DNA of 50,179 bases from Gemmatimonadota bacterium. GTDB taxonomy: Bacteria > Gemmatimonadota > Gemmatimonadetes > Palauibacterales > KS3-K002. Of this stretch, positions 1-50,179 are shown piece by piece; position 1 is the first letter of the stretch; each line of letters starts with the position of its first letter. The stretch spans positions 1,618,432-1,668,610 of the forward strand of contig CP070722.1 in NCBI GenBank assembly GCA_020350785.1, given 5' to 3'. The translations under genes were made by a program, and so were the position numbers. Under the pieces are notes generated by a model, which saw nothing but the letters and a program-made list of their open reading frames with translations, was not told where the DNA came from and ran no database searches.

Positions 1-296
1 CCTTCGGCGCTGCTCAGCGTGATCATCGAGTCCTGGTGTTCGAGCTTGAAGACGCGGGAGGCCGAGATCGCCGCCGATACCGCCGGGGGCAGGCTGACTC
101 GTTGATCGCCTGTTCGACGCCGCCCACCCGCTAGTTCCTCTCGAGGGTCGTCGCTCTGGGTCGGATCGAGGATCCAGGTGCCGCTCAGGTCGGGCGGTGG
201 GGTCGCGATCGAGGAACGCGAAGCGCATGCCGCCAACGCCAGGACGAGCAAGACGGCCGCCGCGGCCACGCTGGCCCGCCCGATCGTAGCTGTCAT
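1..296 (-). CDS. Putative lipoprotein, cut by the left window edge
   Basis: Reading frame on the minus strand from the ATG at 294-296, open at base 1 (98 codons visible). The N-terminus is a hydrophobic Ala/Leu/Val stretch ending in a lipobox, LALAAC, with the lipidation Cys at residue 24. This predicts an exported lipoprotein. After it comes a short Pro-rich linker and the motif DLSGTWILDPTQSDDP, which resembles the start of small secreted proteins of unknown function. Its start codon overlaps the stop of the Spy/CpxP-like gene by four bases (ATGA), so it is almost certainly the last visible gene of the ECF sigma operon. No function can be given; an envelope-stress role is inferred from the operon only. 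Confidence 0.7.
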   Translation of the reverse strand, partial: MTATIGRASVAAAAVLLVLALAACASRSSIATPPPDLSGTWILDPTQSDDPREELAGGRRRTGDQRVSLPPAVSAAISASRVFKLEHQDSMITLSSAE

Positions 297-778
297 GGTT
301 GCTCTTCCTCCGGGGGTTGATTGAACGGTGGTGGGCGGCCCTCGGGGAGGCGACCCCTTGGCCCTGAGAAGCGCGCGCCACGACGGTGCGTCCGCGTTAG
401 CAGGCTGTCCCAGACGGCTTCCTGTTCGGGCGTGAGGACCGCGCGGATCTCCAGGTGGACCGAGTCGGTGATGGCACGGAGACGGGGCAGCATCTCCCGC
501 ATTACCGCGTCGGTGCGGGGCCTGCCGCGCTCGATGATCTCGCTGATTCTCGCGCGCTGCTCGAGAGTGAGATCCAGTTCCCGAAACGGGCCGAGCAGCC
601 GCCCCTCGCCCAAACCCCGTGCCATCCCGATCTCGAATCCAGGGGCTTCCGGAGCCCGGCGTGCGGCCAATATGCGCTCCGCCGCCGTCCCGGCCAGGGC
701 CCCGGCGACGAAGGTCGCCAACAGCAGGGCGATGCCTTTGGCTCGGATGCGGCCGAGCGATTCCAAGCTGCCCGTCAT
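293..778 (-). CDS. Spy/CpxP-like periplasmic stress protein, membrane-anchored
   Basis: 161 residues. One N-terminal hydrophobic segment (about residues 14-33) acts as an uncleaved anchor or signal. The exported part is helical and charged and holds two LTxxQ-type motifs, LTLEQRARI (about 70) and LTPEQEAVW (about 115), the signature of the Spy/CpxP/heavy-metal-resistance superfamily of periplasmic chaperones and metal sensors. The C-terminus is rich in Pro, Arg and Gly. It overlaps the upstream membrane protein gene by four bases (ATGA) and the downstream lipoprotein gene the same way, so translation is probably coupled. Family assignment rests on the motifs and on the sigma-factor context, where such proteins are common. 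Whether it is a chaperone, a metal binder or a sensor cannot be told. Confidence 0.72.
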   Translation of the reverse strand: MTGSLESLGRIRAKGIALLLATFVAGALAGTAAERILAARRAPEAPGFEIGMARGLGEGRLLGPFRELDLTLEQRARISEIIERGRPRTDAVMREMLPRLRAITDSVHLEIRAVLTPEQEAVWDSLLTRTHRRGARFSGPRGRLPEGRPPPFNQPPEEEQP

Positions 779-1137
779 TGCTCCGACTCCAGTGTGACCA
801 ATAGTTCCGCCGGTGTTGGCACCTCATCGCTCCGCACCCATTGGGCGATCTGTTGGGGGACGCCCATGGCTTCGGCGACGCCGATCTCGGTCTCGGTGTT
901 GGCCGGCACACTCAACTCCGTCCGCGACAGGGCACCGAGGGAGACGACGCCGATCACCGCTGCCGCGGCCAGGACGGGGCGCCACCAGCCGTATACCTGT
1001 ACGATAACGTTGCTGCGGGCGCGCCGCGCTGCGAGCTGAGGCCCGGCAGCCGCGCTGATCGCGCGAACGGTGCTCTCGAATCTTTCCGAGTCCCGTGTCG
1101 GATCCAGCGCAGAGAAGTCTATTCGATCCTCACTCAT
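775..1137 (-). CDS. Small membrane protein, probable anti-sigma factor
   Basis: 120 residues. The N-terminal half (1-50) is charged and predicted cytoplasmic. One transmembrane helix lies near residues 53-70, and a short outer tail follows. This topology and its position directly after an ECF sigma factor, overlapping it by eight bases, match an anti-sigma factor that would hold the sigma factor at the membrane. The classic zinc-binding anti-sigma motif (HxxxCxxC) is absent; there is no Cys at all. The assignment is therefore from context and topology only. An alternative is a membrane accessory protein of the same operon that is not itself the inhibitor. Confidence 0.6.
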   Translation of the reverse strand: MSEDRIDFSALDPTRDSERFESTVRAISAAAGPQLAARRARSNVIVQVYGWWRPVLAAAAVIGVVSLGALSRTELSVPANTETEIGVAEAMGVPQQIAQWVRSDEVPTPAELLVTLESEQ

Positions 1138-1681
1138 CGATGTACTCCTTCGCGACTTCGCTGCCCAGTCGCGCCCTGAGAACGCGCCTGGCGTTGAACA
1201 GGTGCTGGCGCGACATGGTTTCCGAGAGACCCAGCGAGTCGGCGATCTCGCTATGCTTCCAACCCTCCAGGTCGTGCAACAGTACGACCTGCCTCTGCAC
1301 TTCGCTTATCTCGGCCAGGGCTGACTCCAGCCGATCTCGCAGCCTCCCTCGTTCCAGTTCGCGGTCAGCCCTGTCAGGGCTGATTGCTTCGATCGTCTCC
1401 AGCGGCTGCGCCGCCCTCACGCGACGATAGCTGTGAAAGTTCCGCGCGCGGTTCCGGACGATCTGGAGCAGCCAGGCCGCGAAGCGCTCCGCCTGGCGCA
1501 GTTCGTCCAGGCGCTCGAGCGCCCTCAGGAAGGCGTCCTGGGTTACGTCCTCCGCGTCCATTCGGTTGCCCAGTACCGCCAGAGCCACTGCGAATGCCGC
1601 CCGGTAGTGGCGTCGCACCAGGGTCTCGAAGGCGGCGGTATCGCCGCGCCGGGCTTTTTCTATTAGAATCGCGTCGGGCAA
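1130..1681 (-). CDS. RNA polymerase ECF sigma factor
   Basis: 183 residues, the usual size for an extracytoplasmic-function sigma factor, with only regions 2 and 4. Region 2 is seen at about 30-85 (DAEDVTQDAFLRALERL followed by FAAWLLQIVRNRARN). Region 4, a helix-turn-helix, lies at about 124-172, with HSEIADSLGLSETMSRQHL as recognition part. It should direct core RNA polymerase to a small stress regulon, probably including its own operon. It is the first of four overlapping minus-strand genes (sigma, membrane protein, Spy-like, lipoprotein), which points to envelope stress sensing. Which ECF subgroup it belongs to cannot be settled by eye. Confidence 0.93.
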   Translation of the reverse strand: MPDAILIEKARRGDTAAFETLVRRHYRAAFAVALAVLGNRMDAEDVTQDAFLRALERLDELRQAERFAAWLLQIVRNRARNFHSYRRVRAAQPLETIEAISPDRADRELERGRLRDRLESALAEISEVQRQVVLLHDLEGWKHSEIADSLGLSETMSRQHLFNARRVLRARLGSEVAKEYIDE

Positions 1682-1740
1682 TCCGGAGCTCTGTCTGGAA
1701 ACGGTGCGTCACGACGCCTGCCATACGCTAGACAGCCAGC

Positions 1741-1770
1741 GTACAGAGGACGTTAGTCCCGAATCGTTGC
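1741..1770 (-). promoter_or_regulatory. Possible ECF-type promoter upstream of the sigma operon
   Basis: Read on the minus strand, GCAAC (1766-1770) could be a -35 element. It is followed about 14-16 bases later by CGTCC/CTCTGT, which could be a -10 element. Transcription would start about 55 bases before the sigma gene. ECF sigma factors often recognise AAC-containing -35 boxes and commonly regulate themselves, so the position is sensible, but the spacing is not ideal. This is a guess from pattern alone. Confidence 0.22.
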
Positions 1771-1942
1771 AAGAGCGGCCGGCATTGCGCAAGGTCTAGG
1801 GAACTTGGGGCGAAACCAGGCGCGTTTTGCGGGGTATTAGGCGCTTGTTAGCAGGAATCGCCGCGTGCAGGCCGGCTCAGTCCCCCAAGAGCGTGCAGGA
1901 CCGTAGCGCTGGCCGCGACGTGGCGACCGACCTTCCCGGGGA

Positions 1943-3802
1943 ATGCCCGTACCGTCATTGAGGGAAAGCTTGGAGCACATCCGTAACATCGCGATCATCG
2001 CGCATGTCGACCACGGCAAGACCACGCTCGTCGACCAGATGTTCCGGCAGGCCGGCATCTTTCGCGAAAACCAGGAAGTCGCGGAGCGTGTCATGGACTC
2101 GGACCCGCTGGAGCGCGAGCGCGGGATCACGATCTTGTCCAAGAACACCGCCGTGAGCTGGAACGATGTGAAGATCAATATCGTCGATACGCCGGGTCAC
2201 GCCGACTTCGGCGGCGAGGTAGAGCGTATTCTCCGCATGGTTGACGGGGTTCTGTTGCTGGTTGACGCGGCTGAGGGTCCCATGCCGCAGACTCGCTTCG
2301 TCACCCGCAAGGCCCTGTCGCTGGGCTTGCTGCCGGTCGTGGTCATCAACAAAGTCGACCGCCAGGACGCGCGCCCACTCGAGGTCCACGATGCCGTACT
2401 GGACCTGTTCATCGAACTGGAGGCCAGCAATTCCCAACTGGACGCGCCTTTCCTTTACGCCTCGGCTCGGGATGGGTGGGCCTCGTCATCGGACAAGGAC
2501 AGGGGGGGTGACCTGATACCTCTGTTTCGCACTATCATAGATTACGTGCCTGCGCCGCGTTGCGACCCGAAAGGTCCTTTCCAGATGCTGGTCTCCACCA
2601 TCGACTACTCGAGCTATCTCGGCCGGATCGCCATCGGCAGGATTGAACGCGGTAAGGTGTCGGTGGGCCAGGCCGTGAGGTTGCTTGCCGCCGGCGAGCC
2701 AGGTTCAGCTGGCGAAGGGGAGCCGGGCCGCGTTCTGAAAGTCTACACGTTCGCGGGCTTGAAACGTCTCGAGGTGGAGACGGCAAGTGCTGGGGACATC
2801 GTCGCGCTAGCCGGGCTCGAAGGTGTTGAGATCGGGATGACGGTCACCGATACAGATGTACGTGAGCGGCTGGCCGGCATCAGCGTGGAAGAGCCGACGA
2901 TCTCAGTAGATTTCATGGTCAGCGACTCGCCGTTTGCCGGTGAATCGGGGCAATTCGTCACGAGTCGGCAGGTCTGCGAGCGGCTCTACCGAGAGCTTCA
3001 CCGCAATGTGGCGATGCGGGTTCAGGAAACGGACCGCCCGGAGGTTTTGACCGTCTCTGGGCGTGGCGAGCTTCACCTGGCCATCCTGATGGAGACGATG
3101 CGCCGCGAGGGCTACGAGTTTCAGGTCAGCCGGCCACGCGTGATAATGCGCCGCGGACCGAACGGCGAGCGGTTGGAACCTTACGAGGAGCTGGTCATCG
3201 ATGTTCCGGACGGCATGACCGGCGTCGTAATGAAGAAGCTCGGGCCGCGCCGTGCCGAACTGCTGGAGCTGAGCAATCCCGGCCAGGGTCGGGCCCGAAT
3301 GCATTTCAAGATCCCGGCGCGCGGACTCTTCGGTTATCGTTCCGAGTTTCTTACGGACACGCGCGGCGAAGGTGTCATGCACCACCGTTTTCTCGACTAC
3401 GGCCCCTGGGCCGGCAGTCTCAGCGGCCGCGCCCGAGGCGTGCTCGTGGCGGACCGGGAGGGCACCGCTGCGCCCTTTGCGCTGTTCAACTTGCAGGAGC
3501 GCGGAATTCTGTTCATTGGGCCGCGCGAAAGGGCGTACGAGGGCATGATCGTCGGCGAACATTCGCGGCCGGGCGATCTCGATGTGAACGTATCCAAAGA
3601 AAAGAAGCTCACCAACATTCGGGCGGCGAGCGCGGATGACAACGTGTTGTTAGAGCCGCCGAGACGCATCTCGCTCGAGTTCGCTCTCGAGTACATCGAG
3701 GACGACGAGCTGATCGAAATCACGCCTGACGCGATTCGCCTGCGCAAGCGCGTTCGTAACGCCAACGAGCGAAAGAAAGCGGCCCGTCGGAACAGCGCTT
3801 GA
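1943..3802 (+). CDS. typA: BipA/TypA ribosome-associated GTPase
   Basis: 619 residues, normal for BipA/TypA. GTPase motifs are intact: P-loop AHVDHGKTT (20-28), DTPGHADF (G3) and NKVD (G4). EF-G-like domains II, III and V and the C-terminal BipA domain follow. It is a translational GTPase that binds the ribosome and helps assembly or growth under stress. The span is given from ATG 1943, but this ATG has its only purine-rich sequence one base away. An in-frame TTG at 1970 has GAGGG five bases upstream and would give the family's usual short N-terminus ([11 protein letters not shown]). I consider TTG 1970 the likelier start. Rho follows after 25 bases and may be co-transcribed. Confidence 0.96.
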
Positions 3803-3827
3803 GTAACCCAGTAACAGGAACACGGTC

Positions 3828-4976
3828 GTGAGTGATGTAAAGAAACTTGGGGTCCTGGAGCTGATTGACAAAGGCTCGGGCTTCATCCGGCGTCCCGAGA
3901 CTAACTACCTGCCATCCACCTCTGATATACACGTGGGACGCAACTTGGTGCGGCGCTACGGGCTCCGTACCGGCGATGAGATCAGCGGAGACGTGGGCAA
4001 AGCGCCGGGTCGTGGGAAGAGCGCACCGCTCGCCCGGATCACCGCGATCAACGGCCGGGAGCCAGCGCAACTCGAAGGCCGGCCCGAGTTCAATCGACTT
4101 GGTGCCATTCATCCCGACGAGCAGCTGGTTCTCGAGTGTTGCCCGCAGGCCGCCAGGCGGCCAGACCTCACCAATCGCGTCATCGATCTTCTGTGCCCAT
4201 TCGGCAAGGGGCAGCGGGCGCTCATCGTCTCGCCGGCGAAAGCAGGAAAGACTACGGTCCTGCAGGCGGTAGCGCGGGGCATAGTCACGAACTATCCCGA
4301 ATCGACCTTGTTGGTGCTGCTCGTGGACGAACGGCCGGAAGAGGTAACGGAGATGGAGAGTTGCGGCTTCGGCGAGGTCGTCTCATCGAGCTTCGATTTT
4401 CCCGCGGAGCGCCACGTTGCCGTGGCAGAATTGACTCTCGAGCGCGCTCGCCGTCGCGTCGAGCAGGGCGAAGATGTGGTCATCATCCTCGATTCCATCA
4501 CGCGTTTGGCGCGCGCCTACAACGCTGTAGAGAAGGGAAGCGGCCGGACGCTCTCGGGTGGCCTCGACGCGAATTCCCTGGAGAAGCCGAAACGTTTTCT
4601 GGGAAGCGCACGTAGAATCGACCCGGCAAAAGGCGGTGGCTCGCTGACCGTCATCGCCACGGCGCTGGTCGACACGGGGTCGCGCATGGATGACGTGATC
4701 TTCGAGGAGTTCAAGGGGACGGGTAACAGCGAGATGGTGCTCAGTCGTGAGCTTGCCGACCGACGGATCTTCCCGGCCATAGACGTTAAAGCGAGTTCGA
4801 CACGTCGTGAGGAGCTGCTGCTGGCGCCCGATGTGCTCACCGTATCGCGGGCGCTCCGCCGCCGGTTCTCGGATATGTCGGCCGTCGATGCGATGACGGA
4901 GCTGCTTGGCCTTCTGCAGCGCACGGAGTCGAATGGTGAACTGGTGAGAAAGGCCACGCAAAGTCCGATTAGCTAG
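3828..4976 (+). CDS. rho: Transcription termination factor Rho, short form
   Basis: 382 residues from a GTG start with AGGAA upstream. It has the RNA-binding cold-shock-like domain (begins LGVLELIDKGSGFIR), the Walker A loop SPAKAGKTT (135-143), the Walker B region VVIILDSITRLARAYN, and the Q/R-loop region ending DRRIFPAIDVKASSTRR. All are diagnostic for hexameric Rho. It unwinds and releases RNA at factor-dependent terminators. Compared with E. coli Rho (419 residues), the N-terminal three-helix Rho_N domain is missing: the cold-shock domain starts almost at residue 1. The start is not in doubt, since the preceding gene ends 25 bases earlier and no upstream extension encodes that domain. Confidence 0.96.
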   Translation: MSDVKKLGVLELIDKGSGFIRRPETNYLPSTSDIHVGRNLVRRYGLRTGDEISGDVGKAPGRGKSAPLARITAINGREPAQLEGRPEFNRLGAIHPDEQLVLECCPQAARRPDLTNRVIDLLCPFGKGQRALIVSPAKAGKTTVLQAVARGIVTNYPESTLLVLLVDERPEEVTEMESCGFGEVVSSSFDFPAERHVAVAELTLERARRRVEQGEDVVIILDSITRLARAYNAVEKGSGRTLSGGLDANSLEKPKRFLGSARRIDPAKGGGSLTVIATALVDTGSRMDDVIFEEFKGTGNSEMVLSRELADRRIFPAIDVKASSTRREELLLAPDVLTVSRALRRRFSDMSAVDAMTELLGLLQRTESNGELVRKATQSPIS

Positions 4977-5160
4977 CGACCTTCTTTTCCTCACGTCGTT
5001 GCAGGGATTTCCCGGCCCTCGAAAACAGTTGGCGCTCTGACTTGGGGTGCCGCCTTCGTTCTTTGCTAGCCGTGGCTTAAGGGCGTATCGTTCCGGCTCC
5101 GAGAGGTAGCTGCAGCGGAGTGTCGCCTGGCCCGGGCGGTTCCAGCCGCGGGGGTTGGCC

Positions 5161-6693
<1,533 letters not shown>

Positions 6694-6697
6694 GGCG

Positions 6698-6967
6698 TCA
6701 GCGCAATGAGGCACGCGACCGGATATAAGACAGCAGGTCGGCTTCCGGTTTAAACCACTCACCTCGCACGTGGGCGTCGGAAAAGGTCGAGTGCAACTCG
6801 CGGGCCAGCGTATCGGCGTTACGGGCCTTGATGAGGCCCAGCAGTTTGAGATCGTTGGGATTGCCCAACTGCAAAGTCTGAAGGCGCTTCTCCAGACGAC
6901 CCTCTCGGGCAACGCCGATTCTGATCTCGCCGCCGAGCGAATCCTGAATGAAATAGACAAGCTTCAT
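6698..6967 (-). CDS. Small GIY-YIG-like (MUG113/T5orf172-type) protein
   Basis: 89 residues. The order of motifs matches the MUG113/T5orf172 branch of the GIY-YIG nuclease superfamily: VYFIQD at the start, IRIGVARE with a conserved Arg, RLQTLQLGNPNDLKLLG, then ELHSTFSD and RGEWF. The YFIQ and RIG strands stand in for GIY and YIG, and a Glu in the ELH/GEWF part is the expected metal ligand. Such domains are usually attached to longer DNA-binding or phage proteins; here the domain stands alone. It could be a small nuclease or a DNA-binding protein. It lies convergent with the ligase gene. The superfamily assignment is fairly secure, the activity is not. Confidence 0.75.
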   Translation of the reverse strand: MKLVYFIQDSLGGEIRIGVAREGRLEKRLQTLQLGNPNDLKLLGLIKARNADTLARELHSTFSDAHVRGEWFKPEADLLSYIRSRASLR

Positions 6968-7206
6968 TTGCGTTAGCTGAGGCGTTGAGTTCGGTCCACG
7001 CTACTTCGACGTGCAACAATGTATCAAGGGTCGCCGTGCGGTGCGAGGTAGGAAGGGGAAGCCGAGGCTGGCGGGTTGTAGCTGCGGAATGAAGGGCCCA
7101 TCTTGTGCCTCTCCGGCACGGAGCGACGGAGGGGGTGAGCCGTCGGCCGGCGTGCCGGCAGTGAGAACTAGCGGGCCGGGATGGCAGAGTGACGCGAAGC
7201 TATCGT

Positions 7207-8397
7207 ATGTCGAGAACGGGTCAGCTGAGATCGATCGCGATGATGGCGGGCGCCGCACTCTGTCTGGTGTCATGCAGCGAAGGCCGCGCCATAGCCACTT
7301 CGGGGGGCGCAGCGCAGCGGGGCGTCTCCGCGGCCCCTGATTCGAGTTTTGCGAAATTGATAGAGCGGCTCTCAGAGCCGGATCGCTACTTCGACACCGA
7401 CAACCTCATCTCGAATGAGACTTCTTACTTGCACGTCGTATCCAAGCTAAAAGAGTTGGGTGTCAGGGGACGCGCGTACATCAGCGTCGGCCCCGACCAG
7501 AACTTCTCTTATATCGCTTCGATCCGTCCGAATATCGCTTTCATCGTCGACATCAGGCACGACAATCTGCTGCAACAGCTCATGTTCAAGGCGCTCTTCG
7601 CGCTGGCGAGCAATCGTTTAGAGTACTTGTGCCTGCTACACGGGCGTCCACCGCCGACGGATGCGGAGGGTTGGCGAGACCGCAGCATTGAGGATCTAGT
7701 TGACTACGTTGACGGCGCTTCGGGCGATCCCGAGCTTGCGACAGCTGTCTTGGACGCTGTCGCCGAGAAGGTCGCTAGTTATGGCTACCCGTTGGACTCC
7801 ACCGATCTAGTCAAGATACGTCGCTTCCATCTGGAATTCATCCGTGAAGGCCTTGGCCTGCGGTTTCGCAGCCACGGCCGGCGCCCGCGCCCTCACTACC
7901 CGACGTACCGTCAACTTCTGCTGGAGAGAGATCTAAGCGGCCGGCGCGCGAGTTATTTGGCGACTGAAGACGACTTTCAATACGTGAAGTCACTGCAGGA
8001 GAGTCACCTCGTCATTCCGGTGGTGGGCGACCTCGCGGGTGACCATGCCCTGCGGGCGATCGGCCGTTACCTGGCAGAAAGATCCGAGATTGTCTCCGCC
8101 TTCTATACGTCGAACGTCGAGTATTACATTATGCGGCAAGGCGCTTTCCAACCTTACGTCCGCAACCTCAGTGAGTTGCCGCATACGGAGAACAGCTTGA
8201 TCATCCGGAGCTTCTTCGGCCGCAACTTCGGCTACGTACACCCACAGGCTGTTCCCGGATACTTCAGCGTCCAGTTGCTTCAGACGATCGGCAGCCTGCT
8301 GACCCAGGCCGGCGCGGGTGGATATGGCTCCTACCTTGAGCTGGTTAGCAAGAATCAGATAGATCTGGCGGTTCGAGAGCGCGCCGCGGGCCAGTAA
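7207..8397 (+). CDS. Unknown exported lipoprotein (LIC_10091-like)
   Basis: About 396 residues. The N-terminus has a hydrophobic segment ending in a lipobox (ALCLVSC, Cys at about 23), so it is predicted to be a lipoprotein. The mature part contains SNETSYLHVVSKL, YISVGPDQNFSYIASIRPN and AFIVDIRHDNLLQQLMFKAL. I associate these with an uncharacterised family also seen in Leptospira (LIC_10091), which has a methyltransferase-like fold; this is from memory. No catalytic motif can be named. Start: ATG 7207 is used; an in-frame GTG at 7189 is possible, and neither has a strong ribosome binding site. The upstream 221-base gap shows no clear promoter. Confidence 0.72.
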   Translation: MSRTGQLRSIAMMAGAALCLVSCSEGRAIATSGGAAQRGVSAAPDSSFAKLIERLSEPDRYFDTDNLISNETSYLHVVSKLKELGVRGRAYISVGPDQNFSYIASIRPNIAFIVDIRHDNLLQQLMFKALFALASNRLEYLCLLHGRPPPTDAEGWRDRSIEDLVDYVDGASGDPELATAVLDAVAEKVASYGYPLDSTDLVKIRRFHLEFIREGLGLRFRSHGRRPRPHYPTYRQLLLERDLSGRRASYLATEDDFQYVKSLQESHLVIPVVGDLAGDHALRAIGRYLAERSEIVSAFYTSNVEYYIMRQGAFQPYVRNLSELPHTENSLIIRSFFGRNFGYVHPQAVPGYFSVQLLQTIGSLLTQAGAGGYGSYLELVSKNQIDLAVRERAAGQ

Positions 8398-8560
8398 GGC
8401 GGCGGCCCCTAGTACCGTTCAGAAAGGCGAGTGCCGGCAGTACGGCGCTTGCGCATCGCCCCCGTGGCCGCTCTCTTCATCGGTATCGAGTTGAGAAATC
8501 TGACCCGCCGCCGGCGCGAGGCCGGCTCGGGTCATTTCCTGAGAGCAGGAGGGATATTCC

Positions 8561-11314
8561 ATGCGTCGCTATTTCCTTTCCCTTCTGGGTGTGATGCTGC
8601 TGTGCGGAACGGGCAATGTGACGGCCCAGCAGCCGAACACCGCTTATCTAGAGGATCTGCCGCCGCTCATAGACAGGGAGGTGTTCTTCGGCGATCCCGA
8701 GATCGCCAGCGCGCAGATCTCGCCGGACGGACGCTTCATTTCGTTTCGCAAACCCCACCAGGATGTCATGAACATCTGGGTCAAGGGTAGGGACGAGCCG
8801 TTCGAGGCTGCGCGCCCCATCACGGCGGATACGGAGCGCCCGGTTCGCGGCTACTTCTGGAGCCAGGACAGCCGCTACGTTCTCTACGTACAGGATAAGG
8901 GCGGAAACGAGAACTTCCATGTCTATGCCGTCGATCCCAGATCGGCGCCGGAGCGGGCGAGCGGGGTTCCACCCGCGCTGGATCTGACACCGTACGGAGA
9001 CATACAAGCGCGCATCTACGCGGTGCCTGAAGGGACTCCGGACAAGATCATCGTCGGGCTGAACGAGCGTAACCGGCAGGTCCACGATGTCTACAAGCTC
9101 GATCTGAGGACCGGCGAACGCGAATTGGTACTACAAAACGATGAAAACGTCGCCGGTTGGATGACCGATCTGTCGGGGACGGTTCGCCTGGGGGTGAAGG
9201 TTGGGCCGGAAGGCGGCACCCACGTCCTGCGTGTGGACGGTGGGACGCTGACGGAGGTGTATTCATGCAGCAATGAGGAGACTTGTGGCCCGATACGCTT
9301 CCACAAGGACGGTACGCGCGTCTACATGACGACGAACAAGGGCGACGATGTGGATCTGACGCGCCTGGTGCTGTTCGACCCGGCGACAGGAGAGGAGGAG
9401 CTCGTCGAGGCGGACCCCGAGGGCCAGGTCGATTTCGGTGGTGCGGCATTCTCCGATGCGACGGAGGAGTTGGTCGCCACCTTCTATGTGGGTGACAGGG
9501 TTCGCATCTACCCCAAGACGGACGAGGTCGCGCACGACCTGGAGGTCTTGCGCCGGAAGCTGCCGGAGGGCGAGATCTCGATCGGCTCATCGACGGAGGA
9601 CGAACGTTTGACGATCGTCTCGGTCACCCGTGATGTCGATCCCGGTTCCACTTATCTCTACGACCGCGATAGCGAGGAAGTCGAGTTACTGTATCGTTCG
9701 CGGCCCGAACTGCCCGGCGAACACTTGGCGTTCATGGAGCCGATCCGCTACAGGGCGCGCGACGGTCTCGAGATACCGGCGTACTTGACCGTCCCTCGCG
9801 GCGCCGACCGCCGCGACCTGCCACTCGTCGTTCTACCGCACGGCGGCCCGTGGGCCCGCGACATCTGGGGGTACGATCCGTACACACAGTTTCTCGCCAA
9901 TCGTGGGTACGCTGTGCTCCAGCCGAATTTCCGTGGCTCTACGGGCTATGGGAAAATGTTTCTTAACGCCGGTAACAAGGAGTGGGGCACCGGCGCGATG
10001 CAGCACGACATAACGGACGGTGTGAAGTACCTGATCGATCAAGGCATAGCTGACCCGGCCAGGATCGGGATCTTCGGGGGCTCGTACGGCGGCTACGCGA
10101 CGTTAGCGGGCCTGGCGTTCACTCCTGAGATTTATGCCGCCGGTGTATCATACGTTGGCCCCTCCAATCTCCTGACGCTGCTCAATTCGATCCCACCTTA
10201 TTGGGCACCGCTCAAGAAGATGTTCGACGTACGATTGGGTGATCCGAATGATCCGGAGGATCGCGAGCGCCTGGAGAAACAGTCGCCGCTTTTCTCCGCC
10301 GATCAGATTCGGTCGCCATTGCTCGTCGTTCAGGGAGCCAACGATCCACGTGTGAAGAAGGCTGAGTCCGAACAGATCGTGGTGGCCCTGCGCGACTTGG
10401 GCAGAGAGGTCGAGTACCTGTTGGCCGAGGACGAAGGGCACGGATTTGCCGGAAGTGAGAACCGGTTGGCCGTGGCGGCTGCCATGGAACAGTTCTTCTC
10501 CCACTACCTACTGGGCCGCCACCAGGAAACCATGTCGGCGGAGATAAGCGCGAAGTTGGCGGAGCTGACCATCGATGTGAACGCCGTGACCCTGCCCGAG
10601 ATCGGGCTCGCCGCGGTCGACGCGGAGACGGCGCCACTCCCGGTGGCGACAGGTTCGCTGATGGAGCCGGGCGACATGGCTTATACCACAAAGCTGCAGG
10701 CGATGGGGCAGGAGATGGCGATCGAGCAGCGTCGTACTATCGAGGCCGCTTCCTTGAACGGCAAACCAGTCTGGCGGGTGGTCGAGGTCTCGGAGACCCC
10801 GATGGGGACGGTCGTCGACACTCTGGAGTTCGATAAGACGAGCCTGATTCCGCTGCGCCGACACGCCGGTGGCGCCGGAGTCGTCCAACTGCGATACAAT
10901 GAGACGTCGGTTACCGGCGAGATCGGAATGCCGGGTCAGATGATGCCGATCGACTTCCAGCTCGAGGCGCCTGTGCTGGCGGGCGGTTCAGGCTTGGAGG
11001 TGACACTGGCCGGGCTGCCCCTTGCCGAGGGCTATGCGACCACTTTGCGGACGTTCGATCCAGAGATGCAGCGTGTTCGCGTCTTCAAGCTCGCGGTGAC
11101 GGGCGGCGAGACCACCGAGTGTGCCGCGGGCACGTTCGAGACATTCGTCGTAAAGCTCGAGCCGTTGGACGGCGAGGAGGAGGGCGCTTCAACATTCCGA
11201 CTCATGAAGGCCGCACCGCACCACGTCGTTCTTCGTGAGTTCAAGCTGCCGGCCCGCATGGGCGGCGGCATGGGTAGCAAGGAGCTCAAGTCGGCTTCCA
11301 GTTCGAGCGACTGA
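8561..11314 (+). CDS. S9-family prolyl oligopeptidase-like peptidase with extra C-terminal domain
   Basis: 917 residues, preceded by a strong ribosome binding site (AGGAGGG). A signal peptide (about 1-22, ending TAQQ) exports it. Residues about 40-370 are the beta-propeller ([21 protein letters not shown]). The alpha/beta-hydrolase domain follows, with [10 protein letters not shown], the nucleophile motif GGSYGGY (Ser508), Asp595 in NDPRV and His627 in EGHGF, so the catalytic triad is complete. It should cut short peptides in the periplasm. Typical members end near residue 650; here about 260 more residues follow (from [11 protein letters not shown] to the end), predicted beta-rich and reminiscent of DUF3108-like domains. 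A hairpin lies just after the stop. Confidence 0.93.
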
Positions 11315-11332
11315 CCAGCGAGCGGATCAGAT

Positions 11333-11372
11333 GCCGGCTTGAACGCCCTGCCGGCCTGGCGTTCAAGTCGGC
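11333..11372 (+). terminator. Hairpin after the S9 peptidase gene
   Basis: GCCGGCTTGAACGCC (11333-11347) and GGCGTTCAAGTCGGC (11358-11372) form a 15-bp stem with one G-U pair and a 10-base loop. It begins 18 bases after the stop codon. No T-run follows, so it may act with Rho or protect the mRNA 3' end. Confidence 0.55.
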
Positions 11373-11475
11373 AGCATCCGGTCGGCTCGATCGGGCGCGT
11401 TCGCGACGGAGGTCGAACGGAGCTAAGTTGTCAGACGGCCCCGGATGCTCGCCCAATGATGAGAAGGTTGTAGTC

Positions 11476-11940
11476 ATGCCTATCGAAGTTTCGAGCCCCG
11501 CCTTTCAGGATGGGGACTTAATTCCCAGCCGTTACACCTGCGAGGGGGAGGACATCTCGCCCCCGCTCGAATGGACGAACCTGCCAGCCGGGTCGAAGAG
11601 CATCGCCCTGATTTGCGACGACCCGGACGCGCCGGTCGGCACCTGGGTGCATTGGGTCCTGTACGATCTCTCGCCGAAACTGAACAAGCTGCCCGAGGCA
11701 ATTCCAGGCCGAGAGGTGACGCCGCAGGGGGCGAAGCAAGGCATCAACGACTTCAGGCGAAGCGGGTACGGCGGCCCCTGTCCGCCACCCGGCAAGCCGC
11801 ACCGCTACTTCTTCAAGATCTACGCGCTCGATATCGAGCCGGGCCTGCCGGCTGGCGCGACGAAGTCCGATCTGCTCCGGACCATAGAGGGGCACGTGCT
11901 GGCGGAAGGTCAGCTGGTCGGACTCTATAAGCGAGGCTGA
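11476..11940 (+). CDS. YbhB/YbcL-family (PEBP, Raf kinase inhibitor-like) protein
   Basis: 154 residues from ATG 11476, which has GAGAAGG eight bases upstream. The frame extends further upstream to TTG 11428, but that part looks non-coding. Family motifs are clear: FQDGDLIPSRYTCEGEDISPPL, DDPDAPVGTWVHWV and GGPCPPPGKPHRYFFKIYAL. They form the anion-binding pocket of the phosphatidylethanolamine-binding protein fold (DPDAP, the HW and the GPCPP-HRY segment). Length matches bacterial YbhB (about 155). There is no signal peptide, so it is probably cytoplasmic. The bacterial role is not established. It is a single gene between two hairpin or convergent borders. Confidence 0.93.
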   Translation: MPIEVSSPAFQDGDLIPSRYTCEGEDISPPLEWTNLPAGSKSIALICDDPDAPVGTWVHWVLYDLSPKLNKLPEAIPGREVTPQGAKQGINDFRRSGYGGPCPPPGKPHRYFFKIYALDIEPGLPAGATKSDLLRTIEGHVLAEGQLVGLYKRG

Positions 11941-11975
11941 GCGCCAACCTCCCGGTCGATGCAGAGCCGCGTCCT

Positions 11976-12500
11976 CTACCTAGTCAATATCGACAGGTAC
12001 TTTCCCCAGGGGCCTACTGCTTCTGTGTAACCTCGCGCCATTACCCTCGCGATCTGTGCTATGTGAGCCAGATCGTGCACCACCCACGTCGCAAGGAGCT
12101 GCCGCGCCGTCACGGTGCCCAGTTCGGGGTGCGTTCCGCGCAAGCCGAGTTGGTCCGGCTTCAGCTCTAGGTCGCTGAGAGTCTGCAGGTTTCGGCTTCG
12201 CGCTTCCGCGAAATTCAGCAGCAGCTCCGGCAGCCGCTTGCCCTCGAATTTCTCGAACTGAGCGAAACGGTCGAACGGTGCGAATGTTTTTGATTCACGC
12301 TGCTCGAGGATGATCTTCAGTCTAGGTATCCAATCGGTCTCCTCGCCATGCAGAAGATGTCCGACGATATCGAATGGGCTCCAGCCGTCCGTACCCTCGC
12401 CTCGCTTGGTCCAGTACGGCGACAGCCCTTCCAGAAGCGAGCCCAGCGTGGCTGGCGTCCGACTTAGGATCTCCACGGCCTTTTCGAGCTCGAAGTCCAT
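11976..12500 (-). CDS. DinB-like (DinB_2) metal-binding protein
   Basis: 174 residues, a four-helix bundle of the DinB/YfiT superfamily. The metal ligand pattern is visible: a His in helix 2 (DIVGHLLHGEETDW) and the pair in HDLAHIAQIARVMA near residue 145, giving the three-His site. A good ribosome binding site (GGGAGG) precedes the ATG. Members include thiol transferases using bacillithiol or mycothiol, and many of unknown function; no substrate can be inferred here. The gene stands alone on the minus strand, converging on the PEBP-like gene. Confidence 0.85.
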   Translation of the reverse strand: MDFELEKAVEILSRTPATLGSLLEGLSPYWTKRGEGTDGWSPFDIVGHLLHGEETDWIPRLKIILEQRESKTFAPFDRFAQFEKFEGKRLPELLLNFAEARSRNLQTLSDLELKPDQLGLRGTHPELGTVTARQLLATWVVHDLAHIAQIARVMARGYTEAVGPWGKYLSILTR

Positions 12501-12581
12501 TTTCCTGGGCCTCCCTTCGTTTCAGACCGCCGACGATACCCGTGCAGGTCAGTAGGTGATGAGGCGAAGATCTGAGGCAAA

Positions 12582-13196
12582 TCAAGGGCGCGGCCGTTCC
12601 GGGGGAACTTTGCCCGCGCCCGCCGAATCGAGTCGACCGGCCCGGCGTCTGCGAGATGCGGCCAGCAGGATCACTACTAGGATGAGGGCCACCAGGGCCA
12701 CGGCGAGGATCGGGTGGCGCCCGTAGAGGCGCGCGAGGCCGTCGCCTGTGTAGACGAAGAAGATAGTCCCGGGCAAGATGCCGATTGCGGTCGTCCAGAA
12801 GAACCTGACTCGGCTGCAGAGTGTCAATCCGAGTCCCCAATTCATGGCGGTGAATGCGACGGCCGGTATGAGGCGCGCCGTCAAGAGGCCCGGCCAGCTC
12901 GCGGCGTGCATGATCTCGTCGATCCCAACCAGGGCACCACGAGGCACGATGCGTTCGATCAGCGGCCGCCCGAAGCGGCGTCCAAGTTCGAAGCTGAGCT
13001 GCGCGCCCACTAGCGCTCCCAACCACGTAATGACGCTGCCCTCGAGGGGGCCGAATAACATTCCGTTCATCGCTGCGGGTATCTCGGCCGGGATGGGCAA
13101 CACGGCGACGGCGGCCATCAGTCCCACGGCGATTGGGTAGCTCCAGGTGCCGCTGCCGTCCAGCCAGATTTCGATCGACTGAAATAGCTCGCTCAT
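12582..13196 (-). CDS. VTT/DedA-like (TVP38/TMEM64) membrane protein
   Basis: 204 residues from ATG 13196 (MSELFQ); an in-frame ATG at 13253 would add 19 residues of unlikely sequence. About five hydrophobic helices are seen. The VTT (SNARE-associated Golgi) signature is present: MNGMLFGPLEGSVITWLGAL, followed by GAQLSFELGRRFGR. A second re-entrant-like part includes LTARLIPAVAFTAMNWGLGL. This family is linked to lipid flipping and membrane homeostasis. The C-terminal tail is short, basic and cytoplasmic. It shares no operon with recognised partners; DinB lies 80 bases downstream on the same strand. Confidence 0.88.
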   Translation of the reverse strand: MSELFQSIEIWLDGSGTWSYPIAVGLMAAVAVLPIPAEIPAAMNGMLFGPLEGSVITWLGALVGAQLSFELGRRFGRPLIERIVPRGALVGIDEIMHAASWPGLLTARLIPAVAFTAMNWGLGLTLCSRVRFFWTTAIGILPGTIFFVYTGDGLARLYGRHPILAVALVALILVVILLAASRRRRAGRLDSAGAGKVPPERPRP

Positions 13197-13611
13197 TCGC
13201 ACGATCCCGGCGTGACTCGTCCTAATAGGAGGTCGGCGGGGGATAAGTGTCAATCAGGTCGAGCAGGGAGGTAGGTTTGCCGCAGCACTTTGCGCGCTGC
13301 TCATCTGTGTGCGGTCGTCTACCCTTGCAACCCTGCTTTGCAGCAGCGCATCCAAGGTGATAGAAGGGCATGTTGGGATGAAACCCTGAAAACTGGAGGC
13401 TCGTAGGGTTATAAGGCTGAGCGAAGTTTCCCTCCTGCCCAGGTGGCACTGGGCAGCGATCCTCGCAGAATAGTCCTACCACGAACGCCGCATTGGGTGG
13501 GGCCGGTTGCTGGGCAGAGCGCCGGCCCCTGTTCATTTGTGAACGTGGTCATTTGTTAGCGAGATTCTCGCGGGGGGCGCAAGCTGGGCACGCACAGGGC
13601 GTTCAGCGCGA
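13197..13611. other. Region of 415 bases without a secure gene
   Basis: It holds a doubtful Cys-rich frame (described separately) and an inverted repeat: GGGGCCGG (13499-13506) with CCGGCCCC (13522-13529). A smaller repeat, GTTCA-TTTG-TGAAC, lies at 13531-13544. Base composition at third codon positions is less GC-biased than in neighbouring genes. It could be decayed or transferred DNA. Confidence 0.4.
13222..13536 (-). CDS. Doubtful small Cys-rich protein
   Basis: An open frame of 104 codons starting at ATG 13534-13536. It contains six Cys grouped as CEDRC, CAAAKQGC and CC, and a Pro-rich, aromatic middle (FSGFHPNMPFYHLG), which looks less like random translation than the usual shadow frame. 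There is no ribosome binding site, no recognised family, and GC at third positions (about 58%) is lower than in real neighbours. It may be a small Cys-cluster protein, a gene remnant, or chance. It is included so that it is not overlooked. Confidence 0.25.
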   Translation of the reverse strand: MNRGRRSAQQPAPPNAAFVVGLFCEDRCPVPPGQEGNFAQPYNPTSLQFSGFHPNMPFYHLGCAAAKQGCKGRRPHTDEQRAKCCGKPTSLLDLIDTYPPPTSY

Positions 13612-14025
13612 TCAGTCGGTATCGACACGTGTCTTGAGGCGTCTGAGCTGTCGCCGCTCCTTCTTGCTGGGGCGCCCTTTTTCGCGGAAGTCGAAGGTGG
13701 GTGCCGCCTTGCGTTGCTGGGCCAGGCTCTCACGCGCCCTCAGACTTTCCTGTGTCTCCTCGTAGAGCTTGACCGCCTCGCTCGCCGGTCCGCGGTGCTG
13801 CGACAGCCGACGGACGATCAGTTGCTGCTCGTAGGGTCCTTTGCGCAGCCGGAGGCGATCGCCCAGGCGAAGATGAGAGGCCCGCTTGGCGCGCTTCCCG
13901 TTGACTTGGACCTTTCCACCGACAATGGCCTTGGCGGCCAGCGATCGCGTCTTGAACAGCCGCGCCGCCCACAGCCATCTGTCGACGCGCACCGTTGTCG
14001 GGCTTGAACTCTCGAGATCATTCAT
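13612..14025 (-). CDS. hslR: S4-domain RNA-binding protein, Hsp15/HslR-like
   Basis: About 137 residues. The S4 RNA-binding domain lies in the first 70 residues (VRVDRWLWAARLFKTRSLAA, then GKVQVNGKRAKRASHLRLGD). The C-terminal tail is highly basic (GRPSKKERRQLRRLK). Both match heat-shock protein 15, which binds 50S subunits carrying stalled nascent chains. Start: ATG 14025 has GGAGG two bases upstream, which is tight; an in-frame GTG at 14052 would add nine residues but has no ribosome binding site. Single gene. Confidence 0.87.
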   Translation of the reverse strand: MNDLESSSPTTVRVDRWLWAARLFKTRSLAAKAIVGGKVQVNGKRAKRASHLRLGDRLRLRKGPYEQQLIVRRLSQHRGPASEAVKLYEETQESLRARESLAQQRKAAPTFDFREKGRPSKKERRQLRRLKTRVDTD

Positions 14026-14163
14026 TTCCTCCAATATCGTGAACCAAGCCACAGACGTACAGTCGATTGCCAGCGTTCAAGTGTCACCGGGTTCTGACCT
14101 AGATGGCGGCTTCCGGGAACACTCTAGCCGAGCCCTCCCTGATTACCTGGCTGATCTCTACGA

Positions 14164-14778
14164 CTAGCCGCGAGCAGCCGCGTAGCGCTGAGCGACGGCC
14201 TTCCAGTCGATGGTATTCCACCAGGCTTCGATGTAATCGGGTCGCCGGTTCTGGTATTTCAAGTAGTAGGCGTGCTCCCACACATCAATGCCCAGGATCG
14301 GGGCCCGGCCTTCCATCAGCGGACTGTCCTGGTAGGGAGTGCTCTCCACCACGAGCTTGCCACCGCCAGCGACCGACAACCAGCCCCAACCGCTGCCGAA
14401 GCGGTTCGCGGCCACCGTGCTGAGCTTCTCCTTGAAGTCAGCGAAGCCGCCAAGCTCTTTGTCGATAGCGGCCGCCAGATCACCGGACGGCTCGCCGCCG
14501 CCGTCTGGGCTCATGATCGACCAGAAGAGGCTATGATTCGCGTGGCCACCGCCATTGTTACGGACGGCCGTGCGGATGTCCTCCGGCACCTTGTTGATTC
14601 CTCGAATCAGCTCTTCCACGCTTTGATCGGCAAGGTCCGGGTGTTTCTCGAGAGCCGCGTTCAACTTACTTACGTAACCGGCGTGATGCTTGCCGTGATG
14701 TATCCGCATCGTCTGCTCGTCGATGTGCGGCTCGAGTGCCGTGTAGTCGTAGGGCAGTGCTGGAAGTTCGTAGGCCAT
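14164..14778 (-). CDS. sodA: Superoxide dismutase, Fe/Mn family (Mn-like residues)
   Basis: 204 residues. The metal ligands are visible: His in MRIHHGKHH, His in HANHSLFW, and Asp and His in [11 protein letters not shown]. It converts superoxide to oxygen and hydrogen peroxide in the cytoplasm; no signal peptide is present. Gly in GGGHANH, together with Gln in YQDSPL, is the pattern of Mn-type rather than Fe-type enzymes, though cambialistic use cannot be excluded. Two ATG codons are adjacent; the second (14776-14778) has better spacing from AGGAGG. Confidence 0.96.
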
Positions 14779-14967
14779 CATTCCTCCTGAGTAGGCTAAG
14801 CCTCTCTAAGTGTTACGGGCTTGGTGCTTGTAGTTAGAACACGGTATCTTAAGCAACTTTGGGGTCCAGTCGCAAATTGCTGGAGGCGCTGCAGCACACG
14901 AAGACATAAGCGGCCGACAGAGCGCCTAGCCGACAGCTAGGAATGGAAGCGTCTCTTAGGACTCGTT

Positions 14968-15636
14968 TCAGGGAGTCCAGGTCCAGAAGCTGGGTCCGAT
15001 TCGGAGGTTGTGAATCCAGTCCGCCGGCCAGGAATAGCGAAGCAGTACGGCCAGCCAGCCGTGCGAGAGCGCTAGAGTGAGAAGGTTGGGGTGTCGAATG
15101 AAAAGGCGGCACCAGACGTAGCCGCCCACCAGGGTGACGATAGCGAGGGCGAGGTTGGGCCAGTGCAAGAAAGCGAAGAGGAGAGCTGTGCCGGCAGCCG
15201 CCCCACGCTTATGGCCCGTCGCTCCGAAGATACGACGCAGGGTGAACGACTGCATAGCGTACTGCTGGGCGAGACCCCAAAGGGGATAGGAGAAGAATGC
15301 TGCGGAGACTTCCCGATCGAGGCTTGGGCTCTGTCCTGCGAGGAGGCTGATGGCGATGACCAAAACGCCGCCGAACAGTGTGGCTAGCCCGACATCGCGC
15401 GCCGAGGCGGGCAGGTTGTCGAAACGCAAGCCGATGTCACGCAGGCGATCGCCATGAATCAAGTTGGAGGCGAAGGGAATCAGGACGACGAGGGCCATGT
15501 AGGGAGTTCGGATCCAGTCGTTCCGGGTCGGCTGAATCACCCAGACGTAGACGATCGCGAGGGCCACGAATAGGAGGGGCTCCAAGATCGCGAAGCGGTC
15601 GACCGGTCTCTGATTACCGTGGTTCTTTGTTGTCAT
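14968..15636 (-). CDS. CPBP-like intramembrane protease homologue
   Basis: About 222 residues if it starts at ATG 15636; longer in-frame starts exist (ATG 15708, and 15753) without better ribosome binding sites, so the N-terminus is uncertain. It has about seven hydrophobic helices. The CPBP (CAAX protease and bacteriocin-processing) layout is recognisable: a first motif in a helix (AQQYAMQSFTLRRIF), then FAFLHWPN with the FxxxH-type His, then LALSHGWLAVLL. The usual glutamate pair EExxxR of motif 1 is replaced by QQ, so proteolysis by the classic mechanism is doubtful. It lies divergent from the next gene. Confidence 0.72.
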   Translation of the reverse strand: MTTKNHGNQRPVDRFAILEPLLFVALAIVYVWVIQPTRNDWIRTPYMALVVLIPFASNLIHGDRLRDIGLRFDNLPASARDVGLATLFGGVLVIAISLLAGQSPSLDREVSAAFFSYPLWGLAQQYAMQSFTLRRIFGATGHKRGAAAGTALLFAFLHWPNLALAIVTLVGGYVWCRLFIRHPNLLTLALSHGWLAVLLRYSWPADWIHNLRIGPSFWTWTP

Positions 15637-15773
15637 TCGGGGCGACGCACCTGTAGTTTCGTAAGCCCAGAGTTCGGCTCGTTGACGTGGCACGCTGATT
15701 GCTGCCATTCGCTGCGCGGGCGTAGAGCAGTGCGTTAGAGCCCGCCGAGCCACCGTCTCGAGGAGGTCCGATA

Positions 15774-16307
15774 ATGCCGGGACGTGATCAAGGCCCGCTC
15801 GATCCCCAATCTAGCCCACCCAACGGCGGAAGCGGGCGCCCGGTTCGATTTCGCACCGAGCCCCAGCGCAGTTTGGACACAGCAGAGCGTATCTGGCAAG
15901 GCGTCTACTCGTATGCCGACGGCTGGGCGCGGTTTGGCATTACGATCGACGCGACGCTCAACAGGCTCACCCTGCGTCGCTCGTCGGGCTCTGATTACAG
16001 CGAAATGTTGCACCAGCTGGTCGGCAGGGCAGCTGAGCCGGCGTTGAACACGGCTGTGCGGGGGCCGAGGGTCGAGCAGCTGAGTTTTGAGATGGAGATC
16101 GTCGGCGTCAAGCTCACGCGTGTCAGCGCGGGCGTTTTCAAGCCCGGTCCCGGCGGTGACTGGTTGGTGGTTCAGGCGTTTGTCTCTGGCGGCAGTGACG
16201 CGTTCTTGCTTGGAATCAACGATCACATGGCGACCGGCGAGCTGTTCATCCCACGCTCGGAATCGTCGCCGGTCGTTCTGAAGGCCCTGGCCAGGGTGTT
16301 CGGCTGA
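15774..16307 (+). CDS. Hypothetical protein, 177 residues
   Basis: A good ribosome binding site (AGGAGGT at 15761-15767) precedes ATG 15774. The first 35 residues are polar and Pro/Gly-rich. The remainder alternates hydrophobic and polar residues as in a mixed alpha/beta protein (WARFGITIDATLNRLTLRR, LSFEMEIVGVKLTRV, WLVVQAFVSG). There is no signal peptide, membrane helix or known motif. I do not recognise it. It is divergent from the CPBP-like gene and about 190 bases before hutH. Confidence 0.7.
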   Translation: MPGRDQGPLDPQSSPPNGGSGRPVRFRTEPQRSLDTAERIWQGVYSYADGWARFGITIDATLNRLTLRRSSGSDYSEMLHQLVGRAAEPALNTAVRGPRVEQLSFEMEIVGVKLTRVSAGVFKPGPGGDWLVVQAFVSGGSDAFLLGINDHMATGELFIPRSESSPVVLKALARVFG

Positions 16308-16500
16308 CCGGTCATCCTTGCGTCGCCATCAACTTGAAAATTCGCCCAGATCGGCTTCTTGGTTCTTCGGGATCTCAAGGCACAATCAAGCCCTCTGTAC
16401 CGCATTCTGAATCAGGCCTATCTTGCAGCCGCCCCGGCAAGCGTCTTGGCGGTTTGCCGCGCCGGTCGTGATACCCGATTCAGCACCGGAGGTCCGGATC

Positions 16501-18033
16501 ATGCTGGTACTCGATGGCCACAACCTCAGGCTCGAGGATGTGGGCCGTGTCGCCCGCGCTGAGGAGGCGGAGATAACACTGCACGTCGACGCCTGTCAGG
16601 CGATAGACTCATCGCGAGAGGTGGTCGAGAGATCACTGGTCGAGAGCGAGCGTATCTACGGCGTCACAACCGGCTTTGGACGCCTCTCCGAAGTCTTGAT
16701 CCCACCGGCTCGCCGTTTGGAGATACAGGAAAACTTGATCCGCAGCCATTCCAGCGGCGTGGGCCGACCGCTGAGTCGAGAGGTCAGTCGAGCCATTATC
16801 CTGTTGCGCGCCAACTCGCTCGCGCGAGGCAACTCGGGTATTCGACGTGAGGTAGTGGAACTTCTTCTCGATCTGCTGCGCAAGGGTATCGAGCCGTTGG
16901 TTCCGGAGTTTGGATCCGTAGGTGCGAGCGGTGACCTCGCCCCGCTCGCCCACGTGGCAAGCTGTCTCCTGGGTGAGGGGTTGGTGCATGCCCGAGGTGG
17001 CGCTGAGCCGGCGCGCGCCGCTCTGGACCGGGCCGGGCTAAGGCCGATCAAGGTGCGCGAGAAGGAAGGACTGGCTCTGATCAACGGTACTCAGGCAACC
17101 ACGGCGTTGGGAGTGTTGGCGTTGCTGAAAGCCGAGAGCGCGGTGGAGACGGCCGAGTTGGCAGGAGCCATGTCGCTGGAGGGACTGAAGGGAACGCCGG
17201 TGCCGTTCGACGAACGAGTGCACGAGGCGCGGCCCCATCCGGGCCAGCTGGTGAGCGCTGCCCGTCTGCGAGCTCTCTTGTCCAGCAGCGAGATACGCGA
17301 ATCACATCGCTACGGTGATCCGCGGGTCCACGATGCGTATTCGTTGCGATGTATGCCTCAGGTTCACGGCGCCGCCCGAGATGTGTTTGGATTCGTTCGC
17401 CGCGTGCTGGAAATCGAGATCAACAGCTCAACCGACAACCCACTCGTGTTTGTCGATCCCGGCGAGATAGTGAGCGCCGGCAACTTCCACGCTCAGATCG
17501 TGTCTGAGGCGCTCGACTTTCTGGCTATTGCGTGTACCGACCTCGCTTCGATCAGCCAGCAGAGAATAGAGCGGCTATTGAATCCGGACTTATCCGGCCT
17601 ACCAGCGTTCCTCGCCCGCGACCCTGGTGTGGAGTCGGGCTTCATGATCGCACAGGTTGCGGTGGTCGATGTGTTGGCGGAAATGCGCGTGCTGTCCCAT
17701 CCGGCGAGCGTTGACTCGGTCACGACGAGCGGCAACAAGGAAGACCACGTATCGATGGGCCTGACGGCTGCCCGCAAGGCGTGGCGTGGGGTTGAGTGTT
17801 TGCAGTATGTGTTGGCGGTGGAACTCATGTGCGCTGCCCAGGCTTTGGAGTTTCTCAAACCTCTGCGGCCGGGGGCGGGCGCCGCCGCCGGCTACGAATC
17901 GGTGCGGAGGCGAGTCGCGGCGTTGGAAGGTGATCGTGAGCTGAGCGCCGACATCGAGCAACTGAAGGATTTGGTGGATAGCGGTCACCTCGGTGACCTC
18001 GTGCTGCAAGTGATGGAATCGGCCAAGACGTAA
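16501..18033 (+). CDS. hutH: Histidine ammonia-lyase
   Basis: 510 residues from ATG 16501, preceded by GGAGGT; the frame extends upstream, but this start fits the family length. The MIO-forming triad Ala142-Ser143-Gly144 sits in GSVGASGDLAPLAHVA at the same numbering as in characterised enzymes. YGVTTGFG and the substrate-loop SH pair (IRSHSSGVG) favour histidine over phenylalanine or tyrosine. It deaminates L-histidine to urocanate. No hutU, hutI or hutG lies nearby, so the rest of the pathway must be elsewhere or absent. Related aromatic aminomutase or lyase activity cannot be fully excluded. Confidence 0.94.
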   Translation: MLVLDGHNLRLEDVGRVARAEEAEITLHVDACQAIDSSREVVERSLVESERIYGVTTGFGRLSEVLIPPARRLEIQENLIRSHSSGVGRPLSREVSRAIILLRANSLARGNSGIRREVVELLLDLLRKGIEPLVPEFGSVGASGDLAPLAHVASCLLGEGLVHARGGAEPARAALDRAGLRPIKVREKEGLALINGTQATTALGVLALLKAESAVETAELAGAMSLEGLKGTPVPFDERVHEARPHPGQLVSAARLRALLSSSEIRESHRYGDPRVHDAYSLRCMPQVHGAARDVFGFVRRVLEIEINSSTDNPLVFVDPGEIVSAGNFHAQIVSEALDFLAIACTDLASISQQRIERLLNPDLSGLPAFLARDPGVESGFMIAQVAVVDVLAEMRVLSHPASVDSVTTSGNKEDHVSMGLTAARKAWRGVECLQYVLAVELMCAAQALEFLKPLRPGAGAAAGYESVRRRVAALEGDRELSADIEQLKDLVDSGHLGDLVLQVMESAKT

Positions 18034-18168
18034 GCTCTTCGATTCTTGCCCCGCGCGACAGAAGATGTCGATCGACCGCGGCGATCTGAAACCGGGTCGC
18101 CGTGATAACCGTAAAGTCTAGCGCAAGATCACGCGGCAATCAGAACCAGATCGCTGGGGCATCGGCTC

Positions 18169-18426
18169 ATGGGAATATTCTCCTGGATAGCACTGGGATT
18201 CATCGCAGGGACGGTCGCAAAGATGTTGCACCCGGGGCGCGATCCGGGCGGCTGCCTGATAACTATTCTTCTTGGCGTCGGCGGTGCGCTGATCGGTGGC
18301 TACATCGGAACGCGACTGGGCTGGGGACAGGTCAGAGGTTTCGATCTGCGCTCGATGGGTCTGGCGGTCGGCGGTGCGCTGCTCATCCTGGTCGTCTATC
18401 GAACAATCTCCGGTAAGCGACGCTGA
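18169..18426 (+). CDS. GlsB/YeaQ/YmgE-family small membrane protein
   Basis: 85 residues with three hydrophobic helices and Gly-rich packing (FSWIALGFIAGTVAKMLHPG, ILLGVGGALIGGYIGT, LAVGGALLILVVYRTI). This matches the transglycosylase-associated/GlsB family linked to general stress. The conserved GxxAGxxAK and PG turn of the first helix are present. A GGGG stretch nine bases upstream may serve as ribosome binding site. An imperfect hairpin (18449-18468) follows the stop. Its biochemical role is unknown. Confidence 0.88.
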   Translation: MGIFSWIALGFIAGTVAKMLHPGRDPGGCLITILLGVGGALIGGYIGTRLGWGQVRGFDLRSMGLAVGGALLILVVYRTISGKRR

Positions 18427-18980
18427 GGTGTTGCCGGATGATGCTGTAAGCGTAATCCAGATAACGCTGGAGTGATGTGTGCTGGCAGCGACGTCGCTTC
18501 GAAGCTACAATTCTCGGACGCAAGCGTGCGAATGTTTGTCGCGATGCCAACATATCTTAGTGTTTCGTGCCCTCCCCTGTTGCTCTGTCGCACGCTGACC
18601 TTTCGTTCATTCCTCACCAATCACGGAAAGTCATCGAATCGCATCGCGCGCGGCGAATTCTTGGTCCTCTCTTTGCAACGAAAAATCAGCTGTCAGGGCG
18701 ACTGAAGACAGCCGATACAAATCCGCGGAAGTTTCGCGGTGGATCTGGGAAGGCGTTAACTCCCTGAAAAGGGGCCCAATTACGCTGCTACGTCTTTCCA
18801 GGTTGAGCCCCCGCCAACCGCTAAAGATTGCAAGAGTTGAAAAGAATGGCCGGTCAGTTTGTCCAAGCCGGCTCGGAATTGTTGTCGTATCGCCTCTGCT
18901 GCTGTGGCATAAAGATGGCAAACAGAATGCGCTGGGATTTCTTGTTCGAGTTCCTCGAGGTTAAGCGATGAGAGGCAGTG
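18427..18980. other. Intergenic region of about 550 bases before the pilin operon
   Basis: I see no convincing gene. It holds an 8-bp imperfect hairpin at 18449-18468 just after the GlsB-like gene, a CCGCG/CGCGG mini-hairpin near 18722-18738, and weak sigma-54-like boxes near 18903-18930 (listed separately). I looked for a c-di-GMP (GEMM) riboswitch because a pilin operon follows, and did not find its conserved bases. A leader RNA or an unrecognised small RNA remains possible. Confidence 0.5.
18902..18930 (+). promoter_or_regulatory. Weak sigma-54-like promoter boxes before the minor pilin operon
   Basis: Two overlapping GG-N10-GC arrangements occur: TGGCATAAAGATGGC and TGGCAAACAGAATGC, the second ending at 18930. 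The TGGCA half matches the -24 element, but the -12 half (ATGC or TGGC instead of TTGC) is imperfect. Both lie about 50-70 bases before the first pilin start. Pilin genes are often sigma-54-dependent in other phyla; no activator gene is seen here. Confidence 0.2.
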
Positions 18981-19406
18981 ATGGGATCGCCGAATTGTAG
19001 GCGGGGCTACTCCCTGGTTGACACCGCAGTAATGGTTCTCCTTTTGGGTACGGTGCTGGGTACGGCCGCTCCGCTCGGCCAACGGGTCGTCGCCAATTAT
19101 CAGCTCAACACGGCAGTGCGGGCGCTTTCGTCGGAGGTGGCGGAAACGAAGATCCGCGCCGTAAAGGTCAATTCCGTCGCAACCGTGAAGCTTGAATCGA
19201 ACAGAGAGTACACGGTAGTGGGTTCGTGGCGGCAGTTGCCGAACATGGTTCGTTTCGATCGCGCCAGCGATGACTCGCTGGCCTTCAACGGGCTGGGGGC
19301 CCTGACTGCCGGCACGACGCAGCGCTTGGTGTTGGTCAACAGGTTCGACGAGAGGCGCGAGCTTCGCGTCTACGCCGCGGGCGGGCACGAGATTCGGAAG
19401 CTGTGA
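18981..19406 (+). CDS. Type IV minor pilin/pseudopilin, GspH/FimT-like
   Basis: 141 residues from ATG 18981 (GAGAGG five bases upstream; GTG 18978 is also in frame). A short basic leader ends at Gly before the prepilin cleavage site: RRG/YSLVDTAVMVLLLG, followed by one hydrophobic helix and then a beta-rich domain. At +5, where pilins carry Glu, there is Asp. The size and the beta-rich C-terminal part resemble GspH/FimT minor pilins, which sit at the tip or prime assembly of a pilus or type II pseudopilus. It is the first gene of a four-gene operon and overlaps the next by four bases (GTGA). Confidence 0.82.
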   Translation: MGSPNCRRGYSLVDTAVMVLLLGTVLGTAAPLGQRVVANYQLNTAVRALSSEVAETKIRAVKVNSVATVKLESNREYTVVGSWRQLPNMVRFDRASDDSLAFNGLGALTAGTTQRLVLVNRFDERRELRVYAAGGHEIRKL

Positions 19407-19810
19407 ACAAGAGAGGCGGCTTCAGCCTCGTCGAGCTGATGGTCGCGCTGGTGATCTTCAGCTTCGGGGTTATGGCAGGTGTGGCGCTATTGGGCGGTGG
19501 TTTCCGCTGGGAGGGGAAAGCCGAGCTAGAGACTCAGATGACGGTTGCGGCGGAGATGAAGCTGGAGGAACTAAAAGCCATGGCCGGGACGGATCGTGCC
19601 GACACGGTTGCTATCGTCATCGGCGGCGGTCTCGACTCGAATGTGAGCGGTTACTGGGACACGGCGGACGTCGACGGGCGAGTCTTCACACGGCGTTGGC
19701 AGGTGGAGGCGGGGCCGGCGGGAACCCGGCAAGTCAGCGTGAGGTGTTTTCCTCTCGATCCTCCGGCCAGCGGCCAAGCAGAACTTCGGAGTTACCTGAT
19801 CCATGAGTGA
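19403..19810 (+). CDS. Type IV minor pilin, PilV-like
   Basis: 135 residues from a GTG overlapping the previous stop. The N-terminus is a canonical prepilin: leader MNKRGG, then FSLVELMVALVIFSFGVM with Glu at +5, to be cut and N-methylated by PilD. This is the only member of this operon with the standard +5 Glu. The C-terminal domain is short and predicted beta-rich (TRRWQVEAGPAGTRQVSVR). Position and size fit PilV/GspI. It overlaps the next gene by eight bases. Confidence 0.86.
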   Translation: MNKRGGFSLVELMVALVIFSFGVMAGVALLGGGFRWEGKAELETQMTVAAEMKLEELKAMAGTDRADTVAIVIGGGLDSNVSGYWDTADVDGRVFTRRWQVEAGPAGTRQVSVRCFPLDPPASGQAELRSYLIHE

Positions 19811-20399
19811 CAAGCGAGAGAGAATCGGAAGGACCGGCTTCGGTACTTTGGGCATGATCATCGCTCTGGCGCTTCTGGGTTTCACCCTGGTGCCGGTCCT
19901 GGGAACGGTGGTGACTGCGCAGCGCGGGATCATGAGGAGTCGAGAGCGGGCTCGCGCGGCCGCCAGCGTGCGCTACGCTCACCTGGCGCTGACCCGCTTG
20001 ATGCGTATTGCGGGCAGCAGCCCGATCGGGCCTCATATCCAAGGGCTCGATCCGGACCCGCTCCGCGACGGCATTTTCGACGACATTCGGTTGCGAGCGG
20101 ACTATAATCCGCCGGACGGCGATATCGAAGATCCGGGCGAGGATCTGACCTTCTATCTGCGTGCCGACACGATGTTCGTACGAGCGGGAATAGATGGCGC
20201 TGAAGAACCGTACTTGATAGGGGTCGACTCGCTGGCATTCGCCTACTTCGAATGGGACGGGACGCCGATAACCGATCCTGCCAGAGTCACTGAGCGTGCG
20301 GTCGAGGTTCACGTGACTGTCCGCGCCAGCGGCGAGGATAGGCCAGACTCGCCGGAGCGGTTGCTGACCGGACACGTGCGCCTGAGGAACGGAGGTTAG
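19803..20399 (+). CDS. Pilin-like protein, PilW/GspJ position, degenerate leader
   Basis: 198 residues. The N-terminus has a basic leader and a hydrophobic helix (RTG/FGTLGMIIALALLGF). A prepilin peptidase site after Gly is plausible, but position +5 is Gly, not Glu. The remainder is an extracellular domain (LTRLMRIAGSSPIGP, LTFYLRADTMFVRAGI, YLIGVDSLAFAYFEWDG) of the PilW/GspJ type. It lies between PilV-like and PilX-like genes, exactly where PilW stands in other minor pilin operons. Missing Glu5 is known mainly for tip pseudopilins such as GspK. Confidence 0.75.
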   Translation: MSDKRERIGRTGFGTLGMIIALALLGFTLVPVLGTVVTAQRGIMRSRERARAAASVRYAHLALTRLMRIAGSSPIGPHIQGLDPDPLRDGIFDDIRLRADYNPPDGDIEDPGEDLTFYLRADTMFVRAGIDGAEEPYLIGVDSLAFAYFEWDGTPITDPARVTERAVEVHVTVRASGEDRPDSPERLLTGHVRLRNGG

Positions 20400-20402
20400 T
20401 GA

Positions 20403-21725
20403 GTGCTGACGCGCCGGGTAGGTAGAGACGAGTCCGGCCTCGCGCTCATTGCGGTGCTGCTAGCGATGGCGCTGATCACGGTCATCGGCGCCGGACTCAC
20501 GGCCGTGGGTATCGTGGAATTGCGTGCCTCGATCAACCACAGGTCGGCGACCCAGGCGCTACTGCTGGCGGATGCCGGCGCGACCCACGCACAGGCACTG
20601 CTGCGTGGCCCGCTGGAGTCTCTCAGCTACACCGAAGTGCTTGTGGGTGACGACGGTAGTCCCGACACGGGCGACGACGGCATCCTGATGGGCTTCGGCC
20701 TCGATCTCGCCGATCAGCTGCCGGACACCGGGGTGCCGCTGGGCGATGGGCGGTACTTCGTGCAGATAGTCAACGATCCCGGTGATCCGAGCGGCGTCGC
20801 GTCGATAGATGACAACCATCGCTTCGTGGCCGTCTGCCGGGGAGAAACGGCAGATGGTGGAGTAGCGGAAGTGAGGGTGATGTTGGCGGCCCCCGGATTC
20901 CCGGCCATCACCAGCAACGGCCCGCTGCTGGTGGAGGGGACACCCGATATACAGGGGCCCTGCGGGGGCATCCATTCCAACGATACGCTGACGATCAATG
21001 GGGGGCCCACCGCGCATGGGCCGGTGACGTCGTCAGACACGGTCATAATGCTCCTGGACGCCGTCGTCTACGACGAGAACGGCGATACGGTGATGCCGAC
21101 CTACGAGCCGCGCATCGAGGTCCCGGACCTCGACCCATCCGATTACTGCTACGCCGCCGATTTCGAACTGCACGACGGCTGGGTGGTGACCATCGACCCC
21201 AGCGACGCGTCGCGCGACAGCTCCCTGGCTAGCGGCTCGGGATATCTGGGTTGGAAGTGGAACGCGGCCACGAACAGCTATACGCTTGACGCGAATGATG
21301 CGGTGGAAGGTACCGTGTGCACTGACGGCAGCGTCAAAGTTACGGGAAATCTGGGCAGCGCCGCCGACACGTTCTACGTCTCCATTCTGGCGGAGGGGTC
21401 CGTTGAGATGGGCGGCACGCCGGTCGTTAAGGCGGATCACCCGGAGGAGTTCCTCATACTCGCCGAGGGCGATGTGAAGCTGTCCGGTAACACAGCGGGC
21501 ACGACACCCTATTTCGGCGGGACCGTCTACGCCGGTAGTCAGTGCCGGCTTCTCGGAACTCCGATTCTGGATGGTAGTCTGCTCTGCTACGATGACGACG
21601 ATCCGATCGGTTCGGTGGACATCGCCGACGAGAACAAGATCAACGGGACGCCCACGATCACGCACGATTGCTCGGGCAAACGGCGACGAACGATCGTCGT
21701 CGCCTGGTGGGAGTCGCGCAACTGA
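20403..21725 (+). CDS. PilX-like pilus protein with beta-helical C-terminal domain
   Basis: 440 residues from GTG 20403 with GGAGG upstream. N-terminus: ESG/LALIAVLLAMALITV, then AGLTAVGIVELRASINHR and a helix ending LLADAGATHAQALL, which is the PilX/GspK-type pattern (no +5 Glu). From about residue 170 onward the protein is rich in Gly, Asp, Thr and Val with short repeating strands (GPLLVEGTPDIQGP, GSVKVTGNLGS, GSVEMGGTPVV, GDVKLSGNTAGT, GSLLCYDDDD), suggesting a beta-helix-like domain. It could be a surface-exposed pilus tip or adhesin subunit. It is the last gene of the operon; a hairpin follows. Confidence 0.8.
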   Translation: MLTRRVGRDESGLALIAVLLAMALITVIGAGLTAVGIVELRASINHRSATQALLLADAGATHAQALLRGPLESLSYTEVLVGDDGSPDTGDDGILMGFGLDLADQLPDTGVPLGDGRYFVQIVNDPGDPSGVASIDDNHRFVAVCRGETADGGVAEVRVMLAAPGFPAITSNGPLLVEGTPDIQGPCGGIHSNDTLTINGGPTAHGPVTSSDTVIMLLDAVVYDENGDTVMPTYEPRIEVPDLDPSDYCYAADFELHDGWVVTIDPSDASRDSSLASGSGYLGWKWNAATNSYTLDANDAVEGTVCTDGSVKVTGNLGSAADTFYVSILAEGSVEMGGTPVVKADHPEEFLILAEGDVKLSGNTAGTTPYFGGTVYAGSQCRLLGTPILDGSLLCYDDDDPIGSVDIADENKINGTPTITHDCSGKRRRTIVVAWWESRN

Positions 21726-21764
21726 CTGCAACACGGGTCAACGAATCACTGGCCCTTGCGACTA

Positions 21765-21790
21765 GGGGCGAGCGCCTTGGCGTTCGCCCC
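21765..21790. terminator. Bidirectional hairpin between convergent genes
   Basis: GGGGCGAGCGCC (21765-21776) and GGCGTTCGCCCC (21779-21790) form a 12-bp stem with one G-U pair and a two-base spacer. It lies between the PilX-like gene (plus) and the diguanylate cyclase gene (minus). AGTTAATTGTTG follows on the plus side, a weak T-rich tail. Confidence 0.7.
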
Positions 21791-21821
21791 AGTTAATTGT
21801 TGCAGACCACCCCATCTCACA

Positions 21822-23276
21822 TCATTCGAGGAAATCAGCCCAGCTAAGCAGGCGCCCGTACGACCGAAGTACACCTTCTTGGCGTGCTCGGTACATGGCC
21901 GCATCGGCTTCGCCGACCAGTGTCTCGACCACGGCGGAGAAGTCGGGGAAGCCCAGTTCGATAGGAGGCGTATCCTCGGGCCGCAACGTGGCCATACCCA
22001 TGGTCAGACTCAAAGGCACGCTGTTGCTGGGCAACGGCTGGAGGCTGGTGCTGGTCGACATCGCGTGTAGGCGATCGACGACGATTTTCGCACCCGCGCT
22101 GTCCGCATCGATGAGCACGACCAGGAACTCGTCGCCGCCAAAACGGCCGACGATGTCGGAATCGCGCACGTTCTCCTTGAGCGCGGCACCCAGTTGCCTG
22201 AGCGCACGATCGCCGGCCACGTGACCGTGCTTATCGTTGAGCTCCTTGAAGCGGTTGATGTCGAGCATCAAGACCGAGACCGAGAAGGCCTTGCGCCAGG
22301 CCAGCTTGATCGTCTGGCGCAAGCGCTCCAGGGTGAAGGACTTCTGGAAGACGCGGGTCGTCGAGTCTATGGTGGCCAGCTCGTAGAGAACGGCGTTGCG
22401 GATGGCGGCGGCCGCCTGGCTGCCGAAGATCCGCAGCAGGTCGGTGTCACGGACACCGGCCCGTGGCTGTTCTAGATAGGCAATTCCCAGGACGTGTTGG
22501 GCGAGGGCGAGCGGTACCACGCCGTGGTGGTCATCGAGGACGTTGCTGCGTTCGTCGATGGCTCGGCGAAGCAAGTGCCCCGGGACTGAGGCCAGCTTGG
22601 CCACGCTCGTTCCGCGTTGATAAGTCTCCGTGTTCGACGCACCGACTACATAGTCATCGATGGCCTGCGAAAGCTCCTCGAAGCCCTCAATGGGTGGCTT
22701 GCCTACGGGATCGCTCATCCGCGCGGCGATGAAGGCTGAGCTGCTGTCCGCCAACGCGCCGGTGTGGCTGAGAATGGACTCCAACACATCATCCAGCGAC
22801 TGGATTCGATGGAAGTCCGGCACGGCTTCCACTATACGCCGCAACCCAGTCCGCGTCCGGGAAATCATCTGCGCCTGCCGCGAACGGGTGAGCGCGGCGC
22901 TGACCCAAAGTCGCAAGCTGTCGGTTCCGTGTCCCTTGTCGAGGTAGCCGTAAATCTCGTGGTGCTCCCAAAGGCGGCGGAAACGGTCCTCTGGGGGGCC
23001 GTGGTCGGCCAGGACCGTCGCAGCTCCGGGGGCTCGGGCCTGCAAGTCCTGGAGGGGGTCGGCTTCGTCGGCCTCGAGGAGATCCAGCTCGATCACCAGG
23101 ACATCGGGTCGGTGGTCGACCAGGAAATTCGCGGCCGCAAGCAGGTCTTCCGCAGCCCAGGCCTGGTGCCCGTCCTCGGCGATGATCTTGCAGCTGTGTC
23201 GGAGGAAGCGCGTGTCGCTGTCCACGAGCAAGACGCTGGCTCCGCTGTTGCTGTCTGTTTTGCCTCCTACTTGCAT
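21822..23276 (-). CDS. Diguanylate cyclase with degenerate receiver and GAF-like domain
   Basis: 484 residues. Residues 14-120 are a response-regulator receiver fold (VLLVDSDTRFLR at the start, GYLDKG with Lys114). The phosphoacceptor position holds Glu63 (VLVIELDL), and the switch Thr/Ser is not evident. A GAF-like region (about 160-330) follows, with DDHHGVVPLAL and RIFGSQAAAAIRNAVLYEL. The GGDEF domain has an intact active site GRFGGDEF (380-384) and an intact RxxD inhibition site (371-374, RDSD). It should make c-di-GMP with product inhibition. It lies next to the minor pilin operon, which may be a target of c-di-GMP control, but the genes are convergent. Confidence 0.93.
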   Translation of the reverse strand: MQVGGKTDSNSGASVLLVDSDTRFLRHSCKIIAEDGHQAWAAEDLLAAANFLVDHRPDVLVIELDLLEADEADPLQDLQARAPGAATVLADHGPPEDRFRRLWEHHEIYGYLDKGHGTDSLRLWVSAALTRSRQAQMISRTRTGLRRIVEAVPDFHRIQSLDDVLESILSHTGALADSSSAFIAARMSDPVGKPPIEGFEELSQAIDDYVVGASNTETYQRGTSVAKLASVPGHLLRRAIDERSNVLDDHHGVVPLALAQHVLGIAYLEQPRAGVRDTDLLRIFGSQAAAAIRNAVLYELATIDSTTRVFQKSFTLERLRQTIKLAWRKAFSVSVLMLDINRFKELNDKHGHVAGDRALRQLGAALKENVRDSDIVGRFGGDEFLVVLIDADSAGAKIVVDRLHAMSTSTSLQPLPSNSVPLSLTMGMATLRPEDTPPIELGFPDFSAVVETLVGEADAAMYRARQEGVLRSYGRLLSWADFLE

Positions 23277-23437
23277 AAGCGTTCAATTCCATTCTGATGA
23301 CCTGGCGGGAATAGCAGGATCGCGATAATTAGTGAACTGGGCAAGGGAATTGAGTCGAGTGGCGCGCACGATTGAAACATTCGACGGCGGTAGTCACTAG
23401 CCATAAGCTGAAGTCTGGAGATCCCAGGAGATCGGGT

Positions 23438-24436
23438 ATGGACGAGATGCGCGCGGTTGTGGTCAGCCGGCCGGGGGGTCCGGAAGCGCTGAGGGTTCAA
23501 ACGATCCCGATCCGCAAACCCGGTCGGGGCGAGGTTCGGGTGCGCGTTCACGCTGCCGGCGTCAACCGGGCTGATCTATTACAGCGGCGCGGCCTATACC
23601 CGGCACCCCCGGGTTGGCCCAGCGAGGTCCCGGGCCTGGAGTACGCCGGCGTGGTCGAGTCCGTGGGCGAGGGCGTGGAATTGTGGGAGGAGAACGATCG
23701 CGTGATGGGGCTGGTGGGGGGTGGTGGGTATGCCGAGTTCGTGGTCGTGCCCGAACGCGAGGTGCTGGCGGTGCCCCCCGTTTTGGACCTGGTGCAAGCG
23801 GCCGGCGTGCCTGAGGTCTTCATCACCGCTCACGACGCTCTGATCACCCAGCTGGGCTTGCGGGTTGGTGAAAGTCTCTTGATCCACGCGGTCGGCAGCG
23901 GAGTCGGAACGGCGGCGCTACAGCTCGCCAAGGCGGCGGGAGCCACGGTTATGGGCGCGTCACGCTCCGAGTGGAAGCTGGAGCGCGCGACCGATCTCGG
24001 CCTCGACGTCCTGATCGATGCCTCACAGCACGACATAGCGAAGATGGTGGAGCAAGCCACAGGTGGTGCCGGAGTGGACGCGCTGCTCGATCTCGTCGGC
24101 GGCGCCTATCTTGGCGCCAGCCTCGCCAGCCTGAGCCTGCGCGGCCGTATGATCGTGGTCGGGCTGACCGCCGGACGAACAGCGGAAATCGATCTAGGGC
24201 TCGTGCTGCGCAAGCGCCTGAGCATCACCGGCACCTCGCTACGGAGTCGACCGCTGGAGGAGCGGATCGCGGCGGCGCGAGCGTTCGAGCGGGACATCGG
24301 CGGACTGCTGGCCAGTGGCCAGGTGCGGCCGGTCATCGACAAGGTCTTTCATTTGGAAGAGGCGCCGGAAGCTCACCGGCACATGGAGTCGAACGCCAAT
24401 TTCGGTAAGGTGGTGTTGAAGCTCCGATCCGCGTGA
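23438..24436 (+). CDS. NAD(P)H-dependent quinone oxidoreductase, PIG3-like MDR family
   Basis: 332 residues from ATG 23438 (CAGGAG seven bases upstream; an upstream in-frame ATG at 23372 lacks one). It shows the medium-chain dehydrogenase/reductase layout without the zinc ligands: VRVHAAGVNRADLLQRRG, YPAPPGWPSEVPGLEYAG and the nucleotide-binding AVGSGVGTAALQLAKAAGA. The YPAPPG segment is typical of PIG3/TP53I3-like quinone reductases. It probably reduces quinones with NADPH in the cytosol. It is a single gene, divergent from the diguanylate cyclase. Confidence 0.91.
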   Translation: MDEMRAVVVSRPGGPEALRVQTIPIRKPGRGEVRVRVHAAGVNRADLLQRRGLYPAPPGWPSEVPGLEYAGVVESVGEGVELWEENDRVMGLVGGGGYAEFVVVPEREVLAVPPVLDLVQAAGVPEVFITAHDALITQLGLRVGESLLIHAVGSGVGTAALQLAKAAGATVMGASRSEWKLERATDLGLDVLIDASQHDIAKMVEQATGGAGVDALLDLVGGAYLGASLASLSLRGRMIVVGLTAGRTAEIDLGLVLRKRLSITGTSLRSRPLEERIAAARAFERDIGGLLASGQVRPVIDKVFHLEEAPEAHRHMESNANFGKVVLKLRSA

Positions 24437-24463
24437 AGACGGTCAGGTGCCTTTGTAGACGCG

Positions 24464-25684
24464 CTACCTTCGAGGGGCGGCGCCCCGCCGGGGTCGCAGC
24501 GACGGTCCTTGCGGCCTCGGTCTTTGGGTTAGCTCAGCCGGCTGCATTGGCGTGACGGCTGGCTCGAATCCCGGCACGATTTCACGGGAAAACCTTCGGC
24601 CCAACAACTTCTCCACATCTCTCATCATGAGCCACTCGTCCGGCGACATGAGCGTCATTGCGATGCCTTGCGCACCGGCCCGCGCCGTCCGACCGACTCG
24701 ATGGACGTAAACCTCGGGATCGCGGGGGACGTCATAGTTGACCACCAGGGCGATGTCATCGACGTCAATCCCACGTGCTGCGACATCGGTCGCCACCAGA
24801 ACCCGGGTCACCCCTCGCTTGAAACGGCCAAGGGCCTCATTGCGAGCGCTCTGAGTCTTGCCGCCGTGGAGAACCGCCGCGTCGTTGCCCTCGCGACGCA
24901 AGTGGTGGGCGACGCTCTCCGCGCCGTGCTTCGTCCGCGTAAACACCAGGGTGCGGTTGTCCGGGAGAGCTTCCAGCAGCTTGGCCAACAGGCTTCGTTT
25001 GCGCGGTTTGTCCACCGCCACTAAGAAGTGCTCGATCCCGTCGGCCGCTTCGGCCCTTCGCCCGATCTCGACGGCTTCGTAGTCCTTCAGGGCGCGGTGC
25101 GCCAGCCGGTCAACCTCACCGGTTATCGTGGCTGAGAATAACAAAGTCTGACGCTGGGTGGGCAGCGAGTCGAGGATCCGATGGACATCGCGCGAGAAAC
25201 CCATATCCAGCATCCGGTCCGCCTCGTCTAGGACGAGCACCTCGAGCTTCGAGGTATCCACGTACCCGCGACTCATGTGGTCGAGCAAGCGCCCGGGCGT
25301 GGCGATCACGATATCGACGCCCTCCTTGAGCGCCCGAACCTGAGGCTCCATCGGCATACCACCGTAGACCGATACACATTTCAGATCGAGGTGCCTGCCG
25401 TAGGCGCGGGCGCTGTTCAGTACCTGCTCGGCCAGCTCGCGAGTGGGGGTCAAGACAAGCGCACGGAGGATGCGGCGCGGACCGGACTCGAGACGCTGAA
25501 GGATGGGCAGCAGAAAAGCCGCCGTCTTGCCCGTGCCGGTCTGCGCCGACCCGACCACGTCCCGGCCATCCAGCGCCGCCGGGATCGCCTCTGACTGGAT
25601 CGGGGTTGGTTGGATATACCCCTGCTCGTCCAGGGCCCGCAACAGTTTGGGCTCGAGGCCCAGTGACTCAAAAGATCTCTTCAT
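24464..25684 (-). CDS. rhlE: DEAD-box RNA helicase, RhlE-like
   Basis: 406 residues. All helicase motifs are present: Q motif (FESLGLEPKLLRAL..GYIQPTPIQ), Walker A SAQTGTGKT, PTRELAEQV, LDEADRMLDMGF, FSATIT, and in the second RecA domain LVATDVAARGID and HRVGRTARAG. A short basic, Pro/Arg-rich tail follows (RPRGAAPRR type), as in RhlE proteins that act in ribosome assembly or mRNA decay. No good ribosome binding site is visible before the ATG. It converges on the quinone oxidoreductase gene with 27 bases between. Confidence 0.93.
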   Translation of the reverse strand: MKRSFESLGLEPKLLRALDEQGYIQPTPIQSEAIPAALDGRDVVGSAQTGTGKTAAFLLPILQRLESGPRRILRALVLTPTRELAEQVLNSARAYGRHLDLKCVSVYGGMPMEPQVRALKEGVDIVIATPGRLLDHMSRGYVDTSKLEVLVLDEADRMLDMGFSRDVHRILDSLPTQRQTLLFSATITGEVDRLAHRALKDYEAVEIGRRAEAADGIEHFLVAVDKPRKRSLLAKLLEALPDNRTLVFTRTKHGAESVAHHLRREGNDAAVLHGGKTQSARNEALGRFKRGVTRVLVATDVAARGIDVDDIALVVNYDVPRDPEVYVHRVGRTARAGAQGIAMTLMSPDEWLMMRDVEKLLGRRFSREIVPGFEPAVTPMQPAELTQRPRPQGPSLRPRRGAAPRR

Positions 25685-26042
25685 TTGCTACAAACTCGTG
25701 GTTTGCGTGCGTTCGCGTGCCGAGCGACATCAGTGTCACCGGTGGAACGTCGTTGGTTATCGACGGAACCTGAGGAGTGAAGCGGCGGGCTTGCTAAGCG
25801 CCGGTACCCAATCCTAAGCCGGGCACATTCTGCGGTGAGAAGAATCCGACTTGCGGTTCGTATAACGGTCCGGAAGATAATGGGTTACAGGGTTTGACGC
25901 AAATCCGGCCATGAGATCGTCAGGGCCAGGGTATCCGTCCGGCATCGCGGAGAGGCATATTGGATTTGACGGCGGGAGGGTCGTCCAGGCGGTCTTTCCG
26001 TCTGGACGAGCTCGTAAGTCGTGGGGAGAAAGGGAAGACCTG
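25685..26042. other. Divergent intergenic region of about 360 bases
   Basis: It lies between the helicase (minus) and an unknown membrane protein (plus) and should hold promoters for both. A possible plus-strand pair, TTGCGG and GATAAT near 25850-25885, has a spacing of about 19 bases, which is too long to trust. The frame of the downstream protein is open from 25911, but that part reads like non-coding DNA. No RNA gene is recognised. Confidence 0.4.
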
Positions 26043-26747
26043 GTGACTGATGAAGAGAGTCGTGATCGGCGCTACACGCGAGAGGAATTCGCCATCGTCC
26101 TTCGTAAAGCCCTCGACCGGCAGGAGAGGCTTTCGGAACGCGATGCCGTCGAGGGGTTCTGTGTCGAGGAAATGCAGGCAGTGGCGGTCGAATTGGGGCT
26201 GGACCCGGAGCTGGTCAGGCAGACCGCCCTTGCCCTACCGATCCGGCGGCCCGGTCGCCTGGCTGCCATCTTCGGCGGCCCTGCCGTCTACCGGCTCGAT
26301 TACACGGCCGCGGGGGAGATTCGCGCGGAGGACTTCGGCGAACTGGTGGCGACCGTTCGACGTGCCGCCAGCCATCACGGAGAGGTCAGCCACGTGCTCG
26401 GCTCTCTGGAGTGGAAGACCGTCGCAGAGGTCAGCCCGATTCATGTGACGATTACCCCCCGCGGTGGCCGCACCAAGATTGTGGTCACGGCTGACAGGGG
26501 CGGAGCTGCGGTCCTAGTCACGCTGCTCGGGAGCATAGGCTGGCTCGTGGGCTTCGCCATAGCTGGCGCCACCATTCAGCCCCACACCTGGGGCGCCATA
26601 GCGTCACTCGTTCTTACGGCGGCAGGCGGCTCATTCTTCACGGTACGTACGATTTGGAAGGTTACGACAACCAGGTTCCAGGCTCGATTGGAAAGGGTGA
26701 TGGACGCCCTTGCGGCTGCCGTGGAACGGAGTGCCAGAAGTAGCTGA
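26043..26747 (+). CDS. Hypothetical two-helix membrane protein
   Basis: About 234 residues from GTG 26043, which has GGGAAG a few bases upstream; the frame stays open back to 25911. The N-terminal part (YTREEFAIVLRKALDRQER, then SVEEMQAVAVELGLDP-like helices) looks like a short helical regulatory module. A beta-rich middle follows, including GEVSHVLGSLEWKT and HVTITPRGGRTKIVVTADRGG. Two transmembrane helices lie near 160-205 (LVTLLGSIGWLVGFAI and IASLVLTAAGGSFFTV). I recall similar proteins from Gemmatimonadota but know no function. It stands alone between two minus-strand blocks. Confidence 0.75.
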   Translation: MTDEESRDRRYTREEFAIVLRKALDRQERLSERDAVEGFCVEEMQAVAVELGLDPELVRQTALALPIRRPGRLAAIFGGPAVYRLDYTAAGEIRAEDFGELVATVRRAASHHGEVSHVLGSLEWKTVAEVSPIHVTITPRGGRTKIVVTADRGGAAVLVTLLGSIGWLVGFAIAGATIQPHTWGAIASLVLTAAGGSFFTVRTIWKVTTTRFQARLERVMDALAAAVERSARSS

Positions 26748-26789
26748 CGGGTGGCGGGCGCCTGGCTGAGAAAGAGCTCCGGGGGTCCG

Positions 26790-27524
26790 CTAGCGGATAG
26801 CCGTGCCCAGAGTGTCGTGGTGAGAGTCGATCAGCGTGCGCAAGTACGTCCCGATCCGATCGGCACCGTCGAAGCCCGCCTCTCTTGCGGCGGCGTCTCT
26901 CTCCTCCTCAGGCACGTCGGCGCTGGCGGCGAAATGCTTGATGTCGTGGTAGAAGCCGACCGTGTAGGAATCCCAGGCGGCACCAGCGACGCGCCTGAAG
27001 ATCAAATTCTGAGGTCGCCCGATCGCATCTAGGTAGGCGTTCTCCATCCGGCGCTCCTCCAGCAGCGCCTCACGCTTGCCGGGCAGAGCGAGGAACATCT
27101 CGACGTGGAAGTAGGAGGCTTCCGCAAAAGCGCTGTCGACGACCTCGAGTTCAGGGCCCGCCACGAAAACCTCCTCGCGCCAGGCGATGCGCGCATCGAG
27201 CGCCCGGCGGAAGTCCGATTCATCGAGATCCGCATCCCGTGCCGCGCGCTCGCGGCTCTGGATTCGCTCAGGTGCGTAGTAGTCGCTGAAGCTGCCCATC
27301 GGGTAGAGAAGCAGAAGATCCCATTGATCGCCCTGGCTGTGACGGATGATGAAAGGCCGCTCCTCACCGGCGGCGTCGAAGACCGGTATCCGACTCTGGT
27401 AAAGGTCGATCAGCTCCAGCAATTGACCGGGAGCCGCCCTCACCAGCAGCGTCCTGTAGAGGTATCCGCCCTCGTTGCTCGGCGCGAAGGCGAGCGAGAC
27501 TGCCAAGATCAGACTGAACATCAT
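26790..27524 (-). CDS. Exported protein with two NIPSNAP-like repeats, unknown function
   Basis: 244 residues. A short signal peptide (MMFSLILAVSLAFAPS) predicts export. Two similar halves are seen: YLYRTLLVRAAPGQLLELIDLYQS near the start and YFHVEMFLALPGKREALLEERRM in the middle. Each begins with an aromatic-rich strand, followed by a helix, as in dimeric alpha/beta (NIPSNAP/antibiotic-monooxygenase-like) ferredoxin folds. Trp and Tyr are frequent (WDLLLLYPMGSFSDYY, WDSYTVGFYHDIKHF). No catalytic residues can be named. The start overlaps the stop of the outer-membrane protein gene by four bases, so the two are one operon. Confidence 0.75.
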   Translation of the reverse strand: MMFSLILAVSLAFAPSNEGGYLYRTLLVRAAPGQLLELIDLYQSRIPVFDAAGEERPFIIRHSQGDQWDLLLLYPMGSFSDYYAPERIQSRERAARDADLDESDFRRALDARIAWREEVFVAGPELEVVDSAFAEASYFHVEMFLALPGKREALLEERRMENAYLDAIGRPQNLIFRRVAGAAWDSYTVGFYHDIKHFAASADVPEEERDAAAREAGFDGADRIGTYLRTLIDSHHDTLGTAIR

Positions 27525-28558
27525 CCACTTCCCAGTAGTCCGGTGTCACCGGCGTACTGGGCTCCGACTACTATGACCCAATCCGTCTCGAGCTGTGGGC
27601 CGTCGAGGTCTTGATAGACCGGCAGGAGCCACTCACCGGCCAGTCGCAGCCCTTTGAAGGCGCCGCCGCGCACGTATGTGTTGAGCCCGAAGGCGGCGCT
27701 CCAGCGCGAGCCACCCTGGAGGTCGGGGTCGGCGGTGGGTACGACCATGGGATTCAAACGCGAGTCGGCGCCCTCGATGGCCTCCGTCTCCAACCACTGC
27801 AGCCTCAGTGATGCGGAGAGCCAGCGATTGAAGCGGCGTGCGCCCCAGCCGGTCGTCGTGTAGCGATGGCCAAGCCGGTAGCCGGCGTCGTTCTCGCCCA
27901 TGCGGAAGGTGGCGAGCGCCTGGCCGCCCCAGGACCAGTCGCCAAGCTGCCCGAGCAGCGTGAGCCCCGGGGTGAGGTCGACCGTCCCCGAACTGATCTG
28001 CATCGCGTAAGGTAGCTGCACGTCCTGTCCGGCGCTCATCGGTGTGACGCCTTCTTCATCGATGGAGCCGGTGGGGAACGAGGCAACGAACGAAACATGG
28101 GCGCGCTGATCACCAACCGGATCGAGCAACCACATCCCCGCCAGGCTGAAATCTCCGAGACCCGAGGATTCGGTGGTGAAGGCTGCGGCGTTCCGCGCGA
28201 GATGGTCCATGCTCAGGACCTTCAGGGGCAGCATGCCCACCAGCGTGAGCCGGTCGCTGGGTGCGAACATCAGACCGAACATGTGCATCTGCATGGACAT
28301 GTCGGTAGGCGATACCATGAAGCCATAGCCGTTGGGATCGACGACGTCATCGATTTCGATTTCGTCGGTTCCGTCGCGCATCCCGTCCATTCGCATGTAC
28401 ATGTAGCGATAGGAGAGCATGAACTCGCCGGCCTCGTGAACGTGATCGAGCATGACGCCGATAGGGGCGTGTCCGTCGGGTCGGCCGGAGGTCCACTGAG
28501 CCGTGGCAGGGGTCACGAGGAGGAGGGTCAGAGCCAAGGTGAACAGGGCGTTCCGCAT
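27521..28558 (-). CDS. Met/His-rich outer-membrane beta-barrel protein (MetA-pathway-like)
   Basis: 345 residues from ATG 28558 (GGAG nine bases upstream); the frame extends further but without a ribosome binding site. Signal peptide about 1-20 (LLLVTPATAQ). The remainder alternates strands with aromatic girdles and ends in an outer-membrane-type strand, as in the phenol MetA-degradation/transporter barrel family. Near the N-terminus are unusual Met/His-rich stretches: MLDHVHEAGEFMLSYRYMYM, MRMDGMRD and TDMSMQMHMFGLMF. This suggests soft-metal (copper or silver) contact, but it is inference. Related proteins are common in Gemmatimonadota and Bacteroidota; a cargo is not established. Translationally coupled to the next gene. 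Confidence 0.83.
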   Translation of the reverse strand: MRNALFTLALTLLLVTPATAQWTSGRPDGHAPIGVMLDHVHEAGEFMLSYRYMYMRMDGMRDGTDEIEIDDVVDPNGYGFMVSPTDMSMQMHMFGLMFAPSDRLTLVGMLPLKVLSMDHLARNAAAFTTESSGLGDFSLAGMWLLDPVGDQRAHVSFVASFPTGSIDEEGVTPMSAGQDVQLPYAMQISSGTVDLTPGLTLLGQLGDWSWGGQALATFRMGENDAGYRLGHRYTTTGWGARRFNRWLSASLRLQWLETEAIEGADSRLNPMVVPTADPDLQGGSRWSAAFGLNTYVRGGAFKGLRLAGEWLLPVYQDLDGPQLETDWVIVVGAQYAGDTGLLGSG

Positions 28559-28669
28559 CTCAGGAGCTCCTCTCAAGTGTCGAGCCGAGGAATCACGAGC
28601 GCGCGCACGTGGCAGCGCCTGGGACGCGAAATCCGGGTAACCCACGAGGGTACGCCGGTCTGCCCCAGC

Positions 28670-29422
28670 TCAGCGGGTCACGGTGGCTACTAAGCGACCG
28701 GATGACAGGTGAGATGTCAAGACGATGCGGTCAAACCGGTCGCTGAGACCGAGCGCGTACTCGGCCGCTTCCACCGCCCGCGCCTCTCGTTCCTTGCTGT
28801 CGACCATGTTGATCACCGGCACGACCGTGGCATCGCGGACGTCTTTGAGCGCGCCCCGTTCGTCACTCAGGAGCCGGGCAATGTGTTCCGGGGTGACCGG
28901 TTCTCCGTAGCGGGCGTGGGTGACCGCCTCCACCTGCGCCAGCCGGTGGGCGATCGTCTCGGTGAGCGGTTCGCCGATGGCGCGAGCGGAAACGATCGGA
29001 ATGACCGTCGTTGTATTGTCCGGGAAGACCGGTTCGCCTTCCTGAGGAGCCTTGATCCACCGCATGCGTGCGCCGTCGCACTTCACAAGCAGCAGGTCGA
29101 AGCCAGCCGCCTGTCCTATCTTGACGATCAGCGCGGGTTCCACACCACCGAATCGCTCTTTGCGCACGTCGGGCAGAGCGAAGGCGACGAGGCGGTGCCT
29201 CCCTGCAGCCTCCACGGCCGCCGTGGCCAGCTCGTCCGGTCCGGCGATGACGACCTCCGCATTGAGCTGCTTGGGGAAGTGGGCGATGGGAACGGTGGAG
29301 GTGATGCCAACGCGGCCCCGATGAGTCTGGGCGAGGTGATAGAGAGTCGTCTTCTTTCCGCCGGCTCCGACCGCACAGATGACGCCGATGCGGGCGTTCA
29401 GCAGGTCCAGCAGCTCGCTCAT
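28670..29422 (-). CDS. yqeC: YqeC-like selenium cofactor biosynthesis protein
   Basis: 250 residues. A P-loop variant GAGGKKTTLYHLA lies at the N-terminus, followed by GITSTVPIAHFP and the conserved core KCDGARMRWIKAPQEGEPVFP, NTTTVIPIVSARAIGEPL and HARYGEPVTPEHIARLL. This matches YqeC, found with selenium-dependent molybdenum hydroxylases. The expected partners (YqeB, SelD, EF2563-type proteins, molybdenum hydroxylases) are not in this window. Its ATG overlaps the stop of the beta-propeller gene by four bases, so the two are translated together. The name is from motif recognition; the reaction is not firmly known. Confidence 0.85.
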   Translation of the reverse strand: MSELLDLLNARIGVICAVGAGGKKTTLYHLAQTHRGRVGITSTVPIAHFPKQLNAEVVIAGPDELATAAVEAAGRHRLVAFALPDVRKERFGGVEPALIVKIGQAAGFDLLLVKCDGARMRWIKAPQEGEPVFPDNTTTVIPIVSARAIGEPLTETIAHRLAQVEAVTHARYGEPVTPEHIARLLSDERGALKDVRDATVVPVINMVDSKEREARAVEAAEYALGLSDRFDRIVLTSHLSSGRLVATVTR

Positions 29423-30552
29423 GGCGACTCCAGCACCACAGCCTTGACCGAGAGGATGCGGGGAAGGAACTGGCCAACGACTTCCCAGTTGTCACCGCAA
29501 TCTCGGCTGGCGAACACATGGCCGCTCGAGGTTCCGAAATAGACACCGCAAGGCTCCAACCCATCGCTGTCTATGGCTTCTCGCAGAACGGTCACGTAGG
29601 CGTTACGACGCGGCAGACCGCGTGTCAGTGGCATCCAGTCGGCACCGGCATTCCGACTCCGAAATACGGTGATGGCACCGCCCACCGTCGTGCGGAGATG
29701 GCTGCTCTCCTCGGGGATGACGTAGACCGAATCGGGGTCGTTCGGCTCGCTGGTGAGCGCATAACCGAAGTCGCTGGGCAGACCCTCGGTGATCTCGGTC
29801 CAGCTGACGCCGCGGTTGTCGCTACGATACGTGCCCGAGTGGCTCTGCTGATAGAGTCGGTCGGGCCGAGCGGGGTGAAGCAGGAGACGGTGCACGCAAT
29901 GGCCGGTCTGTGGTCGCCTGTCGGGCAGGTAGTCGGCGCGCACGCCCTCGTTCGCGGGCGACCAGGATGCGCCGCCGTCATCGGACCGGTAGACGCCGCC
30001 GGCGGAGATCGCCGCGTAGATACGCGCCGGATCGCGAGGATCGATCTGAATGGAGTGCAGAGCCAATCCGCCTTTGGCCGGCTGCCAGGTCTCCCGTGTG
30101 GGGTGTTGGTTGAGCGCCTCGACGGGTTTCCAGGTTGCACCCCGGTCACGGCTGACGAAGAGTCCGGCAGGCTCGATCCCGGCATAGAGAGTGTCGGGCT
30201 CCGCGCTATGGCCGGGCGTCAGGTACCAGATTGCCGCGAGGGCGGCTTGATCAGAGCCGGCTTGATGGTGGGGGGCTCGCAGAACGGGTTGCCAGCTGAG
30301 TCCGGCATCACGACTGACGTGGATGTGCGCCCCCCAGACCGGGTGGCGTGTGGCCGCGTAGGCACAGTTCGGATGACGAGGGTCGCTTACAGCATGGTAG
30401 ACCTCGTAGCCGGCCAGCTGCGGACCTTGAAAGCTCCAGTCGCGGCGCTGCAGATTCGACGAAGCTAGGAAAAGGCCTTTGCGTGTTCCGATGAACAGGA
30501 CAACGGCTGAGCGATCGGAGCTACGAACCGCACACCTCCGCGTGAAGCGGGT
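29419..30552 (-). CDS. BNR/sialidase-like beta-propeller protein without a normal start codon
   Basis: The open frame runs from just after TAG (30553-30555) to 29419. Conserved sequence already begins at about 30500 (VVLFIGTRKGLFLASS), followed by YEVYHAVSDPRHP, VWGAHIHVSRDAG, AGLFVSRDRGATWKPV, GGVYRSDDGGASWSPA and later blades. These are the Asp-box repeats of WD40/YVTN/BNR-type propellers (photosystem II stability factor-like, VPS10-like). No signal peptide is seen. There is no in-frame ATG, GTG or TTG before TTG 30064-30066, which is far too late. CTG 30496-30498 is the only near-cognate candidate. A GGAGG lies at about 30535-30539. Either a rare start, an indel, or a damaged gene. Confidence 0.72.
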   Translation of the reverse strand, partial: TRFTRRCAVRSSDRSAVVLFIGTRKGLFLASSNLQRRDWSFQGPQLAGYEVYHAVSDPRHPNCAYAATRHPVWGAHIHVSRDAGLSWQPVLRAPHHQAGSDQAALAAIWYLTPGHSAEPDTLYAGIEPAGLFVSRDRGATWKPVEALNQHPTRETWQPAKGGLALHSIQIDPRDPARIYAAISAGGVYRSDDGGASWSPANEGVRADYLPDRRPQTGHCVHRLLLHPARPDRLYQQSHSGTYRSDNRGVSWTEITEGLPSDFGYALTSEPNDPDSVYVIPEESSHLRTTVGGAITVFRSRNAGADWMPLTRGLPRRNAYVTVLREAIDSDGLEPCGVYFGTSSGHVFASRDCGDNWEVVGQFLPRILSVKAVVLESP

Positions 30553-30658
30553 CTAGGAAGCCAGTATTATGCGCAGGAAATCTCTTAGATCAGGCGCGGC
30601 ATTACAAGGCCGGTCCCTGTCGATGCGTAACGGTCGGGGCGGCGATTTCTCGCTTTCG

Positions 30659-31090
30659 CTAGGTGCAGCCGATGATCCCTTCGTCAGGGATGGGGATGCC
30701 GGCGGGCGGCGTCGCCGAGCCGAAGTACACGCCACACTCGTAGTCAGTGTTGACGTGGGTCGCCTTGGCGCTCCAACCGTTGCCTCCGACCTCGAGGATT
30801 TCAATCGTAACCGAAGGGCTAACGCTGTAATCCAGCTGCGCCAGGTTATCGGTATACGCCATGTTCCTCTCGAAATACGCTTCCTCTGCCGTCACCAGGT
30901 TCCGCAAGTCCGACATCATCGTCGCGCGGTTGGCCTTGCCGCGGGCTCCGGAGAAGCGTGGAAGCGCCACGGCGACAAGCAGGCCGAGAATCGTGATAAT
31001 CACAAGAAGCTCGACCAATGTGAAACCCGACGGCCGCCGGCACGCCCGCCTGGCAGGCAACAAATCTCGAGCCCTGAGAGCAGCGTCCAT
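30659..31090 (-). CDS. pilA: Type IV major pilin, PilA-like
   Basis: 143 residues from ATG 31090, with GGAGAAAG eight bases upstream; the frame continues upstream to 31486, but that part is not pilin-like. A 22-residue basic leader ends PSG, then FTLVELLVIITILGLLVAVALP with Glu27 at +5, the class IVa signature for PilD processing. The mature protein is short (121 residues). Cys119 and Cys142 near the C-terminus can form the usual disulfide-bonded D-region. The leader is somewhat longer than usual (commonly 6-15). It lies about 9 kb from the minor pilin operon and is upstream of the propeller gene on the same strand. Confidence 0.93.
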   Translation of the reverse strand: MDAALRARDLLPARRACRRPSGFTLVELLVIITILGLLVAVALPRFSGARGKANRATMMSDLRNLVTAEEAYFERNMAYTDNLAQLDYSVSPSVTIEILEVGGNGWSAKATHVNTDYECGVYFGSATPPAGIPIPDEGIIGCT

Positions 31091-31443
31091 TAGAATGACT
31101 TTCTCCGTCGAACCATCAGGGGCGGAAGAGATGCGGTCGACACCGGCTGCGGCGCAAGGTCTGTGCCCTCGGCCTCGTGTCAGTAACCTCAATAACCGCA
31201 TGAAGTTACGCTTGCCACACGCCTCCGGGTTGGCGCCTGCAACTGCATTATGCAAAGCTGTGGTGCGGAGTGCGACGGTCCCGGCGAAGTCGAGGCCGAG
31301 CGCGGCTGAGGTTATGTGAACTGGGATACATTGACCGGCGCGCCAACCGCTGCGCCAAGCCATGTGCAAACGGGGCGGGTCGGCGCGTCTTGTTGTTGAC
31401 AGCCCCGTGCCGATGCGTAACGAACCCACGCGGGAGGGATACA
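31091..31443. other. Divergent region between pilin and DUF4139 genes
   Basis: About 350 bases that must hold promoters for the pilin (minus) and the DUF4139 protein (plus). On the plus strand a perfect -35 hexamer TTGACA (31396-31401) is present, but the -10 (TAACGA after 16 bases) is poor. On the minus strand I find no clear sigma-70 or sigma-54 promoter for the pilin. No RNA gene recognised. Confidence 0.4.
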
Positions 31444-32664
31444 ATGCGATCGTTTCGTCAATGGGGGGTGGTGTTCCTGGCGGCAATTCTTCCGGCCGCC
31501 ATGGCCGCCGACAGCGGCCAAGACTTTGCGTCCGGACAGCCGGACACGAGCCTGACGATCTATACTGGCAATTTCGCCTTGGTGCGCAAGCAGATCGAGC
31601 GTGTCTTGCCAGCGGGTGCTCATACGGTGAGGATCGATGACCTGCCGGCGACCATCGACCCAGCCAGCATGACGGTGCTCGATGCTGAGGTCACACTGTT
31701 GGGAAGTCATGGCTTCCGGAGTTACCAGGACTCCGGTGCCGGACCTGGAGCCTCGCTGGACCTCGATATCGAGGTAGAGAAGGAGGTGAGGGGGCTCAGT
31801 CTGGCCTATTTGACGACGGGAGTGAGTTGGTCAGCCGACTATTCCTTGATCGTGGCCAGGGATGACGCCACGGCGCGCTTGGACGGATTCGCGAGCATAG
31901 TAAACGGTTCGGGCACGAGCTACGACGAGACCGAGGTCCAACTGTTGGCCGGTACCGTCCAGCGCGAGGGGCGCTTCGGCGTCGACGACTTTCGGTTCGA
32001 ACGTTCGGTTGCAGAGATGGGTGCGGCGGGACCGGGGGCCGAGGAGGCTGCATTCGGCGACTACCACCTCTACACGGTGTCGCGGCCGCTCTCGCTTCGG
32101 GCGGGGGAGTCGCGACGGATCAGGCTGCTGGGCGCCTCCTCGATCGCTATGCGCAAAGAGTACGTCTTCAGTCACCAGATAGACTATCGCCGACCCTATC
32201 CCGAGCCGTTGACCCAACCGGCGGCGGTCAGCTATTGGGTCGAGCGACTGGGAAGCGGCGATTTTAGCGAGACCCCTCTGCCGGCAGGTCGGGTTCGTCT
32301 GCTACAGGAGGACGAGGAGGGGCGCGCTCAGCTGCTGGGGATAACCGCGATCCCGAATACCCCGGCGGGCGAGGGTTTCAGGCTGAATACGGGCTTGGCC
32401 TTCGACATCGTGGGCACGCGAGTGCAGACGGAGTATGAGCGGCCGAGCAGCAATATCTACGAATCGACGTGGAGAATCGAGCTGCGCAACGGCGGTGAGC
32501 GGGATGTGGCCGTGCAGGTGCTGGAGGAGTTCAGCGGCGACTGGCGGATCGTCGAGTCGACGCATGCTCCCCGGAAGCTCTCGTCACGAGCCGCGAAGTT
32601 CGAGGTCAGCGTGCCGGCCGGGGGTACGTCGGTGCTGGAGTATCGGGTTTCGGTGCGCACATGA
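31444..32664 (+). CDS. DUF4139-type exported protein
   Basis: 406 residues from ATG 31444, preceded by GGAGGG. A signal peptide (about 1-22, ending AMAADS) exports it. The N-terminal part TIYTGNFALVRKQIERVLPAG and VRIDDLPATIDPASM is the short DUF4140-like strand region. From about residue 105 the DUF4139 signature follows: LAYLTTGVSWSADYSLIV, later SRPLSLRAGESRRIRLL, RVRLLQEDEEGRAQLLG and YESTWRIELRNGG. Family proteins usually have a long coiled coil between these two parts and reach 500-600 residues; here it is nearly absent. The function is unknown. It is a single gene, divergent from the pilin. Confidence 0.86.
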   Translation: MRSFRQWGVVFLAAILPAAMAADSGQDFASGQPDTSLTIYTGNFALVRKQIERVLPAGAHTVRIDDLPATIDPASMTVLDAEVTLLGSHGFRSYQDSGAGPGASLDLDIEVEKEVRGLSLAYLTTGVSWSADYSLIVARDDATARLDGFASIVNGSGTSYDETEVQLLAGTVQREGRFGVDDFRFERSVAEMGAAGPGAEEAAFGDYHLYTVSRPLSLRAGESRRIRLLGASSIAMRKEYVFSHQIDYRRPYPEPLTQPAAVSYWVERLGSGDFSETPLPAGRVRLLQEDEEGRAQLLGITAIPNTPAGEGFRLNTGLAFDIVGTRVQTEYERPSSNIYESTWRIELRNGGERDVAVQVLEEFSGDWRIVESTHAPRKLSSRAAKFEVSVPAGGTSVLEYRVSVRT

Positions 32665-32755
32665 ACTGGCGAGGGTCAGGGGGTAGGAGGAAGTGAGGGT
32701 ACTGGCCGGCTAGAGTTCCAGCGCTGCGGCCGATCGAGCGGATAGCGGCGCCACA

Positions 32756-32784
32756 TTGACAGGGGTAGTGTGGTCCGGTATCCT
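32756..32784 (+). promoter_or_regulatory. Sigma-70 promoter of rpsU
   Basis: TTGACA (32756-32761), a spacer of exactly 17 bases, then TATCCT (32779-32784). The -35 is perfect, the -10 matches four of six positions. Transcription would start near 32791, giving a leader of about 85 bases before the S21 start. Confidence 0.72.
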
Positions 32785-32875
32785 AAATGGCTACCAGAGG
32801 TGGAGGTTCAACGGCGGTGGTTACCAGCTTGTTGGTGAGATCGTCGGTCATGATCACGAGGGGTCAGAGGAGATA

Positions 32876-33067
32876 ATGGTCCAGGTTACGGTCAACGAAG
32901 GCGATGATCTAGAGCGCGTTTTGCGGCGCTTCAAGCGCCAGGTGCAGAAGGCGGGCATATTCACCGACCTGAAGCGCAAGAAGCACTACGAGAAGCCCAG
33001 CGAGACGCGGAAGCGGAAGCGGAACGCGGCGCGGCGGAGAAGCCGGCGCAACAGACAGCGTCGGTAA
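32876..33067 (+). CDS. rpsU: 30S ribosomal protein S21
   Basis: 63 residues from ATG 32876 with GAGGAG just upstream; the longer in-frame ATG at 32756 overlaps the promoter and can be rejected. The sequence is typical: [20 protein letters not shown], then [20 protein letters not shown] and a very basic tail ([19 protein letters not shown]). It is a small-subunit protein involved in initiation. It has its own promoter and a downstream hairpin, so it looks like a single-gene transcript. Confidence 0.97.
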
Positions 33068-33078
33068 GCTGGCCTCCG

Positions 33079-33115
33079 GCCCGACCTTTTCCGGCCCGGC
33101 TGGTTCGGGTCGGGC
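33079..33115 (+). terminator. Hairpin after rpsU
   Basis: GCCCGACC (33079-33086) pairs perfectly with GGTCGGGC (33108-33115); inside, GGCCCGG-rich bases can extend the fold. It lies 12 bases past the stop codon. There is no T-run after it, so it may be Rho-assisted. Confidence 0.5.
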
Positions 33116-33311
33116 ACAATGCGGGACCGACCTCAAGCGCCGCGGCCCCACCGAACACCTGCGATAAGGTTTTCGCACCCAGCATTTCTCACAGTCAAAG
33201 TAGCATCGCCGCGCCATCACTGCCGGACATCCGGAGTATGTCAGTATCGTTGGGGTGCCTACCGGGGGTTCTGTGTACCTGGCAGGCCGGTAAGCTCATA
33301 TCTTTTGCGAT

Positions 33312-34715
33312 ATGAAAGACGAAGAGCGGGGCCGGGCCGAGGGCATTCCGGCGGAGGCACTCCCGCAGCGACTCGATGCATACCTGGGAGCCAGCCGACT
33401 GCTGCCCGGCGAAGCGGCGGTCACCGTGGCGCTCTCCGGCGGCGTCGATTCGGTCGTCTTGCTCCATCTTCTTCTGGAACTGCAAGGCGCATGGGGCTGG
33501 CGCGTTTCGGCCGCCCACTTCGACCATCGGATGCGAGAGGGGAGCCTCCGCGAAGCCGAATGGGTGCGGCGACTCTGCCAACGGTTGGGCATCGAACACC
33601 GAATCGGCAGTGCGCATCACCGCCCCTCGAACGAGGCAGACGCGCGGGACCTGCGCTACGCGTTCTTGATTGAGGCGCTGGACGAGCTGGGCGGCGGTCT
33701 GCTGGCGACGGCCCATCAGGCTGATGACCAGGCGGAGACGGTGCTCTTTCGCCTGCGGCGAGGCAGCGGGCTGGCGGGGCTGGCTGGGATCCCGGAGCGA
33801 CGTCCCCCAGGAATCGTTCGGCCGCTACTCCCATTCTGGCGACAAGAGATCGAAGCGTTCGCCCAGTCCAGAGGGCTTGATTATCTCGCCGATCCCAGCA
33901 ACCTCGATCTCTCCTTCGCTCGGAACCGCATCCGCCGGCAGCTGATCCCGGCCATCGAGGCCGGTGGCTTGCCGGATCTTCGGCTGCAGCTCCACCGTCT
34001 TGCCGGTCTGGCGCGGCGGGCCACGGTTGCCGTGGAGCCGCTGATCGAGAAGGCACTGCACGAGCTGATCGCCGAAGCGGATGAGCGCCGTATCGTGGTT
34101 GCACGCAGCGGGTTACTGGCCTATGATTCGAACGTGCAGGCACATCTCTTGCGCGCGCTCGCCGCCCGCTTGGGTCAACGGCCAGGCCGCACGGGAACGT
34201 GCCTCGCACTGGAGTTTATTAGAACAGGTTCCAGCGGGCGCGGGATAAACCTCGCCGGTGGCATCGAGCTGAGCCGCGAATTTGACCGATTGATCGTAGG
34301 AAGGCGGCGCAGCGCTGAGCAGCCTGCGGACAGCGAACTGGTGGTCGAAACTGTCGGTGGAGGCGAGGCGAAAGTGAGGATCGGCGGAGTTGATTGGCGG
34401 GTCCGCTGGGGACCGGCCGCGGCCATGCCAGTGGATGGCCAAGCGGAAACCGCCTGGCTTGATCCTTCCGAACTTCATCTTCCGTTGAGGGTGCGCTCGT
34501 GGCGCCCGGGTGACCGTATTCGCTTGGCGGCGGGCACCCGCAAGCTGAAGAAGGTGTTCGGCGAGCTGAAGGTGGGTCGTTCGGAGCGATCTGGTCTTCC
34601 TCTGCTGGTCGACGAGAAGGGTGTGCTGTGGGTCGTGGGACTGCTTCGCGGTACCAAGGCCCGGGATGACGCGAGCGGCGGATCCTTCGGCGTCCGCTTC
34701 GCAAGTGAAAGATGA
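33312..34715 (+). CDS. tilS: tRNA(Ile)-lysidine synthase
   Basis: 467 residues. The PP-loop ATP-binding motif LSGGVDS lies at 41-47, followed by AAHFDHRMREGSLREAEWV, DARDLRYAFL and ATAHQADDQAETVLFRLRRG, all diagnostic for TilS. The C-terminal TilS domain is present (LRVRSWRPGDRIRLAAGTRK, LKKVFGELKVGRSER). It adds lysine to C34 of tRNA-Ile(CAU), changing its codon from AUG to AUA. The ribosome binding site is weak. Its stop overlaps the hpt start by four bases (ATGA), the arrangement of tilS-hpt-ftsH in many bacteria. Confidence 0.96.
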   Translation: MKDEERGRAEGIPAEALPQRLDAYLGASRLLPGEAAVTVALSGGVDSVVLLHLLLELQGAWGWRVSAAHFDHRMREGSLREAEWVRRLCQRLGIEHRIGSAHHRPSNEADARDLRYAFLIEALDELGGGLLATAHQADDQAETVLFRLRRGSGLAGLAGIPERRPPGIVRPLLPFWRQEIEAFAQSRGLDYLADPSNLDLSFARNRIRRQLIPAIEAGGLPDLRLQLHRLAGLARRATVAVEPLIEKALHELIAEADERRIVVARSGLLAYDSNVQAHLLRALAARLGQRPGRTGTCLALEFIRTGSSGRGINLAGGIELSREFDRLIVGRRRSAEQPADSELVVETVGGGEAKVRIGGVDWRVRWGPAAAMPVDGQAETAWLDPSELHLPLRVRSWRPGDRIRLAAGTRKLKKVFGELKVGRSERSGLPLLVDEKGVLWVVGLLRGTKARDDASGGSFGVRFASER

Positions 34716-35278
34716 GCGAAGTAGCGACGCGGTACCCCGGGCTTGCACGGGTGGTCTTCTCGGAGGAGGAAATCGCAGAGCGCGTCCGGGAATTAGCGCG
34801 TGAGATCAACGCCTACTACCCGGAAGGTGATGCGTTGCTCGTTATCGGGCTGCTCAAGGGGGCATTCGCATTCGTGAGCGACCTCGTCCGAGCGATGAGC
34901 CGGCCGAGGCTCGAGGTCGATTTCCTGGTTGCGGCCCTCTACGGGGAGGGTACCGACTCCGGCGGCGAGGTGCGGCTCCTCTACGATCCGGGAACTCCCT
35001 TAGCGGGGCGTCACGTCCTCTTGGTGGAAGACGTGGTGGACAGCGGGAAGACGTTGGATCGCATCGGGGACGAGCTCAGGCGCCGGGGGCCGCTGTCATT
35101 GGAGGTTTGCGCGTTACTTCACAAGCACGTCGCGCCGACGCTGCGCTTTGAGCCGCGCTGGGTGGGCTTCGACGCACCGGCCGATTGGCTTGTCGGATAC
35201 GGACTTGACCTCGGAGAGCGATACCGGCACCTGCCGTTCATTGGTGCCCTCGCTTCCGGGGATGAGAGAGGTTTTTGA
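34712..35278 (+). CDS. hpt: Hypoxanthine phosphoribosyltransferase
   Basis: 188 residues. The PRPP-binding motif VEDVVDSGKT (105-114) and the flexible-loop and substrate regions (LLKGAFAFVSDLVRAM, ADWLVGYGLDLGERYRHLPFIG) are clear. It salvages hypoxanthine and guanine to IMP and GMP using PRPP. It is coupled by an ATGA overlap to tilS and is followed two bases later by ftsH, a conserved operon order. It may act together with the purine nucleoside phosphorylase encoded about 7.5 kb downstream. Confidence 0.95.
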   Translation: MSEVATRYPGLARVVFSEEEIAERVRELAREINAYYPEGDALLVIGLLKGAFAFVSDLVRAMSRPRLEVDFLVAALYGEGTDSGGEVRLLYDPGTPLAGRHVLLVEDVVDSGKTLDRIGDELRRRGPLSLEVCALLHKHVAPTLRFEPRWVGFDAPADWLVGYGLDLGERYRHLPFIGALASGDERGF

Positions 35279-35280
35279 GA

Positions 35281-37311
35281 ATGCCCGATATCGATCCGAA
35301 CCGTGGTGATCAACAGCCGAGGTGGGCGCGGCTCTCGAGAAGCCTCGCCTTCTGGGCGCTAATCATCATGGTCCCGTTGATCATCATCCAGGTCATCGGC
35401 TCGGGCCGCAGGAACGTGCAAGAGCTCAGCTACACGGAGTTCATGCGCGAGCTCGATCGGGACAACGTGCTCAAAGTCGTAGTCATCGACGGCAAGGAGT
35501 TGGAGGGGGAGCTTCGGGCGCCGGTCGGCGCGTCGGCCGAAGCCGGCCGTGAGTTTTGGACGAAGCTTCCGGTCTGGCACAGCGAAGAGCTTCTGAAGCG
35601 CTTGGAGGAGAGCGGGATCACGATCGAAGCCGAGGAGGCGCGGCTCAGCTGGTGGAGTGTCCTGGTCGGCGCGCTACCCTGTATCTTCCTTTTCGCCCTG
35701 ATGCTCTTTTGGCTGCGGCAGATGCAGGCGGGTGGCGCCCGCGCCTTCTCCTTCGGGAAGTCAAAAGCAAAGCTGCTTTCCGGCGACACGCCCAAGGTCA
35801 CGTTCGCCGATGTGGCCGGCTGCGAGGAGGCGAAGGACGAGCTCAAAGAGACTATCGAGTTCTTGAAGGACCCCTCCCGGTTCACGCGTTTGGGAGGGCG
35901 CCTTCCGAAGGGCGCTTTGCTGGTAGGGCCGCCGGGTACCGGCAAGACACTGCTGGCGCGAGCGGTAGCCGGCGAAGCCTCCCGTCCTTTCTTTAGCATG
36001 TCCGGCTCCGATTTCGTGGAGATGTTCGTCGGGGTCGGGGCCTCGCGCGTGCGAGATCTGTTCGAACAGGGGAAAGCGCACGCTCCCTGCATCATCTTCA
36101 TCGATGAGTTGGACGCCGTGGGGCGTCATCGCGGCGCCGGGTTGGGCGGCGGGCACGACGAGCGGGAACAAACGCTCAACCAGTTGCTGGTGGAGATGGA
36201 CGGCTTTGAGTCCAACGAGGGTGTGATACTGATCGCAGCGACCAATCGACCCGATGTTCTGGATCCGGCATTGCTGCGACCGGGCCGCTTCGATCGTCAG
36301 ATCGTGGTCGACGCGCCCGATGTAAAGGGTAGAGAGGGGATCCTCAAGGTTCACACCCGCAAGATCCCGCTGGCTGAAGGGGTGGACCTGACGAAACTGG
36401 CGAAGGCGACGCCGGGCATGAGCGGGGCTGATCTGGCCAATATGGTGAACGAGGCGGCCCTGTTGGCGGCACGCAGGGACAAGGACCGGGTCGACATGAA
36501 GGACCTTGAGGAGGCCAAGGACCGTGTCCTGTTGGGTGCCGAGCGTCGCAGCATGGTCATCAGTGATGAGGAACGTCGGCTCAGCGCCTATCACGAGGCG
36601 GGCCACGCGGTTGCGGCGCATTACACGCCGGAATGCGACCCGTTGCACAAAGTGACGATCGTGCCACGCGGTCGGGCCCTGGGCCTCACCTTCGCGATGC
36701 CGGAGGACGACCGCCACAGTTATTCCAAGGCCTACCTGGAGGCGCAGTTGGTGTACGCCTACGGCGGCCGCGTTGCCGAGGAGTTGGTGTTCGGAAAAGA
36801 GAAGATCACCACGGGGGCGGGCAACGACATCGAGCGCGCCACGGCGTTGGCGCGGAGGATGGTCACGGAGTGGGGCATGTCGGCGGAGATCGGCCCCATC
36901 AACGTAGGTGACAGAGGGGAGGAGATCTTCCTGGGTCGTGAGATTGTCGAGCGACGCGATGTCAGCGAAACGATGGCGCAAATGGTGGACGCCGAGGTTC
37001 GCAAGCTCCTCGACGGTACGTATCAGGCGGCCAAGCAAGTCATCTCTAAAAATCTGGAAAAGCTCCATGCCCTGGCCAAGGCGTTGCTGGAGCGGGAGAC
37101 CCTGGACGCCGACGAGATCAACGCCGTCTTCGAAGGCAAGGAGCTGCCACCGCTGCCGCTGGACGACAAGGAGCAAGAGGAAGGGCCGCCTGACGCTCAG
37201 CAGAGTGTTGCGGACAGAAAGAGGGCCGCCGCGGGTCGCGAGCTCGGTGGCAGCCTCGAGCCGGCAACTCCGTTCGGAGGTGGACGAAAAACGAGGGAGC
37301 GTGAGAGATAG
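35281..37311 (+). CDS. ftsH: ATP-dependent zinc metalloprotease FtsH
   Basis: 676 residues from ATG 35281 (GAGAGAGG upstream; an in-frame TTG at 35275 is the alternative). TM helix 1 lies near 19-37, a small periplasmic domain follows, and TM helix 2 lies near 122-145. The AAA domain has Walker A GPPGTGKT (216-223), Walker B ([14 protein letters not shown]) and the SRH ([15 protein letters not shown]). The protease domain has HEAGH (438-442) and the distal Asp region ([10 protein letters not shown]). A Pro/Glu/Lys-rich tail ends it. It degrades damaged or unassembled membrane proteins and short-lived regulators. Between hpt and folP. Confidence 0.97.
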
Positions 37312-37313
37312 GG

Positions 37314-38222
37314 ATGGGAGGGGAGGGGCTGGCCAGCTCCGAGTCCGGCACCTCTCGGGGGGAAGTGAGCCAGACCTGGCAGACTGCGCGTCGAGTGATC
37401 GGTCTGTCGAGTCCGGTGGTGATGGGGATTCTGAACATCACGCCGGATTCTTTTTCGGACGGCGGACGCTATCACAGCGGCGAAGATGCGCTGCGACGGC
37501 TGAACGAGCTTGCATCCGAAGGGGCGGACGTCATCGACGTCGGCGGAGAATCGACTCGGCCGGGGGCCCTTGCGGTTAGCGAGGAAGAGGAGGTGGGTCG
37601 TGTTCTGCCCGTCATCGAGGCAGCGGCAAAGGAGAGCGATCTAGCGCTTTCCATCGACACGACCAAAGTCGCGGTGGCCCGAGCGGCGCTGAACGCGGGG
37701 GCTGAGATCGTCAATGATATCTCAGGGCTGCGCTTCGATCCTGAGATTGCCGTGCTCGCTGCGCGGACGGGTGCCGGCCTGGTGCTGATGCACATCCGCG
37801 GACGACCGCGCACCATGCAGCAGGACATACACTACGATGATCTGCTGGGTGAGATTGTCGCGGAGCTTGGCGAATCGGTGTCGGGGGCGCTGGCAGCCGG
37901 CTGCAATCGGGCTCAGCTGGTGGTCGACCCGGGGATCGGCTTTGGCAAGACGGCGGAACAGAACCTGGTGTTGATCAACGAGCTGGGGCGAATCGGCGCG
38001 CTGGGTTATCCGGTGCTCGTGGGCCCCTCTCGCAAGTCGTTCATAGGTAAAACGTTGGGACTCGAGGTAGGGGAGCGTCTGGAGCCGACGGTAGCGGCGT
38101 GTGTGGTCGCGCTGTTGCGAGGAGCTCGCATCTTCAGGGTCCATGACGTGAGGCCGGTACGACGGGCGCTGGACATGGCGGAAGCGATTATCCGGCAGGT
38201 GGGCGTTGGAAATCCTGTTTGA
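37314..38222 (+). CDS. folP: Dihydropteroate synthase
   Basis: 302 residues, starting two bases after the ftsH stop. Motifs: VMGILNITPDSFSDGGRY (pterin site start), ADVIDVGGESTRPGA, LSIDTTKVAVARAAL, EIVNDISGLRFDP, LMHIRGRPRTMQ, VVDPGIGFGKT and LVGPSRKSFIG. It joins p-aminobenzoate to the pterin in folate synthesis and is the sulfonamide target. About 36 N-terminal residues precede the core and look unstructured. The end overlaps cdaA by 17 bases, so expression is probably coupled. Confidence 0.96.
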   Translation: MGGEGLASSESGTSRGEVSQTWQTARRVIGLSSPVVMGILNITPDSFSDGGRYHSGEDALRRLNELASEGADVIDVGGESTRPGALAVSEEEEVGRVLPVIEAAAKESDLALSIDTTKVAVARAALNAGAEIVNDISGLRFDPEIAVLAARTGAGLVLMHIRGRPRTMQQDIHYDDLLGEIVAELGESVSGALAAGCNRAQLVVDPGIGFGKTAEQNLVLINELGRIGALGYPVLVGPSRKSFIGKTLGLEVGERLEPTVAACVVALLRGARIFRVHDVRPVRRALDMAEAIIRQVGVGNPV

Positions 38223-39069
38223 GCGCATCAGCTTTCTGAGACCCGGGTTTTGGGATCTCGTCCAGATCGCCGTGGTGGCGTACATCTTCTACCGCCTCCT
38301 GCTAATCTGGGCCGGCACGCGTGCCCTTCAGATGCTGTTGGGCCTCGTGTCACTGTTCGCCGTATATGCTCTAGCCGAAGTGCTGCAGCTCGAGCTCATC
38401 CGCTACCTGTTGGAGTTCGTCTTCACATACGGCGCGTTGGCCGCCATCATCGTGTTCCAGCCGGAGCTGCGTGCGGCGCTGACCATAATCGGTCAGAGCC
38501 GCTTTTGGCGACATTTAGCTCGTCCGGAGCAAACCTCTGAGACACTGCAGGTGCTGGTGCACGCGGCGGAGGTCCTTTCTCGCAAGCGTATCGGCGCCAT
38601 CATCGCCAGCGAGCGCGAGGTTGGTTTGGAGGAATACGCACGCAGGGGTCTTGCGGTGAACGCGCCGGTCTCTGCAGAGCTCATCGAGGCGATATTCACG
38701 CGCTACGGGCCGCTGCACGACGGGGCCGTGATCGTCAGCGGTGACGAGATCTTGGCCGCGCGCTGCATACTGCCGCTGACGCAGTTTCCGGTGACCGATC
38801 GGACCCTGGGGACGCGGCACCGGGCGGCGATCGGCCTTTCAGAGGAGACAGACGCGGTGGTAGTGGTGGTGTCGGAGGAGACGGGGATCATCTCGTTGGC
38901 TCAGCGAGGGCGGCTGGAGCGCAACGTTTCGGCGGATCGGCTACGCGAGGCTTTGGGAGCCAGGCCCGCCAAGCGGGCACCGCCGGCGGCAGCCAAAGCG
39001 GCGTCAGCCGCGAGTTCGCCGCCGCCGGCCGAGCTGAGGCTCGTTGACAGACGCACCCCGTCGCCCTAG
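38206..39069 (+). CDS. cdaA: Diadenylate cyclase CdaA (c-di-AMP synthase)
   Basis: 287 residues from TTG 38206, inside the end of folP. Three transmembrane helices cover about 15-90 (QIAVVAYIFYRLLLIW, ALQMLLGLVSLFAVYALA, LLEFVFTYGALAAIIVF). The DisA_N domain follows with GPLHDGAVI (Asp172-Gly173-Ala174) and GTRHRAA (Arg204-His205-Arg206), the two catalytic motifs. It makes c-di-AMP from two ATP at the membrane. The C-terminal 40 residues are Ala/Pro-rich and probably disordered. The folP-cdaA pairing is common in Gram-negative c-di-AMP producers. No phosphodiesterase is seen in the window. Confidence 0.95.
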   Translation: MEILFERISFLRPGFWDLVQIAVVAYIFYRLLLIWAGTRALQMLLGLVSLFAVYALAEVLQLELIRYLLEFVFTYGALAAIIVFQPELRAALTIIGQSRFWRHLARPEQTSETLQVLVHAAEVLSRKRIGAIIASEREVGLEEYARRGLAVNAPVSAELIEAIFTRYGPLHDGAVIVSGDEILAARCILPLTQFPVTDRTLGTRHRAAIGLSEETDAVVVVVSEETGIISLAQRGRLERNVSADRLREALGARPAKRAPPAAAKAASAASSPPPAELRLVDRRTPSP

Positions 39070-39135
39070 TCTTTTTTGCAGGCAGCCGTCAGCCAGAAAC
39101 GGGTCTACAGTTTCCCAGCAACAGCGAGGTTCCCC

Positions 39136-39783
39136 TTGCAAGCTGAAGCCCAGTACGCTCTGCTCGAGCTATTCAGGGACGGCGGTATCATGATGTATTT
39201 CTTGGTGCTGGCTTCGTTGCTGGCGCTGGGAGTGATTATCGCCAAGGCCTATATCTTGTTCATCGCGCACCGGGAGAGCAAGCGCCTGCTGCTGCTGATC
39301 AAGGGGCGGACCCGGGAGGACTCGGACCTGGACTCGACGATCGAGCTTGCCGAGGAGACGCAGGGCCCCGTAGCGGCGATCGTATCCTCGGGGCTGCGGC
39401 GCGTACGTGAACGTGGGCACAGCGACAAGGACATCGAGAAGGCGATTAACACGACGGGATCCATCGAGTTGGGCTTTCTCGAGCGCGGGCTGGTATTGCT
39501 GGCGACGGTGGCGAACGTGGCCCCGATGATGGGGTTTCTGGGCACCGTGGCGGGGATGATCTCGGCGTTCGGCGCCGTTGCCGATGCGGGCCAGATCGAA
39601 GCCTCCCTCGTCGCCGGCGGCATCAAAGTGGCTCTGATCACGACGGCCACCGGCCTGACGATCGCGATTCCGGTGAACATCGCCTATAACTTCTTCGTGA
39701 CTCGAATCGATCGGCTGATCCTGGATATGGAGCGGGGCGCAGAGAAGGTGTTGGAGCTGGCCCCGCCTTCGCCGGTGAAGTGA
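39136..39783 (+). CDS. exbB: MotA/TolQ/ExbB proton-channel protein
   Basis: About 215 residues from TTG 39136, which has GCGAGG a few bases upstream; a TTG at 39076 in the same frame would add 20 residues. Three transmembrane helices are seen (MMYFLVLASLLALGVIIAKA; then LVLLATVANVAPMMGFLGTV; then ALITTATGLTIAIPVNIAYN), the last two carrying the ExbB/TolQ pore signature. With the two ExbD proteins it forms the proton channel that energises TonB. Genes for ExbD, ExbD and TonB follow with gaps of 5-18 bases, so this is one operon. Confidence 0.94.
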   Translation: MQAEAQYALLELFRDGGIMMYFLVLASLLALGVIIAKAYILFIAHRESKRLLLLIKGRTREDSDLDSTIELAEETQGPVAAIVSSGLRRVRERGHSDKDIEKAINTTGSIELGFLERGLVLLATVANVAPMMGFLGTVAGMISAFGAVADAGQIEASLVAGGIKVALITTATGLTIAIPVNIAYNFFVTRIDRLILDMERGAEKVLELAPPSPVK

Positions 39784-39801
39784 GCGGCTAGGAGCGAACT
39801 C

Positions 39802-40227
39802 ATGGCGCTACTTGAGAGAAAAAGTAAGGTCAGCGACGAAATCCCCACGGCCTCGATGGCGGATATCGCGTTCCTGCTCCTCATCTTCTTCCTGACGACG
39901 ACGGTTTTCGAAGAGGAGAAGGGCCTCCCGATCGTGCTGCCGGAGGCGTCGGCCGAAGAGGTGCAGGTGTCGCAGAGGAACATCATCCACTTCCTGATCA
40001 ACGAGGACGGGTCTGTCGTCATCAGGCGCGGTGAGAGCACTGCCGAGCAGGTGGTGGCCTACAGCGAGATCGAGGGGATCATGCGGCAAGAGATCGCCAA
40101 CAACCCCGAGATCATCGCGGCGGTGAAGACGGCCCCGGAGGCGCCCTACCGTCACATGATCAACGTGCTGGACGAGCTGCAATCGGCGGCGGCGCAGCGT
40201 ATCTCCTTGCAGCTCTGGGAGAGGTGA
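39802..40227 (+). CDS. exbD: ExbD/TolR-like protein, first copy
   Basis: 141 residues. Short cytoplasmic start, then SEIPTASMADIAFLLLIFFL-type helix (here DEIPTASMADIAFLLLIFFL) with the essential Asp in SMADIAF, which carries protons. A periplasmic domain of ExbD fold follows (HFLINEDGSVVIRRGES, EIIAAVKTAPEAPYRHMINV). It pairs with ExbB. A second, different ExbD gene follows after five bases; the two share the N-terminal helix but diverge in the periplasmic part. Confidence 0.94.
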   Translation: MALLERKSKVSDEIPTASMADIAFLLLIFFLTTTVFEEEKGLPIVLPEASAEEVQVSQRNIIHFLINEDGSVVIRRGESTAEQVVAYSEIEGIMRQEIANNPEIIAAVKTAPEAPYRHMINVLDELQSAAAQRISLQLWER

Positions 40228-40232
40228 GGTAA

Positions 40233-40682
40233 ATGGCCAAGAAGAGCGGTGGTTTTGAGCGCAAGTCGAAGGCGGCGAGTGAGATACCCACGGCCTCGAT
40301 GGCAGATATCGCCTTCCTTCTGCTCATCTTCTTCATGGTGTCCACGACTTTCCGGCGCGAGCAGCCGCGACACCTCGCGTTCCCGAAAGCCGAGGCGACC
40401 CAGAAGATGGACGAGAAGCGCAAGAACATTTTGCACCTGTGGCTCGAACCCGATGGGCTGGTGTATATTAATGATAGACTGGTCCCAATGGACTTGGTGG
40501 CGGAGACCGTGCTGCCGCTCTATCGGGAGAGCGACCGGCAGTTACTCGTGGCGATCCGCGGTGACCGGGACGTTCCGTACCGCTTCATCAACGCCGTGAC
40601 GGAGCAGCTGCGCCAGGCGAACGCGGTTCGTGTGTTCTTTCACACGGACCTCGAGAGTCGAGTGACTCGCGCGAGGAGGTAA
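40233..40682 (+). CDS. exbD2: ExbD/TolR-like protein, second copy
   Basis: 149 residues. The same helix (SEIPTASMADIAFLLLIFFM) with the conserved Asp is preceded by a slightly longer basic start. The periplasmic domain differs from the first copy (HLWLEPDGLVYINDRLVPMD, LLVAIRGDRDVPYRFINAV). Tandem, diverged ExbD genes after one ExbB are frequent in Bacteroidota and Gemmatimonadota and probably form a mixed channel. The TonB gene follows after six bases. Confidence 0.94.
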   Translation: MAKKSGGFERKSKAASEIPTASMADIAFLLLIFFMVSTTFRREQPRHLAFPKAEATQKMDEKRKNILHLWLEPDGLVYINDRLVPMDLVAETVLPLYRESDRQLLVAIRGDRDVPYRFINAVTEQLRQANAVRVFFHTDLESRVTRARR

Positions 40683-40688
40683 GAGGCT

Positions 40689-41378
40689 ATGGTAAACGAG
40701 ATGGGCGCTGGCAGGGGACAGCAGGGGGCGTTTCGCCTGACCGCCAACGACGTGTTCAAGAAGACGGCCGGCCCCTGGCTGTGGGGCGGAGTCATGCTGG
40801 CCACGGTTTTCCACTTCGGTTTGTTCGCTTTCTTCCCCGAGCTGAGGGCATCAGATGTCAGTTTCGGGGTGAGCGAGTTCGAGGCAATCGAGCTGCCGCC
40901 CGAGGTCGAAATCCCGCCACCCCCCGAGCAGATCTCCCGGCCAGCGGTTCCGGTGGTCTCTACGACGGCGCTGGAGGAGGACATCACGATCGCGCCGACG
41001 ACTTTCGAGGAGAACCCGGTCGAGAATCTGCCACCGCCGCCCAGCGATGCGAGCCGGCTGGGCGATCAGCCCGTCTTCACACCCTATACGGTAAAGCCGG
41101 AAATCAAGGACCGGCGCACGGCCCTGCGAATCGTCGAGGGCAACTACCCGAAGTTGCTCAAGGACGCGGGTGTCGGCGGGACGGTGAACGTCTGGGTGTT
41201 CATCGACACGAACGGCATCGTGAAGAACGCACAGGTTCAAAAGGGCTCGGGAAATAGGGGCCTTGATGAGGCAGCCCTGAAGTCGGCCCGTGAGTTTGTG
41301 TTCACACCGGCCCTGAACAGGGACAAACGAGTACCCGTCTGGGTGTCTATTCCGATTACTTTCTCCGTAAAGGGATAG
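40689..41378 (+). CDS. tonB: TonB energy transducer
   Basis: 229 residues. One N-terminal transmembrane helix (about 37-54, GGVMLATVFHFGLFAFF), then a Pro/Glu-rich spacer (LPPEVEIPPPPEQISRP, NLPPPPSD) that spans the periplasm. The C-terminal TonB domain (about 145-229) has GNYPKLLKDAGVGGTVNVW, FIDTNGIVKNAQV, GLDEAALKSAREFVFTPALN and VWVSIPITFSV. It passes proton-motive energy from ExbB/ExbD to outer-membrane receptors. No TonB-dependent receptor is encoded in the window. A strong hairpin ends the operon. Confidence 0.94.
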   Translation: MVNEMGAGRGQQGAFRLTANDVFKKTAGPWLWGGVMLATVFHFGLFAFFPELRASDVSFGVSEFEAIELPPEVEIPPPPEQISRPAVPVVSTTALEEDITIAPTTFEENPVENLPPPPSDASRLGDQPVFTPYTVKPEIKDRRTALRIVEGNYPKLLKDAGVGGTVNVWVFIDTNGIVKNAQVQKGSGNRGLDEAALKSAREFVFTPALNRDKRVPVWVSIPITFSVKG

Positions 41379-41402
41379 GTCGACCGACCTCGACTCGACG
41401 AG

Positions 41403-41440
41403 AGGGGCCCGGCCATCGCCGAGAGCGATGCCGGGCCCCT
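41403..41440 (+). terminator. Strong hairpin terminator after tonB
   Basis: AGGGGCCCGGCCATCGC (41403-41419) pairs with GCGATGCCGGGCCCCT (41425-41440) with one bulged base and a five-base loop, giving about 16 bp. TCGCTTATGT follows, a weak T-rich tail. It closes the tilS-to-tonB gene series. Confidence 0.75.
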
Positions 41441-41492
41441 TCGCTTATGTCGGGTTGCTCCGGGTAGGCGCGGCGGGTAAGTTTCGCCGGTT

Positions 41493-42188
41493 ATGTACTT
41501 TGAGCGACTGAAGCTCGCCCTGCCCGCGGTCCGCGAGCGTATCGACCGGGCATGCCGACGCGTCGGTCGCGCGGGCGCGGAAGCGGTAGTCATCGTGGCG
41601 GTGACCAAGGGGCATTCGCTCGAGGCGCTGCGTGCCGCCGCTGAAGTGGGCCTGGAGACGATCGGCGAGAACCGGGTTCAGGAGGCGAGACAGAAGTACG
41701 AAGCCGCTGGCGACCTGGGTTTGCGCTGGCACCTGGTTGGCCATCTGCAACGGAACAAGGTGCGCCAGGCGTTGAAGATATTCGAGTTGATCCACTCGGT
41801 GGACTCGCTGCGGTTGGGGCTGGCCATCGACCGCGAGGCCGCGAAGCTTGGCCGGCGCGCGGCGGTCCTTGTGCAGGTCAACGCTTCGGGCGAGGGCGCG
41901 AAGTATGGGCTTCCTGTGGACGAAGCCTTGTCGGTCGCGAGCGGTCTCTGCGAGATGGACAACCTCCGGGTCGTTGGTGTGATGACGATGGCGCCCTTTG
42001 TCAGCGATGAGGAGATCCTGCGGAGGACGTTTCGGCGAACGCGTCGACTCTATGACGAGTGTCGGGAGCATCTGGTGAAGTTCGAGGCCCGGCACTTATC
42101 GATGGGTATGACGAATGACTTCGAGATTGCCGTAGAGGAGGGCAGCACGATGCTGCGGCTCGGCACGGTGCTGTTCGGGGAGCGGTGA
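41493..42188 (+). CDS. yggS: YggS/PLPBP-family PLP homeostasis protein
   Basis: 231 residues. The PLP-binding Lys lies in IVAVTKGHS (about residue 38). GLETIGENRVQEARQKYE, WHLVGHLQRNKVRQAL, LIHSVDSLRLG, VLVQVNASGEGAKYGL and LSMGMTNDFEIAVEEGSTMLRLG complete the family pattern. It is a monomeric alanine-racemase-like barrel that balances free pyridoxal phosphate, without known catalysis. No clear ribosome binding site precedes the ATG. It starts the run to divIVA, as in many bacteria. Confidence 0.95.
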   Translation: MYFERLKLALPAVRERIDRACRRVGRAGAEAVVIVAVTKGHSLEALRAAAEVGLETIGENRVQEARQKYEAAGDLGLRWHLVGHLQRNKVRQALKIFELIHSVDSLRLGLAIDREAAKLGRRAAVLVQVNASGEGAKYGLPVDEALSVASGLCEMDNLRVVGVMTMAPFVSDEEILRRTFRRTRRLYDECREHLVKFEARHLSMGMTNDFEIAVEEGSTMLRLGTVLFGER

Positions 42189-42190
42189 CG

Positions 42191-42763
42191 ATGATAGACC
42201 TGACGCCACTCGATGTTCGCAAGAAGAAGGGCGACTTCAGGCGCGTGGTTCGAGGCTACGATCCGGAGTTGGTCGATGACTTTCTGGATATGGTCGCCGA
42301 GCGACTTGAGGAGCTCGTCAAACAGAATGTAGCCCTAACCGAGCGAGCGGAGCATCTGCAAGAGCAGGTCGCATCCTATCGCGAGCGAGAGAGGGCGCTT
42401 AACGAGGCCTTGGTCACCGCGCAGCAGCTGCGATCCGAGGCGCAGGCGCAGGCCGACCGGGAGGCAGAGCTGGTGAGGCGTGAGGCGCAAAGCCAGGCGG
42501 AGCGCATTATCGAAGAGGGCCAGCGTTCTTTTCGTGAGATCGCCCGCGAGATCGAGGCGCTGCAGACGCGGCGTCATCAGTTTGCCAGGGCCTTCCGCAC
42601 GCTTCTAGAGAGGTATATCGCGGAGCTAGAGGTCGAGGAGTCCAGACCTGGGGAAAGTGCGAGACCGCGAACCACGGGTCCGGCGGCCCCTTCCTCGTCG
42701 GAGGGCGAGCAGTGGCTTTCGTCGCTTGCCAGAGATCCCGATCAGGGAGATGAGCCCGGGTGA
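42191..42763 (+). CDS. divIVA: DivIVA-domain coiled-coil protein
   Basis: 190 residues from ATG 42191 (GGGGAG eight bases upstream; GTG 42185 is in frame and overlaps the yggS stop). The N-terminal DivIVA membrane-binding domain (IDLTPLDVRKKKGDFRRVV, GYDPELVDDFLDMVAERLEE) is followed by a long coiled coil (about 35-140, rich in Glu, Arg, Ala, Gln) and a Pro/Ser-rich tail. In Gram-positives it recruits division and polar-growth proteins to curved membrane; in this Gram-negative setting its role is unknown. It overlaps the next gene by four bases. Confidence 0.92.
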   Translation: MIDLTPLDVRKKKGDFRRVVRGYDPELVDDFLDMVAERLEELVKQNVALTERAEHLQEQVASYRERERALNEALVTAQQLRSEAQAQADREAELVRREAQSQAERIIEEGQRSFREIAREIEALQTRRHQFARAFRTLLERYIAELEVEESRPGESARPRTTGPAAPSSSEGEQWLSSLARDPDQGDEPG

Positions 42764-43599
42764 CGCAGGGGGGTGCAGAGGGACTGTTGGGCCGCGTACG
42801 GGCCGCCGCCGAGACGATCCGGTCACGCAGCGGCCTGCGGCCGCGCGTGGCCATAATTCTGGGCACCGGCCTAGGCGGCCTGGTCGCCGAGATTGAGGCG
42901 GAGGCGGTAATCCCATATGAGGAGATTCCCGGCTTCTCCGTGCCCACGGTGGAGAGTCACAGTGGCCGCTTGCTATTGGGCCGATTGTCCGGTCAGCCGG
43001 TAGTTGCGCTGCAGGGCCGTTTCCATCGCTACGAGGGCTACTCTCTGCAGCAGGTCACGTTCCCGGTGCGAGTGATGCGCGAGCTGGGTGCGGATATCCT
43101 GATCGTGTCCAATGCCTGCGGAGGAATGAACCCGATGTGGGACGTCGGCGATCTCATGCTGATCGCCGACCACATCAACCTGATCGGTGACAACCCGTTG
43201 ATCGGCCCCAACCCGGACGAGTTGGGCCCGCGGTTCCCGGATATGTCGGAACCGTACGATCTGGAGCTGCAGCGTTTGGCCGCCGAGGTTGCCACACGAG
43301 AGCGGTTGATTCTGCGGCGCGGTGTGTACGTGGCTGTCGCCGGGCCCAATCTCGAGACGCGGGCCGAGTACCGTTTCCTGAGGTTGATCGGCGCCGATGT
43401 GGTCGGAATGTCGACGGTGCCGGAGGTGATTGTGGCGCGGCATGCCGGGATGCGCGTGCTTGGGGTTTCGATCATCACCGATAGCTGCCTGCCTGACGCG
43501 TTACGACCGGCGAGTGTGGAGGAGATCATCAGAGTGGCGGGTGAGGCGGAACCGAGACTGACGACGTTGATAAAGGAGGTCGTGGCCCGCTTGGGCTAG
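42760..43599 (+). CDS. punA: Purine nucleoside phosphorylase (class I, trimeric type)
   Basis: 279 residues from GTG 42760, overlapping the divIVA stop (GTGA). Motifs: AIILGTGLGGLVAEIE (phosphate loop), PGFSVPTVESHSGRLLLGR, GRFHRYEGYS, VSNACGGMNP, LIADHINLIGDNPL, AVAGPNLETRAEYRFLRLIG and DVVGMSTVPEVIVARH. They define the PNP/MTAP family, of the guanosine/inosine type. It splits purine nucleosides with phosphate to base and ribose-1-phosphate, providing substrate for Hpt. Between DivIVA and IleS. Confidence 0.94.
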   Translation: MTQGGAEGLLGRVRAAAETIRSRSGLRPRVAIILGTGLGGLVAEIEAEAVIPYEEIPGFSVPTVESHSGRLLLGRLSGQPVVALQGRFHRYEGYSLQQVTFPVRVMRELGADILIVSNACGGMNPMWDVGDLMLIADHINLIGDNPLIGPNPDELGPRFPDMSEPYDLELQRLAAEVATRERLILRRGVYVAVAGPNLETRAEYRFLRLIGADVVGMSTVPEVIVARHAGMRVLGVSIITDSCLPDALRPASVEEIIRVAGEAEPRLTTLIKEVVARLG

Positions 43600-43608
43600 A
43601 GGTTGGAG

Positions 43609-46600
43609 ATGGTCCAGAAGCGATACCGCGAGATACCCGAGGATCCGACGGAGCTGGAGGAAGACGTCCTCGAGGCCTGGGAAAGGGAGGGGACATTCCT
43701 GCGCTCTCTGGAGGCGACGCGAGACGGCGAGCCCTTCGTGTTCTACGAGGGGCCGCCTACGGCGAACGGTCGCCCGGGTATTCATCACGTCTTCTCGCGG
43801 ACGATCAAGGACACCTTTTGCCGTTACCAGACGATGCTGGGGCGTTCGGTCACGCGCATTGCGGGGTGGGATACTCACGGGCTGCCCGTCGAGGTTGAAG
43901 CAGAGAAAGCATTGGGAATTTCGGGCAAGCCCGAGATCGAGAAGATCGGCGTGGAACGTTTCACGCAGGTCAGCCGGGAACACATCTTCACATACAAAGA
44001 GGACTGGGAAAAGCTCTCACAACGTATCGGGTTCTGGCTCGACTACTCTCGCGCCTACATCACGTGTTCGGCGGAGTACGTCGAAAGCGTGTGGTGGGCA
44101 TTGAAGCAGTTTCACGACAGAGGCCTGCTTTATCGAGGTCACAAAGTCGTCCCGTTCTGTCCGCGCTGTGGTACCGGTTTGTCGAGCCATGAGGTCGCGT
44201 TGGGTTACGAGGAGGTGAGCGAGCCGGCGGTAACGGTCAAGTTCCCGATCGAGGGCCGGCCGGGCGAGTTCCTTCTGGCGTGGACGACGACGCCCTGGAC
44301 ATTACCGGGCAATGTGGCGCTGGCTGTTAGTCCTATGGTGGCCTATGTGAAGGCTCGCCAGGATGGGGAGACCTTCTACGTGGCCGAGCGGCTGGCCGAG
44401 GACGTGCTGGGCGAGGGATTTACGGTGCTCGAGGTCATCCCCGGGGGCAAGCTAGCGGGCCTTCGCTACGAGCCGCCGTTTCCCTACCTGATGGATGCGG
44501 TTGGCCCGAGCGATGGCTGGTATGTCGCCACTGCGGATTTCGTCACTGCGGATGAGGGCACTGGCATCGTGCACACCGCGGTGATGTACGGTCAAGACGA
44601 CTATGATCTCGGGATGAGGCTCGGCTTGCCCGCCTACCATCTGGTGGATGAGGAAGGTCGTTTCACGCACGAGGTGAAACCTTGGGCGGGTATGTTCGTC
44701 AAGGATGCGGATCCCGGCATCATCGAGGCGTTGCGCGAATCGGGCCGTCTGCTGAGAGCTGAGGATCACGCCCACACGTACCCGTTCTGCTGGCGGTGTC
44801 AGACGCCGCTGCTGTACTACGCCCGCGATTCTTGGTACCTGCGCACTACGGCGGTGAAATCGGAGCTACTCGCGAACAACAATTCGGTGTCTTGGCATCC
44901 GCCGGAGATCGGTCGCGGCCGGATGGCGGAATGGCTGGAGAACAACGTTGACTGGGCGCTGTCGCGGGACCGCTATTGGGGGACGCCGCTTCCCGTCTGG
45001 GTTTGCGAGCAAGATGCGGCGCATGTCGAGGTCATCGGCAGCTACGCCGAGCTAGCGCAGCGGGCGGGCATCTCGATAGGGGATGGGTTCGATCCACACA
45101 AGCCGCATATCGACGCCGTGCGTTGGCAGTGTAGCGCCTGTGGCGGCGTGATGAAGCGGACGCCGGAAGTGATCGATGCCTGGTTCGATTCCGGCTCCAT
45201 GCCGTTTGCCCAGTGGCACTACCCGATGGAAAGCGAGGAGCGCTTCGGGCAGCAGTTCCCCGCCGACTTCATCGCTGAAGGAATCGACCAGACGCGGGGC
45301 TGGTTCTACTCGCTGCTGGCGATCTCCACAGTGCTTTTCGGGCGGGCGCCGTACAGGAGCGTCGTCGTAAACGATCTCGTGCTCGATGCCGAGGGCGTCA
45401 AGATGTCGAAGTCGCGGGGAAATGTGGTCGACCCCTGGGAAGCGATTCGCGAATTCGGGGCCGATGCGATCCGCCACTATCTGCTCTCGGTGAGCAACCC
45501 GTGGATCCCGAAGCGGCACGATCCCAAGGCCATAGCGGAAGTCAGGCGCAGATTCTTCGGCACGTTGCTGGCGACTTATCGTTTCTTCGAGATCTATGCG
45601 AACCTGGAGAACTGGTCGCCGGAGTCGCGGCCGCCGCTCAGCGGGCGACCTGCCTTGGATCGCTGGCTGCTGTCGAGGCTGGACGGATTGATCGAGTACT
45701 GTCGGGCGGAGCTGGGCGCCTACAACGTCACGCCCGCAGTGCGGCGGATCGGGGACTTTGTCGTCGATGATTTGTCGAACTGGTACGTCCGCCGTTCGCG
45801 GGCGCGTTTTTGGGGCACGCGATCGGCGAGCCGCGACACGATGGAGGCGGCGTTCGCGACACTGTGGGAAGCGCTGGTCGGCGTGTGCCGCCTACTGGCG
45901 CCGACCGCGCCTTTGGTCAGCGATTGGATCCACCGCGAGTTGCTGGGCGGGAGTTCGGTTCACGTCGAGCGGTATCCCCAGCCGGCGGGGTGCCGCGACG
46001 AGAGGCTGGAGGCCGAAATCGGGTTGGCCCGCCGGCTTGTCGGTCTGGGCCGAGCCGCCCGCGAGGTAGCGGGGATCCGAGTGCGGCAGCCCCTGCATCG
46101 ACTGCTGGCGTCGGGTGCCTCCGGCCAGCTAAAGGCGATGAGCGATGAGGTGCTGGAGCTCGTGCGCGAGGAACTCAATGTGCGGCGGATCTCGTTCATC
46201 GATGACGCCGCCGAGCTGGTCAGCTATCGCGCGGAAGCCAATTTCGCGGTCCTCGGCCCCCAATTCGGCTCTGACGCGCCGGCCGTCGCCGCGGCGCTGA
46301 GGCGGTTGGACAGCGAGCGGCTGGCGGCCTGGCGACTGGGAGGCGGGGAGTTGGTGGTGGAGCTGGAAGGCCGACGGTTGGAGGTGCCGGGGTCGGGGTT
46401 CTCGCTGGTCCAGGAGGCGCGAGAGGATCTGGTGGTGCAAGCCGAAGGCGGCCTGGTGGTGGCTCTGGACACGGCCCTGGACGAGGGACTTCGCCAGGAG
46501 GGGACGGCCCGGGAGCTGGTGAACCGAATCCAACGGTTGCGGCGCGAGGCCGGCCTGCAACTGGACGATCGGATCAGTTTGGGTATCTTTGGGGCTCCCG

Positions 46601-46764
46601 AGATCGCCTCGGCCGTGGAGGCTCACCGGGAGTACATAGCCAGCGAGGTGCTTGCGGTCGAGGTGGTGGTTGACCGGCAGCCGTCTACGGCAGACGGCTT
46701 CGAGCACGTGCGAGAGGTCAAGCTGGACGGGGGTGCGGTCGTCATCGGCATGCAGGTGAGGTGA
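43609..46764 (+). CDS. ileS: Isoleucyl-tRNA synthetase, type 2 with permuted HIGH motif
   Basis: 1051 residues from ATG 43609 (AGAGG six bases upstream; TTG 43603 is in frame). It has the class Ia layout: the Rossmann start (FYEGPPTANGRP), an editing domain (LAWTTTPWTLPGNVAL, DEGTGIVHTAVMYGQDDY), the zinc-type Cys pairs (CPRCG, CWRCQ), KMSKS with Lys598 (KMSKSRGNVVDP) and an anticodon-binding C-terminal part of type 2 length. At the HIGH position the sequence is PGIHHV: Gly57-Ile58-His59-His60 in place of His-x-Gly-His. The first and third residues are exchanged. It charges tRNA-Ile. It follows punA after nine bases. Confidence 0.96.
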   Translation: MVQKRYREIPEDPTELEEDVLEAWEREGTFLRSLEATRDGEPFVFYEGPPTANGRPGIHHVFSRTIKDTFCRYQTMLGRSVTRIAGWDTHGLPVEVEAEKALGISGKPEIEKIGVERFTQVSREHIFTYKEDWEKLSQRIGFWLDYSRAYITCSAEYVESVWWALKQFHDRGLLYRGHKVVPFCPRCGTGLSSHEVALGYEEVSEPAVTVKFPIEGRPGEFLLAWTTTPWTLPGNVALAVSPMVAYVKARQDGETFYVAERLAEDVLGEGFTVLEVIPGGKLAGLRYEPPFPYLMDAVGPSDGWYVATADFVTADEGTGIVHTAVMYGQDDYDLGMRLGLPAYHLVDEEGRFTHEVKPWAGMFVKDADPGIIEALRESGRLLRAEDHAHTYPFCWRCQTPLLYYARDSWYLRTTAVKSELLANNNSVSWHPPEIGRGRMAEWLENNVDWALSRDRYWGTPLPVWVCEQDAAHVEVIGSYAELAQRAGISIGDGFDPHKPHIDAVRWQCSACGGVMKRTPEVIDAWFDSGSMPFAQWHYPMESEERFGQQFPADFIAEGIDQTRGWFYSLLAISTVLFGRAPYRSVVVNDLVLDAEGVKMSKSRGNVVDPWEAIREFGADAIRHYLLSVSNPWIPKRHDPKAIAEVRRRFFGTLLATYRFFEIYANLENWSPESRPPLSGRPALDRWLLSRLDGLIEYCRAELGAYNVTPAVRRIGDFVVDDLSNWYVRRSRARFWGTRSASRDTMEAAFATLWEALVGVCRLLAPTAPLVSDWIHRELLGGSSVHVERYPQPAGCRDERLEAEIGLARRLVGLGRAAREVAGIRVRQPLHRLLASGASGQLKAMSDEVLELVREELNVRRISFIDDAAELVSYRAEANFAVLGPQFGSDAPAVAAALRRLDSERLAAWRLGGGELVVELEGRRLEVPGSGFSLVQEAREDLVVQAEGGLVVALDTALDEGLRQEGTARELVNRIQRLRREAGLQLDDRISLGIFGAPEIASAVEAHREYIASEVLAVEVVVDRQPSTADGFEHVREVKLDGGAVVIGMQVR

Positions 46765-46780
46765 TAGCGGGGTAAAGCCG

Positions 46781-46800
46781 AGCGCCGTTTTTGCGGCGCT
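46781..46800 (+). terminator. Small hairpin between ileS and the DksA-like gene
   Basis: AGCGCCG (46781-46787), loop TTTTTG, CGGCGCT (46794-46800). The stem is 7 bp and no T-run follows, so full termination is unlikely; it may be partial or mark mRNA processing. The downstream ribosome binding site lies ten bases after it. Confidence 0.4.
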
Positions 46801-46822
46801 TGGGGAATTGGGGGATATAGAT

Positions 46823-47209
46823 ATGGCACTGACGAAAGAAGATCTGACGCATTTCGAGAAGCGCCTTCTGGAAGAGCGGGCCAAGATCGTGAAGCAGTTG
46901 GCCCAGTTCGACAAATCGTTCTCGGACACGCTTCAGGGCTCTGATGGTGATCTGTCGGCCTACAGTTTCCACATGGCGGATCAGGGAACCGACGCGATGG
47001 AGCGTGAGAAGGCCTTTCTCTTTGCCAGCAAAGAGGGCCGATTCCTGTTCCACATCGACGAGGCGCTCCGTCGGATCTACAGGAATCCCAGCGAGTACGG
47101 GGTCTGTCAGGAATGTGGTGAGGAGATCGGTTTCGAACGGCTCGACGCCTTGCCGCACGCTCGCCTTTGTATCAAGTGCAAGAACCGGGAGGAAAACGGT
47201 GGCAGCTGA
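46823..47209 (+). CDS. TraR/DksA-family zinc-finger transcription regulator
   Basis: 128 residues from ATG 46823 with GGGGGA upstream. The N-terminal 75 residues are a coiled coil (LTKEDLTHFEKRLLEERAKI). The C-terminal four-Cys zinc finger is intact (GVCQECGEEIG and ARLCIKCKNREE). DksA proteins enter the RNA polymerase secondary channel and alter initiation, with ppGpp. The coiled-coil tip carries DQGTDAMEREKAF, in which the tip Asp and Ala typical of DksA are not clearly aligned, so it may be a DksA-like protein with different activity. It overlaps lspA by 11 bases. Confidence 0.92.
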   Translation: MALTKEDLTHFEKRLLEERAKIVKQLAQFDKSFSDTLQGSDGDLSAYSFHMADQGTDAMEREKAFLFASKEGRFLFHIDEALRRIYRNPSEYGVCQECGEEIGFERLDALPHARLCIKCKNREENGGS

Positions 47210-47765
47210 CGGCTATGCGAGCGCCGGGGAGGTGACGGGGCGAGCGGATCTCGCGCAAGCGGCGGCCCGGGGAAAGCTGACGGCGTTCGCGGGCACGGCC
47301 GGTGTCGTGTTGGCGATCGACATGTTCACAAAGCTGCTTGTACAACAGACGCTGCACATTGCCGAGTCGATTCCCGTATTTGGCGATTTCTTCCGTTTGA
47401 CCTATATCTACAACCCTGGCGCGGCCTTCGGGTTGCACCTGGGCCCTCATTCCCGCTTCATATTTCTGGGCTTGGCGTTCGTGGCTTTAGGTGTCCTCGT
47501 CGTCATGTACCGCCACACTCCCGCGGCGGACCGCCTGAGACTGTTCGCGATCGGTGCCATTGCTGGCGGCGCTCTGGGCAATGTGGTCGACCGCATCCGG
47601 TCGGTCAGGGGTGTGGTCGACTTTCTCGATTTCGGCTTCGGTGATCTCCGCTGGCCCGTCTTCAACTTCGCCGACACTGCAGTGACGATCGGAGCGCTGC
47701 TATTGCTCGCTTCGCTGTGGGCAGAGGATCAACGGCGCGATCAAGAAGAAGGTGGAACGCGTTGA
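47199..47765 (+). CDS. lspA: Lipoprotein signal peptidase
   Basis: 188 residues from GTG 47199, which has GGGAGG six bases upstream. The frame is open further upstream, but only as an overlap of the DksA-like gene. Four transmembrane helices. Family motifs: LAIDMFTKLLV with the first conserved Asp, YIYNPGAAFG, GGALGNVVDRIRSVRGVVDF with the catalytic Asp, and FNFADTAVTIGALLL with the second. It cuts signal peptides of prolipoproteins before the lipidated Cys, including those of the lipoproteins predicted elsewhere in this window. The end overlaps rluD by 14 bases. Confidence 0.95.
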   Translation: MAADGYASAGEVTGRADLAQAAARGKLTAFAGTAGVVLAIDMFTKLLVQQTLHIAESIPVFGDFFRLTYIYNPGAAFGLHLGPHSRFIFLGLAFVALGVLVVMYRHTPAADRLRLFAIGAIAGGALGNVVDRIRSVRGVVDFLDFGFGDLRWPVFNFADTAVTIGALLLLASLWAEDQRRDQEEGGTR

Positions 47766-48720
47766 AGGTCCCGAGGGAGAGATAATCCTCCGGATCGAGG
47801 TCGAAGAGACCACCGGGGACAGAATTGATCGTTTTCTTGCCGACAGACTTCCGCTATCACGCTCTCTCATCGCGAACTTGATCGAACGAGGCCACGTACG
47901 CGTCGGCGATCGCACCACCCGGAAGAGCTACATTCCCGTTCCAGGTGACGTCATCGGGGTCGAGGTTCCACCTCCTGAGCCGGTGGACATCGTCCCGGAG
48001 GCGATCGCTGTCGAGATCATCTACCAAGACGACGGATTTCTGGTGGTCAACAAGCCTCCCGGGATGGTGGTTCATCCGGCTCCGGGCCATGCGCACGGCA
48101 CTCTGCTGAACGCCCTCCTCCATCAAGTCGGAGCTCTATCGCCGATCGGCGGCGCGCGGCGACCCGGAGTCATACATCGGTTGGACAAGGACACGTCAGG
48201 ACTGGTCATCGTGGCCAAGCAGGAGGGGGTACACCGGCGCCTGGCGGAGGCTTTGGCCCGTCGCGAGATCGTGCGCCGGTATCTTGCGGCCAGCTGGGGG
48301 CACCTGCCGGAGGATGAACTGCTCATCGAAGCCGATGTGGGCCGCCACCGGCGAGATCGCAAGCGCATGGCCGTCGTTCCGGGCAGTAGGCCGGCGCTGA
48401 CCGAGATCGAACGGCTGGAGCGCTGGCGGGCGGCGGATTTCTTGCGTGTTCGATTGCACACGGGTCGAACGCATCAGATTCGCGTCCATCTGAGACACAT
48501 CGGGCATCCGGTGGTGGGTGACCGGCAGTACGGGGCGGGTTGGGAGCGTGGACTGGAAGGGAAATGGCCCAGAGAGCTGGCGGCTCGGGTGCCGCGGCAG
48601 TTCCTGCATGCTGCGGAGCTGCACTTCCATCACCCCGACTCGGGCCGGCTGCTGGAGTTTGAGGTGCCCCTGCCGGGGGACCTGGCGGATGTGGCCGATT
48701 GGGCCCGCCGGACAAGTTGA
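47752..48720 (+). CDS. rluD: 23S rRNA pseudouridine synthase, RluD-like
   Basis: 322 residues from GTG 47752. An S4 domain (DRIDRFLADRLPLSRSLIAN) leads, then the RluA/RluD catalytic domain with VIHRLDKDTSGLVIVAK and catalytic Asp145, then GRTHQIRVHLRHIGHPVVGD. It makes pseudouridines in 23S rRNA helix 69 if it is true RluD; RluA/RluC type activity is possible. lspA-rluD is a common order. A promoter for the next genes begins within its stop codon. Confidence 0.95.
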   Translation: MERVEGPEGEIILRIEVEETTGDRIDRFLADRLPLSRSLIANLIERGHVRVGDRTTRKSYIPVPGDVIGVEVPPPEPVDIVPEAIAVEIIYQDDGFLVVNKPPGMVVHPAPGHAHGTLLNALLHQVGALSPIGGARRPGVIHRLDKDTSGLVIVAKQEGVHRRLAEALARREIVRRYLAASWGHLPEDELLIEADVGRHRRDRKRMAVVPGSRPALTEIERLERWRAADFLRVRLHTGRTHQIRVHLRHIGHPVVGDRQYGAGWERGLEGKWPRELAARVPRQFLHAAELHFHHPDSGRLLEFEVPLPGDLADVADWARRTS

Positions 48721-48745
48721 CCGGTGCGTTAGTCGTTATTATACT
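48717..48745 (+). promoter_or_regulatory. Sigma-70 promoter overlapping the rluD stop codon
   Basis: TTGACC (48717-48722), a spacer of exactly 17 bases, then TATACT (48740-48745). This is a near-consensus promoter. Its -35 box contains the TGA stop of rluD. It should drive the small frame at 48800 and cheY, with a start near 48752. Confidence 0.75.
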
Positions 48746-48799
48746 TGTGTTTCCGCGTGTGACTGCACCGCGACCCCTCCCCCCAAGATTCCACGACTC

Positions 48800-48970
48800 A
48801 TGGGTTTGATGATTTCGGTGTCGAACAACGCCGGTTGTCCTCTCCTCGTCGCGGCCGGCGAGAATTCCTTCGCGGTCGACGCTCTCCGGTTAGAGAGATC
48901 CGGGGAGTTCTTCCGTAGAGCGTTGGCCGAGTTTGACGAAGTCGGTAGATCATCCCAACAGGGACAGTAG
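48800..48970 (+). pseudogene. Possible CheW remnant, 56 codons
   Basis: A frame from ATG 48800 to TAG 48968. The part CPLLVAAGENSFAVDALRLE resembles the first strands of CheW coupling proteins, which in related genomes (from memory) lie just here. The remaining 30 residues (FFRRALAEFDEVGRSSQQGQ) do not fit a CheW core, and the whole is a third of normal CheW length (about 150). No ribosome binding site is visible. I interpret it as a truncated or internally deleted cheW; a genuine small gene or chance resemblance is possible. Confidence 0.4.
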
Positions 48971-48986
48971 TGCGCGTGGAGGAAAG

Positions 48987-49349
48987 ATGGGCCACACGGT
49001 GTTGATAGTGGACGATGCGATATTCATGCGCACGATGATCGCCGACATCTTGAAGGGGGCAGGCTTCGAGGTCGTCGGCGAAGCTTCTTCGGGGCTGGAG
49101 GCAGTTGAGAGGTATAGAGAGTTGCGGCCCGACATGGTGACGATGGACATCGTGATGCCGGACATGGGCGGGATAGATGCGGTGCGAGAGATCATCAAGG
49201 AGGATCCCGAGGCGCGAATCCTGATGTGCAGTGCCATGGGTCAGCAAGGGCTCGTGATCGAGGCAATTCAGGCAGGCGCTCGCGATTTCGTCGCTAAACC
49301 ATTTCAGCCTTCGCGGGTGCTCGAAGCGGTGCAGCGGTTGATGGGATGA
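48987..49349 (+). CDS. cheY: CheY-like single-domain response regulator
   Basis: 120 residues from ATG 48987, with GGAGG four bases upstream (the frame extends upstream to 48933 but without signal). It is a complete receiver domain: acidic pair in LIVDDAIFMR, phosphoacceptor Asp in MVTMDIVMPDMGG, Ser in MCSAMGQQG and Lys in FVAKPFQPSRV. IFMRTMIADIL and the AMGQQ loop are typical of chemotaxis CheY in phyla with CheC/CheD-type systems. It should be phosphorylated by CheA, but only the first 37 codons of a CheA-like gene remain directly after it. It overlaps that frame by four bases (ATGA). Confidence 0.93.
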   Translation: MGHTVLIVDDAIFMRTMIADILKGAGFEVVGEASSGLEAVERYRELRPDMVTMDIVMPDMGGIDAVREIIKEDPEARILMCSAMGQQGLVIEAIQAGARDFVAKPFQPSRVLEAVQRLMG

Positions 49350-49459
49350 GCGAAAAGGGAAAGTACGTGGAGCAGTTCGCAGGGGAGGCGCGCGGTCATC
49401 TGGCAGAGCAGGGAAGTGCTCTCGTCGATCATGAAAGCTACAGTTCACTCCGAGGGTGA
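49346..49459 (+). pseudogene. 5' fragment of a CheA-like histidine kinase gene
   Basis: A 37-codon frame starting at an ATGA overlap with the cheY stop and ending at TGA 49457-49459. The translation KYVEQFAGEARGHLAEQGSA is the typical first helix of the CheA P1 (Hpt) domain (compare the general pattern YVELFLxESREHLxxxNxxLLxLE). It stops before the phosphorylated His. From about codon 30 the sequence is shared, in another frame, with the start of the TPR gene. I read this as a deletion that removed the remaining cheA and joined its start to the next gene. Confidence 0.6.
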
Positions 49460-50179
49460 TCTCCGCGTTCTTCGCGCTCTGGCGCAACGCGTCGATCCAG
49501 GCGATGCGGGCGCCTGCAACAACCTTGGCGTGGTCTTCTATCAGCAGGGGCTGTTCGATGAGGCGATCGAGCAGTTCCGTCGCGCACTGTCTATCGATGG
49601 CAGGATGGAGGTGGCGCGACGGAATCTCGACATAGCGTACAATCGGACAGGCTATTACGAGCGGCGAATTGGCCAGTTGGCGGCCAGGCTGCAGGCTGAC
49701 CCGAGCGACGCTGAGACACGTCTGGGTTTGGCGGAAGCCTATGCCAGCATGGGGCGCTGGGATCAGGCGATCGGGCACTACGAGAAGTTGATAGGCCGCA
49801 AGCCGGATGACGTGCGGCTATTGGTCAAGTTGGGATGCGCGGAGAAGAGCAGGGGTGAGCTAAGGGCTGCGGTCCACTGGTTCGAGCGGGCGCGGGAACT
49901 GGCTCCGGACCGTCCTCATATTTACTACGAACTAGGCGAGGTACTTAACGACCAAGGCTTGAAAGAAGAGGCCATTGCGCGCCTCCGGAAGGCCCTCAGC
50001 CTCAACTCCTCCTTCGCGGAGGCCCACCATCTACTCAGCTTAGTCTACAGTGATGTCGGCGACCGGGTCCGGGCAGCGGAGCACGCTCGTCGGGCAGAGC
50101 AGCTCAGCCCAGCGGCGACGGAGGGGCAATCGAACCTATCGCTGGACAGGTACAGGCGCGCCAGGTATGCGGAGCTTGC
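49431..50179 (+). CDS. TPR-repeat protein, cut by the right window edge
   Basis: From ATG 49431 the frame is open to the end of the window (249 codons visible). TPR units are clear: NNLGVVFYQQGLFDEAIEQF, LGLAEAYASMGRWDQAIGHY, YYELGEVLNDQGLKEEAIAR and AHHLLSLVYSDVGDRVRAAE, each of about 34 residues. The final visible part, SLDRYRRARYAEL, leads out of the repeats. There is no signal peptide. TPR proteins hold partners; none can be named. The start lies inside the cheA-like fragment, and there is no good ribosome binding site, so translation may be coupled to that frame. Confidence 0.85.
   Translation, partial: MKATVHSEGDLRVLRALAQRVDPGDAGACNNLGVVFYQQGLFDEAIEQFRRALSIDGRMEVARRNLDIAYNRTGYYERRIGQLAARLQADPSDAETRLGLAEAYASMGRWDQAIGHYEKLIGRKPDDVRLLVKLGCAEKSRGELRAAVHWFERARELAPDRPHIYYELGEVLNDQGLKEEAIARLRKALSLNSSFAEAHHLLSLVYSDVGDRVRAAEHARRAEQLSPAATEGQSNLSLDRYRRARYAEL

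Follow-up and report, generated by a model that had tools for sequence, protein, structure and literature searches.

The window, a stretch of 50,179 nucleotides from a Gemmatimonadota chromosome, carries an ileS gene (43609..46764, + strand) that opens with an ATG at 43609, has an in-frame TTG at 43603 and ends with a stop codon closing at 46764. Its product of 1,051 aa scores 851.5 bits against the isoleucyl-tRNA synthetase (IleRS) model TIGR00392, above the curated cut-off of 621.4, and contains the Pfam domains tRNA-synt_1, Anticodon_1 and DUF5915. The neighbouring genes all have housekeeping functions and all lie on the + strand, which bears out the setting proposed in the preliminary description. 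Domain matches identify a purine nucleoside phosphorylase (PNP_UDP_1; 42760..43599), a DksA/TraR zinc-finger protein (46808..47209), the lipoprotein signal peptidase lspA (Peptidase_A8; 47031..47765) and a RluD-type pseudouridine synthase (47752..48720); a YggS-like PLP protein and DivIVA are further members of the cluster. The lspA coordinate 47031 was chosen arbitrarily, in frame, within the open frame 46944-47765, and the true start probably lies after 47209. A search for riboswitch or T-box control upstream returned no Rfam match within 40000-50179.

The distinguishing feature of this enzyme is its class I signature motif. At 43777..43788 (+ strand), the codons GGT ATT CAT CAC, in the ileS frame, encode Gly57-Ile58-His59-His60 within the context EGPPTANGRPGIHHVFSRTIK. 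In blastp and phmmer alignments, GIHH falls exactly on the HVGH/GVHH of Priestia megaterium IleRS2 (PmIleRS2) and on the HIGH of many relatives, and no other HxGH segment takes its place. Codons and alignment thus agree with the earlier reading of the HIGH position as GIHH, with the first and third residues exchanged. The KMSKS loop motif, previously called normal, is indeed intact at residues 598-602 (45400..45414, + strand). With Gly first and His third, GIHH carries the residues that define the G/AxHH group of type 2 enzymes, and, as far as sequence can tell, the protein has every feature by which that group is recognized.

The editing domain keeps its conserved stretches. Its threonine-rich part, WTTTPWTLPGNVALAV, is intact at 44281..44328 (+ strand), and a stretch with the conserved aspartate, HTAVMYGQDDY, lies at 44572..44604 (+ strand). 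Because both the WTTTPWT segment and the conserved aspartate stretch are retained, proofreading by this domain is expected. Most IleRS read HxAPxxGxDD in the second stretch, where the window enzyme has AV for the usual AP; this AV-M change is common to the whole family and to part of the order.

Several lines of comparison place the enzyme in type 2 (IleRS2). Its four best PDB matches are the PmIleRS2 series 8c8w, 8c8v, 8c8u and 8c9d, and PmIleRS2 entries score 959-970 bits versus 332-340 bits for PmIleRS1 entries. Opposite the PGIHH of the window protein, the first match, 8c8w, reads PGVHH, so that the comparison with solved structures gives the same placement of the motif, and the next two matches read PHVGH. 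Because the sequence matches a solved IleRS2, the fold is taken as decided. The C-terminal Cys4 cluster, which an IleRS1 of the same phylum has at 905/925, is absent: CxxC occurs only at 184, 394 and 508, and the last Cys is residue 795 of 1051. Thr51, in the segment PTANG (43759..43761, + strand), presumably stands opposite Tyr59 of E. coli IleRS, as placed through the E. coli PPYANG sequence. The lack of a C-terminal Cys4 cluster and the replacement of E. coli Tyr59 by Phe or Thr are marks of eukaryote-like IleRS (PMC4861432). In addition, KMSKS is preceded by NDL instead of the HGF that contacts mupirocin in IleRS1 (PMC4861432).

The swapped motif itself has been described. Of 163 bacterial IleRS2, 86 carry G/AxHH, and motif swaps in both directions showed it to be the cause of hyper-resistance to mupirocin (Brkic et al., 2023; PMC10485003); the type 2 subset with GxHH and extreme resistance, named in the preliminary description, is thereby found in the literature. 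For example, conversion of the natural ALHH of Deinococcus radiodurans IleRS2 (DrIleRS2) to HVGH lowered the mupirocin Ki from 6.6 mM to 8.1 µM, an 823-fold fall, and introduction of GVHH raised it about 200-430-fold, from 0.20 to 35 µM in TtIleRS2 and from 1.08 to 460 µM in PmIleRS2 (PMC10485003). Since engineered GVHH gives Ki values of no more than 35-460 µM, the level of resistance depends on the scaffold. In natural bearers of the motif, activation efficiency is little affected (PMC10485003), and the Streptomyces griseus IleRS, one such bearer, has a Ki of 10 mM (PMC4861432).

Like the G/AxHH enzymes of D. radiodurans and S. griseus (PMC10485003), the window IleRS is of type 2, has the first and third HxGH residues exchanged and keeps a normal KMSKS. 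It differs from them in its second residue, Ile, and in coming from another phylum, one that the main text of PMC10485003 does not name. The resemblance to the GVHH form of PmIleRS2 is also close, 8c8w aligning over residues 9-1011 with an E-value of 1e-290. However, GVHH in 8c8w is engineered, at a cost in kcat and Km, and the natural PmIleRS2 motif is HVGH (the identity of the 8c8w series as PmIleRS2 and the engineered status of GVHH are taken from PMC10485003), whereas the GIHH described here is natural. MupA and MupB of staphylococcal plasmids (NF000257 and NF000258) also belong to the IleRS2 family, but the window protein reaches only 815 and 799 bits against these models, far below the 1900-bit cut-off, and is 38% identical to MupA. 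As it is a single chromosomal copy and not a mobile second one, identification as MupA or MupB was rejected.

If the window enzyme behaves like its published counterparts, as we infer by analogy, His59 of the swapped motif would stand in for the first His of HIGH in the transition state, because the tip of helix α1 would be shifted, as in other IleRS2, so that the bulky third residue would leave the adenine undisturbed. Mupirocin binding would push the motif back, and His59 would then clash with the drug; both the catalytic role of the third His and this clash have been described for other IleRS2 (PMC10485003). Inhibition would be expected to need mupirocin concentrations in the high micromolar to millimolar range, and resistance in the millimolar range is likely by the same analogy.

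Within the one-contig genome (4,094,397 bases), only one locus exceeds the ileS cut-off. The next-best matches are ORFs of 933, 822 and 505 residues, which by size and motif are taken for a ValRS, a LeuRS and one more synthetase of class I. The suggestion that this is the only IleRS of the locus therefore extends to the whole genome, in which the search found no second ileS. All close relatives of the protein carry GxHH: GIHH recurs in six further genomes from its family, at 69-74% identity, and the order mostly has GVHH. In an even sample of 298 Gemmatimonadota genomes, the pattern PTANGxPGxHH matched in 277, and the remaining 21 were inspected singly. Seven of these read PTSNARPGLHH, with PTSNA for PTANG, bringing the GxHH total to 284 of 298. 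Three have an HxGH IleRS2 from another clade (G073, G128 and G170), three have an IleRS1 (G129, G201 and G307), and eight could not be judged, four genes being cut before the motif and four assemblies lacking a usable ileS. Thus, GxHH is the ordinary, phylum-wide state in Gemmatimonadota and is not unusual there. Given its recurrence in the family and across the phylum, GIHH was rejected as a sequencing slip. No point reversion of GxHH was seen among the sampled genomes, the readable genes without it being whole-gene replacements. A canonical-motif pattern matched in six genomes; four of these matches are methionyl-tRNA synthetases by motif context (TSALPYANGPIHLGH), the fifth (G201) is an IleRS1, and the sixth (G040) has the same DNA motif at a contig end.

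Taken together, the window ileS is the sole, vertically inherited, chromosomal housekeeping IleRS2 and not an acquired resistance gene, and the probability that it works as such by the swapped-motif mechanism is put at about 90%. Mupirocin producers such as P. fluorescens do carry a resistant IleRS2 (PMC4861432), which would fit a second ileS, acquired or serving self-protection, in a mupirocin-type producer; yet this gene is the only ileS in the genome, and the IleRS tree follows the phylum. A ketosynthase search of the genome as assembled gave only two strong matches, open frames of 444 and 476 aa and thus of single-enzyme size, with no mupirocin-type modular polyketide cluster, on which basis producer self-resistance was rejected; this origin is extremely improbable. 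Equally remote is a true signature motif elsewhere in the protein or a non-catalytic paralogue, for which no supporting point was found: the alignment is unambiguous, KMSKS and the editing residues are intact, and the genome is without any other IleRS.

Why the motif is retained is a separate matter, and the readings below are compatible with the mechanism given above. GxHH and HxGH occupy large clades in a tree of 99 proteins, with 3 changes versus about 17 under shuffled labels, and 2 versus about 15 with IleRS1 excluded and the motif masked; because the proteins were chosen for their similarity to the window IleRS, these counts are no estimate for all IleRS2. GxHH is also fixed in the sampled Cloacimonadota, Peptoniphilus and gut Firmicutes. 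Anaerobes such as Cloacimonadota and Peptoniphilus are unlikely to encounter mupirocin. Its fixation in Cloacimonadota and gut Firmicutes fits an ancient alternative of a neutral or structural kind as well as it fits a resistance adaptation. That GxHH is such an alternative of the IleRS2 scaffold, fixed early by descent, with mupirocin resistance a by-product and not the reason for its retention, is given even odds. Its fixation in nearly the whole phylum and occurrence across many others, including gut and sediment anaerobes, speak for it, as does the barely changed activation efficiency of natural bearers (PMC10485003), but the effect on the drug is very large and the motif was gained at least twice in evolution (PMC10485003). 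Mupirocin selection is a candidate cause. A further proposal, that GxHH is the ancestral, catalytically preferred state of the IleRS2 group of Gemmatimonadota, Zixibacteria, Ignavibacteria, Cloacimonadota and others, no adaptation to resistance, and changes only by whole-gene replacement, never by point reversion, is tentative and rather doubtful.

The GIHH enzyme is a further member of an already published variant and adds no new mechanism. The survey confirms a published and striking departure from the signature of class I synthetases and finds it fixed in Gemmatimonadota. Organisms with a GxHH IleRS2 are probably naturally mupirocin-resistant, a property that could aid selective isolation.

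The departures from GxHH within the phylum have features of their own. The IleRS2 of G073, G128 and G170 (L131, L132 and L133), from two families, read PFANGLPHYGH, an HxGH form of a distant clade that has apparently replaced the GxHH enzyme. In families f9 and f10, the GxHH IleRS2 has been lost and an IleRS1 is present instead, with AMHKS for KMSKS in every copy read (L135, L136, L137, L163, L164 and L166; G201, G129, G307 and G313). In the G129 IleRS1 (L136:1600-1650, the same as L162), the signature is HLGT (codon ACG) for HLGH; because its congener G311 (L165) and genus g85 (L163 and L164) read HLGH, this is taken as a change confined to one genome or as an error in the sequence.
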